A stretch of 64,000 nucleotides of DNA from assembly GCF_010731635.1 (NCBI RefSeq), contig NZ_AP022583.1, positions 3,534,001 through 3,598,000 on the forward strand, given 5' to 3'. Positions 1 through 64,000 of the stretch are shown here, piece by piece; position 1 is the first letter of the stretch; each line of letters starts with the position of its first letter. Source of the DNA: Mycobacterium noviomagense. GTDB lineage: Bacteria; Actinomycetota; Actinomycetes; Mycobacteriales; Mycobacteriaceae. The notes below the pieces were generated by a model that was given only the letters and a program-made list of their open reading frames with translations, was not told the origin of the DNA and ran no database searches. The position numbers and the translations under genes were made by a program.

Positions 1-901
<901 letters not shown>

Positions 902-919
902 GCCACAGGTGAGCCGCAG

Positions 920-2596
920 GTGAACGAAGAGCTCGCCCCGCCAGGTCCTCTGGCCCCTGGCGGGCTGCGGGTCACCGCGCTCGGCGGCATCAGCGAAATC
1001 GGCCGCAACATGACGGTTTTCGAGCATCTGGGCCGGCTGCTGATCATCGACTGCGGGGTGATGTTCCCCACCCATGACGAACCCGGCGTCGACCTGATCC
1101 TGCCCGATCTGCGGCATATCGAAGACAGGCTCGACGACGTCGAGGCGTTGGTGTTGACCCACGCGCACGAGGACCACATCGGAGCGATCCCGTTCCTGCT
1201 GAAGCTGCGACCCGACATCCCGGTCGTCGGCTCGAAGTTCACCTTGGCGCTGGTGGCCGCGAAATGCCGCGAACACCAGCTCAAGCCGGTGTTCCGCGAG
1301 GTCAGCGAGGGCCAGCGCACCACGCACGGGGTGTTCGAGTGCGAATACTTCGCCGTCAACCACTCCATCCCCGACTCGCTGGCCATTGCGGTGCATACCG
1401 GGGCCGGCACCGTGCTGCACACCGGCGACATCAAGCTCGACCAGCTCCCACTCGACGGACGCCCCACCGACCTGCCCGGCATGTCGCGGCTCGGGGATGC
1501 CGGCGTGGACCTGTTCCTGTGTGACTCGACCAACGCCGAGATCCCCGGCGTCGGGCCATCCGAAAGCGAGGTCGGCCCGACCCTGCACCGGCTGATCCGG
1601 GGCGCCGACGGCCGCGTCATCGTGGCGTGCTTCGCCTCCAACGTGGACCGGGTGCAGCAGATCATCGACGCCGCAGTGGCGTTGGGCCGCCGCGTGTCGT
1701 TCGTCGGCCGCTCGATGATGCGCAACATGGGAATCGCCCGCGACCTGGGTTATCTGCGGGTGGCCGACTCCGATCTGATCGACATCAGCGTGGCCGAAAC
1801 CATGCGGCCTGAGCAGGTGGTGCTGATCACGACGGGCACCCAGGGCGAGCCGATGTCGGCGCTTGCGCGGATGTCGCGCGGCGAGCACCGCAGCATCACG
1901 CTGACCGCTGGCGACCTCATCGTGTTGTCGTCGTCGCTGATACCGGGCAACGAGGAGGCGGTGTACGGTGTGATCGACGAGCTCGCTAAGATCGGCGCCC
2001 GCGTTGTCACCAATGCCCAAGCGCGCGTGCATGTTTCGGGTCACGCGTATGCCGGTGAGCTGCTGTTCCTCTACAACGGCGTGCGGCCGCGCAACGTCAT
2101 GCCGGTCCACGGCACCTGGCGGATGTTGCGCGCCAACGCCGGCCTCGCCGCCCGTACCGGAGTGCCGCAGGAGTCAATCCTGTTGGCGGAGAACGGCGTC
2201 AGCGTCGACCTGATCGCCGGGCAGGCCCGCATCGCCGGAGCGGTGCCCGTCGGCAAGATGTTCGTCGACGGGCTCATCATGGGCGACGTCGGCGACATCA
2301 CGTTGGGCGAAAGGCTGATTCTCTCGTCGGGGTTCGTTGCGGTGACCGTCGTGGTGCGCCGTGGCACCGGTCGAGCCGCTGCGCCACCACACCTGCATTC
2401 CCGCGGTTTTTCCGAAGATCCCAAAGCACTGGAGCCCGCGGTGCGCAAGGTCGAAGACGAACTGGAATTGCTCGCCCAAGAAAACGTCACCGACCCCATT
2501 CGGATCGCTCAGGCGGTGCGGCGCACCGTCGGTAAATGGGTGGGCGAAACCTACCGGCGCCAGCCGATGATCGTGCCAACCGTGCTGGAGATTTAG
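920..2596 (+). CDS. rnj: Ribonuclease J
   Basis: A 558-residue metallo-beta-lactamase/beta-CASP ribonuclease with combined endo- and 5'-3' exonuclease activity in the family, acting in cytoplasmic RNA processing and decay. The zinc-binding signature H81-x-H83-x-D85-H86 is intact, and the beta-CASP and C-terminal regions are full length. The length equals that of the M. tuberculosis orthologue as I recall it. The start is GTG at 920, 18 nt after dapA, suggesting co-transcription. It converges with the methyltransferase gene ending at 2647; no clear hairpin was seen in the 50-nt gap. Confidence 0.96.
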   Translation: MNEELAPPGPLAPGGLRVTALGGISEIGRNMTVFEHLGRLLIIDCGVMFPTHDEPGVDLILPDLRHIEDRLDDVEALVLTHAHEDHIGAIPFLLKLRPDIPVVGSKFTLALVAAKCREHQLKPVFREVSEGQRTTHGVFECEYFAVNHSIPDSLAIAVHTGAGTVLHTGDIKLDQLPLDGRPTDLPGMSRLGDAGVDLFLCDSTNAEIPGVGPSESEVGPTLHRLIRGADGRVIVACFASNVDRVQQIIDAAVALGRRVSFVGRSMMRNMGIARDLGYLRVADSDLIDISVAETMRPEQVVLITTGTQGEPMSALARMSRGEHRSITLTAGDLIVLSSSLIPGNEEAVYGVIDELAKIGARVVTNAQARVHVSGHAYAGELLFLYNGVRPRNVMPVHGTWRMLRANAGLAARTGVPQESILLAENGVSVDLIAGQARIAGAVPVGKMFVDGLIMGDVGDITLGERLILSSGFVAVTVVVRRGTGRAAAPPHLHSRGFSEDPKALEPAVRKVEDELELLAQENVTDPIRIAQAVRRTVGKWVGETYRRQPMIVPTVLEI

Positions 2597-2646
2597 CCTG
2601 GCGAGCAGACGCAAAGGTACCCGAAATAGCCTGTAATCGGGGGCTT

Positions 2647-3519
2647 TTACGTCTTCTCGGCATATGCCGACCATTCGATCTCAGATGCGGTGAGATCGCG
2701 GGCCGCTGGCCTGACGTAGCGCTGGATCAACTGCTCCGGTCCGACCTGCTCGATCAGCCGCCAGCCGAAGTCGGCTAAAAACTTTTCGACTTCCTCTGGC
2801 TGGATCCCGAAGTGCCACAGTTGCTGTCGTTGTCTGACCCTGCGATACAACGACTTCGCGCCGTAGCGATTGACGCCGTCGATGAAATCGCGCCGGACGT
2901 ACGTGAACACCAGCCGGCTTCCAGGCGCCACGGGCCGCAGTCCTTCCAACGTCGCCCGCACCGCGTCGGCCGTGAGATATTGGGTCACCCCTTCCCAGAT
3001 GAAGAAGGTGCGGTAGTCGATGCGATAGCCGTACTCGGCCAACGTGGTGAGCAGGTCGTCACGCTCGAAATCCAACGCCACCAAACGAACCGATCGCGGC
3101 TGCTCGCCAAGTGCCCGGCGCACGGTCGCTGCTTTGCGGGCGACGTTCACCCGTTGGTCGACTTCGAAGATCGGCATCTGGCTGGTCCGGGCCAAATGGT
3201 AAGCCCGCGTGTCCAATCCGGCGCCTAAAACTACTACCGCGTCAATGGTTTCGAGTGTTTCATCAAGTTTCTCGACGATGTAGCGCTTACGGCACGCGAG
3301 GTTGGCCCACAGCCCGGGCCCGCCGCGCTCCATCCCGGCAATGAACAACCGTCGCACCAGCGCCGGTCGAGTCGCCGCCACCAGCCACCGAGCCCTTGCC
3401 GGCAAAAATGCGGCAGCCAGATCGTCGTCGACCAGCCGCCGCCCGGGTGGCTCGTGTCGTTCGACAGCTGCCAGCACCATCGGGCCGAAAGCGGTCTGGG
3501 CCGCAGGATTTCGAGCCAC
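2647..3519 (-). CDS. SAM-dependent methyltransferase, LCM/TIGR00027 type
   Basis: A 290-residue protein of the large mycobacterial family of putative S-adenosylmethionine-dependent methyltransferases related to leucine carboxyl methyltransferases. The signature VLGAGLDTRAYHLA (SAM-binding loop) and a downstream EVDQ acidic motif are present. The substrate is unknown. I place the start at GTG 3519, two nucleotides after the TAG of the upstream SDR gene, because the first conserved residues (ARNPAAQTAFGPM) begin there; the frame is open further upstream but overlaps the SDR. It is the last gene of a three-gene operon (ABM monooxygenase, SDR, methyltransferase), matching the Rv2749-Rv2751 arrangement. 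Confidence 0.88.
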   Translation of the reverse strand: MARNPAAQTAFGPMVLAAVERHEPPGRRLVDDDLAAAFLPARARWLVAATRPALVRRLFIAGMERGGPGLWANLACRKRYIVEKLDETLETIDAVVVLGAGLDTRAYHLARTSQMPIFEVDQRVNVARKAATVRRALGEQPRSVRLVALDFERDDLLTTLAEYGYRIDYRTFFIWEGVTQYLTADAVRATLEGLRPVAPGSRLVFTYVRRDFIDGVNRYGAKSLYRRVRQRQQLWHFGIQPEEVEKFLADFGWRLIEQVGPEQLIQRYVRPAARDLTASEIEWSAYAEKT

Positions 3520-3521
3520 GG

Positions 3522-4346
3522 CTACCGCTTGTTCAGAAAGCCCGCATCGACCGGCATCGCGATGCCGGTGACATAGCGCGCCTGGTCGGAGACCAGCCAC
3601 GCCACCGCGTTGGCGATGTCCTCGGGTTGCATCACCTGCACCGGCAGAGCGTTACCCATGTCCGGCGGCGAATCCGATTCAGTGAGCAGCTGGGCCATCC
3701 AGGCTTGGGTGAACTCGTTGTTGATCATCGGTGTGTCGACGCCTGCCGGGTGTATCGAGTTGACCCGAATACTGTGCGGCGCAAGCAGGTTGGCATAGAC
3801 CCGCATCAAGCCCACCATGCCGTGCTTGGCGGCGGTGTAGCCGATCGAGCCGGCATCGGCGCTGCCGATGCCGGCCAGTCCAGCCGCCGAGCTGATCAGC
3901 ACAATCGAGCCGCCGTCGCCTTGCTCGATCATCGTCGGGATCGCCACCTCGACCGTGTTGTGCACACCGGTGAGGTTGACGTCGATCACGTCGCGCCAGC
4001 CGTCGGCGCCCGACTGCATCGGCGCGATCCCGGCGTTGGCCACCACGATGTCCAGCCGCCCCAGCTCCTCCAGACCGGCCTGCACGGCGGCGGCCAGCGA
4101 GTCGCGATCACGGACATCGCCTTGGCGCGCCACGATGCGAGCGCCGGTGTCCTCGACGAGCTTGACGGTCTGGGCCAGATCGTCGGGCCTGGCCATCGGA
4201 TAGGGCACGCTCGGGATCTGCTCGCACAGGTCGACGGCGATGATGTCGGCGCCGTCGGAGGCCAGCCGCAGCGCATGTGCGCGGCCTTGGCCGCGCGCGG
4301 CACCGGTGACGAACGCGACCTTTCCGTCCAGAGGGCGCGGGCTCAT
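3522..4346 (-). CDS. Mycofactocin-coupled-type SDR oxidoreductase
   Basis: A 274-residue short-chain dehydrogenase/reductase. The cofactor loop [10 protein letters not shown], the NAG motif and the YTAAK catalytic pair are intact. After beta-strand 2 it carries the insertion [20 protein letters not shown], the hallmark of the SDR family with tightly bound NAD that relies on mycofactocin for re-oxidation. Substrate unknown, probably an alcohol. The start ATG at 4346 shares one base with the TGA of the upstream ABM gene (TGATG), indicating translational coupling. The subfamily assignment is by remembered motif and was not searched. Confidence 0.9.
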
Positions 4347-4660
4347 CAGGGCCGCAGTTGTCCTTTGGACGGGTCGCCGGCGACAACGGGTTGCAGCATC
4401 TTGATATCGGGCGCCCCAGCCAGGTGCTCGCCGGCGTCTTTGAACATCGTCGTGACCGCGGGTGCCGTGCTGTGAGCCTTGAGCGCGTCGGCGTCGGCCC
4501 ACTGTTCGACGAAGACGAAGGTGTCGCCCGACTCGTGCAGGGCGTAGAGCTGACAGCCCGGCTCCTCGTGCACGTCCTTGACGGCGCGGGTCAGTATCTC
4601 CCGAACGGTGTCGACCGACTCCGGTTTGACGGTCATGGTGGCGACGACGACGACTGGCAT
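4346..4660 (-). CDS. Antibiotic biosynthesis monooxygenase (ABM) family protein
   Basis: A 104-residue single-domain dimeric alpha+beta barrel protein of the ABM/quinol monooxygenase family. The pattern of an N-terminal [11 protein letters not shown] strand, a helix with [10 protein letters not shown], then [12 protein letters not shown] and [16 protein letters not shown] is typical. A strong ribosome-binding site (AGGAGG) lies about 8 nt before the ATG at 4660. First gene of the operon with the SDR and methyltransferase; transcribed away from ftsK, so the 146-nt gap at 4661-4806 holds divergent promoters. The reaction is not determinable from sequence. Confidence 0.88.
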
Positions 4661-4806
4661 GCGGGGCCTCCTGAGGTAGTAGCGGGGACAGCTGTAGCGT
4701 GACCGCTGTCACCCTACCCAGGCGCAGGCGCAGGCCAGCTGCCCGGATGGCCGTAACCAGTGTGGCTTATGGTGCCGATGGTGCATTTGCGATTAGGCTT
4801 GCGGTC

Positions 4807-7239
<2,433 letters not shown>

Positions 7240-7244
7240 GCCGC

Positions 7245-8321
7245 TCAGGCGTCGATGACGACGCGGCCGCTTTTGGCCCGCGACACGCACACCAGCATCT
7301 CGTCGTCGCCCTCGGCGGCGCGGCCCCGGCGGTCGACCTCCCCGGCGAGCACCTTGACCTTGCAGGTCCCGCAGAACCCTTGCTGGCACGAATACGGGGT
7401 CGCCGGGTCACGGTCGAGCATGACGGCCAGCGCCGAGCGGTTCGACGGCACGGACAGCACGCGTTGCGAGCGCGCGAGTTCCAGCTCGAAGGGGATCCCG
7501 TTGACTACCGGCGGCGGGCTGAACCGCTCGTAGTGCAGCGGCGCGTCGGCGTGTTCGTCGCGCGCACTCCGCACCGACTCGAGCATCCCGCTTGGCCCGC
7601 AGACATAGACCGCCGTCGTGGGCCCGGCGTCGGTGAGCACGTCCTCGGCGGTGGGCAGTCGGCCCCGCTCGTCGTCGGCCCACACGGTGACCCGGTCCGG
7701 CGCCACCGCCACCACCTCGTCCAGCAGCGGCATGTACTCCCGGCTGCGACCGGCATAGACTGCGCGCCAATTGATTCCGTGCTGCTGCGCCAGCTGGATC
7801 ATGGGCAGGATCGGGGTGACCCCGATGCCGCCGATCACAAACAGCACGTCCTGCTCGTCGGTCACGAGGTAGAACGCGTTGCGCGGGCCTTCGAACACCA
7901 GCGTGTCGCCCACGTCGAAGGTGTCGTGCATCTCGACCGACCCGCCGCCGCCGTCGGCGATCCGGCGCACGGCGATGCGGTAGTCGGTGCGCCGCCCGGG
8001 TGGCCCGCACAGCGAATACTGGCGTTTGCGGCCAGAGGGCAGCCGGACGTCGATGTGCGCGCCCGGTGTCCAGGACGGCAGCAAGCCACCGTTGGGGTCG
8101 GCGAGCGTCAACGCGACCGCGTCGGGGCAGAGCAGTTCGCGTTTGGTGACGACCGCGGCGATGGTGCGCTGCACCGGCGCGACCCGCGATGGCGTCCACC
8201 GCGATGCCGACGCCAAGCCGCCGAAGAGGACACCCACGCCATATAGCGCGGTGAGGATTCGGTCCCGCCTGCGCCGACCGTAGAGGTCGGCGGGTCTACT
8301 GTTCCAAACAGTCTGTGGCAC
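7245..8321 (-). CDS. FAD/2Fe-2S phthalate-dioxygenase-reductase-like oxidoreductase
   Basis: A 358-residue electron-transfer protein with a ferredoxin-NADP reductase-type FAD domain (RQYSLCG, about residues 100-106), an NAD-binding domain (GGIGVTPILPM) and a C-terminal plant-type ferredoxin domain with the CQQGFCGTC cluster motif plus a later Cys (MLVCVS). This layout resembles vanillate demethylase/phthalate dioxygenase reductases, which pass electrons from NAD(P)H to an oxygenase. It is the last gene of a tight four-gene operon (13-nt gap to the hydrolase-SDR gene), so its likely partner is the diiron protein at 10150-11061. Start is GTG at 8321. Partner and substrate are inference. Confidence 0.88.
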   Translation of the reverse strand: MPQTVWNSRPADLYGRRRRDRILTALYGVGVLFGGLASASRWTPSRVAPVQRTIAAVVTKRELLCPDAVALTLADPNGGLLPSWTPGAHIDVRLPSGRKRQYSLCGPPGRRTDYRIAVRRIADGGGGSVEMHDTFDVGDTLVFEGPRNAFYLVTDEQDVLFVIGGIGVTPILPMIQLAQQHGINWRAVYAGRSREYMPLLDEVVAVAPDRVTVWADDERGRLPTAEDVLTDAGPTTAVYVCGPSGMLESVRSARDEHADAPLHYERFSPPPVVNGIPFELELARSQRVLSVPSNRSALAVMLDRDPATPYSCQQGFCGTCKVKVLAGEVDRRGRAAEGDDEMLVCVSRAKSGRVVIDA

Positions 8322-8334
8322 AGGTACTCTCTCG

Positions 8335-10143
8335 CTAGGTTGTAGGGCGGCGACCCGCTGCGCCCGGCTCCGCCGCGCTTGCGATCGCCGCGGTCTGTCG
8401 AATGTCGAAGCGCGCGAATGCCCGAAGCAGTGACGGGCTGATTCGGCGCAGCGCGTAGCCGACCCTGGCCTCGGCGGCGATCGGCGCTACGGGTGGGCCG
8501 GTCTTGATCGCCTTGACGATCGCCTTGGCAACGGCTTCGGGAGTGTAGTTGCGGCGCCGATATGCGGCGTCGGCCTTCTCCCGGGCCCGCTCCTGCTGCT
8601 CAGCCGTCATCCCCGCGTAGACGGTGTTCTTGGCGATGTTGGTGTTGACGAAGCCGGGGCAAACCGCGGTCACCCTGATGCCCTCGTCGGCAAGGTCGGC
8701 TCGCAGTGATTCGCTCAGCGCCAGCACCGCCGCCTTCGTGGTGCCGTAGGCGACCATGGATTTCGAGGGCAGAAACGCCGCCGCCGACGCCACGTTGATG
8801 ATCGTGCCGCCCTGGCCGCGCTCGACCATCTGGGCGCCGAACGCCCGGCAGCCGTTAATCACCCCGCGGACATTGACCGCGATGATGGTGTCCCAGTGCT
8901 CCGGCGTCGTCTCCAAGAACCGGCCCGCCATCCCGATGCCCGCGTTGTTCACCAGGATGTCGACCACGCCGTGCTTGCTAAGGACTTGTGCGGCAAGATT
9001 ATTCATCGCCGTGTCGTCGCTGACGTCGGCCTGGTAGACCGCGGCCTCGGCGCCCAGTGCCCGCACGGCTTCCGCGGTTTCTTCCGCCGCAGCCAGGTCA
9101 CGGTCGACGATCACGACGGCGCGCGCGCCGTGGCGGGCCAACTCCACCGCGGTGGCCCGGCCGATTCCCGCACCAGCGCCGGTGACCAGCGCGAGTTTGC
9201 CCTTCATGTCACGCGGCCCGCTGTGCACGACGGACTCGCCCGCGCCAGCTGCGCCCTCGGTGACCCGGTCGACCCACTCGCTGGTGAGCCGGGCGATGAC
9301 GTCGGGACGCGAGGTCACCACCCAGTGCCCGCCTTCGATCGGGACGACCCTGCTGCCGGCGGGAATCCTGCCGGTGAACCGCTGAAGCGGCGGCGACACG
9401 AAATAGTCCTGGCGGGCCACCAGCACCTGCACCGGCACCGTCGTCTGCGGGAGCTGCGGCGGCGGCGCCAGCATCGGCGCGGGCATGTTGGCGCGGTACA
9501 GATTGAGCCCGTTGAGGTAGTCACGGATGGACCGGTACGTCGGATGACGCTGGCTGCGGGTGCTCGATCGGCCGATACGCTCAACCGCCGCGAAGACTTT
9601 CTGGGTCACCCGGGTCCGGATCGCGAGCTCCGGGGCGCCCGGGCACAGGAAGAACCAGATGTAGCTGGAGGCCAGGATCTGTTTGGCGACGTCGGCGACC
9701 GCGCGCGGCGTGCGCGGTGACCGCAGGAACTTGCCCGCGTAGTTGAGGTGCGGCCCTGAGATCGACGTGAACGACGCGATTTTGGGGCTGACCGAGGCGT
9801 CGGTGACCGCCGCCCAGCACTGGATGGAGCCCCAGTCGTGGCCCAGCAGATGGACCTCGTCCACCCCGAGGCTGTCGATCACCGCACCGATGTCCGAAAC
9901 CAGTTGCGGGAACCGGTATCCCGCGCGATCTGCCGGTTCTGAAGACTCACCGGCCCCACGTACGTCGTAGGCCACCACGTTGTACCGGTCGACCAGTTTC
10001 GCCGCGACGCCGTCCCATACGTGGTGGTTATCGGGGTAGCCGTGGACGGCCAGGATGGTCGGGCGCTTGGGGTCCATCTCGCCGTACCGGTGCACGGCGA
10101 GGGTGACGCCGTCGGACGCGGTGACGGTGGTCGTGGTCGCCAT
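8335..10143 (-). CDS. EphD-like alpha/beta hydrolase-SDR fusion protein
   Basis: A 602-residue two-domain protein. The N-terminal domain (about 1-300) is an epoxide-hydrolase-type alpha/beta hydrolase with the oxyanion HGYPDN and nucleophile GHDWGS (D103). The C-terminal domain (about 315-580) is a short-chain dehydrogenase with GAGAGIG, NNAG and YGTTK. This fusion is the architecture of mycobacterial EphD, linked to oxygenated mycolic-acid metabolism. The stop lies 13 nt before the reductase gene and the start ATG 10143 is 6 nt after the diiron gene. In this operon it may process an epoxide or hydroxy-lipid intermediate; that role is inferred. Confidence 0.88.
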   Translation of the reverse strand: MATTTTVTASDGVTLAVHRYGEMDPKRPTILAVHGYPDNHHVWDGVAAKLVDRYNVVAYDVRGAGESSEPADRAGYRFPQLVSDIGAVIDSLGVDEVHLLGHDWGSIQCWAAVTDASVSPKIASFTSISGPHLNYAGKFLRSPRTPRAVADVAKQILASSYIWFFLCPGAPELAIRTRVTQKVFAAVERIGRSSTRSQRHPTYRSIRDYLNGLNLYRANMPAPMLAPPPQLPQTTVPVQVLVARQDYFVSPPLQRFTGRIPAGSRVVPIEGGHWVVTSRPDVIARLTSEWVDRVTEGAAGAGESVVHSGPRDMKGKLALVTGAGAGIGRATAVELARHGARAVVIVDRDLAAAEETAEAVRALGAEAAVYQADVSDDTAMNNLAAQVLSKHGVVDILVNNAGIGMAGRFLETTPEHWDTIIAVNVRGVINGCRAFGAQMVERGQGGTIINVASAAAFLPSKSMVAYGTTKAAVLALSESLRADLADEGIRVTAVCPGFVNTNIAKNTVYAGMTAEQQERAREKADAAYRRRNYTPEAVAKAIVKAIKTGPPVAPIAAEARVGYALRRISPSLLRAFARFDIRQTAAIASAAEPGAAGRRPTT

Positions 10144-10149
10144 CAGTGC

Positions 10150-11061
10150 TCAGTACGACGCGCGAGCAGCGGGCGAGCGGGCCAGGTACTCCACCGCACG
10201 TCCCACACCGCCCAGCTGGGACGGATGGAAACTCGGCTTGTAGTACGCGGCGATGACCCGCAGGAACTCGAACGGCCCGGGCACCAAACCCCGGCGCGCC
10301 GCACGGAAGTAGTCGCGCCAGCGGGGTTTGGTTCCCGGCGGCAAGTGAGGGTCGACCGAGTACATGAACCGCACGCCGCGGACGAACAGCCACAACATCG
10401 CCGGTGTCACCAGCAGCTGGGTGCGCACCTGCCGCCAGTAGCCGGCGCGCAGATGCTTCATCGTGTCGAAGGCGACGGCTTTGTGCTCGACTTCTTCTGC
10501 GCCATGCCAGCGCAGCAGGTCCAGCATCACCGGGTCGGCGCCGAACGCGTCGAGTTGCGGGGTGTCGAGGATCCATTCACCCAAGATCGCGGTGTAGTGC
10601 TCGATGGCCGCCACGATCGACACCTGCTCGGCCAACCAGCTGTGCCGCCGTCGCGGGCTCCACCGTGGCCGGTCGCCGATGAGCTTGGTGAACAGCCAGC
10701 GGATCTGGTCGGTGAACGGCGACACGTCGATGCCCTTGGCGGCGAAGTGCTCGAGCACACCGGCGTGCGCCTGGGAGTGCATGGCCTCCTGGCTGATGAA
10801 TCCCTGCACGTCCAGCCGCAGCTGGTCGTCCTGGATCAGCGGCAACGCCTTCTTGAACACGTCGACGATCCACTCCTCGCCCGCCGGCAGCAGCAGGTGC
10901 AGGACGTTGCAGAAGTGGGTGGTGAAGGGCTCGTTGGGCACGTAGTAGAACGGCAGCGTCGCCCAGTCGAATTCGACGTCACGCGCCTGCAGGACGATGC
11001 GCTCGTGATCCAGTGACGCGTCGTGAGGACCCGCTGCCTGATCATCGACAGTGAACATCAT
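10150..11061 (-). CDS. Ferritin-like diiron protein (predicted metal-dependent hydrolase family)
   Basis: A 303-residue, largely helical protein resembling the family annotated as predicted metal-dependent hydrolases (PF10118, recalled). The sequence shows a two-fold carboxylate/histidine pattern: E63, then E92-x2-H95, then E154, then E190-x2-H193, with spacings of 29 and 36 residues. That is the classical ligand set of soluble diiron oxygenases and ferritin-like enzymes. Two ATGs occur in a row at 11061 and 11058; the second has the better distance from GGGAGG. It is embedded between the FAAL-ACP-reductase gene (17-nt gap) and the EphD-like gene. An oxygenase acting on the acyl product is a hypothesis. 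Confidence 0.8.
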   Translation of the reverse strand: MMFTVDDQAAGPHDASLDHERIVLQARDVEFDWATLPFYYVPNEPFTTHFCNVLHLLLPAGEEWIVDVFKKALPLIQDDQLRLDVQGFISQEAMHSQAHAGVLEHFAAKGIDVSPFTDQIRWLFTKLIGDRPRWSPRRRHSWLAEQVSIVAAIEHYTAILGEWILDTPQLDAFGADPVMLDLLRWHGAEEVEHKAVAFDTMKHLRAGYWRQVRTQLLVTPAMLWLFVRGVRFMYSVDPHLPPGTKPRWRDYFRAARRGLVPGPFEFLRVIAAYYKPSFHPSQLGGVGRAVEYLARSPAARASY

Positions 11062-11078
11062 GGCCTCCCTTGTCCTAC

Positions 11079-14000
11079 CTAGGCTACTGCGTCGCCGTCG
11101 AGGACCCCCCTCTCGTCCTCGGTGATCAGACGCTCCTGCCGCAGGAACCGCATCAGGTCGTCCACCGTCTCGGCCAGCGCCGGCTCGCGTCGGCGGACCT
11201 TCGCCAGCGCGCGGGCGTGCCGGTACTGGGTGTTGTCGTAGCGCTTGTCCCGCATCGCCTCGATCTTGCTGGCCGAACGGGTGAGGAAATCGACCAGCGG
11301 ATACAGGGGGTCGCGCGGCGTGCACCGGCGGTTCACCTGCTCGGTGAAGGACGGGATGTCGAGGTAGGTGAAGCGGTAGCCGTAGCGTTCGGACAACAGC
11401 CGGGTGACATCCGTGAGGTTGTAGTAGTCATCCGCGGTCATATTGAAGACCGTGCCCGCCTCCGCCGGAAGGCCCATCAGCCCGACGATGTGATCCGCGA
11501 TCAGGTCTGCCGGCAGCAGACTGATCTGGTTGAGGGCGTTGACGGCCAGGCCGTGCTCGATCATAAACGCGGTGAGGCGCACATAGATGTCGTCCTGGCT
11601 GCCGTAGCCGGCGCTGGTGGGGGAGATCAGCGACGGCCGGTAGATGCGCACGTCGAGTCCTTTTCGCTGCGCGGCGAACGTCAGCTGCTCGGCGACCCAC
11701 TTGGTCTGCGAGTAGCCGAAGTCCAGACCGCTCATCTCCTCGTTCGCATAGTCTTCCCCGACCACCGGCAGGGTGCTCCAGCCGTAGATGAAGGTGCTGG
11801 AGACCAGGTGGAAGGCCTTCCGATGCCCGGTCATGGCCAGCCGCAACAGCTCGTGCGTGCCCGCCACGTTGGTGGGCCGCAGGGCGTCGCAGGTCCGCAC
11901 GTAGTTGACCAGCGCGCCGTTGTGGACGATGGCGTCGACATCTTCTGCCAGTTGCTGGAATGCCGCCTCGCCGATTCCCAAGTGAGGCTCGGCCAGGTCT
12001 CCGCAGATCACGCGCACCCGCGCCTGGATCTCGGCTTCCAGAGCCGGCGACCATAGCTTCGCTCGGTGCAGCGCGGCGACGATCCGGTCCAGGCCGTGTG
12101 CCGCATCGCTGGCGCGCACCAGCGCGTGGACAGTGTAGGAGGTCTGGGCGAGCAGGCTGCTCAACAGGAACGGTCCCAGGAAACCCGTCGCGCCAGTCAG
12201 CAGGACGTCGCGTGGCGCACCTTCTCGCGCGGGCGGCAGCTCCGGCAGGGGCAGCTGTGCGTCGGCGCGCATCCGCGTGGTCTCGTATTCCTCGTACTCG
12301 ACGGAAATCTGATCCAGCGCCTGACGCAGCTCGGACAGCGGCTGCCCGGAGCCTTCGCCGAATTGCCCCATGAGCCGGAAGAACTCGGCGACGGTCAGGC
12401 GCTGGAGCAGGCGTGTGTTGACCTCCTCGGCCAGCTCTCCCGCGCCATGCTCCTCCAGCAACGCCTGCAGATCCGAGCGGAGCTCGGCCAGAGCGAGCGA
12501 GTCGATACCCAGATCGGCGAAGGAGCAGTCCTCTTCACCGGTGAGGTCATAGCTCTCGATGAGGTTGCGGAAGCGTTCCAACGGACCCGCTGTGGCGTCG
12601 AGCGCCTCATGCGTCTGGGGGGTATAGCTCGCCACCACGGGCAGTTTGCCATCCAGCCAGAGCTGACGGGTCTGGGCGCGCCTGATCTTGCCCGACGTGG
12701 TCTTGGGAATGCTGCGCGCCGGCAGGAACACGATGGTGTGCGGATCGATGTGGGCATGCCTGCGGATGGCGCGGGTCAGGACTTTGGCGTCCGGAAGCGC
12801 CTGCTCGTCGCGCACCTCGGCGGCCACGACCAGCATTTCCTGCTCGTCGCGCTCGACCGAGAAAGCGGCGACGCAGCCGTCGCGCACTTGGGCCGCCGAC
12901 CGCTCCACGACGGCCTCGATGTCGGACGGGTAGCAGTTGACGCCGCGCACGATGATCAGGTCCTTGGTGCGGCCGCAAACGAACAGCTCGCCTTCGTAGA
13001 GGAAGCCGATATCGCCGGTGCGCAGGTACGTGTGCTCATCGTCGCCCGCGATGCGAGCTTCGAACGTCTCCGCGGTTTTCTCGGGGCGGTGCCAGTAGCC
13101 GCCGCCCTTGGATGTCCCGGCCACCCAGATCTCGCCGATCCGGCCCTCGCCGAGGTCTTGTCGCGTTTCAGGATCGACGACGCGGACCGTGTTCCCGGCA
13201 AGGGGTTTGCCGCAGCTGACAACCGGGGCCTGATTCTTGTTCTCGGGCAAAGCCTTTTCCACCCGGACCAGGTTTCGCTCCAGCCCGCGCTTGTTCAATG
13301 ACAGCGTCTGGCGCCCCTGCAGAGACACGATTAGCGTGTTTTCGGCCAACCCGTAAGCGCCGGTCAGCGCATCTGGCCGCAGACCGTAGGGTGCGAATCG
13401 CTCCCGAAAGCGCGCGAAACTCTTGGCCCGCAGCGGCTCGGCTCCGATGACCAAGCTTTCCAGGCTGCTCAGGTCTATTCCGGCCAGCTCGGACTCAGGC
13501 AGCTTGTCCTCGCGCAGGCAGTAGTCGAGCGCAAAGTTCGGTGCCGGGCTGTGGGTAGCGCGCACCTCGCTGATGAGCCGGAGCCAGGCCGACGGCCGCG
13601 CCAGAAAGTCGAGCGGCGACATTGCGTGCGTGGTACCGCCGACCACCAGCACGAACAAATAGGCGGAAATCAGCCCCATGTCGTGGTGCTGCGGCAGCCA
13701 GCTGACCGCCACTTCGCTGCCGGTGAAGGCAGCGGCGTTGGCGATGATGTTGTCGTGGCTGACGATCACGCCCTTGGGATCGCTCGTGGACCCGGAGGTG
13801 TACTGCAGGAAGAGCACCCGGCTAGGTGTGTCGGGCACAGGGCCACCGCCAAAGTCCTGGGTGCCGTCCGTGGCGAACCAGGGCAGCTCCGGGGGCCGCT
13901 CGGCGTCCGGCCAGGGCAGCCCGCCTGACCGGTAGCCGAGCAGCTGGCGGTAGTCGTACTCGAACTGCTTGGTCGACAGCACCGCCTTGGCCCGGCAGTC

Positions 14001-14327
14001 CCGGGCGATGAAGCTGAGCTTGGCCAGCCCGGCTTCGAAAGCCATGGGTAGCGGGGGACTGACCGGTACGGCGATCACCCCGATGCGTGCGCAGGCGATG
14101 AACGCTGCCACCATCTCCAGGCCGGGCGGGTAGACCAGGAGCGCCCGATCGCCGGGCCGCAGGCCGGCCTCTGCGAACAAGTAGGCTGCCAGCTCACGGG
14201 TCCGCTCCGCGAAGCTTTGGTAGGTGTAGTGCTCGATCTCGCGGCCGTCGGCGTCGACGAACCGGTAGAGGATCTGGTCCGGCCTACGCTCTTCCCACGT
14301 CCGCAGGTAATCGATCAGCGTCTCCAT
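11079..14327 (-). CDS. FAAL-ACP-thioester reductase tri-domain enzyme
   Basis: A 1082-residue fatty-acid activating and reducing megasynthase. The adenylation domain (1-570) has YTSGSTSDPKG at 176-186, the FAAL-type insertion around 337-366 and the catalytic Lys in TTSGKIRR (K547), so it should make acyl-AMP and load an ACP rather than CoA. The carrier domain has GIDSL with S610 as phosphopantetheine site. The C-terminal reductase domain begins at TGATGFLG (711-718) and has the YSQTK catalytic pair (872-876). Expected product: fatty aldehyde or alcohol released reductively. I choose ATG 14327; the frame extends to a TTG at 14429 with non-conserved residues. First gene of the lipid operon. Confidence 0.9.
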   Translation of the reverse strand: METLIDYLRTWEERRPDQILYRFVDADGREIEHYTYQSFAERTRELAAYLFAEAGLRPGDRALLVYPPGLEMVAAFIACARIGVIAVPVSPPLPMAFEAGLAKLSFIARDCRAKAVLSTKQFEYDYRQLLGYRSGGLPWPDAERPPELPWFATDGTQDFGGGPVPDTPSRVLFLQYTSGSTSDPKGVIVSHDNIIANAAAFTGSEVAVSWLPQHHDMGLISAYLFVLVVGGTTHAMSPLDFLARPSAWLRLISEVRATHSPAPNFALDYCLREDKLPESELAGIDLSSLESLVIGAEPLRAKSFARFRERFAPYGLRPDALTGAYGLAENTLIVSLQGRQTLSLNKRGLERNLVRVEKALPENKNQAPVVSCGKPLAGNTVRVVDPETRQDLGEGRIGEIWVAGTSKGGGYWHRPEKTAETFEARIAGDDEHTYLRTGDIGFLYEGELFVCGRTKDLIIVRGVNCYPSDIEAVVERSAAQVRDGCVAAFSVERDEQEMLVVAAEVRDEQALPDAKVLTRAIRRHAHIDPHTIVFLPARSIPKTTSGKIRRAQTRQLWLDGKLPVVASYTPQTHEALDATAGPLERFRNLIESYDLTGEEDCSFADLGIDSLALAELRSDLQALLEEHGAGELAEEVNTRLLQRLTVAEFFRLMGQFGEGSGQPLSELRQALDQISVEYEEYETTRMRADAQLPLPELPPAREGAPRDVLLTGATGFLGPFLLSSLLAQTSYTVHALVRASDAAHGLDRIVAALHRAKLWSPALEAEIQARVRVICGDLAEPHLGIGEAAFQQLAEDVDAIVHNGALVNYVRTCDALRPTNVAGTHELLRLAMTGHRKAFHLVSSTFIYGWSTLPVVGEDYANEEMSGLDFGYSQTKWVAEQLTFAAQRKGLDVRIYRPSLISPTSAGYGSQDDIYVRLTAFMIEHGLAVNALNQISLLPADLIADHIVGLMGLPAEAGTVFNMTADDYYNLTDVTRLLSERYGYRFTYLDIPSFTEQVNRRCTPRDPLYPLVDFLTRSASKIEAMRDKRYDNTQYRHARALAKVRRREPALAETVDDLMRFLRQERLITEDERGVLDGDAVA

Positions 14328-15061
14328 CGTAGGAGTATCCCCTTCCAGGTCGGTCTCGACCGAGATCAACAGAACTACTTCGCTCACCACATCAGCAATA
14401 TCAATGTTACCGCTGTCGACGAACTTCAAGCAAAGCTAAAGAGCCTATTTAGGTACTATACATCGAGCTCACAACATTCTCCCAGGCTAATTGCTCAAGA
14501 GAGAAGAATTCGACGGCGGTTCCGCGTTACGCTTCGGCAGGGTATGGAGTGGCGATGCCGGCCTTGGAGATGCGATCCGTAGCTACTGGGTTCAGTAGAT
14601 CAGTACCAATATCAGCTGGTCATCTGTTGCCAGCGGTCGTAGATACGGGAATACTGAGGTACGGAGCTACTAATGCCAGTATTTAATGACAATTCCTCGG
14701 AAGCGACGCTGTAGGCAAGTCCCCGGTGGCTGCCATGAAAAGCTGCGCAAATTCAATCTGGACTTATTCTGTGATTTATATCATCACAATTCCGGTGCTT
14801 TAGCAATCGTTTACGCTACTGCGCAAACTATTGGCTAAATCCAGTGCTCGCATCCGCTGAAGTAGGCGGCATCACTGCGCTGGGACGCAGCCCTGCGGCC
14901 CCCGGCTCCGTCGCGGAAGGGTCGCCGCACGCGGAAGGCCGGCCTGTCGCCCATCCAGCGAGCCGGGCCCATCGGGCTCTTCCTATCATTCATGATCTAC
15001 GGACACACTGAACTGATATACTGACATACTGATGTCACTGTCGCTCAGGGGAGGTCACCAC
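14328..15061. other. 733-nt AT-rich intergenic region
   Basis: No coding frame here looks real. Base composition drops sharply relative to the flanks between about 14370 and 14870 (many A/T runs), which stands out in this GC-rich chromosome. It separates the divergent lipid operon (start 14327) from the small regulator gene at 15062. A palindrome with arms TCGGTC/GACCGA around a 2-nt centre lies at 14350-14363, just upstream of the FAAL start, and could be an operator. An AT-rich spacer of this kind could bind the xenogeneic silencer Lsr2; that is inference. Confidence 0.6.
15007..15041 (+). promoter_or_regulatory. Tandem ACTGA repeats, probable operator of the downstream regulator
   Basis: The pentamer ACTGA occurs at 15007, 15012, 15020 and 15028, and ACTGT follows at 15037; the last copies are spaced 8-9 nt apart. 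Short tandem repeats directly before a ribbon-helix-helix-type gene are the usual form of autoregulatory operators for such proteins. The ribosome-binding site and GTG/ATG context of the 15062 gene follow about 10 nt later. Confidence 0.5.
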
Positions 15062-15361
15062 ATGAACGCCGACGCCGACCGGTCGCGAACCCACGCTGCC
15101 AGACCACTGACTCCCGCCGTTGCCGCGGCGCCAACCGAACCCGTCATCCTCGGCCGAACACGTGTCACGAAAACACGCCGAACCGTCGACCTTTCACCTG
15201 CCCAGCACCGCGCCCTCGATATCTGGCAGCGCGACGCCGCCGACCGGCTCGGAGTCGCCCGCGTCACCGGACAAGAGGTGCTCTCCGCGCTCGTCGACCA
15301 ACTACTGAGCGATCCCAAACTGTCCGCCCAGATCACCCGCAGCATCCGGGATCGGCGCTGA
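15062..15361 (+). CDS. Small putative ribbon-helix-helix / plasmid-partition-like DNA-binding protein
   Basis: A 99-residue protein with a basic, Pro/Ala-rich N-terminus and a C-terminal half (about 45-99) starting with RTVDLSPAQHRALDIWQ, a pattern of a short beta-strand followed by two helices like ribbon-helix-helix proteins and small ParB/ParG partition proteins of actinobacterial plasmids. I use ATG 15062 because GGGGAGG lies just upstream; an in-frame ATG at 15032 lies inside the repeat array. No ParA partner is present. It may regulate itself or the divergent lipid operon. Family assignment is tentative. Confidence 0.6.
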   Translation: MNADADRSRTHAARPLTPAVAAAPTEPVILGRTRVTKTRRTVDLSPAQHRALDIWQRDAADRLGVARVTGQEVLSALVDQLLSDPKLSAQITRSIRDRR

Positions 15362-15376
15362 GCTCACGGCGCGTCG

Positions 15377-16423
15377 CTACGGTTCGGTGGCGCGGGACGT
15401 CCGGGTTGCCCCGGGCCGAAGCCGGGCCGTTGATGCGGTGACCTGAGCAACGCGGATCCGCGGCCCCGCCCGCGCCGTGAGCTTGACGATTCCGGCGAAA
15501 CGCTCACCGTCGATGATCGGCGACAGCGGCTCGTCCTCGGCCTCGACGCTCATCTCGCGGCCGTTGACGTCGCGCACCCCAGACCCGTGGACCGTACCGT
15601 TGGTGAGCGCCGCGGGAAGCTGAACAGCGATCAGCGATGGTCGCAACTCTCCGGCTTGGAAATGCAGCGCACCAGGTGCGGAGGCCTTCGGGAAGAGCCG
15701 GAATGGACCGCCGATCCTGAGGTCGATCGCGCCGGCATGCAGCAGCCTGTGTGCGCGCGTCGGGAGCTCCTCGCCGTCGATGGCGACACGGGCGTGGGTC
15801 GGCACGAACAGTTCAGATGCCCAGTTCTCTCTGTTCATGCGCCGGGGAGCGACCTTGCCGGTGATGTAGTCGCCGAACAAGCGACCGATCACTCGGGCGA
15901 CGGCCGCGCGGCCATGCTCGGGGTTGGCGTAGTACTTGTCGTAGAACCGGTTGCCGACGCCGCCGGCGGCGAGCCCGAAGCAGATGCGGTGGAAGCTTGC
16001 GCCGTCCGCGGTTTCACCGTCCAGTTGCAGTGTGTCGAGCCACATTTCGGGCAGCGGCTGATCGGTCTCGGCAGCCGTCGCCAGTGCGCGAATAATCGCA
16101 TCGGCTCGCCCGCGCACTCGCGCCTTGCGTGCGACAGCGTTGACGCTGCCGTTGTTGGTCGGCACAAATGTCGGCCAGCGTTGCGGATCGGCCTCGCATC
16201 GTTGCACCTCGTTGATCAACCAGTGCAGCGCCCCATCGCCTCCGTCGCCGACCAGGTGGGTGACCCGCGGATAGAGCTGTTCGATGACCTCGCGGAGGTC
16301 CTCGACGGAGGCGGTTTCATGCACTTCGCCCCACCGGCCGACGATGCGACGCAGCTCGGCACTGCGACCAGCCGCCGCACGATTCTTTCGTGCCAGCGGA
16401 TTGACGACGACGCCTAGATACAT
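15377..16423 (-). CDS. Divergent diacylglycerol/sphingosine kinase-family protein
   Basis: A 348-residue protein that begins MYLGVVVNPLARKN, matching the first strand and NP motif of the DAGK catalytic fold. The nucleotide loop reads GDGGDGALH, so the usual GGDGT has Ala for Thr, and the second conserved segment reads PTNNGSVNAVARK where family members have a GTGND-AR pattern. A C-terminal beta-rich region (about 220-330) fits the second domain. It could phosphorylate a lipid or have lost activity. ATG 16450, nine codons upstream, is an alternative start. It ends 15 nt from the small regulator gene, convergently. No orthologue at this locus in M. tuberculosis that I recall. Confidence 0.7.
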   Translation of the reverse strand: MYLGVVVNPLARKNRAAAGRSAELRRIVGRWGEVHETASVEDLREVIEQLYPRVTHLVGDGGDGALHWLINEVQRCEADPQRWPTFVPTNNGSVNAVARKARVRGRADAIIRALATAAETDQPLPEMWLDTLQLDGETADGASFHRICFGLAAGGVGNRFYDKYYANPEHGRAAVARVIGRLFGDYITGKVAPRRMNRENWASELFVPTHARVAIDGEELPTRAHRLLHAGAIDLRIGGPFRLFPKASAPGALHFQAGELRPSLIAVQLPAALTNGTVHGSGVRDVNGREMSVEAEDEPLSPIIDGERFAGIVKLTARAGPRIRVAQVTASTARLRPGATRTSRATEP

Positions 16424-16547
16424 TGCCAGCGACGATACCGGGCGGCTCATGTTGGCCAGGGAGACGTCTGGGACCGCTTCACGCGGGCTGGCTCGAGGCG
16501 TTAATCCCGGTCTGAACCCCTCGCAACGCCGGATTATGGTGTCTGCC

Positions 16548-17426
16548 ATGGCTGATTGGACCGCAGCAGAGCTGCCCTCGTTCGCCGGGTGCACCGCCAT
16601 CATCACCGGCGCCAACAGCGGCCTTGGCGAGGTGACTGCCCGCGAGCTGGCCAGGGTCGGCGCCCACGTCATCCTGGCGGTGCGTGACGTGCGAAAGGGT
16701 GAAGCCGCTGCACAGAAGATGGCCGGCGCCACCGGAAAAGCCGAGGTCCGTCAACTCGACTTGCAGGACCTGTCGTCGGTGCGTCGCTTCGCCGACGACA
16801 TCGATCACGCCGACGTCTTGATCAACAACGCCGGCGTCATGGCCGTCGACTACGCGCTGACCGCCGACGGCTTCGAGCGCCATATCGGAACCAATCACCT
16901 CGGTCATTTCGCGTTGACCAACTTGCTGCTGCCCAAGCTCACCGACCGGGCGGTGACCGTGTCGTCGCTGATGCACATGTTCGGCTACATCAGCCTGAAA
17001 GACCTGAACTGGCGGTCCCGGCCGTATTCGAGGTGGCTGGCGTACAGCCAGTCGAAACTCGCGAACCTGTTGTTCACCAGCGAGCTGCAGCGGCGCCTGG
17101 ACAGCGTCGGCTCCTCGGTGCGCGCGCTGGCCGCCCACCCGGGGTGGTCGCACACCAACCTGCAGGGCCGGTCCGGGCGCAAGGTGAGCGACGCGGTGGT
17201 CCTGACGGTCGACCGCGTGGTGTCCACCGACGCCGACTTCGGCGCCCGCCAAACGTTGTACGCGGTCTCGCAGGATCTGCCGGGCGACACCTACGTCGGC
17301 CCGCAATTCGGACTCTACGGCCGCACCCAGCCGACCTGGCGCAGCTGGCCGGCCAAGCGAGCAAGCACCGCCGCCGCACTTTGGGAGCTGTCCGAGCGGC
17401 TCACCGATACCAAATTTCCGCTCTGA
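16548..17426 (+). CDS. SDR family oxidoreductase
   Basis: A 292-residue short-chain dehydrogenase of the retinol-dehydrogenase-like/WWOX-like group common in mycobacteria. The motifs TGANSGLG, NNAG and YSQSK are intact, and a typical HLGHFALTNLLLP segment follows. ATG 16548 is used; an in-frame ATG at 16536 is possible. Transcribed divergently from the lipid-kinase-like gene and convergent with argA (4 nt between stops). The substrate cannot be predicted; the neighbourhood suggests lipid metabolism. Confidence 0.85.
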   Translation: MADWTAAELPSFAGCTAIITGANSGLGEVTARELARVGAHVILAVRDVRKGEAAAQKMAGATGKAEVRQLDLQDLSSVRRFADDIDHADVLINNAGVMAVDYALTADGFERHIGTNHLGHFALTNLLLPKLTDRAVTVSSLMHMFGYISLKDLNWRSRPYSRWLAYSQSKLANLLFTSELQRRLDSVGSSVRALAAHPGWSHTNLQGRSGRKVSDAVVLTVDRVVSTDADFGARQTLYAVSQDLPGDTYVGPQFGLYGRTQPTWRSWPAKRASTAAALWELSERLTDTKFPL

Positions 17427-17430
17427 GCCC

Positions 17431-17952
17431 TCAGAGAATCAACAGCATCCGCGAGTTGCCCAGGATGTTCGGCTTGACATAGCTCAGGTCCAGAAACTCC
17501 GCCACGCCCAAGTCGTAGGAGCGGCACATCTCCTCGTACACCTCGGCGGTCACCGGCGTGCCCTCGATCTCGGTGAAACCGTGCCGGCTGAAGAACTCGG
17601 TTTCGAAAGTCAGCACGAACAGCCGCTTCAGTTCCAACTCGCGCGCCACCGCGATGAGACGGTCCACGATCGCGTGGCCGATACCGCGACCAGTCATATC
17701 GGGATGCACTGCGACAGTGCGTATTTCGCCCAGATCGGACCACAAGACATGCAGTGCGCCGCAGCCGATCACCTCGCCGTCGTGTTCGGCCACCCAGAAC
17801 TCCTGGATCGCCTCGTACAGCGTCACGAGGTTCTTTTCCAGCAAGATTTTCCCGGCATACGTGTCGACCAGCTGCTTGATCGCCGGAACGTCCGAGGTTC
17901 GCGCGCGCCGGACCACGACTCGATCGTCGGGTGAACTTCCCGCTGGCTCCAC
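17431..17952 (-). CDS. argA: GNAT-family amino-acid N-acetyltransferase, ArgA type
   Basis: A 173-residue single GNAT domain closely matching the mycobacterial enzyme that acetylates glutamate (or glutamine) for arginine synthesis. The core motif HPDMTGRGIGHAIV binds acetyl-CoA, and LEKNLVTLYE and FFSRHGF are characteristic. It lacks the amino-acid kinase domain of E. coli ArgA, as in M. tuberculosis Rv2747. The start is GTG 17952, giving the family's usual length; the frame is open further upstream. Divergent from pgsA with 57 nt between starts, so promoters are packed in that gap. Confidence 0.92.
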   Translation of the reverse strand: MEPAGSSPDDRVVVRRARTSDVPAIKQLVDTYAGKILLEKNLVTLYEAIQEFWVAEHDGEVIGCGALHVLWSDLGEIRTVAVHPDMTGRGIGHAIVDRLIAVARELELKRLFVLTFETEFFSRHGFTEIEGTPVTAEVYEEMCRSYDLGVAEFLDLSYVKPNILGNSRMLLIL

Positions 17953-18009
17953 GGGTGCACAGTATCGACATTTGGGACGTGCCAGCTGGGCACCCGTTAT
18001 TCTGATGCG

Positions 18010-18600
18010 GTGACGGGACAGCCTCAAACCGGTCCCACGGTACGGCGGGTCCGTGTCACCAACGTCGCCAACATGCTGACCGGTTTGCGGCTGGTCCTGG
18101 TTCCCATCTTCGTGCTCGCCCTGCTCGCCGGCGACGGTCATGACACCACCAGCCGCGTCGCAGCTTTTGTCATCTTCGCCGTAGCTGTCATCACTGACCG
18201 GTTCGACGGTGCGCTGGCCCGCACCTACGGCATGGTGACCGAATTGGGCACGCTGGCCGATCCGATCGCAGACAAGGCGCTCATCGGCGCAGCGCTGATC
18301 GGCCTTTCGACGCTTGGTGACCTGCCGTGGTGGGTGACCGTGGTGATCCTGGTGCGCGAGGTCGCGGTGACAGTGCTGCGCTTCGCCGTGCTGCGGCGAG
18401 GTGTTATTCCGGCCAGCTGGGGCGGCAAACTCAAGACGCTCGTTCAGGCGGTGGCGATCGGCTTGTTCGTCCTACCGCTTTCGGGTTCATGGTTGGTGGC
18501 GGCGACGGCAGTGATGGGCGTCGCGGTCGTGCTGACCGTGGTCACCGGCGTGGACTATATCGCGTCGGCCGCCAGGGAAGTTCGTTACACGACCCGCTGA
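18010..18600 (+). CDS. pgsA3: CDP-alcohol phosphatidyltransferase, PgsA type
   Basis: A 196-residue membrane protein with four to six helices and the CDP-alcohol phosphotransferase signature, here DRFDGALARTYGMVTELG followed by DPIADK, covering the conserved Asp/Gly/Ala/Arg ligands. Members join CDP-diacylglycerol with glycerol-3-phosphate or a related alcohol. The copy beside argA in M. tuberculosis is Rv2746c (pgsA3). Start GTG 18010. Followed by clgR after a 96-nt gap that holds its own stress promoter. Confidence 0.92.
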   Translation: MTGQPQTGPTVRRVRVTNVANMLTGLRLVLVPIFVLALLAGDGHDTTSRVAAFVIFAVAVITDRFDGALARTYGMVTELGTLADPIADKALIGAALIGLSTLGDLPWWVTVVILVREVAVTVLRFAVLRRGVIPASWGGKLKTLVQAVAIGLFVLPLSGSWLVAATAVMGVAVVLTVVTGVDYIASAAREVRYTTR

Positions 18601-18618
18601 CCACGGGTGACGCCGGCG

Positions 18619-18645
18619 GGGAACCACGCTGCGGCGGTCGGCGTT
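18619..18645 (+). promoter_or_regulatory. SigE/SigH-type promoter before clgR
   Basis: GGGAACC at 18619-18625 and CGTT at 18642-18645 are separated by 16 nt, matching the extracytoplasmic-function sigma consensus (GGAAC ... CGTT). Transcription would start roughly 45 nt before the clgR ATG at 18697. SigE control of clgR is known in M. tuberculosis, which supports the reading. Confidence 0.75.
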
Positions 18646-18696
18646 GAGGTTAGTGACCGCTGCGAATCACCGACCACCCGGACGAAGGAGAGCGCG

Positions 18697-19023
18697 ATGG
18701 CGTCACTGCTACGAGAGGTCATCGGCGACGTGCTGCGCCGGGCGCGGACTTCGCAAGGTCGTACGCTGCGGCAAGTATCCGAATCTGCGCGGGTGAGTCT
18801 GGGATATCTGTCCGAGGTCGAGCGCGGCCGCAAGGAGCCCTCAAGTGAACTGCTGAACGCGATCTGTGACGCGCTGGACGTTCCGTTGTCGGAGGTGCTC
18901 ATCGACGCCGGTGAGCGGATGGCAGCCCACGAGCGTGCGGCTGTTCCGAACACTGCCAGCGCCGCCAACATCGATGCGAGCACCAAGGTTGTCATCCCAC
19001 CGGTGTCGTTGGCGGTGGCCTGA
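18697..19023 (+). CDS. clgR: Transcriptional regulator ClgR
   Basis: A 108-residue XRE-type helix-turn-helix activator (HTH about 15-70; [28 protein letters not shown] is the recognition region) that controls Clp protease genes and the Psp envelope-stress response. The start is ATG 18697, preceded by AAGGAGA; the upstream in-frame extension has no conserved character. First gene of the clgR-pspA-pspM operon, with a SigE/SigH-type promoter just upstream. Confidence 0.95.
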
Positions 19024-19142
19024 CCCGTCGGTGTTTGGCTTATGCGCAACACGGGTGGGGCAATCGGTGCTGAACCGATAAATTGAGCAGCAGGTAGGCC
19101 GGCAATCCTCGGCGCACCTCGACACGAAGGCGGAGCTAACCC

Positions 19143-19970
19143 ATGGCCAATCCGTTCGTCAAAGCGTGGAAGTACCTCATGGCGCTGTTCAACGCCAGGA
19201 TCGATGAGTACGCCGATCCCAAGGTGCAGATCCAGCAGGCCATAGAGGAAGCCCAGCGCCAGCACCAGGCACTGACGCAGCAGGCGGCGCAGGTGATCGG
19301 CAACCAGCGTCAACTCGAGATGCGGCTCAACCGCCAGCTCGCCGACGTGGAGAAGCTTCAGGTCAACGTGCGCCAAGCGCTGGCTCTGGCCGACCAGGCC
19401 ACGGCCGCCGGCGACACCGCCAAGGCCACCGAGTACAACAACGCTGCCGAAGCGTTTGCGGCGCAGCTGGTCACGGCAGAGCAGAGTGTCGAGGACCTCA
19501 AGGCGTTGCACGACCAGGCGCTGCAAGCCGCCGCCCAGGCCAAGAAGGCGGTCGAGCAGAACGCGATGGTGCTACAGCAGAAGATCGCCGAGCGCACCAA
19601 GCTGCTCAGTCAGCTCGAGCAGGCCAAGATGCAAGAACAGGTCAGCGCGTCGCTGCGGTCGATGAGCGAGCTTGCCGCGCCTGGCAATACACCGAACCTC
19701 GACGAGGTGCGCGACAAGATTGAACGTCGGTACGCCAACGCGGTCGGTGCAGCCGAATTGGCGCAGAGCACGGTTACGGGCCGCATGCTCGAAGTCGAGC
19801 AGGCCAGCGTGCAGATGGCCGGTCACCAGCGCCTCGAACAGATTCGGGCGTCGATGCGTGGTGAGGCCTTGCCCGCTGGCGGGGCGTCCGGCGGCGCTGC
19901 TGCAGGCAGCCCTGCCACCTCTGCCGCAGCTTCGGAACCGACCGCGGAAAAGCCCATCGGCCAGAATTAA
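19143..19970 (+). CDS. pspA: Phage-shock protein PspA (35-kDa antigen)
   Basis: A 275-residue PspA/IM30-family protein, nearly all coiled coil from residue 20 to about 225, with a low-complexity Gly/Ala/Ser tail (about 240-275) like the mycobacterial 35-kDa antigen. It binds and stabilises stressed inner membrane and interacts with ClgR and PspM. The ATG at 19143 follows a GGAG-type ribosome-binding site. Downstream pspM begins 16 nt after the stop. Confidence 0.96.
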
Positions 19971-19986
19971 GCGGAAGGTCGGCACC

Positions 19987-20817
19987 ATGGCGGTGAAGTC
20001 GGGTCAGCGGGTCGCGGGCAGCGGACAGTGGCGCACGCTGTTGCAGCGTGGTTTCGACACCGCCAACGAGCTTTCTGATTTGGTTGCGCAGAAGATCAGC
20101 GCGGTGACCGATCCGCGTGCGCGGCTGCTGCGGCGGCGCCGCCGTGCACTGCGCTGGGCCGTGATATTCGGTGTCGCATCGGTGTTTTGGGCAGTGGTGA
20201 CGGTGTTGCTGGCTGCCTGGGGTTGGTTCGTGGCGCTGCTGGTGGTCACCGGCTCGGTCGCGGCGGGTTCGGCGATACCGGCGACGCTTCTGCTGTTGCG
20301 CTACCGCTGGCTGCGCTCGTTGCCGTTGCCGACACAGCGGCCCGCCAGCGCGCGGCGGCTGCCGCCACCGGGCTCGGCGGCGCGACCCGCGATGCATGCG
20401 CTTGGTGCATCCGAGCGCGGCTTCCTTTCTTTACTGGGTGTCATGGAGCGTGGCAATATACTGCCTGCCAACGAGATTCGTGAGCTGGCCGTTGCGGGCA
20501 AGCAGACTTCCGCTGCCATGTCGGCTACCGCGGCCGAGGTGGTGGCGATGGAGCGAACCGCGAACTTCAGCCCGCAGTCGCGGTCGTATCTGGTGCCCAC
20601 GATCAACGCGTTCACCGCGCAGTTGAGCGCCGGTGTGCGTCAGTACAACGAAATGGTTACTGCTGCAGCGCAATTGGTGTCGTCGGCGAACGGAGGGACG
20701 ACGGCCGCGTCTCCGGCGTCGCAGCAACGCTATCGCGATGAGCTCACCGAGGCGACCGATCGCTTGATCGGCTGGGCGCAGGCGTTCGACGAACTGGGTG
20801 GGGTGCCGCGGGTCTAG
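19987..20817 (+). CDS. pspM: Phage-shock membrane protein PspM
   Basis: A 276-residue protein with a basic N-terminus, two adjacent membrane helices (about 53-98) and a C-terminal helical cytoplasmic region containing NEMVTAAAQLVSS. This matches Rv2743c, which recruits PspA to the membrane. Start ATG 19987. In M. tuberculosis a further gene, Rv2742c (PspN), follows in the operon; here the next feature, 14 nt after the stop, is an IS630 element and no PspN frame was found. Confidence 0.9.
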   Translation: MAVKSGQRVAGSGQWRTLLQRGFDTANELSDLVAQKISAVTDPRARLLRRRRRALRWAVIFGVASVFWAVVTVLLAAWGWFVALLVVTGSVAAGSAIPATLLLLRYRWLRSLPLPTQRPASARRLPPPGSAARPAMHALGASERGFLSLLGVMERGNILPANEIRELAVAGKQTSAAMSATAAEVVAMERTANFSPQSRSYLVPTINAFTAQLSAGVRQYNEMVTAAAQLVSSANGGTTAASPASQQRYRDELTEATDRLIGWAQAFDELGGVPRV

Positions 20818-20830
20818 CGGCTTCGCGCGC

Positions 20831-21916
20831 CTAGTGTCCTGAGTCATTAATTCGTTTGCAGTAGTTGGCAACGGATTCAAGGATTTGGTCGGCGGTCTTG
20901 GTCCAGACGTAGGGCTTGGGGTCGTCGTTCCAGTTCTCGATCCACGCGCGGATGTCGGCATTGAGTTGCCGCACCGAGGTGTGGGCACCGCGGCGCAGTT
21001 TCTTGGTGGTCAGTTCGGCGAACCAGCGCTCGACCAGGTTGAGCCACGATGAGCTGGTTGGGGTGAAGTGCAGCACAAAGCGCGGATGGTTTGTCAGCCA
21101 ACGCTTCACCGCGGGCGTCTTGTGGGTGGATGCGTTGTCGAGCACGACGTGGCAGTCCAGATCGGCGGGCACCTCGGCGTCGATCTTCTTGAGGAACGCC
21201 AGGAACTCCTGGGAGCGGTGGCGGGCGTGCAGTGAGCCGATGATCTTGCCGGTGGCGAGGTCCAGGGCTGCATAAAGGCTCGAGGTGCCGTGACGGACGT
21301 AGTCGTGGGTGGCGCGTGCCGGGGTGCCCGGCAGCATCGGGAAAACCGGTGCGGTGCGGTTGAGTGCCTGGATCTGGGTCTTCTCGTCCACACACAAGAC
21401 CATCGCTCGTTCCGGCGGATCGAGGTACAGCCCGACGATGTCGCGGACCTTGGCGACGAAGAGCGGGTCCTTGGACAGCTTCCACGAATCCTGTTTGTGC
21501 GGAGCCAATCCGAAGGCCCGCCACACCCGAGAGACCATCGACTGCGACAGGCCCAGGTGCTCGGCCATCGATCGGGTCGACCAGTGCGTGGCATCAGCTG
21601 GACTGGACTCCAACGTCGCGGTGATCAGCACCTCGATTTGCTCGTCACCCACCACCCGGGGCCGGCCCGGTCGAGGTTCGTCGAGCAGTCCGTCGCACCG
21701 CTTCTCTGCGAACCGATTGCGCCACTTGCGGATCGTGTTCCGATCCAATTCCAACCTGTCTGCAAGCTCGACATTGGATCCACCATCGGCGGCAGCCAGC
21801 ACGATCCTGGCTCGAAGGGCCAACCCGGCGGCACTCTTGCGCCGCCGCACCCAGCTCTCCAACTCGGCGCGTTCATCCTTGGTCAACACGATCTGCGCGG
21901 CATGCGGTGACGGCAT
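20831..21916 (-). CDS. IS630-family transposase
   Basis: A 361-residue DDE transposase. The N-terminal helix-turn-helix domains (about 10-125) include NVELADRLELDRNTIRKW; the catalytic domain has CVDEKTQ (first Asp), VLDNASTHKT (second Asp) and SWLNLVERWFAEL (Glu). ATG 21916 is chosen; the open frame starts at a TTG at 21931. The last sense codon, CAC, is the final triplet of the IS itself: the stop codon TAG is made of the duplicated TA plus one host base at 20831. No frameshift, so it is probably functional. Confidence 0.95.
   Translation of the reverse strand: MPSPHAAQIVLTKDERAELESWVRRRKSAAGLALRARIVLAAADGGSNVELADRLELDRNTIRKWRNRFAEKRCDGLLDEPRPGRPRVVGDEQIEVLITATLESSPADATHWSTRSMAEHLGLSQSMVSRVWRAFGLAPHKQDSWKLSKDPLFVAKVRDIVGLYLDPPERAMVLCVDEKTQIQALNRTAPVFPMLPGTPARATHDYVRHGTSSLYAALDLATGKIIGSLHARHRSQEFLAFLKKIDAEVPADLDCHVVLDNASTHKTPAVKRWLTNHPRFVLHFTPTSSSWLNLVERWFAELTTKKLRRGAHTSVRQLNADIRAWIENWNDDPKPYVWTKTADQILESVANYCKRINDSGH
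20834..20855 (+). repeat. IS630 left terminal inverted repeat
   Basis: A 22-bp terminal repeat, identical to the reverse complement of 21938-21959. Together with the adjacent TA dinucleotides the match extends to 24 bp. Confidence 0.95.
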
Positions 21917-21937
21917 CACCCATACTAACAAGAACCC

Positions 21938-21959
21938 ACGAATTAATGACTCAGGACAC
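21938..21959 (-). repeat. IS630 right terminal inverted repeat
   Basis: The inverted partner of 20834-20855, perfect over 22 bp; the flanking TA completes the target-site duplication at 21960-21961. Confidence 0.95.
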
Positions 21960-22384
21960 TAGAACGACGGACGCAGCGACGGGAACACGGTGGCTGCCAG
22001 CCCGCGCACCGTCGCCTTGAGCATGTCGTAGAGGTCGAAGTAGTCGCGCCACAATGTGATTCGCCCATTGTGGACCTCGAAGACGCCGCACACCCAGAAC
22101 TGCAGCCGCAGTGGGCCGAAGATCAGCGCGTCGGTGCGTTCGGTGAGCACCGCGGCGCCGTCGGATGCGATCCGGTGGATCTTGACTTCGAACCGGGCGC
22201 GGCCCTGCATGCTTCGGAACAGCTTCATCGTCCTGTCACGGCCGTAGATGGTGGGCAGTCCGACGTTCTGGTAGACCAAGTCGTCGTCCAACACTGCGCC
22301 TGCGGTGTCGAAGTCTTCGTCTTGCAGCGCGTAGAGGAACACTTCGACCGTGCGGGTGTTGTCGACAGTGGTCGGTTCAGTCAT
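21959..22384 (-). CDS. ephG: Limonene-1,2-epoxide-hydrolase-family protein EphG
   Basis: A 141-residue SnoaL/LEH-fold protein. The limonene epoxide hydrolase active-site set is present at Y38, N40, R83, D85 and D114, so water activation for epoxide opening should be intact. The M. tuberculosis orthologue (Rv2740) hydrolyses lipid and sterol epoxides. The IS630 element inserted inside its TAG stop codon; because the IS ends in C on this strand's complement, the stop is restored unchanged. The gene remains full length, but its downstream context has been replaced by the transposase gene in the same direction. Confidence 0.92.
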   Translation of the reverse strand: MTEPTTVDNTRTVEVFLYALQDEDFDTAGAVLDDDLVYQNVGLPTIYGRDRTMKLFRSMQGRARFEVKIHRIASDGAAVLTERTDALIFGPLRLQFWVCGVFEVHNGRITLWRDYFDLYDMLKATVRGLAATVFPSLRPSF

Positions 22385-22426
22385 GGACGTCAGCCTAGAG
22401 CTTCGCCGCTGTGGCAGGGTAGGGAA

Positions 22427-23593
22427 GTGCGAGTCGCCGTGGTCGCCGGCCCGGATCCCGGGCACTCGTTTCCCGCGATTGCGCTGTGCCAACGCTTCCT
22501 GGCCGCGGGTGACACGCCGATCTTGCTGACCGGAACCGAATGGCTCGGCACCGCCCGGGCAGCCGGCGTCGACGCCGCCGAGCTGGAGGGGCTTGAGCCC
22601 ACCGCGGCAGACGACGACCGTGATGCCGGGGCCAAGATTCACCAGCGGGCGGCGCGGATGGCGGTGCTCAACGTTCCGCAGTTGCGGGAGCTGGCCGTCG
22701 ATTTGGTGGTATCCGACGTCATCACCGCCTGCGGCGGTATGGCGGCCGAACTGCTGGCAGTCCCGTGGATCGAACTCAATCCCCATCCGCTGTACCTGCC
22801 GTCCAAAGGGCTGCCGCCGGTCGGCAGCGGGCTGGCGGCCGGGACCGGCCTGCAGGGGCGGCTTCGCGATGCCGTATTGCGGTCGCTCACGGCGCGATCG
22901 TGGCGCGCCGGGTTGCGCCAGCGAGCGGCGGCCCGGGTAGGCATCGGCCTGCCGGCGCGTGACCTCGGACCGTTGCGCCGACTGATCGCCACGCTGCCCG
23001 CGTTGGAGGTGCCGCGCCCGGACTGGCCGGCCGAGGCCGTCGTGGTGGGCCCGTTGCACTTCGAGCCGACCGACCACGTGCTGCCGATCCCGCCCGGCTC
23101 CGGACCGGTTGTGGTGATAGCGCCGTCGACGGCGCTGACCGGTACGCGGGGAATGGCACAGGTCGCGTTGGACTGCCTGGTCCCTGGCACGGGGTTGCCT
23201 GCCGGCGCGCGGATCGTGGTGTCGCGGCTCAACGGTCCGGATCTGACGGTGCCGCCGTGGGCCGTGGTCGGCCTGGGACGCCAAGACGAATTGCTCGCGC
23301 ATGCCGACGTGGTGGTGTGCGGTGGCGGGCATGGGATGGTGGCCAAGACGCTGCTGGCGGGCGTGCCGCTAGTCACGGTGCCCGGCGGCGGCGACCAGTG
23401 GGAGATCGCTAATCGCGTCGTGCGCCAGGGCAGCGGGCTCTTGGTTCGGCCGCTGACCGCCGAGGGGTTGGTCGCAGCGGTAGGTGAGGTGCTGTCCTCG
23501 CCGCGTTTCCGTGAGGCGGCGCGACAGGCTGCGGCCGGCGTGGCTGACGTCGCCGATCCGGTGCAGGTGTGTCATCAAGCGCTGGCTGGGTAG
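22427..23593 (+). CDS. GT-B glycosyltransferase-like protein (Rv2739c type)
   Basis: A 388-residue protein with a GT-B, UDP-glycosyltransferase/MurG-like layout: an N-terminal AGPDPGHSFPAIALCQRFLAAGD segment, a C-terminal donor-site region around ADVVVCGGGHGMVAKTLLAGVP, then VPGGGDQWEIANRVV. Start GTG 22427 after AGGGA; the length equals that of Rv2739c as recalled. Divergent from ephG with 42 nt between starts. The DUF3046 gene follows after 10 nt. Donor and acceptor are unknown. Confidence 0.85.
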   Translation: MRVAVVAGPDPGHSFPAIALCQRFLAAGDTPILLTGTEWLGTARAAGVDAAELEGLEPTAADDDRDAGAKIHQRAARMAVLNVPQLRELAVDLVVSDVITACGGMAAELLAVPWIELNPHPLYLPSKGLPPVGSGLAAGTGLQGRLRDAVLRSLTARSWRAGLRQRAAARVGIGLPARDLGPLRRLIATLPALEVPRPDWPAEAVVVGPLHFEPTDHVLPIPPGSGPVVVIAPSTALTGTRGMAQVALDCLVPGTGLPAGARIVVSRLNGPDLTVPPWAVVGLGRQDELLAHADVVVCGGGHGMVAKTLLAGVPLVTVPGGGDQWEIANRVVRQGSGLLVRPLTAEGLVAAVGEVLSSPRFREAARQAAAGVADVADPVQVCHQALAG

Positions 23594-23603
23594 TTTGACG
23601 AAT

Positions 23604-23798
23604 GTGCGGTTGACGGAGTTCCACGAGTTGGTCACGGTGCGCTTCGGCGCTGCCTACGGGGCCTCGGTGCTGGTCGACCACGTGCTTGCCGCCCTGGATG
23701 GGCGCACCGCCGCCCAGGCGATCGAGGACGGCGTGGATCCGCGGGATGTATGGCGGGCGCTGTGCATCGACTTCGACGTCCCGCGCGAGCAGTGGTGA
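23604..23798 (+). CDS. DUF3046 small conserved protein
   Basis: A 64-residue protein of the actinobacterial DUF3046 family (Rv2738c), almost always located just upstream of recA. The conserved body runs [34 protein letters not shown] and ends DFDVPREQW. The start is GTG 23604, 10 nt after the glycosyltransferase stop. Function unknown; a DNA-repair link is suggested only by position. Confidence 0.88.
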
Positions 23799-23830
23799 GG
23801 CTGGCATCGGTGTCTCCGGCGCTTCGTTGA

Positions 23831-23911
23831 ATCGAGTCTGCGTCCACGGCGTCGAGACTGCACGTAATAGCGGTCGGCTCGGCGAAATGCCGCTGTCACC
23901 GCAGACTCGAT
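23831..23911. repeat. 12-bp inverted repeat upstream of recA
   Basis: ATCGAGTCTGCG at 23831-23842 recurs as its perfect reverse complement at 23900-23911, with 57 nt between the arms. A related sequence (GTCGAGACTGCACG) lies between them at 23851-23864. It sits between the DUF3046 stop and the recA control region. It could be a dispersed intergenic repeat or an RNA hairpin base. Confidence 0.55.
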
Positions 23912-23969
23912 GCGAAGACCGCAGGCTCGACATCTGCTTGCATCTCTCCTTCGGCGCGCCTACTTGCTG

Positions 23970-23985
23970 TCGAACACACGTTCGT
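23970..23985 (+). promoter_or_regulatory. LexA-binding SOS box upstream of recA
   Basis: TCGAACACACGTTCGT matches the mycobacterial SOS consensus TCGAAC-N4-GTTCGA at 15 of 16 positions (counting the free spacer). It lies about 110 nt before the recA start, the same arrangement known for M. tuberculosis recA. Confidence 0.9.
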
Positions 23986-24014
23986 TACTGTGGTGAGCGT
24001 ACGAAGACGTCGAC

Positions 24015-24037
24015 TTGTCGGTGGGCTGTTCTAGCGT
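24015..24037 (+). promoter_or_regulatory. RecA-independent damage promoter (PafBC/RecA-NDp type) of recA
   Basis: TTGTCGGTG at 24015-24023, an 8-nt spacer, then TAGCGT at 24032-24037 fully match the RecA-NDp consensus tTGTCRgtg-N8-TAnnnT that is recognised with PafBC. Transcription would begin about 50 nt before the recA ATG. Confidence 0.9.
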
Positions 24038-24093
24038 CACGGCCACTGACCAACACCGGTCAACCGAACACCGACTACAGGAGAGGCATCATC

Positions 24094-25134
24094 ATGACGC
24101 AAGCCCCGGACCGGGAGAAAGCTCTCGAGCTGGCGATGGCCCAGATCGAGAAGAGTTACGGCAAAGGTTCGGTGATGCGCCTCGGCGACGAGGTGCGTCA
24201 ACCGATCTCGGTCATCCCGACTGGATCCATCGCACTGGACGTGGCGCTGGGCATCGGCGGTCTGCCGCGCGGACGGATCGTGGAGATCTACGGCCCGGAG
24301 TCCTCGGGTAAGACCACCGTCGCGCTGCATGCGGTGGCCAACGCCCAGGCCGCGGGTGGCATCGCGGCGTTCATCGACGCCGAGCACGCACTGGATCCCG
24401 AGTACGCCAAGAGGCTGGGGGTGGACACCGACTCGCTCCTGGTCAGCCAGCCCGACACCGGTGAACAGGCGCTCGAGATCGCCGACATGCTGATCCGCTC
24501 CGGCGCGCTGGACATCCTGGTTGTCGATTCGGTGGCCGCACTGGTGCCACGCGCCGAAATCGAAGGCGAGATGGGTGACAGCCACGTCGGCCTGCAGGCC
24601 CGGCTGATGAGCCAGGCGATGCGGAAAATGACTGGCGCGCTTAGTAATTCGGGCACCACGGCGATATTCATCAACCAGCTTCGGGAGAAGGTCGGCGTGA
24701 TGTTCGGTTCTCCCGAAACGACTACGGGCGGAAAGGCGTTGAAGTTCTACTCTTCAGTGCGCCTGGATGTCAGGCGGATCGAGACGCTCAAGGACGGCAC
24801 CGAAGCGGTCGGTAACCGCACCCGGGTCAAGGTCGTCAAGAACAAGGTGTCGCCACCGTTCAAGCAGGCCGAGTTCGACATCCTCTACGGCAAAGGCATC
24901 AGCCGGGAAGGCTCGCTGATCGACATGGGCGTGGACCAGGGCTTCATCCGCAAGTCCGGCTCCTGGTTCACCTATGAGGGCGAGCAGCTCGGGCAGGGCA
25001 AGGAGAATGCCCGCGCGTTTCTGGTGGAGAACACCGACGTGGCCAACGAGATCGAGAAGAAAATCAAGGAAAAGCTCGGCATTGGCGCAGTGGTGACCGA
25101 TGACGACGTCTTGCCCGCACCCGTCGATTTCTGA
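24094..25134 (+). CDS. recA: Recombinase RecA, without intein
   Basis: A full-length 346-residue RecA. Walker A GPESSGKT is at 67-74, and Walker B, the LexA-cleavage-stimulating filament core and the L1/L2 loops are intact. It drives homologous recombination and activates LexA self-cleavage. The start ATG 24094 follows AGGAGAG. At the M. tuberculosis intein insertion point the sequence reads [13 protein letters not shown] without interruption and with Val in place of the splice-remnant Cys. recX overlaps the 3' end by 35 nt. Expression is under both the SOS box and the RecA-NDp promoter upstream. Confidence 0.98.
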
Positions 25135-25621
25135 GCCGTCTCGCGAGGAGCAGGCGCGGGCATTGTGTCTGCGTCTGCTCACCGCGCGGTCCCGTACCCG
25201 CGCTGAGCTGGCCGGCCAGCTCGCCAAACGGGGATACCCGGCCGATATCAGCGAGCGGGTACTGGACCGGCTGACCGCCGTCGGACTGGTCGACGACACC
25301 GGCTTCGCCGAAAACTGGGTGCATTCCCGGCGAGCCAACGCCGGAAAAGGCAAGCGGGCGCTGGCTGCTGAGCTGCACACCAAGGGCGTCGACAACGACG
25401 TGATCACTGCGGTCCTGGGCGGAATCGACGCCGGTGTGGAGCGGGAGCGGGCTGAGCAGCTGGTGCGGTCCAGGTTGCGACGCGAGACCTTGGGCGACGA
25501 CGATGCGCGGGTGAGTCGGCGGTTGGCGGCCATGCTGGTGCGTCGCGGCTACGACCAAACCTTGGCCTTTGACGTGGTCAGCGCTGAGCTGGCCGCCGAG
25601 CGGGAGCGTCGACGGGTGTAG
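25100..25621 (+). CDS. recX: RecA regulator RecX
   Basis: A 173-residue RecX: three tandem three-helix repeats, with [31 protein letters not shown] and [22 protein letters not shown] clear. It modulates RecA filament activity. It starts inside recA (ATG 25100; 35-nt overlap), so translation is coupled and RecX dose follows RecA. Confidence 0.95.
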
Positions 25622-25656
25622 CCGAGCTCCGGCTCCAGCCGCCGTACCATGGGCCC

Positions 25657-27177
25657 GTGACTTCGACGGCGGCGGACGCGGCGGGCCTGACCGGGCCCGT
25701 GTCGGGGTTGGCGCGTACCTACCAAGTACGCACTTACGGCTGTCAGATGAACGTGCACGATTCCGAGCGGTTAGCGGGTTTGCTGGAAGCCGCCGGCTAC
25801 CTGCGGGCCCCCGAGGGCGCCGACGCCGACGTGGTGGTGTTCAACACGTGCGCCGTCCGGGAGAACGCCGACAACAAGCTCTACGGCAACCTAAGCCACC
25901 TGGCGCCCCGCAAGCGGGACAACCCCGACATGCAGATCGCGGTCGGCGGGTGCCTGGCGCAGAAGGACCGAGACGCGCTGGTGCATAAGGCGCCGTGGGT
26001 CGATGTGGTCTTCGGCACCCACAACATCGGGTCGCTGCCCACCCTGCTGGAGCGGGCGCGTCACAACAAGGTGGCCCAAGTCGAAATCGCGGAGGCGTTG
26101 CAGGTTTTCCCGTCCACCTTGCCGGCGGCACGCGAATCGGCTTATGCGGCTTGGGTTTCCATCTCCGTCGGCTGCAACAACAGCTGCACGTTCTGCATCG
26201 TGCCGTCGCTTCGCGGCAAGGAGGTCGACCGCAGCCCGGACGACATCCTCGCCGAGGTGCAGTCGTTGGTCGACGCGGGCGTGCTCGAAATCACGCTGTT
26301 GGGCCAGAACGTCAACGCCTACGGGGTCTCGTTCGCCGACCCGCGGTTGCCCCGCAACCGCGGCGCGTTCGCCGAGCTGCTGCGGGCCTGCGGACGCATC
26401 GACGGGCTCGAACGGGTCCGCTTCACATCACCGCACCCCGCGGAGTTCACCGACGACGTCATCGACGCGATGGCCGAAACCCCTAACGTCTGCCCGGCTC
26501 TGCACATGCCGCTGCAGTCGGGCTCCGACCGTATTTTGCGCGCGATGCGGCGCTCGTATCGCGCCGAGCGTTACCTCGGCATCATCGACCGGGTTCGTGC
26601 GGCGATGCCGCACGCCGCCATCACCACTGACGTGATCGTCGGCTTTCCCGGTGAAACCGAGGAGGATTTCGCCGCCACCCTGGAGGTGCTGCAGCGGGTC
26701 CGCTTCGCCGGCGCCTTCACCTTCCAGTACTCCAAGCGCCCCGGCACACCGGCCGCCGACCTCGACGGGCAGCTGCCGAAAGACGTTGTGCAAGCGCGCT
26801 ACCAACGGCTGGTGGCCTTACAGGAGCGGATCGCGCTGGAGGAAAACCGCGCCCAGATCGGCAACACCGTCGAACTGCTCGTCGCCTCCGGCGAAGGCCG
26901 CAAGGACAGTCGCACCGAACGGATGAGCGGGCGGGCCCGCGACGGCCGGCTCGTGCACTTCGCACCCGGCGGTCAGCGGGTGCGTCCCGGCGACATCGTC
27001 ACGACCGTGGTCACCGGCGCTGCGCCGCACCACCTCATCGCAGACGCGGGCATCATCTCGCATCGCCGCACCCGCGCCGGTGACATGTACGAGCAGCGCC
27101 CCAGCGGCGTGGGTCTCGGTATGCCCGCCATCGGACGGCCGGCGCCTTCCGTCGAACCCGTCGGGTGCAGCCGATGA
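25657..27177 (+). CDS. miaB: tRNA-2-methylthio-N6-dimethylallyladenosine synthase MiaB
   Basis: A 506-residue radical-SAM methylthiotransferase that adds the 2-methylthio group to i6A37 made by MiaA. The N-terminal auxiliary cluster cysteines C29, C65 and C99 and the radical SAM motif C173-x3-C177-x2-C180 are present, followed by a C-terminal TRAM domain (about 380-450). Start GTG 25657. Its stop overlaps the next gene's ATG (ATGA), so the two are coupled. miaA lies about 6 kb downstream. Confidence 0.97.
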
Positions 27178-27785
27178 CCGACGACGAGCACTCAGGTGAG
27201 TTCGACGCCTTCCGCTCCGATATCGAAGACGCCGAGCGCCGCATTGCGCGTGAGATCGACCCCGGCGTAAGAGGTTTCATCGTCGCGATCCTGGTGTTCG
27301 TGCTGCTGGGCTCGTTCATGCTGCCGCACACCGGTAACGTCCGCGGATGGGATGTGCTCTTCGCCAGCCACGGCGCGGCGGCTGCCGCCCTGGCGTTGCC
27401 GTCGCGGGTATTCGGCTGGCTCACACTGGTGTTCGGTGTCGGTTTCTCGATGCTGGCGTTGGTGACCCGGCGATGGGCGTTGGCTTGGGTAGCGCTGGCG
27501 GGCTCGGCGGTCGCCAGCGCGGTCGGTCTGCTGGCGGTCTGGTCGCGGCAAACCGTGGCAGCAGGTCACCCGGGACCTGGTGTGGGACTGATCATTTCGT
27601 GGATCACCGTAATCGTTTTGACGTTCCACTGGGCACGCGTGGTGTGGTCGCGCACCATCGTTCAGCTCGCCGCCGAGGAACAGCGCCGCCGCGCCGCTGC
27701 GCGCCAGCAATCCAAAACGCTGCTGGACAGCCTGGACAACCACGACGAGAACAAACCGCCGGACGCCGGTCGCGAGCAACCCTAA
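27174..27785 (+). CDS. Conserved membrane protein (Rv2732c type)
   Basis: A 203-residue integral membrane protein with an acidic N-terminus, four predicted helices (about 34-52, 64-82, 88-120, 135-155) and a cytoplasmic helical tail rich in Arg/Gln. The family is conserved in mycobacteria next to miaB, with no firm function. The start ATG 27174 overlaps the miaB stop in ATGA. Its own stop shares CTAA with the convergent DUF349 gene, a 4-nt overlap. Confidence 0.85.
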
Positions 27786-29110
27786 GGCTTGCGGGTCAGC
27801 GCGTCGGCGGCTGCCTCAGCCCACTGCCGCCACTGTTCGGCGCTCGCTTTCGCCTCGTCGGCTTCCTTGGTGCGCCCTGCGGCCTCGGCCTTTTGGGCCT
27901 GGCGTTCCAATTGCTCAGCGCGGGCGCGGAATTGCTCAGCGCGCGCCTGCGCCTGGGGATCGGCCCAGCCCGAATCGGCAGCGTCGCGCACCTTCTTCTC
28001 CACCGCCCGCAGCCGCCGCTCCAACTCGGCGGACCGCTCCCGCGGCACCCTGCCGATCGCATCCCACCGCTCGGTGATCGACCGCAGCGCGGCCCTGGCG
28101 GCGTCGGGGTTGCTGGTGTCCACCTTTTCGGCCTCGGCCAGCAGCGATTCTTTGGCGTCGGCGTTGGCGCGCAGTTCGGCGTCCCGCTCGGCGGTGGCGG
28201 CGTTGCGCGCCTTGAAGAACGTGTCCTGGGCGGCTTTGAAGCGGCGCCACAGCGTATCGTCGACATCGCGCGCGGCTCGTCCCGCCGCCTTCCATTCCGT
28301 CAGCAGCTTGCGGAATTCGGCGCTGGTGGCGCCCCAATCCGTCGACTCGGCGAGTTCTTCGGCGCGCTGGCAGAGCCGCTCCTTGGCCTCGCGGGCCGCG
28401 GACCGTTCTCGGTCCAGCTCAGCGAAGTGGGCTCCGCGCCGGCGGTTGAACGTCTCGCGTGCGGCGGCATACCGCTTCCACAGCGCGTCGTCGGTTTTAC
28501 GGTCCAGCCCGGTGATCGTCTTCCATTCCTCGAGGATCGCCCGCAGCCGGTCGCCCGCGGCTTTCCACTGCGTCGAGTTGGCGGCCAGCTCTTCGGCTTC
28601 CGCCGCCAGCGCCTCTTTGCGCGCAGTCTGCGCGGCGCGATGCTCCTCGCGGCGCACGCGCTCGGCGGCGGCGGTGGCCTCGGCTTGCTCGCGGATGGTC
28701 GACAGCCGGGCCGCCAGCGCGTCGACGTCGCCGAGCACATTCGCTGTGGGCAACGACTCGGCGAGGGCCGCCGCCGTGGCTTTGATCTTGCGGGCATCAC
28801 CGGTGCCGGATGCCAGCCGTTCCTCCAGCAATGCGACTTCGGTGCTCAGGTCGTCGAAGCGCCGGCCGAAATGAGCGAACGCGGCTTCGGTGTCGCCGGC
28901 CTGCCAGGAACCGATGATGCGCTCGCCCCTGGCGGTGACCAGCCACACGGTGCCGTCGTCGTCGACACGGCCGAACCGGCGTGGATCGCTGACGGGCGTT
29001 ACCGGGGCGGGGTGCGGGGAGGGTCGGGGTGTCGGTCGGGGGCCGGGACGCGGGCCCGGGCGAGGAACCGGACGGGGCGATTCGTTGCTGCGGGGCTCTT
29101 CAGCCGTCAT
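27782..29110 (-). CDS. DUF349 repeat protein
   Basis: A 442-residue cytoplasmic protein with a Pro/Arg-rich head (residues 10-45), a short [20 protein letters not shown] module and then tandem DUF349 three-helix repeats, visible as recurring W-K/R-x-A and D-x-LW-x-R/K-F patterns (about 170-360), ending in a charged coiled coil. It corresponds to Rv2731. The biochemical role is unknown. Divergent from the DMT-like cluster; the 270-nt gap 29111-29380 holds the promoters and no other feature I can support. Confidence 0.88.
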
Positions 29111-29380
29111 GCGCTACCGTCACCACCCTTCGCGCGGAGTCCTCCGCGCACTTGCCGCGCATCGCGGCGCCATCAGCTACAACCTCGGGAAGGGTACTGC
29201 TGACCGGTCCCAACTTTATTGAAGCAGCTTGACGCGCAGCGCGCGCGCACGATTGGTTGCCCGTCCGCCGGTGTGGTGTCCAGTCCAGCCGGCTGTTGTG
29301 GGACAGATGTGACACGCGATATCGATGTCGTTCCGCTGCAGCGGCGTCGCGCGCACAATGGAGTCTTCGCGAATCGGTAG

Positions 29381-30427
29381 GTGAACGGCAAGGAAACGCG
29401 GGCGGCCTCGAGCCGCGACAAGTTAAGGGGGTCACCCATCGCGAAGGTGGATATCGCGGCGCTGCTTGCCCTGATCGCGGCCCTGATATCCGGGGCGGGG
29501 GATGTGGTTCGCCAGCGGTCTGCGCGGGAGATCACCGACGAACCGGTGGGGCATTGGGAGCTGTTCCGCATGTCGCTGCGCGACGGTCGCTGGTGGTTGG
29601 GCGGCGTGGCGGCAGTGGCCAGTTTCGGCTTGCAAGCTGTGGCGTTAGGGCTGGGTTCGGTGGTGTTAGTGCAGGCGCTGCAGGTGACCGCGCTGCTGTT
29701 CGCATTGCCGATCAATGCTCGGCTGACCGGCTACCGGGTCACCCGCTGGGAGTGGCTGTGGGCGGCGTTGGTGGCCGGTGCGGTCGCGGTCTTCGTCATC
29801 GTCGGTGATCCGACCGCCGGTGTGCAGCGGGGGTCGGCCGATACGTGGACCGTGGTGGCCGCGGTGATGGCGCCGGTCTTGGTGCTGTGTGTGCTGGGGG
29901 CGCGGATCTGCTCGGGAGCGGTGGCCGCGGTATTGCTGGCCGTGGTCTCGGCGTCGGCGTGGGCGCTGTTCGCGGTGTTGACCAAGGGCATCGTCGAGGT
30001 GCTCGAACGGGGTTTGGGAGCGGTGCTGCGCGCGCCGGAGCTGTATGCCTGGCTGCTGGCGGCCCTGGTCGGCACGGTGTTTCAGCAGTCGTCCTTCCGG
30101 GCCAGCGCACTGACCGCCTCGTTGCCGACGATGACGGTGACGGAGCCGGTCGTGGCCTCTGTCCTCGGCGTCGTTGTGCTCGGCGAAACCTTGCAGACCC
30201 CCGGACCTGAGATGGTGGTGCTGATAGCGGCGGTGCTCGTGATAATCGCGGCGACCACGGCCCTGGCCCGCGGCGAGGCCGCCACGATGGCCGCCGGCGC
30301 CGAAGTGCATCCGGCGCCGTCGTGGGACGGCGGGTTGACAGCGGCTCGTTTCGGCCTCGCGACGGCAGTTGCCGAGAGTGGCGAGCGCAATAGAGTGTTT
30401 CTGGGCCGGTCGGGGAACAGTAGATGA
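29381..30427 (+). CDS. DMT/EamA-like multi-spanning membrane protein, copy 1
   Basis: About nine to ten hydrophobic helices, Ala/Val/Leu rich, similar in whole length to the next two genes; the family member in M. tuberculosis is Rv2729c. Conserved blocks shared by all three copies are ADIAALLAL, VRQR, LLFALPI, WALFAVLTKG, FRAGALTASLPT and LGE. A GTG at 29381 gives 348 residues, but the position aligned with the ATG of copies 2 and 3 (29438) is ATC, so the start is uncertain; GTG 29447 is the other choice (326 residues). The C-terminus has an extra tail of about 35 residues. Transport substrate unknown. Confidence 0.8.
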   Translation: MNGKETRAASSRDKLRGSPIAKVDIAALLALIAALISGAGDVVRQRSAREITDEPVGHWELFRMSLRDGRWWLGGVAAVASFGLQAVALGLGSVVLVQALQVTALLFALPINARLTGYRVTRWEWLWAALVAGAVAVFVIVGDPTAGVQRGSADTWTVVAAVMAPVLVLCVLGARICSGAVAAVLLAVVSASAWALFAVLTKGIVEVLERGLGAVLRAPELYAWLLAALVGTVFQQSSFRASALTASLPTMTVTEPVVASVLGVVVLGETLQTPGPEMVVLIAAVLVIIAATTALARGEAATMAAGAEVHPAPSWDGGLTAARFGLATAVAESGERNRVFLGRSGNSR

Positions 30428-30480
30428 ACAGTCAGTAAGCGTGACGGCTTCCGGGCCGGACGTCGGCGAGGAGGTCACCC

Positions 30481-31407
30481 ATGTCGAACACCGATATTGC
30501 GACGCTGCTCGCCTTATGCGCTGCGTTGGCAGCCGCGATCGGCAGTGTGGTGCGTCAGCGGTGCGCGCAGGTGATCACCGACAAACCCGTGGGCCACTTG
30601 ACGTTGTTCGGCATGTTGGTTCGCGACATCCGTTGGTGGCTGGGCGGATTGGGGGACATCGCCAGCTACTGCCTAATTGCCGCGGCGCTGGACAAAGGCT
30701 CGGTCATGCTGGTCACGGCCCTGCAGGTGACAGTCATTCTGTTCGCGCTACCGATCTATGCGTGGGTGACCGGTCACCGGATAACCGGCCGGGAGTGGAT
30801 GTGGGCGGTATTGCTGGCGGCGGCGTTGGCGGTAGTCGTCGCGGTCGGGGATCCGACGGCCGGCTACTCCCACGGCTCGGCGGCAGCCTGGCTCGTGGTC
30901 GCACTTGTGATGGGGCCGGCGTTGGCGTTGTGTGTGGTGGGCGCACAGATCTGGTCGGATCGCCCGGCCTCCGCGGTACTGCTTGCGGTGGTGTCGGGTT
31001 CATCGTTGGCGTTGTTCGCGGTGCTGACCAAGGGCATCGTCGATCGGCTTGAACACGGCGCTGGTGAGCTGCTGCGAACACCGGAGCTGTACGCCTGGGT
31101 GCTCGCGGCGCTGGTCGCAATGATCTTTCAGCAGTCGGCGTTTCGCGCCGGTGCCCTGACTGCGTCACTGCCGACGATTACCGTGGCAAAGCCCATAGTG
31201 GCCACGGTGCTCGGAGTCACCGTGCTGGGCGAGACGTTGCGCGCCGACGGCGTCGAGTGGGTGGTGCTCATCGCGGCCGCGGTTCTGGTGTTGGTCGCGA
31301 CGGTGGCTCTGGCTCGCGGTGAGGCTGCCACTATGGCGGCGGGCGCGGGGCGCGACGTGCTAGCCGGAGACGAGCCAAAGGCCTCGCCGGAACACCTGAG
31401 CGGCTGA
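30481..31407 (+). CDS. DMT/EamA-like membrane protein, copy 2
   Basis: A 308-residue paralogue of the genes on both sides, with the same helix pattern and the GDPTAGYSHGSAAAW linker also seen in copy 1. Start ATG 30481 after GAGGAGGTCACCC. The 53-nt spacing suggests co-transcription with copy 1. Together the three look like a tandem expansion of the single Rv2729c-like gene. No substrate can be named. Confidence 0.85.
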   Translation: MSNTDIATLLALCAALAAAIGSVVRQRCAQVITDKPVGHLTLFGMLVRDIRWWLGGLGDIASYCLIAAALDKGSVMLVTALQVTVILFALPIYAWVTGHRITGREWMWAVLLAAALAVVVAVGDPTAGYSHGSAAAWLVVALVMGPALALCVVGAQIWSDRPASAVLLAVVSGSSLALFAVLTKGIVDRLEHGAGELLRTPELYAWVLAALVAMIFQQSAFRAGALTASLPTITVAKPIVATVLGVTVLGETLRADGVEWVVLIAAAVLVLVATVALARGEAATMAAGAGRDVLAGDEPKASPEHLSG

Positions 31408-31500
31408 CGGTTTCCCGGCGCGCCGCACGTCGTTGCCCAGCGCCGCAGCATGTTCATGCCACAGTTGGTATGCCGAGAGATTGTCGGTGGGGAGGTCAGC

Positions 31501-32415
31501 ATGCCGAAGGCGGATATTGCGGCGCTACTGGCCTTGAGCGCTGCGGTGTTCATCGCGATCGGCAACGTGATCCATCAGCGCGCCGCGCGACAGGTCACCG
31601 ACAAACCGGTCGGTCATGTGGGGTTGTTCGCAAGGCTGCTGCGCTACCCATGGTGGTGGGTGGGAAGTCTGGTCGGCGCCGTCGGCTTCGGCTTGCAGGC
31701 CGCGGCTTTGGGCTTGGGATCGGTGCTGTTGGTGCAGGCATTGCTGGTGACGGCGCTGCTGTTCGCCTTGCCGATCAACGCCCGAGTGAATCACCGCAGG
31801 ATGACCAAACGTGAGTGGATATGGGCGGCGTTGTTGGCCGGTGCGGTCGCGATCGTCGTAACCATCGGGCATCCGTCGGCCGGTCACGCGCGGGCCTCGA
31901 TAGCTACCTGGGCGATCACCCTTTTGATCATCGGCCCGGCGTTGGTGGCGTGCTTGGTGGCTGCGCGCAGGCGCTCCGGTCCGATAGTCGCGGTGCTCCT
32001 GGCAATCGCCTCCGCTTTATCGTGGGCGCTGTTTGCGGTGCTGACCAAAGGGGTCATGGGGGCGCTGGGCGGTGGCGTGGGAGCGCTGCTACGGGCGCCG
32101 GAGTTCTACGGCTGGCTGTTGGCCGGGTTGGGTGCGACGGTGTGGCAGCAGTCGTCGTTTCGCGCTGGCGCGCTGACCGCATCGCTGCCGACATTGACCG
32201 TCTGCCAGCCGCTGCTGGGTTCGGTGCTCGGCATCGCGATGCTCGGCGAAGTGCTGCGTCCGGGCCAGGCGGGCTGGTCGACCTTGGCAGTCGCGGTGGT
32301 GGTGATGCTTGCCGCGACGGTGGCCCTGGCCCGCGACGAGGCGGCCACGGTGGCACTCGACCGCAGCGACGACATGGCGGCCACCCGCCAACCCGCAATG
32401 TCGCCAGGACGTTAG
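31501..32415 (+). CDS. DMT/EamA-like membrane protein, copy 3
   Basis: A 304-residue paralogue of copies 1 and 2. ATG 31501 is chosen because GGGGAGG lies 5-11 nt before it and the N-terminus (MPKADIAALLALSAA) then aligns with the others; the frame is open to 31450. It ends 10 nt before the LigB-like gene, linking the cluster to the miaA-dapF-hflX operon. Confidence 0.85.
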   Translation: MPKADIAALLALSAAVFIAIGNVIHQRAARQVTDKPVGHVGLFARLLRYPWWWVGSLVGAVGFGLQAAALGLGSVLLVQALLVTALLFALPINARVNHRRMTKREWIWAALLAGAVAIVVTIGHPSAGHARASIATWAITLLIIGPALVACLVAARRRSGPIVAVLLAIASALSWALFAVLTKGVMGALGGGVGALLRAPEFYGWLLAGLGATVWQQSSFRAGALTASLPTLTVCQPLLGSVLGIAMLGEVLRPGQAGWSTLAVAVVVMLAATVALARDEAATVALDRSDDMAATRQPAMSPGR

Positions 32416-32425
32416 TTTTGGTGGC

Positions 32426-33112
32426 GTGCTGGGCGCCATTGCGATCATTCCGTCCGCGCCTGTGCTGGTCCCGCAACTGGCCGGAGCAGCCGCCGCCGAG
32501 ATAGCCGACTTGCGCGAGGCGGTGATGGCCGCTGCCGCCTCGCTGCCGCCGCGTTGGATTGCTGTGGGTGCCGGGCCGATTGACCGCGTGGTCGGGCCCG
32601 ACAACATCGGTACTTTTGGGGGCTTCGGCGTCGAGCTGCCCGTGCGGCTGGCGCCCAAAGCTGACCGACAACCCGGGAACCTGCCGCTGTGTGCCCTGAT
32701 GACCGCGTGGGTGCGTGAGCAGGCCCAGCCCGAGGCGTCGGCCGAGGTGCGGGTCTACGCCGCCGGCCACCACGTCGACGCTGCGTTGGACCGAGGCCGG
32801 CAACTGCGCGCCGAGATCGACCAAATCGCCGAGCCCATCGGGGTGCTGATCGTGGCCGACGGCGCGAACACCCTGACCGCCGCCGCGCCCGGTGGCTACC
32901 AGCCGAGCGACGTCGACGTTCAACGCGCCTTGGACGACGCGCTGGCGTGCGGTGATCTGGCTGCCTTGGCCCGGCTGCCGGACCAGGTCGTCGGGCGCCT
33001 GCCGTTGCAGGTGCTGGCCGGGCTCGCCGAGCCGGCGCCGCGATCGGCCAAGGAGCTCTACCGCGGAGCGCCCTACGGGGTGGGCTACTTCGCCGGCATC
33101 TGGCAGCCGTGA
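32426..33112 (+). CDS. Class III extradiol dioxygenase (LigB)-like protein
   Basis: A 228-residue protein matching the family of Rv2728c, with a LigB-like fold: the N-terminus [18 protein letters not shown], then GAGP-DRVVG, and a C-terminal [11 protein letters not shown]. Clear iron-ligand histidines of true dioxygenases are not evident, so catalysis is doubtful. Start GTG 32426. The stop overlaps the miaA GTG by four bases (GTGA), a coupled operon with miaA, dapF and hflX. Confidence 0.8.
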
Positions 33113-34026
33113 CCCGACCGCTCGCGATCGTCGGGCCGACCGGCACCGGCAAGTCGCAGCTGGGGCTCGATGTCGCCGAGCGGCTCGGCGGCGAAATCGT
33201 CAACGCCGACGCCATGCAGCTCTACCGCGGCATGGACGTCGGCACCGCCAAACTGCCCGTCGCCGAGCGCCGCGGCATCCCGCATCACCAGCTCGACGTC
33301 CTGGACGTCACCGAGACCGCCACCGTCGCCCGCTACCAGCAGGCCGCGGCGGCCGACGTGGAAGCCATCATGGCCCGCGGCGCGGTGCCGGTCGTGGTCG
33401 GTGGGTCGATGCTTTACATCCAGTCGCTGCTCGACGACTGGGCGTTCCCGGCGACCGACGCTGCGGTGCGCGCCAAATGGGAGCAGCGGCTTGCGGAGGT
33501 CGGCGCGGCCAGGCTGCACGCCGAGCTGGCCAGCCACGACCCGGCCGCCGCGGAGTCGATTCTGCCCACCGACGGTCGGCGCATCGTGCGGGCGCTGGAA
33601 GTCGTCGAGCTCACCGGCCAACCGTTCAGTGCATCCGCACCGGCCATCGGCGCGCCCCACTGGGACACCGCCATCATCGGATTGGATTGCGACAGTTCGG
33701 TTCTCGATGAGCGGCTGGCCCGGCGCACCGACACCATGTTCGAGCAGGGTCTCGTCGACGAAGTGATCGGCTTGCTGGAGCAAGGCCTGCGCGACGGTGT
33801 CACCGCGTCGCGTGCGCTGGGCTACGCACAGGTGATCGCCGCCCTGGATGCCGGCGGAACACCGGAGTTGCTCGACGACGCCCGCCGGCAGACCTTCATC
33901 GGCACCCGCCGCTACGTGCGGCGACAGCGCTCGTGGTTTCGCCGCGACCACCGCATCCACTGGCTCGACGCTGCCGCGCCCCGCCTCGTCGACGCAGTGT
34001 TGGAGGTGTACCGAGACGTATCCTGA
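33109..34026 (+). CDS. miaA: tRNA dimethylallyltransferase MiaA
   Basis: A 305-residue enzyme that transfers the dimethylallyl group to A37 of tRNAs reading UNN codons, the substrate for MiaB encoded nearby. The P-loop GPTGTGKS (9-16), [17 protein letters not shown] and the tRNA-binding [16 protein letters not shown] segment are all present. Start GTG 33109 overlaps the upstream stop; dapF follows after 4 nt. Confidence 0.97.
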
Positions 34027-34030
34027 GCAA

Positions 34031-34903
34031 GTGATCTTCGCCAAAGGCCACGGCACGCAAAACGACTTCGTGCTGCTGCCCGACCTGGACGCGAAGCTGA
34101 CGCTGACCCCCGCTGCGGTGTCCGCACTGTGCGACCGGCGCCGCGGGTTGGGCGCCGACGGGGTGCTGCGGGTCACGACCGCGGCAGCCGCGCAGAGCGC
34201 CGGTGTGCTCGACCGCCTGCCCGACGGTGTCGACGCCGGCGACTGGTACATGGACTACCGCAACGCCGACGGCTCCATGGCGCAGATGTGCGGCAACGGC
34301 GCGCGGGTGTTCACGCACTACCTGCGGGCCAGCGGGCTCGAGCATCGCGATGAGTTCGTCGTCGGGTCGCTGGCCGGGGCTCGACCGGTCGTCCTGCATC
34401 ACGTCAGCCCCGTCACCGCCGACATCACCGTCGACATGGGCAAGGCCAACCGGCTCGGCGCGGGGGAGGCGGTGGTTGGTGGGCGGCGGTTCGCCGGCCT
34501 AGCGGTCGATGTCGGCAACCCGCATCTGGCGTGCGTGGATGACGAGTTCACGGCCGAGACGTTGGCGGCTCTGGACGTCGGCGCCCCGGTCAGCTTCGAC
34601 CGCGCGCAGTTTCCGGATGGGGTCAACGTCGAAGTCCTCACCGCACCGGACGACGGCGCGGTCTGGATGCGGGTCCACGAGCGGGGTGTGGGCGAGACCC
34701 GCTCCTGCGGCACCGGAACCGTCGCCGCCGCGGTCGCGGCGCTGGCCCACAACGGTGCCGCCACCGGCACGCTGACCGTGCGGGTGCCCGGCGGCGAGGT
34801 CGTGGTCACGCTCACCGAGGCCACCAGCTACCTGCGCGGGCCGTCGGAGTTGGTCGCTCACGGCGAACTGAGTGAGGAATGGTGGCGCGGGCAGCAGCGT
34901 TAA
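34031..34903 (+). CDS. dapF: Diaminopimelate epimerase
   Basis: A 290-residue cofactor-independent epimerase converting LL- to meso-diaminopimelate for peptidoglycan and lysine. Both catalytic cysteines are in place: C87 in MCGNGAR and C226 in SCGTGT. Start GTG 34031, four nucleotides after miaA. With dapA at the window's left end, two steps of the same pathway lie in this segment. Confidence 0.97.
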
Positions 34904-34949
34904 TTCGGATGCGCGTCGCCGATTCGGCGTGCACCATCTCTAATTGCCT

Positions 34950-36389
34950 ATGACATATCCCGAAGCTCCCCGTCACCCCCCTGCTGAGCCCAGCACGGGC
35001 GAGTTGGCGCTCGACGACCGCTCGGCGCTGCGCCGGGTCGCCGGACTGTCGACCGAACTTGCCGACATCTCCGAGGTCGAATACCGGCAGCTACGGCTGG
35101 AACGCGTCGTGCTCGTCGGCGTGTGGACCGAGGGCAGCGCCGCCGACGCCCAGGCCAGCCTGGCCGAGTTGGCGGCACTGGCTGAAACCGCCGGCTCGCA
35201 GGTCCTCGAAGGACTCATCCAGCGCCGCGACAAGCCCGACCCGTCGACCTACATCGGCTCCGGCAAGGCGCAGGAGCTTCGCGAGGTCGTGCTTGCCACC
35301 GGCGCCGACACCGTCATCTGCGACGGCGAGCTGTCCCCGGCACAGCTGACCGCGCTGGAAAAGGCGGTCAAGGTCAAAGTCATCGACCGCACCGCGCTGA
35401 TCCTCGACATCTTCGCTCAGCACGCCACCAGCCGAGAAGGTAAAGCCCAAGTCTCGCTTGCCCAAATGGAATACATGCTGCCGCGCCTGCGAGGCTGGGG
35501 TGAATCGATGTCCCGGCAGGCCGGTGGTCGTGCCGGCGGCAGCACCGGCGGCGTGGGTCTGCGCGGTCCCGGTGAGACCAAGATCGAGACCGACCGGCGG
35601 CGCATTCGCGAGCGGATGGCCAAGCTGCGCCGCGACATCAAGGGCATGAAGCAGGTCCGCGACACCCAGCGCAGCCGCCGACTGGACAGCGACATGCCGT
35701 CGATCGCGATCGTCGGCTACACCAATGCTGGCAAGTCGAGCCTGCTCAACGCGCTCACCGGCGCCGGGGTGCTGGTGCAAGACGCCTTGTTCGCGACCCT
35801 GGAACCGACCACCCGCCGCGGGCAGTTCGATGATGGCCGCCCGTTCGTGGTCAGCGACACGGTCGGTTTCGTGCGCCACCTGCCCACCCAGCTGGTCGAA
35901 GCGTTCCGCTCCACGCTGGAGGAAGTCGTCGACGCGGATCTGCTTGTCCATGTGGTCGACGGCGCCGACGTCAACCCGCTCGCCCAGATCAGCGCGGTGC
36001 GTCAGGTGCTTTCCGAGGTGATCGCCGACCATCACGGCGATCCCGCGCCAGAACTGCTGGTAGTCAACAAGGTTGACGCGGCCGGCGATCTCGCGCTGGC
36101 CAAGTTGCGGCGTGCGCTGCCCGGCGCGGTGCTCGTCTCCGCGCGCACCGGGGAAGGCATCGACGCGCTGCGTCGGAGGATGGCCGAGTTGGCCGCACCG
36201 ACTGACACCGCCGTCGATGTGGTGATCCCGTATCACCGCGGCGACCTGGTGGCCCGGCTGCACACCGATGGGCGGGTGCAGCAGGCCGAGCACAACAGCG
36301 ACGGCACCCGGATCAAGGCCCGGGTTCCGGTGGCGCTGGCCGCCAGTCTGCGGGAGTTCGCGGCGGCGGGAAGTCAGTCCACTTCGTAA
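34950..36389 (+). CDS. hflX: Ribosome-associated GTPase HflX
   Basis: A 479-residue protein. The HflX N-terminal domain (about 45-200, with DPSTYIGSGKAQEL) and a Gly-rich linker GGRAGGSTGGVGLRGPGE precede the G domain with G1 GYTNAGKSS, the DTVGFVR G3 and NKVD G4. It splits or rescues stalled ribosomes under stress in other bacteria. ATG 34950 preferred over the in-frame TTG 34944. Its 3' end overlaps the convergent unknown gene by 16 nt. Confidence 0.95.
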   Translation: MTYPEAPRHPPAEPSTGELALDDRSALRRVAGLSTELADISEVEYRQLRLERVVLVGVWTEGSAADAQASLAELAALAETAGSQVLEGLIQRRDKPDPSTYIGSGKAQELREVVLATGADTVICDGELSPAQLTALEKAVKVKVIDRTALILDIFAQHATSREGKAQVSLAQMEYMLPRLRGWGESMSRQAGGRAGGSTGGVGLRGPGETKIETDRRRIRERMAKLRRDIKGMKQVRDTQRSRRLDSDMPSIAIVGYTNAGKSSLLNALTGAGVLVQDALFATLEPTTRRGQFDDGRPFVVSDTVGFVRHLPTQLVEAFRSTLEEVVDADLLVHVVDGADVNPLAQISAVRQVLSEVIADHHGDPAPELLVVNKVDAAGDLALAKLRRALPGAVLVSARTGEGIDALRRRMAELAAPTDTAVDVVIPYHRGDLVARLHTDGRVQQAEHNSDGTRIKARVPVALAASLREFAAAGSQSTS

Positions 36390-36877
36390 ACGTCCTCGGC
36401 GGCCGCGGCCATCAGCCGCTCGGCCAGGTCGGTCTTCAGGTCGTCGAGGCGGGCTTCCTCGTCGGGGCTGCGGCCGGTTTTGGTTGCGAGGTCGATGAAT
36501 TCGTCGGTGACGAAGCCGTCCCGCAGCAGCAAGGTCGCAGAGCGGTCGCCGATCCCAAGCTCGAACACGAAGCTTTGCCGCAGGCGGCCATGGTCCGGAC
36601 GCGCCAAGCTGAGATCGACCGTGTAGCGGCCGTCGGTGACCGCGCGGGTGACGGCTTCGAACCCGTCGCGCGCCCCGGGCCCCTGGAACGCGGTGCGCAC
36701 CCTCACCGAACGCCGCTGTGGCGGTTCGCTCGCAGATAGCAGCCCAAACGCGCGCTGCATGGCTTTGAACGCGGTGGCCACGCCGGCAGGCGAATATGGC
36801 CCGGCATAACGCAGCATGTCGGCGAACGAGAACTCGAGGATCTGCCCGCGCTCTTGTACGCGGATCACGTCGGCCAT
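36374..36877 (-). CDS. Conserved-looking protein of unknown function
   Basis: I do not recognise this 167-residue protein. It starts MADVIRVQERGQILEFSFADMLRYAG, has a mixed alpha/beta composition with RSVRVRTAFQGPGARDGFEAVTRAV in the middle, and ends in an acidic helical tail (DEEARLDDLKTDLAERLM). No membrane segment or signal peptide. Codon use is like that of neighbours, and it fills the hflX-fadE20 gap, overlapping hflX by 16 nt. In M. tuberculosis those two genes are adjacent as I recall, so this is an extra gene here. ATG 36877 is preferred over an upstream start. Confidence 0.7.
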   Translation of the reverse strand: MADVIRVQERGQILEFSFADMLRYAGPYSPAGVATAFKAMQRAFGLLSASEPPQRRSVRVRTAFQGPGARDGFEAVTRAVTDGRYTVDLSLARPDHGRLRQSFVFELGIGDRSATLLLRDGFVTDEFIDLATKTGRSPDEEARLDDLKTDLAERLMAAAAEDVYEVD

Positions 36878-36966
36878 GGCGCCGAGGATAGGCGCTACCG
36901 AGGGTCCGCCCAACCATCCGGTTGGTATATCTTGGGCGGCAGAGTCCGAGCCGCCGGAGGTCCCTG

Positions 36967-38127
36967 ATGGATACTGCTGTCAAGTACGAGCGCACGCTGT
37001 TCGAGGCCGAGCACGAACTGTTCCGTGAGTCGTACCGGGCATTCCTGGATCGCCACGTCGCGCCGTACCACGACGACTGGGAAAAGGCCAAGATCGTTGA
37101 CCGCGGAGTGTGGCTGGAGGCCGGTAAGCAGGGCTTCCTGGGCATGGCCGTGCCCGAGGAGTACGGCGGGGGCGGCAACCCCGACTTCCGCTACAACACG
37201 ATCATCACTGAAGAGACGACTAGGGGACGCTACAGCGGAATCGGGTTCGGGCTGCACAACGACGTCGTGGCGCCGTACTTGCTGCGGCTGGCCACCGACG
37301 AACAGAAACAACGGTGGTTGCCGAAATTCTGCACCGGCGAGCTGATCACCGCGATCGCCATGACCGAACCAGGCACCGGCAGCGACTTGCAGGGCATCAA
37401 AACCCGCGCCGTCAAGCAGGACGATCACTACGTGCTCAACGGGGCAAAGACGTTCATCACCAACGGAATCAATTCCGACTTGGTGATCGTCGTCGCGCAG
37501 ACCGATCCGGACAAAGGCGCGCAAGGCTTTTCACTGCTCGTCGTGGAACGCGGCATGGAGGGTTTCGAGCGCGGCCGTCACCTGGACAAGATCGGCTTGG
37601 ATGCCCAGGACACTGCTGAGCTGTCGTTCACCGACGTCAAGGTTCCGGTCGAGAACCTGCTCGGCGAGGAAGGCAAGGGGTTCATCTACCTCATGCAGAA
37701 CCTGCCCCAGGAGCGGATCTCGATCGCGATCATGGCCGCCGCGGCGATGGAGACGATGCTGGAGCAGACTGTGCAATACACCAAGGAGCGCAAGGCATTT
37801 GGTCGTCCGATCGGCAGTTTTCAGAACAGCCGGTTTCTGCTGGCCGAGTTGGCGACCGAGGCCACCGTCGTGCGGATCATGGTCGACGAGTTCATCCGGC
37901 TGCACCTCGACGGCAAGCTCACCGCTGAGCAGGCCGCGATGGCCAAGTGGTACGCAAGCGAAAAGCAGGTGCACCTGATCGACCGCTGCCTGCAGTTGCA
38001 CGGCGGCTACGGCTACATGCGCGAATACCCGGTTGCGCGGGCGTATCTCGACGCCCGGGTTCAGACGATCTACGGCGGCACCACCGAGATCATGAAGGAG
38101 ATCATCGGCCGCAGCCTCGGCGTCTAG
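36967..38127 (+). CDS. fadE20: Acyl-CoA dehydrogenase FadE20
   Basis: A 386-residue FAD-dependent acyl-CoA dehydrogenase, long-chain type. Signature blocks AMTEPGTGSDLQGIKT, RKAFGRPIGSFQ, LHGGYGYM and YGGTTEIMKEI are intact; the last holds the usual catalytic-end region. It should introduce the 2,3 double bond in beta-oxidation. ATG 36967 follows GGAGG by 6 nt. The upstream gene is divergent, so it has its own promoter; it converges with terC. Confidence 0.95.
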   Translation: MDTAVKYERTLFEAEHELFRESYRAFLDRHVAPYHDDWEKAKIVDRGVWLEAGKQGFLGMAVPEEYGGGGNPDFRYNTIITEETTRGRYSGIGFGLHNDVVAPYLLRLATDEQKQRWLPKFCTGELITAIAMTEPGTGSDLQGIKTRAVKQDDHYVLNGAKTFITNGINSDLVIVVAQTDPDKGAQGFSLLVVERGMEGFERGRHLDKIGLDAQDTAELSFTDVKVPVENLLGEEGKGFIYLMQNLPQERISIAIMAAAAMETMLEQTVQYTKERKAFGRPIGSFQNSRFLLAELATEATVVRIMVDEFIRLHLDGKLTAEQAAMAKWYASEKQVHLIDRCLQLHGGYGYMREYPVARAYLDARVQTIYGGTTEIMKEIIGRSLGV

Positions 38128-38133
38128 CGTCCG

Positions 38134-39321
38134 CTAGCGCGCATTGTGCGCGTCGTGCGCCTGGTGAGCTTGGCGCAACAGCTGCATCAGGTCGTCGTCG
38201 TTGCTGACCTTCTCTCGATATTTACTTGGCAGCGCGTGTATTTGGTTTTCCTCGTCGAGCAGCCGGTCGAAGATCTTCTGCCGTTCGACCGGATCGGATT
38301 CGTAACGCTGGTCGAGGTATTCGATGGCGTGGCGGCGGGCGCGTGCGACGGCGTTTTGCGCCCGGCCCCGCGCTGACAGCAACGACAGCACTGTCGTGAC
38401 GACCAGAATCGCGATGATCACCGTCAGCGACACGGTGGTGCTCAATTCCACCCCCGGAACCGATTTCCCACCGTTGACGAACGGAACGTTGTTTTCACGC
38501 AGCGCTTGCAGCATCAGTTTCACGCCGATAAAGGCGAGGATCAGCGCCAGCCCGTAGGACAGGTACACCAGCCGATAAAGCAGTCCGTCGATCAAGAAGT
38601 ACAGCTGGCGCAGCCCCAACAGCGAAAGCGAGGTAGCAGCGAATATCAGATACACGTTTCGGGTAAGACCGAAGAGCGCCGGAACCGAGTCGAACGCGAA
38701 CAGCAGATCCGTGCCGCCGAGCGCCGTCATCACCAGCAACATCGGGGTCATCACCCGCCTGCCGCTTTCGACGATGAACAACCGGTCGTGGTCGTAGTTG
38801 TCCGAGGTGCGCAAGAACCGCTTGGCGACGCGGATCGCCAAGGTGTCGGCCGTGCGGCGCTCAGTGGCCTCCGGTTTGGCCAGCAACACTGCGGTGACCA
38901 GCAAGAGCACCGCAAAGAGGTAAAACGCCCAGTCGAAAATCCGGACTAACGCCGCGCCCAGAACGATGAAGCCGGTGCGCGCGATGAGCGCGAAAACAAT
39001 GCCGAACAACAGCACCTTTTGCTGAGCAACACGGGGCACTCCGAAGCTGGCCATGATCACCAGGAAAACGAACAAATTGTCGACCGATAAAGCTTGGTTG
39101 CTGAGATAGCAGGCGAAATATTCAATGCCCATTGTCGTGCCGCCGAGCATTACTACGGCTGCACCGAACACAAACGCCGCTCCGATATAGGCCGTCGACC
39201 AGATCGCTGCGTCGCGCACGGTCGGTATGTGTGGCCTGCGGACGTGGAAGAAATAGTCGAATAACGCCAAACCGACGATGATCGCGATGGTCAGGGCCCA
39301 GACCAGCCCGGAAACACCCAT
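38134..39321 (-). CDS. TerC/Alx-family membrane protein
   Basis: A 395-residue integral membrane protein with about eight helices and the TerC motifs SVDNLFVFLVI and LFAFDSVPA, whose acidic residues line the metal path. Homologues export manganese or other metals. A cytoplasmic helical tail (about 320-395) follows. Start ATG 39321. It matches Rv2723. No yybP-ykoY manganese riboswitch core was recognised in the leader; instead a strong hairpin lies about 52-70 nt upstream. Confidence 0.92.
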   Translation of the reverse strand: MGVSGLVWALTIAIIVGLALFDYFFHVRRPHIPTVRDAAIWSTAYIGAAFVFGAAVVMLGGTTMGIEYFACYLSNQALSVDNLFVFLVIMASFGVPRVAQQKVLLFGIVFALIARTGFIVLGAALVRIFDWAFYLFAVLLLVTAVLLAKPEATERRTADTLAIRVAKRFLRTSDNYDHDRLFIVESGRRVMTPMLLVMTALGGTDLLFAFDSVPALFGLTRNVYLIFAATSLSLLGLRQLYFLIDGLLYRLVYLSYGLALILAFIGVKLMLQALRENNVPFVNGGKSVPGVELSTTVSLTVIIAILVVTTVLSLLSARGRAQNAVARARRHAIEYLDQRYESDPVERQKIFDRLLDEENQIHALPSKYREKVSNDDDLMQLLRQAHQAHDAHNAR

Positions 39322-39672
39322 GTAGCTGTGTGTCCTCCCACGGCATGCGTCGTGCGCGGTCCCCGGCAATCGGATGGGGTCGTCCCCATCAGTTGGAGAA
39401 CCCAATCCTTGCGCAGGCAAAACTCAATCCGGACGGTAACGCAATCCGTGTGCAAGCTGTACGGGGCCACGCCCGCGACGCGCCGTCGCTGCATCATTTC
39501 GACATCGGCTGGGTATCTCTTTCCGTAATCTCTGCGATGTGACTTCGCAATTGCGGCCGGCTGGAGCAAAGTGGTGTCGGCCGAGCGCGGGCCCTGCCGA
39601 GGTCCGTAATGGGTCAGAGCCCGACGATGAATGCAATCCACGAGTAGCGATAGCGGCGGCCAGGGAGGGTTG
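39322..39672. other. 351-nt divergent intergenic region terC / LGFP gene
   Basis: No gene seen. A perfect hairpin with arms GATGGGG (39373-39379) and CCCCATC (39384-39390) and a 4-nt loop lies in the terC leader; it could be a protein-binding site or an RNA element. Base composition is slightly AT-enriched toward 39500-39560. Promoters for both flanking genes must lie here. Confidence 0.6.
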
Positions 39673-41727
39673 GTGACCGGGCGGCGAGGTCGGATGTTGA
39701 GGCGTGCGGCGCTCGTGCTGGCGGCCGCAGGAGTTGTGGTGGCGTTGGCGCCGTGTGCGGCGGCATCTCCGGAAAGCGACGCCAACGATGCGATCACCGC
39801 GGCATGGCGAGCTGCCGGCGGCGCGGATTCGCGGCTTGGCCCCAAACAAGGCGACGTCTACGCCGTCGGCGACGGCTTCGTTCAGGACTTTGCCGGTGGC
39901 AAAATGTTTTTCACCGCAGCGACCGGGGCCAGATCGCTTTACGGGCCGATCCTCGACAAATACGAATCGCTAGGCGGCCCTGTCGGCAGCGACTTGGGTT
40001 TCCCCACCATCAGCGAGGTACCGGGCCTGGCTGGACCGGACACGTTGGTGAGCACGTTCGCCGCCAGCGACAAGCCGGTGATCTTCTGGTCGGCCGCTCA
40101 TGGCGCGTTCGTGGTACGCGGCGCGATGAACGCCGCTTGGGACAAGCTGGGCAGCTCCGGCGGGGTGCTGGGCGTTCCGGTCAGCGACGAGACGTACAAC
40201 GGTGAGGTTTCCACCCAGTCGTTCACCGGCGGACAGGTGTCGTGGAACCGGCTGACGAAGGTGTTCTCCACGGTCCCGCCTGACTTGGTGCAGCAGCTGA
40301 CCGGCCTCCAGGTGCCCATCGACCCCACCGCGGCGATCAACACGGCCTGGCGCTCGGCCGGCGGCGCCGCCGGTCCCCTCGGCGCCAAACAGGGCGGCCA
40401 ATACCCCGTCGGCAACAACGCAATTGCGCAGAAGTTCGCGGGCGGCAAGGTCTTCTTCAGCCCGGCCACCGGAGCTAACGCGGTGGAGAGCGACATCCTG
40501 GCCAAATACGAATCACTCGGCGGGGCCGGCAGCGACCTGGGTCTTCCGACGGCCAACGAAACCGACGGCGCCATCAAGCCGACAAGTCGCGTCAGCACAT
40601 TTTCCGCGTCCGACAAGCCGGTTATTTTCTGGACGCCTGCTCACGGTGCATTCGTGGTCCGCGGGGCCATGAAGGCGGCGTGGGACAAGCTGGGCGGCGC
40701 GAAAGGCACGCTCGGCGCACCGGTGGGTGACCAAGCGGTCGACGGCGACGTGGTGTCCCAGAAATTCACGGGCGGCAAGGTCTCCTGGAACCGGGCCAAG
40801 AACGTCTTTACCACCGAGCCGCCCAACTTGGCGTCGTCGCTGGCCGGGCTGCACGTGCCGGGCCAGACGCAGCCGAGCCGACCGGCGGCGCCCGCGGGCG
40901 CCGCACGGACGTGGCATTGGTGGTGGCTTTTGGTGGCCATCCCCGTGCTGCTCCTGGTTGGTCTGCTGGCCTTGGCGACGCTGTGGGCGCGGCGACGCCG
41001 CATGGAGGCTCGCCGCGCTGCCGCCCGCAGACATCGCGACGCCCGGGCCGCGAGGGCCTACGAGCCCGTTGCGAGCACCGACGACCGCTGGTCAGCCGAC
41101 GCCGACCGCGACGTCGGCTCGTCGGAGTTTGCCGCCGGCTATCCGGAGGCGCCGGAGCGCAGGCCGGCGACGGCCCCACCGGATGAACACGCGGCGCCCG
41201 AGAGCTGGAGGCCGACGGCAGAGCAGGCGGAGGCTGGCTTGGTTGGCGCCGAGCATGCGGGCGCTGAGCCGTCCGACCTCGACGAGGATATCGGCGTCGA
41301 GGACCCGGACAAGGTCGACACCGCCCCGACCCGCATCCCGTCGGAAGCCGAGCTCAGCGCGCAACCCGCGGTCATCCCAGAACCCGAGGCCGGACCAGAA
41401 CCCGAGCCCGGACCAGAACCTGAGGTCAGACCAGAACCCGAGGTCACACCACAACCCGCGGTGAGAACCGGGCGGCATGCGGCGGTGGAGACCGCAGAGG
41501 ACGAGGACGTGCTGGCGGTGCCGGCAGCAGTCAGCGCCGTGACGCCGGCCATCCACCTTCCCCTCGAGGACCCCCGCGAGGCGCCGGAGGGCTACCCGGT
41601 CAAAGGCAACGCCAGCTTCGGCCTGTACTACACACCGGACAGCGCCCTCTACGACGACGCGTTCGCCGAAATCTGGTTCGCCAGTGAGGAAATCGCGCGC
41701 GCGAACGGCTTCACGAAGGCCGATTAG
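39673..41727 (+). CDS. LGFP-repeat cell-envelope transmembrane protein (Rv2721c type)
   Basis: A 684-residue protein: signal peptide (TGRRGRMLRRAALVLAAAGVVVALAPCAAA), two large blocks of LGFP-type repeats (about 35-210 and 215-400; cell-wall-binding modules), one membrane helix (about 420-442), then an Arg-rich and acidic cytoplasmic tail with a Pro-Glu repeat, and a conserved C-terminal module ending YYTPDSALYDDAFAEIWFASEEIA. I prefer GTG 39673, which has GGGAGG 5 nt upstream and begins right at the signal peptide; ATG 39631 adds 14 polar residues. It likely links envelope to cytoplasm; exact role unknown. Confidence 0.85.
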   Translation: MTGRRGRMLRRAALVLAAAGVVVALAPCAAASPESDANDAITAAWRAAGGADSRLGPKQGDVYAVGDGFVQDFAGGKMFFTAATGARSLYGPILDKYESLGGPVGSDLGFPTISEVPGLAGPDTLVSTFAASDKPVIFWSAAHGAFVVRGAMNAAWDKLGSSGGVLGVPVSDETYNGEVSTQSFTGGQVSWNRLTKVFSTVPPDLVQQLTGLQVPIDPTAAINTAWRSAGGAAGPLGAKQGGQYPVGNNAIAQKFAGGKVFFSPATGANAVESDILAKYESLGGAGSDLGLPTANETDGAIKPTSRVSTFSASDKPVIFWTPAHGAFVVRGAMKAAWDKLGGAKGTLGAPVGDQAVDGDVVSQKFTGGKVSWNRAKNVFTTEPPNLASSLAGLHVPGQTQPSRPAAPAGAARTWHWWWLLVAIPVLLLVGLLALATLWARRRRMEARRAAARRHRDARAARAYEPVASTDDRWSADADRDVGSSEFAAGYPEAPERRPATAPPDEHAAPESWRPTAEQAEAGLVGAEHAGAEPSDLDEDIGVEDPDKVDTAPTRIPSEAELSAQPAVIPEPEAGPEPEPGPEPEVRPEPEVTPQPAVRTGRHAAVETAEDEDVLAVPAAVSAVTPAIHLPLEDPREAPEGYPVKGNASFGLYYTPDSALYDDAFAEIWFASEEIARANGFTKAD
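41377..41466 (+). repeat. 18-bp tandem repeat, five copies, in the LGFP gene
   Basis: Five consecutive 18-nt units begin at 41377, 41395, 41413, 41431 and 41449, each close to CCAGAACCCGAGGNCGGA and diverging toward the 3' end. They encode the PEPE-x-x-like repeat in the cytoplasmic tail. Units of a multiple of three keep the frame, so copy number could vary between strains. Confidence 0.85.
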
Positions 41728-41758
41728 AAGGCCGATTAGGCGGTCGCAGCGACCCCTG

Positions 41759-42454
41759 TCAGATTTTGCGGATGACGGTGACCACCTTGCCGAGGATCGC
41801 GGCATCGTTGCCCGGGATGGGATCGAATGCCGGGTTGTGCGGCATCAGCCAAACCTGACTGCCAGTGCGCTTGAACGTCTTGACGGTGGCCTCGCCGTCG
41901 ATCATGGCCGCGACGATGTCGCCGTTGTCAGCCACGTTCTGCTGGCGCACCACCACCCAGTCGCCGTCGCAGATGGCGGCGTCGACCATCGAGTCACCAA
42001 CGACTCGCAGCAAGAACAACGCACCCTCACCCACAAGCTCGCGGGGTAACGGGAAGACGTCCTCGACCGCTTCCTCGGCGAGGATCGGACCGCCGGCGGC
42101 GATGCGCCCGAGCACCGGAACGAACGTCGGCTCGGGCAGGGCATCCGACCCCGACACGTCGGTGAGAACCGGTGGCGCGGCGTCGTCGGCTCCGCGGACG
42201 TCGACCGCGCGCGGGCGGTTGGGGTCACGCCGCAGATAGCCTTTGCGCTCGAGCGTGCGCAGCTGATGAGCCACCGACGACGTCGACGTGAGCCCGACTG
42301 CGTCACCGATCTCGCGGATGCTCGGTGGATAGCCGCGGCTGGTGACCGAGGCGCGGATGACTTCCAGGATGGTGCGCTGCCGCTCTGTCAGCGCCGAGTC
42401 CACAGTTTGCATGCGGCGGCCTTGGCCGGTGGGGGTGTCGCTGCTATCGCTCAT
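41759..42454 (-). CDS. lexA: SOS repressor LexA
   Basis: A 231-residue repressor-protease. The winged helix-turn-helix is at about 20-85 ([23 protein letters not shown]), the cleavage site is A120-G121 and the Ser/Lys dyad is S155 and K192. Start ATG 42454. It represses recA, itself and chiZ by the boxes found in this window. Divergent from chiZ across a 220-nt region filled with damage-response sites. Confidence 0.97.
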
Positions 42455-42487
42455 AGCGTTCGAATGTAGCCCCAAATCGTTCGATAC

Positions 42488-42503
42488 TCAAACGTTTGTT
42501 CGA
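42488..42503 (-). promoter_or_regulatory. SOS box of lexA
   Basis: TCAAACGTTTGTTCGA matches TCGAAC-N4-GTTCGA with one mismatch (the third base). It lies 34 nt before the lexA start, fitting autorepression. Confidence 0.85.
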
Positions 42504-42550
42504 GGCGTGTCGCGGCGAGTCGTTCCTGGGCGGAGCAGCGACGGGCGGTT

Positions 42551-42573
42551 TTGTCGGTGGCATCGCCTACCGT
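42551..42573 (+). promoter_or_regulatory. PafBC/RecA-NDp-type promoter of chiZ
   Basis: TTGTCGGTG at 42551-42559, 8 nt, then TACCGT at 42568-42573 match tTGTCRgtg-N8-TAnnnT exactly, on the strand reading into chiZ. It is the same nonamer as at recA. Confidence 0.85.
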
Positions 42574-42612
42574 TTCAACCGCTCGACAACATTTCGATCA
42601 CATGTTCGGAAA

Positions 42613-42650
42613 TCGAACGCACTATCGAATATAGTCGAACATGCGATCGA
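42613..42650 (+). promoter_or_regulatory. Degenerate SOS-like boxes upstream of chiZ
   Basis: TCGAACATGCGATCGA at 42635-42650 differs from the SOS consensus at one position, and TCGAACGCACTATCGA at 42613-42628 at two. Both lie between the chiZ damage promoter and the chiZ start, so LexA could block transcription here. Confidence 0.6.
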
Positions 42651-42674
42651 CCGCCGGCTTGATGGGAGGCACCT

Positions 42675-43139
42675 ATGACGCTCATGCAGACAACGGGACC
42701 GCACGCCGTGCATCGCGGGCAGCCCCTTCGCGCCCGCTGCTGGGGCGGCGAGCGGCGACCTGGCCCGTCACGGCCGCGTGTTGCGCCGCCGCGTTATCGC
42801 GGCACCGGTGTGTGGATGTCCACGGCCCCGCACCGCAGGCGTCCCATCACACCGGCCACGACGGTGGGCCTGGCCCTGCTGGCCGCGCTGATCACCGTCT
42901 GGCTCGGGCTGATTGCGCACGTCGGCGACATGGCCGGCGGACCCGCCGGCGAGCACGGGCCGATGCCTGATCGGCTTGCCGTGGTCAGAGTCGACGCCGG
43001 CGAGACCCTGCCGCACCTGGCCGCCCGGGTGGCGCCCGACGCACCGGTCGGCGAAGTCGCGCAGCGCATCCGCGAGCTCAACGACCTGCAGTCACCGATG
43101 CTGACCGCAGGCCAAACGCTGATCGCGCCGGTCGGCTGA
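42675..43139 (+). CDS. chiZ: LysM-domain cell-division suppressor / cell-wall hydrolase ChiZ
   Basis: A 154-residue membrane-anchored protein: an Arg/Pro-rich cytoplasmic head, one membrane helix (about 60-82) and an extracytoplasmic LysM domain (about 100-154, [20 protein letters not shown] to QTLIAPVG). Rv2719c in M. tuberculosis halts division during DNA damage. ATG 42675 with GGGAGG 6 nt upstream. Divergent to lexA and preceded by both PafBC- and LexA-type sites, so it is damage-induced. Confidence 0.92.
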
Positions 43140-43163
43140 CGGCACCGCCGTGCAGCGCGAAAA

Positions 43164-43198
43164 CGCTGCCTGCCCAACGACCCTCGCCGCAGGCAGCG
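43164..43198 (+). terminator. Hairpin after chiZ, before nrdR
   Basis: A perfect 10-bp stem, CGCTGCCTGC at 43164-43173 with GCAGGCAGCG at 43189-43198, and a 15-nt loop. No U-tract follows, as usual in mycobacteria. It could end chiZ transcription or shape the nrdR leader. Confidence 0.5.
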
Positions 43199-43293
43199 CT
43201 GAACGCCCGTCCGCCCCGGCATTCGCGCTTCCGACGTGCACACAGGTACTCTCGGAGTGGTCCGAGGTACGCCGGCGGGACGAAGGAGCGGTC

Positions 43294-43758
43294 ATGCACT
43301 GTCCGTTCTGCCGCCATCCCGATTCCCGGGTGGTCGATTCCCGCGAAACCGACGAAGGCCAAGCGATTCGCCGCCGTAGGTCGTGCCCGGAATGCGGGCG
43401 GCGATTCACCACCGTGGAGACGGCGGTGCTGGCCGTAGTCAAGCGCAGCGGCGTCACCGAACCCTTCAGCCGGGAAAAGGTCATCAGCGGGGTGCGTCGG
43501 GCCTGCCAGGGCCGCCAGGTCGACGACGACGCGCTGAACCTGTTGGCCCAGCAGGTCGAAGACACTGTGCGCGCGAAGGGGTCGCCCGAGGTGCCCAGTC
43601 ACGAAGTCGGGCTGGCGATCCTCGGGCCACTGCGAGAACTCGACGAGGTGGCATACCTGCGTTTCGCGTCGGTGTACCGGTCGTTCTCTTCGGCAGATGA
43701 TTTCGAGCGGGAGATCGAGGCGCTGCGGGCGCACCGCAAGGTGTCCGCACCGAATTGA
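43294..43758 (+). CDS. nrdR: Transcriptional repressor NrdR
   Basis: A 154-residue repressor of ribonucleotide reductase genes. The N-terminal zinc ribbon has CPFC and CPEC (residues 3-6 and 31-34), followed by the ATP-cone domain (about 49-139) with VVKRSG and FSREKV. It binds NrdR boxes when dATP is high. ATG 43294 after GAAGGAG. Confidence 0.97.
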
Positions 43759-43804
43759 GCGGGCGTTGAAAAGGCCGTCGCACGGTCGCCGTTAGGCTTG
43801 CGGC

Positions 43805-44290
43805 ATGCCTGCCGAACTGCACCCTGATCTTGAAGCGTTGGCGCCGCTGCTGGGTACCTGGGCGGGTCGAGGCTCTGGCAAGTACCCGACCATCGAACCG
43901 TTCGAGTATCTCGAAGAGGTCGTGTTCTCCCATGTCGGCAAGCCTTTCCTGATCTACGGGCAGAAGACCAAGGCGCCTGCCGACGGCAAGCCGCTGCATG
44001 CCGAAACCGGTTATCTGCGGGTGCCGCAGCCGGGTCGGGTCGAGCTGGTGCTGGCCCATCCGAGTGGTATCACCGAAATCGAGGTGGGCACATACTCGAC
44101 GAGCGGTGACCGCATCGACATCGAGCTGGCGTCGTCAGCGATCGGGCTGACCCCGAGCGCCAAAGAGGTCACCGCCCTTGACCGCCGGTTCCGTATCAGC
44201 GGCGACGAGCTGTCGTATTCGTTGCGGATGGGCGCGGTCGGACAGCCGGTGCAGGATCACTTGGCCGCGGTGTTGCGCCGGACGAGCTGA
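43805..44290 (+). CDS. Nitrobindin-like heme-binding beta-barrel protein
   Basis: A 161-residue ten-stranded barrel protein of the nitrobindin family (Rv2717c). The GxWxGxG signature is at 17-23 and the proximal heme histidine is probably H152 near the C-terminus. Members bind ferric heme, NO and peroxynitrite, so nitrosative-stress defence is likely. Start ATG 43805. Convergent with the PhzF-like gene, 13 nt apart. Confidence 0.93.
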   Translation: MPAELHPDLEALAPLLGTWAGRGSGKYPTIEPFEYLEEVVFSHVGKPFLIYGQKTKAPADGKPLHAETGYLRVPQPGRVELVLAHPSGITEIEVGTYSTSGDRIDIELASSAIGLTPSAKEVTALDRRFRISGDELSYSLRMGAVGQPVQDHLAAVLRRTS

Positions 44291-44303
44291 ACCGGCGCCG
44301 CGT

Positions 44304-44990
44304 TCACACGATGTACATGACGCCGTCGCTGACGACCCGGCCGAAAACCTGAACCCAGCCTTCCGGATTCCAGGTGGTCTGGATGACCGAGCCCTTGCCC
44401 TGGGTGATGGTGAGGTCGCGGCTGAGGTAATCGGTGATCCGCACAGCCGCCGAACCGGTCGCTTCGTCTTCGGGCACACCCAGATTGCCGGCGAACATCC
44501 GGGCCCGCAGCAGTCCCGCCGACCGGTCGGTCCAGGTCCACAGGTAGTGCGCGACATCGTCGGGATAGTCAGCGGGGTCGGCGGCGGCCAGCTCGTCGAG
44601 CGAATCCAGCTCGTAGATCGCGAATTCCGGCGCCCATTCGGAGCGGGCGCTGATCGCGGTGAGTTCCCCGTGATAGCTGACCTGCACGATGCCGGCCGGC
44701 ACCTGCAGGGTGCGAATCGGCGTGCCCTGCTCGCGCAGCCACCAGGATGCGCCCACGGTCGGGTGGCCGGCGAAGGGAACCTCCGTCTGCGGCGTGTAGA
44801 TGCGCGCGTGCGCCGTAGTCGCGCCTGGCGCCGGTGGGTCGACGAAAATTGTTTCGCTGTAACCCAATTGCCGTGCCAGGCTTTGCCGACGTGGCGGCGC
44901 TACGCTGCTGGCAGCGATGACGCCCAGCGGATTGCCGAAGTTGCCCTGGGCGTCGGGGAAAACGCGGAGCACCGTGATGTCGATGGCCAT
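44304..44990 (-). CDS. PhzF-family isomerase-like protein
   Basis: A 228-residue protein of the PhzF/diaminopimelate-epimerase-like fold (Rv2716). N-terminal [15 protein letters not shown], then YSETIFV with the catalytic Glu region, [11 protein letters not shown] and [10 protein letters not shown] are typical. The substrate is unknown. ATG 44990. Likely transcribed after the upstream hydrolase and PAC2 genes, which read the same way. Confidence 0.9.
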
Positions 44991-45024
44991 GCGCCCGACT
45001 GTACGACGCAGTGCTCGCGGAAGA

Positions 45025-46047
45025 TCAGGTGGCGCTTCGCTCGTCGGAACCCATGGCGCTAAGCACCGCCACGCGGGTGTCGACCGAGCCGGAGACCGAA
45101 CGCTCACCGCCGCCGGTTCGCAGCAATTCGCGAAGCAACTCCTGGTCGTATTCGGCCGGTTCGGTGGTGTCGATGAAGCGTTCGACAACTTCGATGAAGC
45201 GGTCGGGATCGTCGTGAAATGGGAAGTGTCCGGAGTTTTCGAAAATCTCGAGCTGGGAGCCAGGCATCGCCGCATGCGCCATCCACGCATGACTGACCGG
45301 CACAACCACGTCGCCTGTGCCCCAAATAAGTTGTACGGGAACGGATTTCGTCAAATAACATCGGTCCAGCATGGTCACCATCTGGCCGCGCCAGTCCACC
45401 ACCGCGCGCAACGTCCGGGTGAACGCCGATGACGCCATCGGCTCGGGCAGGTCAGCCAGTATCCGCAGCACGTCCGGAAGGTCGCGGCCCAGGGCGGTCG
45501 ATCCCAACAGCCGGCCCGTGGCGCGTCCGGCAATCTGCAGCGTCGGCAGCACCAGCGGCAACCGCAGCAACGCCAGAGCTTCGCCGCCCAGCGGCAACGA
45601 CGCGCAGCGCAACACGATGTTGACGTCTTTGGTGACGCCGCCGGTGGCGACCAGGACGAGCCGGTCGACCAATTGCGGGAACTGGTAAGCGAATTGCATC
45701 GCCACCCCGCCGCCGAGCGAATGGCCCACCACCGTGACCCGGTCGATGTCCAGCACGCTCAGCAGATCGCGCATCCCGTTGGCATACGCCGCCACCGAGT
45801 AGTCGGCCCGCGGTTTGTCCGACTGGCCGTGGCCGAGCAGATCGGGCGCAATCACGGTGAAACGTTGTGCGAGCTTGGCTTGCACGGTTTCCCATGTGGT
45901 GGAGTTGTCCGCGATGCCGTGAATCAGCAAGATCGCCGGCCCCGAGCCGGCGATCCGGAAAGCGCGTCGATAGCCGTGGATGGTGCGAAACTGCAGTGTC
46001 GGCGTCACCTCGCGCACCGGCCGCAGGTTGGGCTTTCGCTTGCTCAT
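45025..46047 (-). CDS. Alpha/beta hydrolase (Rv2715 type)
   Basis: A 340-residue alpha/beta-fold hydrolase with oxyanion HGIADN, nucleophile elbow GHSLGG (Ser), acid in the WGTGDVVVP region and His in [12 protein letters not shown] basic N-terminal leader without a signal peptide. Probably an esterase or lipase-like enzyme; substrate not determinable. Start ATG 46047; the PAC2 gene lies 35 nt upstream in the same direction. Confidence 0.9.
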
Positions 46048-46082
46048 GTCGCCAACTCCACTGTCGGGCCGGTCTGAACGCT

Positions 46083-47048
46083 TCAGCTCGGATTGTCGTC
46101 CTTGCGCTTCTTTTCCGCCTGCTGGGCCAAAAACCGCTCGAACTCCGCGCCGAGCTCCTCGCCGCTAGGCAGATCCCCGTCGCGCGTCAGCAGTGACCGG
46201 TTCTCCTGGGCGGCAATGAACGCATCGTACTGGCGCTCCAGGGCCGCCACCACTTGAGCCACCTCCGGGCTGGCCTCGACCTGTTCGTCGATCTTTGCCC
46301 GGATGTCGGCTGCTGCTTCGGTCAGCGCTGTCAGCGGAAAGTCCAGTGCAGCCGCCTTGGCCATCTGCTCCAGCAGCGCCTGCGCGGCGGCCGGATAGTC
46401 GGTTTGGGCCAGATAGTGCGGGACGTGCACGGTGAACCCGACGACCTCGTGGCCGTGCTGGGCCATCCGGTACTCGAGCAGGTTGGACGCGCTGCCGGGC
46501 ACTTGGACTTCGGCGATCCACGGGGTGAAGTCGGCGATGAGCTCGCGGTTGTTGGAATGTGCGGTCATCGTGATCGGTCGGGTGTGCGGAACAGCCATCG
46601 GGATCGTGCCCAAACCGATGGTCTGACGTACGCCGAGCCGCTCGGCGAGCAGGCGCACCGCGGTGACGAAACGCTCCCACTTCAGGTCCGGCTCCATGCC
46701 GGCCAGCAGCAGAAACGGCGTCCCGACGCTGTCGTGCAGCGCATACAGGCTCAGCTCCGGGTCCTCGTAGTGGGTGAAGTGGTCGGTCTTGAACGTCATC
46801 AACGGTCGGCGCGAGCGATAGTCCAAAAGCTCGTCGATCGCGAACGACGCCACCAATTCGAAGTCCAGCGAATTCTTGAGGTGGGCCGCAGCCAGCCGGA
46901 TTGCATGACCGGCGTCGGAGAAGCCCTCCAACGCGTGCACCAAGACCGGGCCTCGGCCGTCAGGCGACGACAACTGCGGCGCGGGGAACTCAAGCTCGTA
47001 CATCCCCGCCTGCTCAGGGTGGTAGGGCTGCTTTCGTTCGTCGGCCAT
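46083..47048 (-). CDS. PAC2-family protein (Rv2714 type)
   Basis: A 321-residue protein of the PAC2 superfamily, related to proteasome-assembly chaperones and actinobacterial homologues of unknown function. N-terminal LVHALEGFSDAGHA and the GLGTIPMAVPHTRP segment are characteristic, and a C-terminal helical tail (about 235-321) ends in a charged coiled coil. ATG 47048. First of three genes in the same direction with the hydrolase and PhzF gene. Confidence 0.88.
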   Translation of the reverse strand: MADERKQPYHPEQAGMYELEFPAPQLSSPDGRGPVLVHALEGFSDAGHAIRLAAAHLKNSLDFELVASFAIDELLDYRSRRPLMTFKTDHFTHYEDPELSLYALHDSVGTPFLLLAGMEPDLKWERFVTAVRLLAERLGVRQTIGLGTIPMAVPHTRPITMTAHSNNRELIADFTPWIAEVQVPGSASNLLEYRMAQHGHEVVGFTVHVPHYLAQTDYPAAAQALLEQMAKAAALDFPLTALTEAAADIRAKIDEQVEASPEVAQVVAALERQYDAFIAAQENRSLLTRDGDLPSGEELGAEFERFLAQQAEKKRKDDNPS

Positions 47049-47219
47049 CGTTGTGCCTCCTCGTCACGACCCTATGCCGCGCCACGTCACTAGTTTCCCT
47101 CACAGCGACAGGTGCCAAAAAGTTGATCCGGCTCACTAGTTAGCCCGCCTGTACGTTTCGAAACACGGGAGCCGGGGGACCGCATTCCGCTCGCGGTCAC
47201 CGGCCCGACCGTCAGGCGT

Positions 47220-47244
47220 AGCCCGGGCGCCCTAGCGCCGGGCT
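47220..47244 (+). other. GC-rich hairpin in the protease leader
   Basis: AGCCCGG (47220-47226) pairs with CCGGGCT (47238-47244), extended by CGC/GCG with one bulged G and a 4-nt loop. It ends 18 nt before the protease ATG and could affect translation, or be an operator. Confidence 0.45.
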
Positions 47245-47262
47245 CGTGCATGATGAATATCG

Positions 47263-48060
47263 ATGCGAGTGATGGCGGCGGTGCTGGGTGTTCCGGTCGG
47301 CTTGGCGTTGCTGGTGTCGGCTTGCGGTCAGCCGGCCCGTCCTGCAGGCACCTCCCGTGCGCACGAGCAGCGCGCCAGCCACACCGTGCCGCAGGTCGTC
47401 GCCGGTCCGGTAGCTCCCGACCCGCGGGTGGGCGCAGTGTTCCTCGGCGGCGGCGACCTGCATACCTGCACGGGCTCGGTGCTGCACTCGAGCGGGGGCG
47501 ATTTGGTGTTGACCGCTGCGCATTGCCTTGGCGGCAATACCCCGCCCACGTTCGTTCCGGGCTTCGCCGGCCAAGCCGCACCAGACGACATCTGGACCGT
47601 CGACGCTGTCTATCTCGACCCGCGCTGGGTCGCGGGGCGAGATCCACACGCCGACTATGCGATTGCCCGGGTGAGCCGGCCCGCCGGCGGTTCGGTCGAA
47701 GCCCAGGCCGGCTCCGGGCTGTCGTTGGGCAACGCACCGGCCCGCGGCAGCCAAGTCCGCGTCATGGCGTACCCCGCCGGTGTGGGCGGCACGCCGATCG
47801 GCTGCCAGGCCGGCACCGGGGTCACCGCCGACGGTTACCCGTCGTTGCCATGCTCCGGGCTGGTCGACGGCACCAGCGGTGCGCCGTGGATCAGCGGTTC
47901 GACGGTCATCGGGGTGATCGGCGGTCTCGATGGCGGCGGATGCGGGGAGGAGCTGTCCTACTCGGCGCCGTTCGATCAGCACGTCGCGCAGTTGCTTGCG
48001 AGGGCGGAGGCGGGCGGCCCCGGTGATGCCGCGGCACCAGACTTCGACGATGGCTGCTAG
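47263..48060 (+). CDS. Secreted trypsin/V8-like serine protease lipoprotein
   Basis: A 265-residue predicted lipoprotein: the signal peptide ends in lipobox LVSAC with C21 as the lipid anchor. The chymotrypsin-fold triad is visible as H87 (TAAHC), D131 (HADYAI) and S205 (GTSGAPW), with paired cysteines around each. It should be an active surface-anchored peptidase. ATG 47263. It lies between the PAC2 gene and the broken sthA, a place without such a gene in M. tuberculosis as I recall. Confidence 0.88.
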
Positions 48061-48071
48061 ATCACGCCCGG

Positions 48072-49085
48072 CTAGCGGCGGAACTGGTTGAGCGCCCGGA
48101 TTTTGTTGCGCACGTCCAGCGTGGCGACCTTGTAGGCCTCGGAGAACGTCGCCGACGGCGTAGATGTGGTCGACCTTGGTCCGAAACTGGTCGTCGACGA
48201 AGATGCGTCCGCGGCTGTCGGCTTCCAGGCCGGCGTTGGCCAGGTCGAGGTCGTCGGTCTGGCCTTCGCGTCCCGCCGAATACATCACCGTCTCGGCGGG
48301 AATTTGTTTGCCGCTGGCCAATGTCGTGACCGTGCCGACCGAACCCACATCCACAGCCGTCACCTCTTCGCCGAACCGGAACGTCACGGCGAGGTCGCGC
48401 AAGTGGAACCGCGGGGCCTCGACGATTTCGGGATCGCAGAATTCCAGCATTGTTTCCCGCTTTTCGACGATGGTCACCTTGGTGCCCAGCGCGGCGAACA
48501 TCGACGCGTACTCGACGCCGATCACGCCGGCGCCCACGACGACCATCGACGAGGGGATCGATTTGAGATCGAGGATGCCGTCGGAGTCCAGCACCCGTTC
48601 CTCGTCGAACTCCACGCCGGCGGGCCGCGCCGGCCGGGTGCCGGTGGCGACGATGATGTAGTTGCCGCTGACCGTGGTTCGCTCTCCGCGAGACTGGTCT
48701 TCGACCAGCACGGTCTGCGGGTCGACGAACCGGGCGTGGCCGATGAATAGATCAATCCGGTTGCGCATCAACTGGTTCGGATCACATCGGCTTGCTTGCC
48801 GATGACATGCTGGGTGCGGTCGAGCAAGTCGGCCGGCGTGATTTTGTCCTTGACCCGGTAGCTCGCGCCGTACAGTTCGCGTCGGCTCATGCCGGTGAGG
48901 TAGAGCACCGCCTCGCGCAACGTCTTTGACGGAATCGTGCCGGTGTTGACGCAGACCCCGCCGAGCACTCGGCCGCGTTCGACGACCGCCACCGTCTTGC
49001 CGAGCTTGGCAGCGGCGATTGCGGCCTTCTGCCCGCCCGGTCCCGACCCGAGGACGACGACGTCGTATTCCAGCATCGAACCCAT
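48072..49085 (-). pseudogene. sthA: Broken soluble pyridine nucleotide transhydrogenase gene
   Basis: The family is a 468-residue FAD flavoprotein moving hydride between NADH and NADPH. Here the N-terminal 110 or so residues are read from ATG 49085 ([28 protein letters not shown] with the redox-type motif) to VIR, then a 1-nt loss near 48775-48779 shifts frame. The second frame continues to [10 protein letters not shown], and after a junction near 48145-48153 the true C-terminus (FSEAYK ... RALNQFRR) appears in another frame. About 130 codons, including the dimerisation half, are missing. Two independent lesions make it a pseudogene. The junction shares a short GACGT with both expected flanks. 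Confidence 0.88.
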
Positions 49086-49243
49086 GAGTAGACATCTACG
49101 CCGGTTCGGCATTTCCTGCAGCCCGAACAGTCATCAGCGCCGCGCGACCGCACGACACACAGTCGCGATTTCGTCCACAACCGCGCCGCTGGGTGAGGTC
49201 GCCGGCGTGCCGGTTGACGGTGATGGTTGCCAGCGTGTGGCTC

Positions 49244-50302
49244 ATGACAAAACATCGATCCGACTTTGAACTCGACCGCCCCGGTGCGCTGATTGCCGCG
49301 TTACCGGCCGTCCTCGGTTTCGTGCCGGAAAAGTCGCTGGTGCTGGTGTCGATCGACGGCGGCGAAATGGGTGCGGTGATGCGGGTGGACCTTTCTGACG
49401 ACCTGACCGAGCGGCTCACCCACCTCGCCGAGGTCGCCGCCGCCGCCGAGCCCGAGGCCGCGATTGCGGTAATCATCGACGCCGACGGTGCGCGCTGCCC
49501 GGTGTGCGGCGAGCAGTACCGCCAACTGTGCACGGCGCTCGCTGACGCGTTGTCGCAGCACGACATTGTGTTGTGGGCGGCGCACGTGGTGGATCGGGTG
49601 GCGACCGACGGCCGCTGGCACTGCGTCGACGGTTGCGGTGCCGGTGGTGCAGTCGAGGATCCCTCGGCGTCGCCGCTGGCAGTGGCGGCGGTGCTGGATG
49701 GGCGACGGCTCTACGCCCGGCGCGCCGATCTCCAGGCCGTGATCGCGGTCGACGACACGGCCGGCAGCGCTGAGTTGGCCGCTGCGATCGCCGAGGTAGC
49801 GGCGGCACGGGAGGAGGCGTATCGCCTCGACCCCGATGGCACAGCGCGCCACGACGTCGAGGAAATGATGGCCGCCGCTGCTCGTGTCGCCGACAATCGA
49901 CAGCTGTGCACGACCGAGCTGGCCAGGCTGGCCTGCGCGCTGACCGATGTTCAGGTCCGCGACACGATGTATGCGCTTGCGGTCGGCGTCAACGCCGGTG
50001 AGGCCGAGTCGTTGTGGGCGGTGCTGTCGCGCCGGCTACCGGAGCCGTGGCGGGTGGAGGCGCTGGTCCTGTTGGCGTTCAGTGCCTACGCCCGCGGCGA
50101 CGGGCCGCTGGCCGGCGTGTCGCTGGAGGCGGCGCTGCGCTGCGAGCCCGGGCACCGGATGGCGGGCATGCTCGACCGGGCGCTGCAGTCGGGCCTGCGG
50201 CCTGAGCGAATCCGTGAACTTGGTCTGACCGGTTATCGACTGGCGAGGCGGCTCGGGGTGCGGCTACCGCCGCGGCGAGCATTCGGTCAGCGCGCGGTGT
50301 AG
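49244..50302 (+). CDS. DUF4192 protein (Rv2712c type)
   Basis: A 352-residue actinobacterial DUF4192 protein. N-terminal ELDRPGALIAALPAVLGFVPEKSLVLVS is diagnostic, and a C-terminal helical region WAVLSRRLPEPWRVEALVLLAFSAYARGDG resembles a short TPR-like repeat. ATG 49244. Cytoplasmic, function unknown. Ends 2 nt before the ideR stop, convergently. Confidence 0.88.
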   Translation: MTKHRSDFELDRPGALIAALPAVLGFVPEKSLVLVSIDGGEMGAVMRVDLSDDLTERLTHLAEVAAAAEPEAAIAVIIDADGARCPVCGEQYRQLCTALADALSQHDIVLWAAHVVDRVATDGRWHCVDGCGAGGAVEDPSASPLAVAAVLDGRRLYARRADLQAVIAVDDTAGSAELAAAIAEVAAAREEAYRLDPDGTARHDVEEMMAAAARVADNRQLCTTELARLACALTDVQVRDTMYALAVGVNAGEAESLWAVLSRRLPEPWRVEALVLLAFSAYARGDGPLAGVSLEAALRCEPGHRMAGMLDRALQSGLRPERIRELGLTGYRLARRLGVRLPPRRAFGQRAV

Positions 50303-50304
50303 CG

Positions 50305-50997
50305 CTAGACCTTTTCCACCTTGACGGCGTGGGCCATCTCGTGCGGGAGGGTCACGTTCTCGTGGCCCGGTATCACGATGGTCACCCCGCCGGCCGGGTT
50401 GGTCTCGACGGTCACCCGCGCGTTGGGCACGACGCCGGCGTCCTTGAGCCGAGTGATCAGGTCGATGTCACCCTGGACGTGCTCGGTGAGTTGGCGGACG
50501 ACCACGGCCACCGGTGAGCCCGACGGCAGCTCGGTCAGCCGCACCAGGTTGGCGTCTTCGGAGCCGAATCCCGGTCCCACGCCGAGGTCCTTCAGCCCCG
50601 GAATCGGGTTGCCGAACGGGGAAGTGGTCGGGTTGTTGAGCACCTGCACCAGCCGCCGCTCGACATCCTCGCTCATCACGTGCTCCCACCGGCAGGCTTC
50701 GGCATGCACTTCTTCCCAAGGCAACCCGATCACGTCGACCAGCAGCCGCTCAGCGAGCCGGTGCTTGCGCATCACCGCTATCGCCAGCGCCCTGCCCTTG
50801 TCGGTGAGCTCCAAATGGCGGTCGCCGGCGACCCGCAGTAACCCGTCGCGCTCCATCCGTGACACGGTCTGGCTGACGGTGGGACCGCTCTGCTCGAGCC
50901 GCTCGGCGATCCGCGCGCGCAACGGCGTCACGCCCTCTTCCTCGAGGTCGTAAATCGTCCGCAGGTACATCTCGGTGGTGTCAACCAGCTCGTTCAT
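50305..50997 (-). CDS. ideR: Iron-dependent regulator IdeR
   Basis: A 230-residue DtxR-family repressor/activator of siderophore, iron-uptake and storage genes. The N-terminal winged helix (ARIAERLEQSGPTVSQTVSRMERDGLL), metal-binding helix region with HRLAERLL, EVHAEACRWEHVMSE and the C-terminal SH3-like domain are full length. ATG 50997. sigB lies upstream in the same direction; a terminator-like hairpin separates them. Confidence 0.97.
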   Translation of the reverse strand: MNELVDTTEMYLRTIYDLEEEGVTPLRARIAERLEQSGPTVSQTVSRMERDGLLRVAGDRHLELTDKGRALAIAVMRKHRLAERLLVDVIGLPWEEVHAEACRWEHVMSEDVERRLVQVLNNPTTSPFGNPIPGLKDLGVGPGFGSEDANLVRLTELPSGSPVAVVVRQLTEHVQGDIDLITRLKDAGVVPNARVTVETNPAGGVTIVIPGHENVTLPHEMAHAVKVEKV

Positions 50998-51070
50998 TCC
51001 GCACCCTCCATCGCCGCCGAGTCTACTTGCCTAGCTGCGAGAATGGTTCCCTAACACTCCAAGGCAGCAC

Positions 51071-51098
51071 GACGCCCGCCGCGGTTGCGGCGGGCGTC
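51071..51098 (-). terminator. Strong hairpin downstream of sigB
   Basis: A perfect 12-bp stem, GACGCCCGCCGC with GCGGCGGGCGTC around a GGTT loop, 25 nt past the sigB stop and before ideR. No U-run; it fits the L-shaped mycobacterial terminator form. Confidence 0.8.
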
Positions 51099-51123
51099 TG
51101 TCGCTGGTGTCAGCCGGCGGCCC

Positions 51124-52083
51124 TTAGCTGGCGTAGGAGCGCAGCCGGTCGGCGCGCTCGCCGTGGCGCAGCTTGGCCATGACTTCGCGCTCTATCTGGC
51201 GGACCCGCTCACGCGACAAACCGAACAGCTTGCCGATTTGATCCAGCGTGCGCGGCTGGCCGTCGTCCAGCCCGAACCGCAGCCGGATCACCTGGTGCTC
51301 GCGCTCGTCGAGGGTGGCCAGCACGCTGCGGATGTCGGTGTGCAGCAGCTCGGCGATCACCGCGTTCTCCGCGGACATCGCCTCGGCGTCCTCGATGAAA
51401 TCGCCCAGGGGAGCTTCCTCGTCGGAGCCGACCGGCATGTCCAGGCTCACCGGGTCACGGCTGTGCTCCAGCAGGTCGTTGATCTTGTCGATCGGAATGC
51501 CGGACTCGGCGGCCAGCTCCTCGTCGGTGGCCTCGCGGCCCAGATTCTGGTGCATCTCGCGCTTGATCCGCGCCAGCTTATTGACCTGCTCGACGAGATG
51601 GACCGGCAACCGGATCGTGCGGCTTTGGTCGGCCATACCCCGCGTGATGGCCTGGCGGATCCACCACGTGGCATAGGTGGAGAACTTGAATCCCTTGGTG
51701 TAGTCGAACTTCTCCATCGCGCGGATCAGACCGAGGTTGCCCTCCTGGATGAGGTCGAGCAGCGGCATGCCGCGCCCGGTGTAGCGCTTTGCCAGCGACA
51801 CCACCAGCCGCAGGTTGGCTTCCAGCAGATGACGCCGCGCCGCCTCACCGTCGCGGACCACCATCGCCAGCTCCCGTTTGCGGTTCTCCCCGAGGCGCTT
51901 CCGGGTTTCCAGCAGATACTGGGCATAAAGCCCGGCCTCGATGCGCTTGGCGAGCTCGACCTCGTCGGCGGCATTGAGCAACGCGGTCTTGCCGATGCCG
52001 TTCAGATACACGCGCACCAGGTCGGCGGCTGGGCTCTGAGCGTCCAGATCGCTGTCAACCCGGCTTGTGGTGGCATTTGCCAT
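51124..52083 (-). CDS. sigB: RNA polymerase sigma factor SigB
   Basis: A 319-residue primary-like, stress-responsive sigma-70 factor. Regions 1.2 to 4.2 are intact: [29 protein letters not shown] (2.1), [15 protein letters not shown] (2.3-2.4), and a C-terminal [17 protein letters not shown] helix-turn-helix. It lacks the long acidic arm of SigA. ATG 52083 with GGGAGG 5 nt before it. A SigE/SigH-type promoter lies just upstream. Confidence 0.97.
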
Positions 52084-52120
52084 AGCGCCCTCCCGATCGG
52101 CTCGAACTGTCATGTGATCC

Positions 52121-52147
52121 AACGACCAACCCAGGCCATGAGTTCCC
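52121..52147 (-). promoter_or_regulatory. SigE/SigH-type promoter of sigB
   Basis: On the minus strand GGGAACT (52147-52141), 16 nt, then CGTT (52124-52121). The spacing equals that found before clgR. The -10 lies about 38 nt before the sigB ATG. SigE/SigH control of sigB is established in M. tuberculosis. Confidence 0.8.
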
Positions 52148-52231
52148 ACCGGGCGGCTATCTCACACCCGTTGACGTGCGCGAATGTGCCGGGGACCTGA
52201 GAATGTCCTGAGAACTGGGGCGAGTGGCCCG

Positions 52232-52636
52232 TTACGGGGAACCGTCACCCGCCGAGTGCGGCGAGTCCGGTTGCGGCGGCACCGGTCTGCGCGGTTCGAG
52301 CGCCGGGCGTTCGGCGGTCGGGAACAAAGGCGTGCGGCGAGGGACGCTGTCGAAGCGCCGGGGTTCGTCGGCGCGCCGCGGCGGCCGGTCGTTGGCGATC
52401 AGCACCGCCATCCACGGCAAGGGCACCGAGGCGGCCACGATCAGGAGCGAGATGAGGCCGTTGTGCCAGGCGCCGTAGGCGAGTGCCGCCAGCACCAGCG
52501 CCGGGACACGGAAGGCCATCAGAGTCAGGTACTTGCGCACCCGCTCGCGGTGCTGCACCTCATACGACGGTGCGGCGGCGGTGATGAGGACTGGTCGACC
52601 GTCGTCGTCGAAACCCAGCTCCGTGCCGCGCTTCAT
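52232..52636 (-). CDS. DUF3099 small membrane protein
   Basis: A 134-residue protein with two membrane helices (about 40-80, YLTLMAFRVPALVLAALAYGAWHNGLISLLIVAASVPLPW region) and a Pro/Arg-rich cytoplasmic tail. Matches Rv2709 at this locus. ATG 52636. Upstream of sigB in the same direction, but sigB has its own promoter. Function unknown. Confidence 0.85.
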   Translation of the reverse strand: MKRGTELGFDDDGRPVLITAAAPSYEVQHRERVRKYLTLMAFRVPALVLAALAYGAWHNGLISLLIVAASVPLPWMAVLIANDRPPRRADEPRRFDSVPRRTPLFPTAERPALEPRRPVPPQPDSPHSAGDGSP

Positions 52637-52711
52637 TTCTCCACTGTCCCACAATTGGTCGACGTCGGCTCAAACAGTTTTAACGGACCGGTCTGCGGCA
52701 GAATATGGGCT

Positions 52712-52951
52712 ATGCAGACCGAGACGATCGAGCGCACCGATACCGAAGAACGGGTCGACGACGGGACCGGCAGCGACATCCCCAAGTACTTCCACTACGT
52801 CAAGAAGGACAAGATCGCCGAAAGCGCCGTGATGGGCACCCATGTCGTCGCCCTGTGCGGCGAGGTATTTCCGGTAACACGGTCGGCGAAGCCGGGGTCT
52901 CCGGTCTGCCCGGAATGCAAGCGAATCTACGAGAGGCTCAAGAAGGACTGA
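52712..52951 (+). CDS. DUF3039 small protein
   Basis: A 79-residue protein with FHYVKKDKIAESAVMGTHVVALCGEVFPV and a C-terminal CPECKRIYE; the three cysteines plus a His suggest a zinc knuckle. Corresponds to Rv2708c, an actinobacterial family of unknown role. ATG 52712. Confidence 0.88.
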   Translation: MQTETIERTDTEERVDDGTGSDIPKYFHYVKKDKIAESAVMGTHVVALCGEVFPVTRSAKPGSPVCPECKRIYERLKKD

Positions 52952-52964
52952 CGCGCTCGAGTCC

Positions 52965-53162
52965 TTAGGCGTCCAGCGGCACGGCGCTCGATTCCAGCAC
53001 CGCTGACAACTCGATCAGCTTGGCCTCGTGCTCATTGGCGTGATGCTGGCAGAAGAGAAGCTCAGCGCCAGACGGCAGCGTGGCACGCACACGGGCGGCG
53101 GCACCGCACCGATCGCACCGATCAGCCCTGGTGAGTTCGGGACTGGTCAATGTGGCGTTCAT
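52965..53162 (-). CDS. Small zinc-ribbon-like protein near sigma factor genes
   Basis: A 65-residue protein with CDRCGAAA and CQHHANEHE, likely a zinc-binding fold (DUF7455-like, recalled). Conserved in actinobacteria beside sigA or sigB. ATG 53162. Function unknown; it converges with the DUF3039 gene. Confidence 0.82.
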   Translation of the reverse strand: MNATLTSPELTRADRCDRCGAAARVRATLPSGAELLFCQHHANEHEAKLIELSAVLESSAVPLDA

Positions 53163-53288
53163 AGCTTCTCCATTCGTGACGTATCTCCACTGTCTCAGAC
53201 GTTGCGGCTTTCGGCCTTGTTCCCCAGGGGGTACCCGGTGTGTCGTTTCTCACGCGCGCTCGAGTTGTCTCGCGAGGCAGGCTGAGGT

Positions 53289-53654
53289 GTGACGTTCGTC
53301 TCCGAGGTGCTGGTTCACCTGTGCTCGGCGGGGGCGTGGTCGCGCGCCCAGGACTGCGGCTATGTTCGCTCCGACTCGCTATCGAGCGTCGGGTTCGTCC
53401 ATTTGTCGACGCCGCCGCAGGTTCACCTGCCGGCCAACCGGCTCTACCGCGGACGTGACGATCTGGTGTTGCTGCACATCGATCCCGCCCGGCTTGACTC
53501 ACCGCTGGTATGGGAACCGGGGGTGCCAACGGATCCGGAGTCGATGTTGTTCCCGCACCTGTATGGTCCGCTGCCGGTCACCGCTGTGACCCAGGTCGCC
53601 GCCTACCGGCCCGGTCCGGACGGCACCTTTCCGCCGCTCGAAGACCCGACGTAG
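53289..53654 (+). CDS. DUF952 protein
   Basis: A 121-residue DUF952 protein (Rv2705c type). Conserved segments are GFVHLSTPPQV, LLHIDPARL, WEP and FPHLYGPLPVTAV, which form a compact ADP-ribosyltransferase-like fold in the family. Start GTG 53289. The 3' end overlaps the remains of the convergent Rid gene. Confidence 0.85.
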   Translation: MTFVSEVLVHLCSAGAWSRAQDCGYVRSDSLSSVGFVHLSTPPQVHLPANRLYRGRDDLVLLHIDPARLDSPLVWEPGVPTDPESMLFPHLYGPLPVTAVTQVAAYRPGPDGTFPPLEDPT

Positions 53655-54025
53655 CGCTCCCCTTCACGGGCTTCTATTTCCACCAGCAACCCTGGGGCGA
53701 TGAGCGCCGAGACTTCGACCATGGTTGGCCGCTGGCCGGATCTTGCCGAAAACCTCGGCGTGTACCGCGGCGACATCCCGCCAACGCGAAATGTCGGTCA
53801 CGTAGATGCGGGTCCGCAGACGTCGGTCAACGCCGCGCGGGCCTCCCTGAGTGCAATTTCGATGCGGCGCAAGGCGTCTCGGGTCTGAGCGGAAATGTCG
53901 TCGGCCGGTCCGGCGCCGGTTGTGCCGGCGACGGCGACGTATGGGCCCACGCGCACCGCCCGGGAATAGCCGACGGTTGCTTCGAAAGCCGAGCCGGACG
54001 ACACCAGAATGCGGCTGGCTGACAT
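53603..54025 (-). pseudogene. Frameshifted Rid/YjgF/L-PSP family gene
   Basis: From ATG 54025 the N-terminus (MSASRILVSSGSAFEATVGYSRAV, VAGTTGAGPADD) is a normal RidA-family enamine/imine deaminase, as in Rv2704. After LTDV a 1-nt loss near 53815-53822 brings a stop at 53798. The next frame continues RTRIYVTDISRWRDVAAVHAEVFGKIRP, then a 1-nt gain near 53719-53731 returns the frame to TMVEVSALIAPGLLVEIEA. Two opposite shifts about 95 nt apart break the reading frame while sequence is otherwise kept. It may be a recent pseudogene or sequencing error. Confidence 0.8.
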
Positions 54026-54052
54026 GCGGTCACCGTAGTCAGCGCCGACGCG

Positions 54053-54073
54053 CTCAGTCGAGGTAGTCGCGCA
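54053..54073 (-). repeat. att-like copy of the sigA 3' end (left)
   Basis: A 21-nt sequence that matches the 3' end of sigA (58031-58051) at 20 of 21 bases and encodes the same RDYLD-stop. It continues into a weaker resemblance to the sigA tail to 54106. Interpreted as the left attachment site of the element between the two copies. Confidence 0.8.
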
Positions 54074-54215
54074 CTGTACGGGCTTCCACCGGGTGCTTGA
54101 GCTGCATAAACGCTGGTCCCGAAGGGCCTAGATGCGTCCAATATCCGTGACTGACGAGGTCGGGACCGCAGGGTAGCGTGGGCCTGACGGCTTGGTTGGG
54201 CTAGAAGGTTAAGCG

Positions 54216-54707
54216 TTGGTTGAGCAGTGGCAGATTCCGACCCAGGAACAGATTCTCGCGATGGGGCGTGCCGCCGGGATCGCGCAGCAGCAGGCCAACC
54301 AACTTCAGGTGAAGTCCATCGTGCTCGGCTACAACGTGGTGCCGACCGTTGGGGTTGAGGGAGGGAACCCCAAGAACGAGGTTGAAATCACTTTTCGGCT
54401 GTGGCGCTTCGACGAGAAACAACGGATCGACGCTGATGACGTGCCGTCGTACTCGTCGGTGGCTGAGGTGGAGGCGCAGTTGCAACGCCTCGCTGAGCTG
54501 CCGCGGTGGTGCCTCGATCTGGTGGGCAACTCCACCGCCCGCGTCGTGACCGAGACCGAGGGCGTCTTCACGGTCATCACCGACACACGCACCGGGCAAG
54601 ATTTCTACCTTCGGACGGTCGACATGGAGGCAATCACCGTATTGCCCATTCACGCTGAGGCCCCACCGGCGATTGGCAACTGGCGTCCGTGTAGGCCCGG
54701 CGAGTAG
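54216..54707 (+). CDS. Unknown protein of the sigA-linked element
   Basis: A 163-residue protein I do not recognise. It starts with a TTG at 54216 (preceded by AGAAGG); an internal ATG at 54261 is the alternative. The N-terminus is Gln-rich helical (RAAGIAQQQANQLQVKS), and the rest is beta-rich and acidic with FRLWRFDEKQRIDADDVPSY and a C-terminal region TDTRTGQDFYLRTVDMEA. No membrane segment. First of four same-direction genes in the element. Confidence 0.65.
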   Translation: MVEQWQIPTQEQILAMGRAAGIAQQQANQLQVKSIVLGYNVVPTVGVEGGNPKNEVEITFRLWRFDEKQRIDADDVPSYSSVAEVEAQLQRLAELPRWCLDLVGNSTARVVTETEGVFTVITDTRTGQDFYLRTVDMEAITVLPIHAEAPPAIGNWRPCRPGE

Positions 54708-54751
54708 CCGCACGGTTTTTCGCCTCCGCCGTTCCGGGTACCGTCAGCCTG

Positions 54752-55054
54752 GTGACCAATTTCGACGATCTCACCCAGTGGTCCTGGTTACAGGCCTACA
54801 GCCGATTCACGCTTCAAAATCAAGACGAGCGGCAACTCTACGAGGTCGCGGAGTCCGGCGCGGACCACACGGGCACTTGGCACTTCAAGCGGAACGAGGG
54901 CTTGTCGGTCGGGCCTCTGCTGCTTGGCTCGGTCATCAGCTACCGGCACCCCACCGCTGATGCGGCGAAGGCGGCGGCGGAGGAGGATTTCCGCCAGATC
55001 GTGCAGCTGGGGAAGTGGTTGAGGTACATGGTCACCCACAATCCGCCTGCTTAA
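54752..55054 (+). CDS. Small unknown protein of the sigA-linked element
   Basis: A 100-residue protein from GTG 54752, not recognised. It is aromatic-rich at the N-terminus (DLTQWSWLQAYSRFTLQ), with a WHFKRNEG motif and a C-terminal helix DAAKAAAEEDFRQIVQLGKWL. The HEXXH gene follows 6 nt later, so they are coupled. Confidence 0.65.
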   Translation: MTNFDDLTQWSWLQAYSRFTLQNQDERQLYEVAESGADHTGTWHFKRNEGLSVGPLLLGSVISYRHPTADAAKAAAEEDFRQIVQLGKWLRYMVTHNPPA

Positions 55055-55060
55055 GCGCCC

Positions 55061-55657
55061 ATGACCGAAGCCGACGATGAGCGGCTACTGACCGCCCACC
55101 ACGAAGCGGGCCATGCGGTCGCGGCGCTACTGCGCGGCGGTGGCGAGTTGAAGTCGATGACGATCGAGCCGACCGCCGACTACGCGGGCTGTACCTGGTC
55201 CCGCTCGAAGGCGGTGGATCGCGCGTTCATCGTCTACGCCGGTCCGTGGGCCGAGGCCCGCGTCCGTTGGAACGGGCCGACGCTCGACGACTTCGACGAG
55301 GACGGCCTCGACTTCAACGACCACCTGATGACGGCGTTCCTCCGCAACCCTGACGACCGTGCCGCCTATAAGGAGGCGGGCGGCGGCGGCGACCCGTTCC
55401 AGCACACGATCGGCCAAATGCTGCCATCCGCCGGGTCAGCCGACCGCGACAGCTTGGCCGATTTCCTGCGCCAGCAGGCGGCGCAGCTGGGCATCGATAT
55501 GGCCCACCCCGAGCAAGTATGGACCGCCGAGTTGGAGCGGGTCTGGCCCGCGATCTGTGAGGTTGCGGCGCTGCTGGTCGACGGCCAGGCCGTTGACCAC
55601 GACACGGTCCAGGCCGCGATCAAGCGGATGCACAGCGGCGCAACCGATTCGGCGTAG
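55061..55657 (+). CDS. HEXXH putative zinc metallopeptidase
   Basis: A 198-residue protein with H14-E15-A16-G17-H18, the HEXXH zinc motif in an M41-like HHEAGHAVAALLRGG context, near its N-terminus. The body is acidic and helical. Similar small HEAGH proteins occur in actinobacterial phages and integrative elements. No AAA+ domain. Substrate unknown. ATG 55061, six nucleotides after the previous gene. Confidence 0.75.
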   Translation: MTEADDERLLTAHHEAGHAVAALLRGGGELKSMTIEPTADYAGCTWSRSKAVDRAFIVYAGPWAEARVRWNGPTLDDFDEDGLDFNDHLMTAFLRNPDDRAAYKEAGGGGDPFQHTIGQMLPSAGSADRDSLADFLRQQAAQLGIDMAHPEQVWTAELERVWPAICEVAALLVDGQAVDHDTVQAAIKRMHSGATDSA

Positions 55658-55715
55658 CGCGCTGCGGCCCTTGCGTAGCATTGAGCCGCATGAGTAGCGA
55701 AACGGTAGCTACATC

Positions 55716-56606
55716 GTGAGCAAGCGCACCCGCCCGCGACGCCCACGTCCGACGTGCATGTTCTGCGGAAGTGATGCGCCGATGACGAAGGAACACATCT
55801 TCAGATCGTCGTGGAAACACAAAATCGATACCAATGAGCATCTCGTCAACTTGCCGTTTTTTGACCGGACCTTCACCAGATATGGGCTGGACGGTTCCCC
55901 GAAACAGACGAAGTCCGAAGACCTCTTTTCCGTCATCGTCAAACGCGTGTGCGCCCCATGCAACAACACCTGGATGAACGACCTCGATTCGGAGGTGGAG
56001 CCGTGGGTTTTCGATCCCGTCAACGACGACAATCGATGCGATCCCACGGAGTTTCGGCGCTGGGCAATTAAGGTTGCGCTACTGCGCTCGTATTACGAGA
56101 GTCCGCTTGCTGTCGAGCCTGCCGACCCGGCAAAGATTTACGCCGGTGAGGAAATAGCGGAGTGGCATGTGTTCATCGGCCGCACTCAACGTCCGGAACA
56201 CCGTCATTCATTCTGCGGGGTAGGCCCGCTCCGGCCAGATGGCGGAAGATTGTATGGAATCACGCAGGTCTCGTGGACGCTTGGCAACAGCTTGGTGACT
56301 GCGCTGAGGGTCGTTACCGGAGATGACGAACTGTCGCAGCTCCTCAACGAGTCATCACACGGTTGCCTCAAAAATTTCAAGCAGTACAACCGCTGGCGCG
56401 GCATCGAAGTCTTGGAGGTACTGCCTACGGCTAAGGAGATGCCGAGCGTACGGTCCCTACCAGCTTTGCCGATTCACGAAGTGCAACGGCTCGTTTGGCT
56501 CTTTACCACTCATCCCATTTCGCCGATCGCAAAGGAAGTGCGCGAGGCCTATGAGGGCATGAAGGGGATACTGGAAGACGCTGGCTTCCAATGGGTTGAC
56601 GCCTGA
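55716..56606 (+). CDS. HNH-like zinc-finger nuclease candidate
   Basis: A 296-residue protein with C14-x2-C17, then E26-H27, and C79-x2-C82-NN: the split zinc ribbon around an EH core seen in many HNH-type nucleases of the defence and mobile-element world. The C-terminal 200 residues are not recognised. Start GTG 55716. Base composition is clearly lower in GC than the flanks, a sign of recent transfer. A nuclease role is inferred from the zinc pattern only. Confidence 0.65.
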   Translation: MSKRTRPRRPRPTCMFCGSDAPMTKEHIFRSSWKHKIDTNEHLVNLPFFDRTFTRYGLDGSPKQTKSEDLFSVIVKRVCAPCNNTWMNDLDSEVEPWVFDPVNDDNRCDPTEFRRWAIKVALLRSYYESPLAVEPADPAKIYAGEEIAEWHVFIGRTQRPEHRHSFCGVGPLRPDGGRLYGITQVSWTLGNSLVTALRVVTGDDELSQLLNESSHGCLKNFKQYNRWRGIEVLEVLPTAKEMPSVRSLPALPIHEVQRLVWLFTTHPISPIAKEVREAYEGMKGILEDAGFQWVDA

Positions 56607-56621
56607 GGGCAGCACAGCGAT

Positions 56622-57152
56622 TCACCCACTCATAGCCTCATCAGCGTCGCGGATCAACTCGGCCCGTGAACGCCCCCGACCCGACGTGTCGGTGAAGTCG
56701 CCGTCGTCCACACCGATCCCCACCCGACGCAACCGCCATTGCTCCAACTCGTCATACGGCTCGTCGGCAACGTTGTCGTCGTCGGACCCAGACACAGGCG
56801 GCGGCAGCGGTACCGCCGCAGCTGCCGCGGTCAGTCCCTGCAAGCGGCTGATCTCGTTCTGCAAACGACGGGCCTGGTCGAGCGCCCGCAGATCGCCCTT
56901 GACCGCCTTGGCGTAGGCCACCCGGTACAGCGCCTCGTACCGCTCGACGGCGACGGCGTCGGCCTGGTTCGACATCAGCGACCGCTGACCGTCCGTCGCG
57001 GCCAGCTGGCGGCGGATTGCCAACTCGACACCGCGGCACGACAACCGGACCTGCGGGTGCCCGGCGATCGTCCGATACGGGGTCCCGGCCAGGAACAGCT
57101 GCCAGATCAGCGCGTCACGCGCCCGGCGCTGCTCGGCACTCACCCGTGGCAT
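56622..57152 (-). CDS. Phage terminase small subunit-like protein
   Basis: A 176-residue protein with an N-terminal helix-turn-helix (about 5-52, ARDALIWQLFLAGTPYRTIAGH), a central helical segment (YEALYRVAYAKAVKGDLRALDQARRLQNEISRLQG) and an acidic C-terminal region. This resembles terminase small subunits of mycobacterial prophages, which recognise phage DNA for packaging. ATG 57152. No large subunit is present, so it is a relic or a satellite gene. Confidence 0.65.
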   Translation of the reverse strand: MPRVSAEQRRARDALIWQLFLAGTPYRTIAGHPQVRLSCRGVELAIRRQLAATDGQRSLMSNQADAVAVERYEALYRVAYAKAVKGDLRALDQARRLQNEISRLQGLTAAAAAVPLPPPVSGSDDDNVADEPYDELEQWRLRRVGIGVDDGDFTDTSGRGRSRAELIRDADEAMSG

Positions 57153-57320
57153 GACGACCACGGTAGATCGACCGCCCGACGAAAGTAGGCACCGCGCGCC
57201 GCGGGTCGCCCGCCGATGTAGGCGGCCTACCCTCTGCCTACTTTGGGGGCTGGGCAGGAACCCGTTGAAACACAGGCGATTCCGGGCAGATCAGGGCCGA
57301 AATCGGCCGAAAATTTCTGC

Positions 57321-57949
57321 CTACGTGGCGCGGGGGTACACATACGCACCGGGCGACCTCCGGCGGACCATCCCTCGTCTGGACTTTGTGCCCCCTTTGT
57401 ATCGCTCGGCCAGGGCGACGCGCACCTGGCCGCGCACCAGGTCGAGGTCGTCGACCGTCAGCCCAGGACCTCCCCGGCGCGCATCCCGGTCTCGACCATC
57501 AGCCGCACGATGGCCTCGTCGCGGCGGTCGCGGAACTCCTTCCCGGCGCAGGCCTTGACGAGCGCGCGCACCTGGTCGTCGGTCAGCGAGTCGACCACCT
57601 TGACGTCGAGCTTGGGCGCTTTCAGGCCCAGCAGCGGATCGCGGTCGACCTCGGCCTCCTCCTCGCACCAGGCGCTGAAGCGGCGCACCCCCAGCTGGCG
57701 GGCACGCGCGGTCGCCGGTTCGGCCCCGCCTGCCAGCAGGTCGGCCACCCAGGCGCGCACCAGGTCGCGGTCGAACGCGGGCGTATGGCCGTTGACCTCG
57801 CACCAGTCGATGAACTGGTAGACCCCGGTCGTGTAGCTCTTGCGGGTCTCGCGGGACTTGTGGTCGGCGCGCAGCGATACCTCCCAGGACGGCAGCAGCG
57901 CGGCCAGGTCGAGGGTGTTGGGGCGTCGGCGGGAACGGGCGGTCGTCAT
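57321..57949 (-). pseudogene. Truncated tyrosine integrase
   Basis: From ATG 57949 the SAM-like core-binding domain (TRKSYTTGVYQFIDWCEVNG, RRFSAWCEEE) and the start of the catalytic domain (VETGMRAGEVLG, containing the first catalytic Arg) are clear. The frame ends at 57458 by loss of one G near 57459-57466; the next frame continues LTVDDLDLVRGQVRV then stops making sense. The HxxR and Tyr motifs are missing. Located 80 nt from the right att copy, as expected for the element's integrase. Confidence 0.85.
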
Positions 57950-58030
57950 GACCGATACCTTAACTAGAACCTTGTTGCTTATCCCACGTCAGCGCATAAC
58001 AGCTGATCAGAAACTGTTTTCAGGCGGGTC

Positions 58031-58051
58031 CTCAGTCCAGGTAGTCGCGCA
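58031..58051 (-). repeat. att-like copy at the sigA 3' end (right)
   Basis: The partner of 54053-54073; it contains the last codons and stop of sigA. One mismatch (58038) is synonymous for Leu. Confidence 0.8.
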
Positions 58052-59594
58052 GCACCTGGGAACGGCTGGGGTGACGCAGCTTTGACATCGTCTTGGACTC
58101 GATCTGGCGGATGCGTTCCCGCGTGACGCCGTAGACCTGACCGATCTCGTCAAGCGTTCGCGGTTGGCCATCGGTGAGCCCGAAGCGCAGCCGTACCACG
58201 CCGGCCTCGCGTTCGGAGAGCGTCTCCAACACCGACTGCAGCTGGTCCTGCAACAGCGTGAACGACACCGCGTCGACCGCAACCACCGCTTCGCTGTCTT
58301 CGATGAAGTCGCCCAGCTGGCTGTCGCCCTCGTCGCCGATCGTCTGATCCAACGAGATCGGCTCACGCGCATACTGCTGGATCTCCAGCACCTTTTCCGG
58401 CGTGATGTCCATCTCCTTGGCCAGCTCCTCAGGAGTGGGCTCGCGGCCCAGATCCTGCAGCAGCTCACGCTGGATGCGGCCCAGCTTGTTGATCACCTCG
58501 ACCATGTGCACCGGGATGCGGATGGTGCGTGCCTGGTCGGCCATGGCCCGAGTAATGGCCTGCCGGATCCACCAAGTCGCGTACGTAGAGAACTTGTAAC
58601 CCTTGGTGTAGTCGAACTTTTCGACCGCACGGATCAAACCCAGGTTGCCTTCCTGGATTAGGTCCAAAAACGCCATCCCGCGGCCGGTGTAGCGCTTGGC
58701 CAACGACACCACCAGACGCAAATTTGCTTCCAGCAGATGGTTTTTCGCGCGGTCGCCGTCGCGGCAGATCCACATCATGTCGCGGCGCTGGGCGGCTGGG
58801 AGCTTCTCGCCGCGCTCGGCCATTTCGGCCAGCAGCTGGCTGGCGTACAGGCCGGCCTCGATCCGCTTGGCCAGCTCGACCTCTTCCTCGGCGTTGAGCA
58901 GCGCGACCTTGCCGATCTGCTTGAGGTACGCGCGAACCGAGTCCGCCGATGCGGTGAGTTCGGCGTCTTTGCGCGCTTGGCGCAAGGCCTCAGACTCGTC
59001 TTCGTCCCATACGAAATCGCCTGAGGCCTTGTCTTTTTCGCTCGGCTCAGCGATCTCTTCGTCGTCCTCGACGGTTTCCTCGACGGCCACGGCGGGCGCG
59101 GCGGCGTCGGCTTGCTCGAGGTCGGGGTCGGCTTGCTCAAGCTCGGCATCATCGCTCTCGGGCGCTACGTCCTCGAGGTCATCGAGACTCAGGTCGGCGG
59201 GGTCGATATCGATGTCGTCCGGTTCGATATCGGCGTCCGGCTCACCGCCGAGATCCGCCTCGGCGTCGACGTCCTCGACCAGGGCGTCGGCGACGACCTC
59301 GACATCCTTTGGCGCCGTGGCTTTCTTCGCTCGGCTCCGCGACGGCTTCGCGGGGGCACTTTTGGCCGGAGCGTGGTCCTTCTTCGCGGTCTCGGCGCGT
59401 TTGGCGCTGGTCGCCTTCGTGGCACCTGGGGAGGTTTTGCTTGCGCGGGTGGTGCTCTTGGTGGCCTTCTTGGAAGAGGCGGACCCGTTGGTGGACTTTG
59501 CCGCCGATCGCTTTGCACCGGCCTTGGCGGGGGCCTTGGTGGCGGTGCGTTTCACCGGCTCATCGGTTGACGGGCTTGCTTTGGTCGCTGCCAC
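58032..59594 (-). CDS. sigA: Principal RNA polymerase sigma factor SigA
   Basis: A 520-residue housekeeping sigma factor. A long Ala/Lys/Thr-rich then Asp/Glu-rich arm (about 1-200) precedes region 1.2 ([13 protein letters not shown]), regions 2.1-2.4 ([17 protein letters not shown]), 3, and 4.2 ([16 protein letters not shown]). The start is GTG 59594, giving [15 protein letters not shown] after the initiator, as in M. tuberculosis; the open frame extends eight codons more. Its last five codons and stop lie inside the att-like repeat; the encoded C-terminus ([10 protein letters not shown]) is normal. Confidence 0.97.
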
Positions 59595-59759
59595 GTACAC
59601 CCCTTCGGTCGGACTCACTTCCGGTGCGCTTGGGCGTACTTGACCGAAAGTTTCGGTTATGTCGAATGTCGGCGTGGATACTCGCCGCTATCGGTTCGGG
59701 CGGCCGCCGCTGACCATTGTAACGACAGACGGGGTACAGCCTGGCTGAGCGGGCAAATT

Positions 59760-60569
59760 TCAATGTGTCACGTCTGTCGTAGCCGCCATTGCCGCGCCCA
59801 CAATGCCGGCACTGTTTTGTAAAGCCGCTGGCACTACCCGGGTCCGATTTGTGAGCAGCGGCACCCATTTGTCGGCTTTTCGGCTAATGCCGCCGCCGAC
59901 GATGAACAGATCGGGCCACATCGCGTTCTCGATCGCGACCAGCACCTTCGTCACGTGGCGCGTCCACTTTTTGTAACTCCAGCCGCGCCTTTCTTTGACC
60001 GACGACGCCGCCCGGTGCTCGGCCTCCTTGCCACCCACCTCGAGGTGGCCGAACTCCGTATTGGGTAGCAATTTCCCGTTGTGGATGACCGCCGACCCGA
60101 TCCCGGTCCCGAAGGTCAGCAGCACGACGACCCCGGATTGGTCTTTGCCGGCTCCATACCGCTCTTCGGCCAGCCCCGCAGCGTCGGCGTCGTTAAGGAC
60201 AACGACTTCTTGACCCACGAGTTCGGCGCTGATGACGTCACGCGCACTGATGCCGATCCACGACTTGTCCACATTGGCGGCGGTCTGCACGACACCTTCA
60301 GTGACGACGCCGGGGTAGGTCACCCCCAGCGGACCGGTCCAACCGAACTCGTTGACGACCGCCGCGATGGTCTTGGCGACCGCTGCCGGGGTGGCCGGCT
60401 GCGGGGTCGGCAGTTTGAATCGGTCGCCGACGAGCTGCCCGGTGGCCAGGTCGACGATGCCACCCTTGATGCCGCTGCCGCCGACGTCGACGCCGAACCC
60501 GCGTGGCTGCGGTGTGATTCCGGCCGCATCGGTACCGACTGCGTCCGTGCTTGGCTCGGTGCTGCTCAT
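59760..60569 (-). CDS. ppgK: Polyphosphate glucokinase
   Basis: A 269-residue ROK-family kinase that phosphorylates glucose with polyphosphate or ATP. The phosphate-binding GVDVGGSGIKGG, the catalytic NDADAAGLAE and GTGIGSAVIHNG are present; TEFGHLEVGG and KEAEHRA follow. ATG 60569. Divergent from suhB, 123 nt apart. Confidence 0.96.
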   Translation of the reverse strand: MSSTEPSTDAVGTDAAGITPQPRGFGVDVGGSGIKGGIVDLATGQLVGDRFKLPTPQPATPAAVAKTIAAVVNEFGWTGPLGVTYPGVVTEGVVQTAANVDKSWIGISARDVISAELVGQEVVVLNDADAAGLAEERYGAGKDQSGVVVLLTFGTGIGSAVIHNGKLLPNTEFGHLEVGGKEAEHRAASSVKERRGWSYKKWTRHVTKVLVAIENAMWPDLFIVGGGISRKADKWVPLLTNRTRVVPAALQNSAGIVGAAMAATTDVTH

Positions 60570-60692
60570 CGGATCTCCTCGACGAGGGGTGGCTGCCCAC
60601 ACCTTAGCCCGACGACGATGCAGGTCTGGGTAGAACCGCTGGTCAGGCGGCGCGTGACCACCCGCTCGCGGCCGCTGTGATGCGATAGACCG

Positions 60693-61565
60693 GTGACGAC
60701 AGCTGACAACCGGCCGGCGCACCTGCGTTCGGTGGCCGAAACGCTGGCCGCCGAGGCCGCTGCGTTCGTGCGGCGTCGCCGCAGCGAGGTGTTCGGCGTC
60801 GACGCCCGTGATGCAGACGACGCGGCGGTGCGGTCCAAGAGCACCCCCACCGATCCGGTGACCATCGTCGACACCGATACCGAGCGGCTACTGCGGGACC
60901 GCTTAGCGCAGCTGCGTTCGGGCGACCCGATTCTGGGCGAGGAGGGCGGTGGGCCCGCCGATGCGAGCGCCGGCGACGGATCAGTCACCTGGGTGCTCGA
61001 TCCCATCGACGGCACAGTGAACTTCGTCTACGGCATTCCCGCCTACGCGGTGTCGGTTGCCGCCCAGGTACACGGTGTCTCGGTGGCCGGTGCCGTCGCC
61101 GACGTCGCAGCGGGTCGGGTGTACTCGGCCGGGGCAGGGCTCGGGGCACATGTCAGCGACGAGAAGGGGACACGGCCGTTACGGTGTACCGCCGTCGACG
61201 ATTTGTCGATGGCGTTGCTCGGCACCGGGTTCGGGTACTCCAGGCAGCGCCGCGCTGTGCAGGCGGCGCTGCTGGCGCGGATGCTGCCGGTGGTCCGTGA
61301 TGTGCGCCGCATCGGGTCGGCGGCCCTGGACTTGTGCATGGTGGCCGCAGGCCGGCTGGATGCTTACTACGAGCACGGTTTGCATCTGTGGGATTGCGCG
61401 GCTGGGGCATTGATCGCTGCCGAGGCCGGCGCGCGGGTGCTGCTGCCTCCGCGGGACGGGGCGGGCGGCACGGCCGGCCTGGTCGTCGCTGCCGCACCGG
61501 GAATCGCGGACCAACTGTTGGCCGCGCTCGAGCAGTTCGACGGCCTACAACCGATCCGCGACTAG
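60693..61565 (+). CDS. suhB: Inositol-1-monophosphatase SuhB
   Basis: A 290-residue Mg-dependent phosphatase that makes myo-inositol for phosphatidylinositol and mycothiol. Motifs GEEGGG, WVLDPIDGTVNFVYG and WDCAAGALIAAEAG supply the metal-binding acids. Start GTG 60693. Converges with cei. Confidence 0.95.
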   Translation: MTTADNRPAHLRSVAETLAAEAAAFVRRRRSEVFGVDARDADDAAVRSKSTPTDPVTIVDTDTERLLRDRLAQLRSGDPILGEEGGGPADASAGDGSVTWVLDPIDGTVNFVYGIPAYAVSVAAQVHGVSVAGAVADVAAGRVYSAGAGLGAHVSDEKGTRPLRCTAVDDLSMALLGTGFGYSRQRRAVQAALLARMLPVVRDVRRIGSAALDLCMVAAGRLDAYYEHGLHLWDCAAGALIAAEAGARVLLPPRDGAGGTAGLVVAAAPGIADQLLAALEQFDGLQPIRD

Positions 61566-61570
61566 AAGTC

Positions 61571-62221
61571 TCAGCAGCTATTGGAGTGGATCTTCGCCAC
61601 CAGAGCGGGATCGGACTCCTCGGTGGCATCGGGGCGCAGGGTGGCCAGTACGGTCTCGATGTCGTCACTGTGCGCCAGCGCGGTGAAGTCGGTGCCGAGC
61701 GCGAGGTCGACGGAGTCGTCGGCGCGGTCGTCGCGGAACAATTCGGTGCAGGGTGCCACCAACCACACGGCGGCCGCCGAGGCTTGGCCGGCTTCACCGA
61801 AACGGATTTGGCCCTGGCAGTTCAGCCTGGTGTTGGCGTAAACGGGGTCATTGGCAGCGCTCGGTTGGGCAAAGCCCAAGTCGCGCAAGGCGTCGGCGAT
61901 ATCGGCGGCCTGACCGCCGCGCCCGCTGGCGTTGAGCACATGAACTTTGGTTTCGGCGAGTTTGGCGGGGGTGACGTTCACCATCGTGCTTCGCGGCACT
62001 TGCTCACCCAGTCGTGGCTGCTCGCCGTTCGGCCCCGACGGCGGCGGGTTACAGACAGCGGTCTCGTGCACGTCAGTCGAGCGGGTCAGCGCCATCGCCC
62101 ACACCACACCCGTTATCAGAAGCAGCACCAACATAAGACCGAGAGCCGGCCGGGGATTGCGTCGCCGAAAGGGCCGGCCGTGCTTGTCGAAAGCGGTGCC
62201 TTCTGTGATTTGCGCGACCAC
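61571..62221 (-). CDS. cei: Envelope integrity protein Cei (LytR C-terminal domain)
   Basis: A 216-residue protein with one N-terminal membrane helix (about 28-46) and an extracytoplasmic LytR_C domain (about 85-170, KVHVLNASGRGGQAADIADALRDLGF). Rv2700 protects the envelope in M. tuberculosis. Four cysteines could form disulfides. Start GTG 62221. Divergent from the DUF4193 gene; the 162-nt gap is AT-rich near 62225-62300. Confidence 0.92.
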   Translation of the reverse strand: MVAQITEGTAFDKHGRPFRRRNPRPALGLMLVLLLITGVVWAMALTRSTDVHETAVCNPPPSGPNGEQPRLGEQVPRSTMVNVTPAKLAETKVHVLNASGRGGQAADIADALRDLGFAQPSAANDPVYANTRLNCQGQIRFGEAGQASAAAVWLVAPCTELFRDDRADDSVDLALGTDFTALAHSDDIETVLATLRPDATEESDPALVAKIHSNSC

Positions 62222-62383
62222 GTACGCACTCTAAACGGAATGTTTAAAGCGGCACACGGAGGGCAAATGTGGTATGTGATGTAAATCACACTTGAAGGAA
62301 CCCAGATACGGGCACGAATCATTTGGTGGATGCGTTCGACGCTGGTACAAAGCGTTGCTTGCAAGGTAACGAGGGGATGCAAG

Positions 62384-62686
62384 ATGCCTACCGACTATGA
62401 CGCCCCACGGCGCACCGAGACTGATGACGTTTCCGAGGATTCGCTAGAGGAACTCAAAGCGCGGCGGAACGAAGCCGCGTCGGCCGTGGTCGACGTCGAC
62501 GAATCGGAAACCGCTGAAAACTTCGAACTGCCCGGCGCCGACTTGTCCGGCGAAGAGCTGTCCGTTCGCGTTATTCCCAAGCAGGCCGACGAGTTCACCT
62601 GCTCGAGCTGCTTTTTGGTGCAACACCGCAGCCGGCTCGCCAGCGAGAAAAACGGCGTGATGATCTGTACCGACTGCGCGGCCTGA
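62384..62686 (+). CDS. DUF4193 zinc-ribbon protein
   Basis: A 100-residue, strongly acidic protein with a C-terminal zinc ribbon, CSSC ... CTDC. Highly conserved in actinobacteria (Rv2699c type). ATG 62384 is preceded by GAGGGGATGCAAG. May bind RNA polymerase or another basic partner; no proof. Confidence 0.92.
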   Translation: MPTDYDAPRRTETDDVSEDSLEELKARRNEAASAVVDVDESETAENFELPGADLSGEELSVRVIPKQADEFTCSSCFLVQHRSRLASEKNGVMICTDCAA

Positions 62687-62698
62687 CCGGGCCGCGAG

Positions 62699-63175
62699 TC
62701 AGTTGCGCAATGCCGACAGCACCCGGTCTGGGTGACGGCAGCTCACCAGCCAGTACGGCGTCGGATCATCGGGGTCATCGAGAACGACCAGAACCATCGG
62801 CCCGACCCAGCCGCGATGCAAGACGTACGCCGCGGGATCCAGCTGGCGGCCGAGCGCCGCGGACTTCGCCGAACGCGGGACCTCTGCCGAGCGAGCGATC
62901 ACGGTGACCGGCAAATGTGCTTGGCCGGCCCATAACTCGACACCACTGTCGCCGACCGTGACCCGGATTTCGAAGCGCCCCAACCACAGCAGCGCCGCGG
63001 CGGCCACCGCGAACAACACGACGAACGGCAGCCAGTCCGGCAGGCTGCGGATGCCGAGATTGACCTCGAAGGCGATCAGTGCGGCCAGCCCGAAGCCCAG
63101 CGGCCACCACCACCACGGCACCCAGAGTCGTTCGCGATACCGCACGCTTTGCGGCGCGACGCGCGTCCCGGACAC
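62699..63175 (-). CDS. DUF3093 membrane protein
   Basis: A 158-residue protein with two membrane helices (about 19-65, [19 protein letters not shown] and [17 protein letters not shown]) and a cytoplasmic beta-rich domain. Corresponds to Rv2698. Start GTG 63175. Divergent from dut with only 25 nt between starts. Confidence 0.88.
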
Positions 63176-63200
63176 CCGGCCAAGGGTAGTCTGTGGCCCC

Positions 63201-63665
63201 GTGTCGACCAGTCTGGCGGTTGTCCGCTTGGACCGCGGACTTCCGCTGCCCAGCCGCGCCCACGACGGTGATGCCGGCGTAGATCTCTACAGCGCCGAAG
63301 ACGTGGAGCTGGCGCCGGGAGAGCGTGCGCTGGTCCGCACCGGCATCGCGGTGGCCGTCCCGTACGGAATGGTCGGCTTAGTGCACCCGCGCTCGGGATT
63401 GGCTGCGCGCGTTGGGCTTTCGATCGTGAACAGCCCGGGCACCATCGACGCCGGCTATCGCGGCGAGCTCAAGGTAGCGCTGATCAACCTCGACCCCGTC
63501 ACGCCGATCGTCGTGCATCGCGGCGACCGCATCGCCCAGTTGCTGGTGCAGCGGGTCGAGCTGGTCGAGCTGGTTGAGGTGTCGTCGTTCGACGAGGCCG
63601 GTTTGGCCGAGACATCCCGTGGCGACGGCGGCCACGGTTCCTCTGGCGGGCATGCGAGTTTGTGA
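63201..63665 (+). CDS. dut: dUTP diphosphatase
   Basis: A 154-residue trimeric dUTPase. The five motifs are present: [30 protein letters not shown] and the C-terminal GDGGHGSSG loop. It prevents uracil in DNA and supplies dUMP. Start GTG 63201. The DUF3710 gene follows in the same direction. Confidence 0.97.
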
Positions 63666-63719
63666 TTTCGCGCGGGCGACGATGCTTAAGTGATGCGACG
63701 AGGAGGAGCGGCGCGGGCT

Positions 63720-64000
63720 ATGGCATTCGGTAGACGCAAACCCAAAGGCGCCAAAGGCGACACCACGCGCGAACCCGAGGCGACCACCACTCCGCCGGAA
63801 AGCGAGGCTGCGATCGACAACGAGCCATCCGAAGAGCTGGCCGGCCCGTTCGACATCGAGGACTTCGACGACCCGGCCGCGGCAGAGCTGGCCCGGCTCG
63901 ACCTGGGCTCGGTGCTGATACCGATGCCCGCCGCAGGCCAGGTGCAAGTGGAGGTCACCGAGGCCGGCATTCCGAGCGCGGTGTGGGTTGTCACAGCCAA
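63720..64000 (+). CDS. DUF3710 protein, 3' end outside the window
   Basis: The frame from ATG 63720 (AFGRRKPKGAKGDTTREPE) is open to the window end. It has an acidic linker (PSEELAGPFDIEDFDD) and then RLDLGSVLIPMPAAGQVQVEV, the start of the DUF3710 domain, matching Rv2696c. An in-frame ATG at 63693 precedes the AGGAGG; the 63720 start is preferred. About one third of the expected length is visible. Confidence 0.88.
   Translation, partial: MAFGRRKPKGAKGDTTREPEATTTPPESEAAIDNEPSEELAGPFDIEDFDDPAAAELARLDLGSVLIPMPAAGQVQVEVTEAGIPSAVWVVTA

Follow-up and report, generated by a model that had tools for sequence, protein, structure and literature searches.

Phage 21 and the element e14 reportedly integrate at icd of Escherichia coli with a tyrosine integrase, and the copy of the 3′ gene end that they carry is said to rebuild this essential-type host gene. 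The locus described here shares with them the tyrosine integrase and an element-borne copy of a host gene's 3′ end that would rebuild the gene, but it differs in its target (the principal sigma-factor gene), its actinobacterial hosts and its copied core of 18 nt.

For mycobacteria, PMC9262239 places the Int-Y phages of M. smegmatis exclusively in tRNA genes. In PMC10654092, 7 of 23 Int-Y sites of M. abscessus lie outside tRNA and tmRNA genes, and the examples shown lie in tRNA genes, whereas the present elements lie at sigA; the main text of that article contains no word beginning with ‘sigma’. Two further sources report 43.4% of islands in protein-coding sequences (PMC12424338) and a pSLS integrase subfamily that does not use tRNA genes (PMC3218068). 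No source naming sigA or hrdB as an attachment site was found in the article texts searched. This kind of integration is already known, and it is the sigma-gene target and its breadth that appear to be undescribed in the searchable literature.

Here, we analyzed a 64-kb stretch of DNA (the window) with a 4-kb segment between sigA and a ridA-like relic. From sequence comparison, we consider it very probable that this segment is what remains of an integrative phage-type element, that the element's attP, which included an 18-nt copy of the sigA end, recombined with the 3′ end of sigA, and that its integrase belongs to a clade targeting the principal sigma-factor gene.

A direct repeat of the sigA end bounds the segment

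The features of the locus, in the direction of sigA transcription, are as follows.

58032..59618, minus strand: sigA, principal sigma factor (Sigma70 regions 1.2–4 by Pfam)
58034..58051, minus strand: att core on the sigA side, from the repeat comparison; last ~18 coding nt of sigA plus the first stop base
57950..58033, minus strand: element arm from core to integrase start; resembles the arm in genome G017; hairpin absent (z 0.9)
57458..57949, minus strand: tyrosine integrase remnant, N-terminal 163 aa; phrog_1 (E 1.6e-17) and PF00589 (E 4.4e-05, under the curated cut-off)
56622..57161, minus strand: phrog_645-family gene (E 2e-10; family labelled ‘Rnase E’)
55716..56606, plus strand: open frame; HNH_5 weak, under cut-off; phrog_38451 (E 1.6e-05)
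55061..55657, plus strand: open frame (cargo); Peptidase_M50B match over cut-off
54752..55054, plus strand: open frame (cargo); no family match
54216..54707, plus strand: open frame (cargo); no family match
54074..54160, minus strand: element arm at the distal core; near-identical in G017
54056..54073, minus strand: att core on the distal side, from the repeat comparison; also matched by the distal-junction pattern (below)
53600..54025 (about), minus strand: ridA/Rv2704-like relic, the gene after sigA at empty sites (62% over 146 columns)

Read on the sigA strand, the sigA end (58031–58051) is TGCGCGACTACCTGGACTGAG. As the earlier note had claimed, 20 of these 21 nt recur at 54053–54073, and the sole difference is a synonymous CTG/CTC leucine codon. 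The 18-nt core, TGCGCGACTACCTSGACT, matches the window exactly at two places, and no further copy of the 21-nt repeat within 5 mismatches is present elsewhere in the 64 kb. The direct repeat of the gene end bounds an insert of 3,978 nt between sigA and the ridA relic, confirming the extent first proposed. An in-frame stop interrupts the relic after 75 codons and gives it the look of a pseudogene.

The second copy could in principle be a chance match or a codon-constrained likeness to the sigA end. Allowing up to 3 mismatches, the core matched the window 3 times against 0.19 expected (mean of shuffles), with two of the copies exact, and the repeat recurs at the same place in other species. These shuffles and this recurrence ruled out a chance repeat, whose probability we put at next to nothing.

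A second possibility is that the distal copy arose by duplication of part of sigA, with the intervening genes arriving otherwise. The codons preceding the distal core in the window do somewhat resemble the sigA end, as such a duplication would predict. However, DNA identity between the two 21-nt copies stops immediately beyond the repeat on both sides, the distal core of other elements is bare and preceded by an element arm unlike sigA, and the core is also present in phages. We ruled out a tail duplication on these grounds and regard it as extremely improbable.

Under the preferred reading of site-specific integration, a tyrosine integrase would have joined an attP containing the 18-nt copy with the 3′ end of sigA. 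A crossover within the core would keep the last sigA codons, with the stop codon and everything downstream supplied by the element, and the original sigA end would have been shifted to the far side, ahead of ridA.

Gene content of the segment

The integrase relic that had been noticed in the segment was borne out for the N-terminal part. This remnant shares 65–72% identity with ten sigA-located integrases of other genomes, and an intact relative aligns to it with its first 155 residues at 71%. For the 149 residues that remain, the catalytic half of that relative, 54000–58100 gave nothing better than E 6.7. With that half of its integrase gone, this copy would no longer be capable of excision unaided. 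Across 16 aligned relatives the R, HxxR and Y positions are conserved, which we take to be the functional residues of tyrosine integrases.

The gene at 56622–57161 had been described as terminase-like. This label was unsupported and we dropped it: the gene matches phrog_645, and no Pfam family scores above its cut-off. Relatives of the gene occur in four other elements (L069, L070, L071 and L123), and a search of 5.8 billion sequences, of limited sensitivity, returned five other protein relatives. The four cargo frames lie on the strand opposite to sigA and the integrase remnant, and the window element contains no major capsid gene.

Occupied and empty sites in the genus

We searched 198 genomes of the genus, in all of which the sigA end region was matched, weakly in some. 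The integrase remnant matched at E 1e-10 in 51 of the 198, the window's genome counted. In 12 other genomes the best integrase match reached at least 65% identity, and in 11 of these it lay directly after sigA (G166, G096, G119, G164, G062, G027, G101, G124, G144, G171 and G099, the last broken). The twelfth (G170) carries a 67%-identical integrase that follows a COX4_pro gene instead; closely related integrases can therefore differ in target. A second core lies downstream in 10 of the 11 sigA loci, while the eleventh (G164) ends at a contig edge; ridA follows the second core in 7 of the 10 two-core loci within the stretches examined.

A core preceded by AG served as a distal-junction pattern. 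Among 396 genomes of the genus it matched 21, once per genome, and its reversed control matched none. Nineteen matches could be traced to a co-oriented sigA with its own core at a distance of 822–15,793 bp, and tracing of the other two (G164 and G301) stopped at contig ends. The G166 element, with a different base before the core, escapes the pattern.

Empty sites were recognized in 18 of 49 stretches examined, where ridA begins 35–328 bp past the sigA stop without a second core. Most of the first 29 stretches extended 1.5 kb past sigA, and most of the 20 others about 4.4 kb. Among the remaining stretches, ridA came later in 8, did not appear within the stretch in 22, and a second core was present in G058; the 22 include the known elements of G017, G164, G099 and G096. 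None of the 18 empty-site genomes is among the 21 pattern-positive ones. In one empty site (G185), the sigA tail runs into sequence that aligns, with gaps, to the window DNA past the distal core. The comparison of mycobacteria with and without the insertion that the earlier note had called for gave two cores at occupied sites and one at empty sites, and uninterrupted relatives carrying both copies were not seen, as all 18 direct sigA–ridA sites are single-core.

The integrase clade beyond the genus

Across the order, the distal-junction pattern was positive in 11 of 397 genomes, 6 in the genus and 5 outside. Tracing of the latter led to sigA with both cores in G451 and G564; for G704, G646 and G624 a link to sigA was not established in the stretches examined.

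A broader scan, seeded with 16 sigA-site integrases, returned 50 named genome loci. The end of a sigma gene lies 7–264 bp before the integrase match in 45 of the 50, which, given this seeding, is not an unbiased frequency; the query loci account for 9 of the 50, and sigma adjacency among the others is 36/41. The exceptions are L145, with a sigma tail only, and L142, L168, L170 and L172, with neither. A second core fell within the DNA examined at 20 of the 50 loci. Sigma-adjacent mycobacterial hosts include Mycobacterium gordonae, M. helveticum, M. intermedium, M. bohemicum, Mycolicibacterium sphagni and M. parafortuitum, joined by members of Nocardia, Rhodococcus, Streptomyces, Wenjunlia, Pseudonocardia, Saccharomonospora, Actinokineospora, Geodermatophilus and Modestobacter. 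The clade adjoins sigA or hrdB in several actinobacterial families.

A tree of 39 integrases accounts for the three target labels with 2 changes, where shuffling gives a mean of 10.9. The two outside-genus sigA-site rows cluster with those of phages, and several of the deep forks in this tree are weak. In seven loci (L044, L045, L046, L048, L049, L053 and L056) a sister integrase adjoins the 3′ end of a riboflavin-synthase-type gene, an identity based on Pfam applied to one of them. Other genes upstream of sister integrases are Nramp (L047), phosphoglucomutase (L059) and COX4_pro (L042). When four sister elements (three ribE loci and one COX4 locus) were inspected for a second copy of the gene end, L074 had one of 15 nt, and L079, L080 and L072 had none within the stretches examined.

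Phages carrying the core

Among 19 viral-contig loci, the core lies 103–153 bp before the integrase gene in 11, two of them beside host sigma sequence, and 784 bp before it in L186. No core was found near the integrase gene in L191 and L194, and five of the 19 loci start less than 50 bp from it, leaving no room to judge. In the isolated Streptomyces phage Kromp (MH744420), 97 bp separate the core from the annotated tyrosine integrase that follows it; over 149 residues this integrase shares 56% identity with the window remnant. A query with the 51-nt attP region of Kromp found one other phage record, with 20 nt inside a gene. Kromp resembles the present elements in its related integrase and in a sigA/hrdB-type core before the integrase gene, but it is a 58-kb Streptomyces phage whose insertion place is a prediction from sequence, with no attachment site annotated in the stretch examined. 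The pairing of an integrase with a sigA-tail attP, which the earlier note had proposed to look for, is accordingly present in Kromp and the 11 viral-contig loci.

These loci also bear on a third alternative, in which the region after sigA is an insertion hot spot that collects unrelated DNA and the integrase is a passenger. Cargo varies strongly between sigA-site elements, as a hot spot would have it; G017, which shares both arms with the window, has other cargo and lacks an integrase match, and G058 likewise carries both cores without such a match. In contrast, the integrase occupies the same place and orientation after sigA or hrdB in 45 of the 50 named loci, cores lie at both ends, and in phages the attP adjoins the integrase gene. 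We judge a passive hot spot to be very unlikely.

Integrase clade, cores and phage attP together support the reading of the sigA 3′ end as the probable attB of a tyrosine recombinase. The clade appears to target the actinobacterial principal sigma-factor gene and to serve both phages and small elements with capsid-type genes. The housekeeping sigma-factor gene would then be a new attachment site, with a core nearly base-identical across several actinobacterial families and used by integrases, phages and small capsid-coding elements. This would explain the variable sigA–ridA region and predict where Kromp integrates, the core preceded by AG offers a simple finder for such elements, and the site could give laboratory actinobacteria one shared place for vector integration.

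Stop codons, arms and hairpins

The two ends of an element share the last sigma codons and can differ in the stop codon. L069 and L126 pair a sigA-side TAG with a distal TGA, and the order is reversed in L062, L064 and L067. This pattern fits the proposal that integration restores the sigA coding sequence. The base before the core was C or T in the sigA ends seen and G in most distal copies.

The motif GCACARCGCT, picked post hoc after inspection of the arms, occurs with at most 1 mismatch in 9 of 18 integrase-side arms, always at +64 (1.3% in shuffles), and in 10 of 18 other arms, 8 at −23 and 2 at −62 (0.6% in shuffles). The repeat is a putative arm site of the integrase. The window's own arms contain no copy.

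Of 55 leaders from elements, viral contigs and Kromp, 37 have a strong hairpin after the core, against 6 of 44 element-free sites, a control drawn entirely from Mycobacterium and set against leaders from many genera and phages. Hairpins also lie past the distal core (15/20). Among 14 Mycobacterium element leaders (L130–L141, L147 and L156), z was below −2 in L133 and L134 only. As hairpins are weak in 12 of these 14 and strong in many members outside, a replaced terminator for sigA/hrdB is offered only as a suggestion, plausible outside Mycobacterium. A terminator swap found no support in the window, where the hairpin is absent. In L134, L146, L171, L179 and other leaders, very long hairpins lie between the sigma stop and the integrase gene; their sequences differ, yet they are well paired, with z down to −10.

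More speculatively, and in our estimate rather unlikely, a phylum-wide clade dedicated to the principal sigma-factor gene, with its co-oriented integrase gene just downstream and, outside mycobacteria, often behind a strong hairpin, could use sigA/hrdB termination and read-through to couple integrase expression and mobility to the transcription state of the host.

Kind of element

In PMC10654092, a candidate mycobacterial PICI is defined by an integrase plus a major capsid gene. Both intact mycobacterial members tested here have capsid-type genes and a major capsid gene in that sense. L073, with 9.2 kb between its cores, encodes an AAA/primase-type protein, a weakly WhiB-like protein, two capsid-type proteins and a prohead protease; L062 also contains a capsid gene. 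Genes of these types are all absent from the window copy. Being small and combining an integrase with a capsid gene, L073 is like the candidate PICIs and phiRv1/phiRv2 as presented there. Judged by gene content, elements of the L073/L062 type would fit a resemblance to phiRv/PICI satellites.

Three further small sigA-site elements of 12.7–14.7 kb (L064, L066 and L067) carry genes of 1,221–1,547 aa. The one at L064:8574–12239 is tape-measure-like (phrog_1942, E 1.2e-261), and the large genes of L066 and L067 are tied to this one by BLAST. Possible defence cargo at the sigA site comprises L068:8001–9818 and L063:8398–9477, a SIR2_2 protein and a C5-cytosine methylase.
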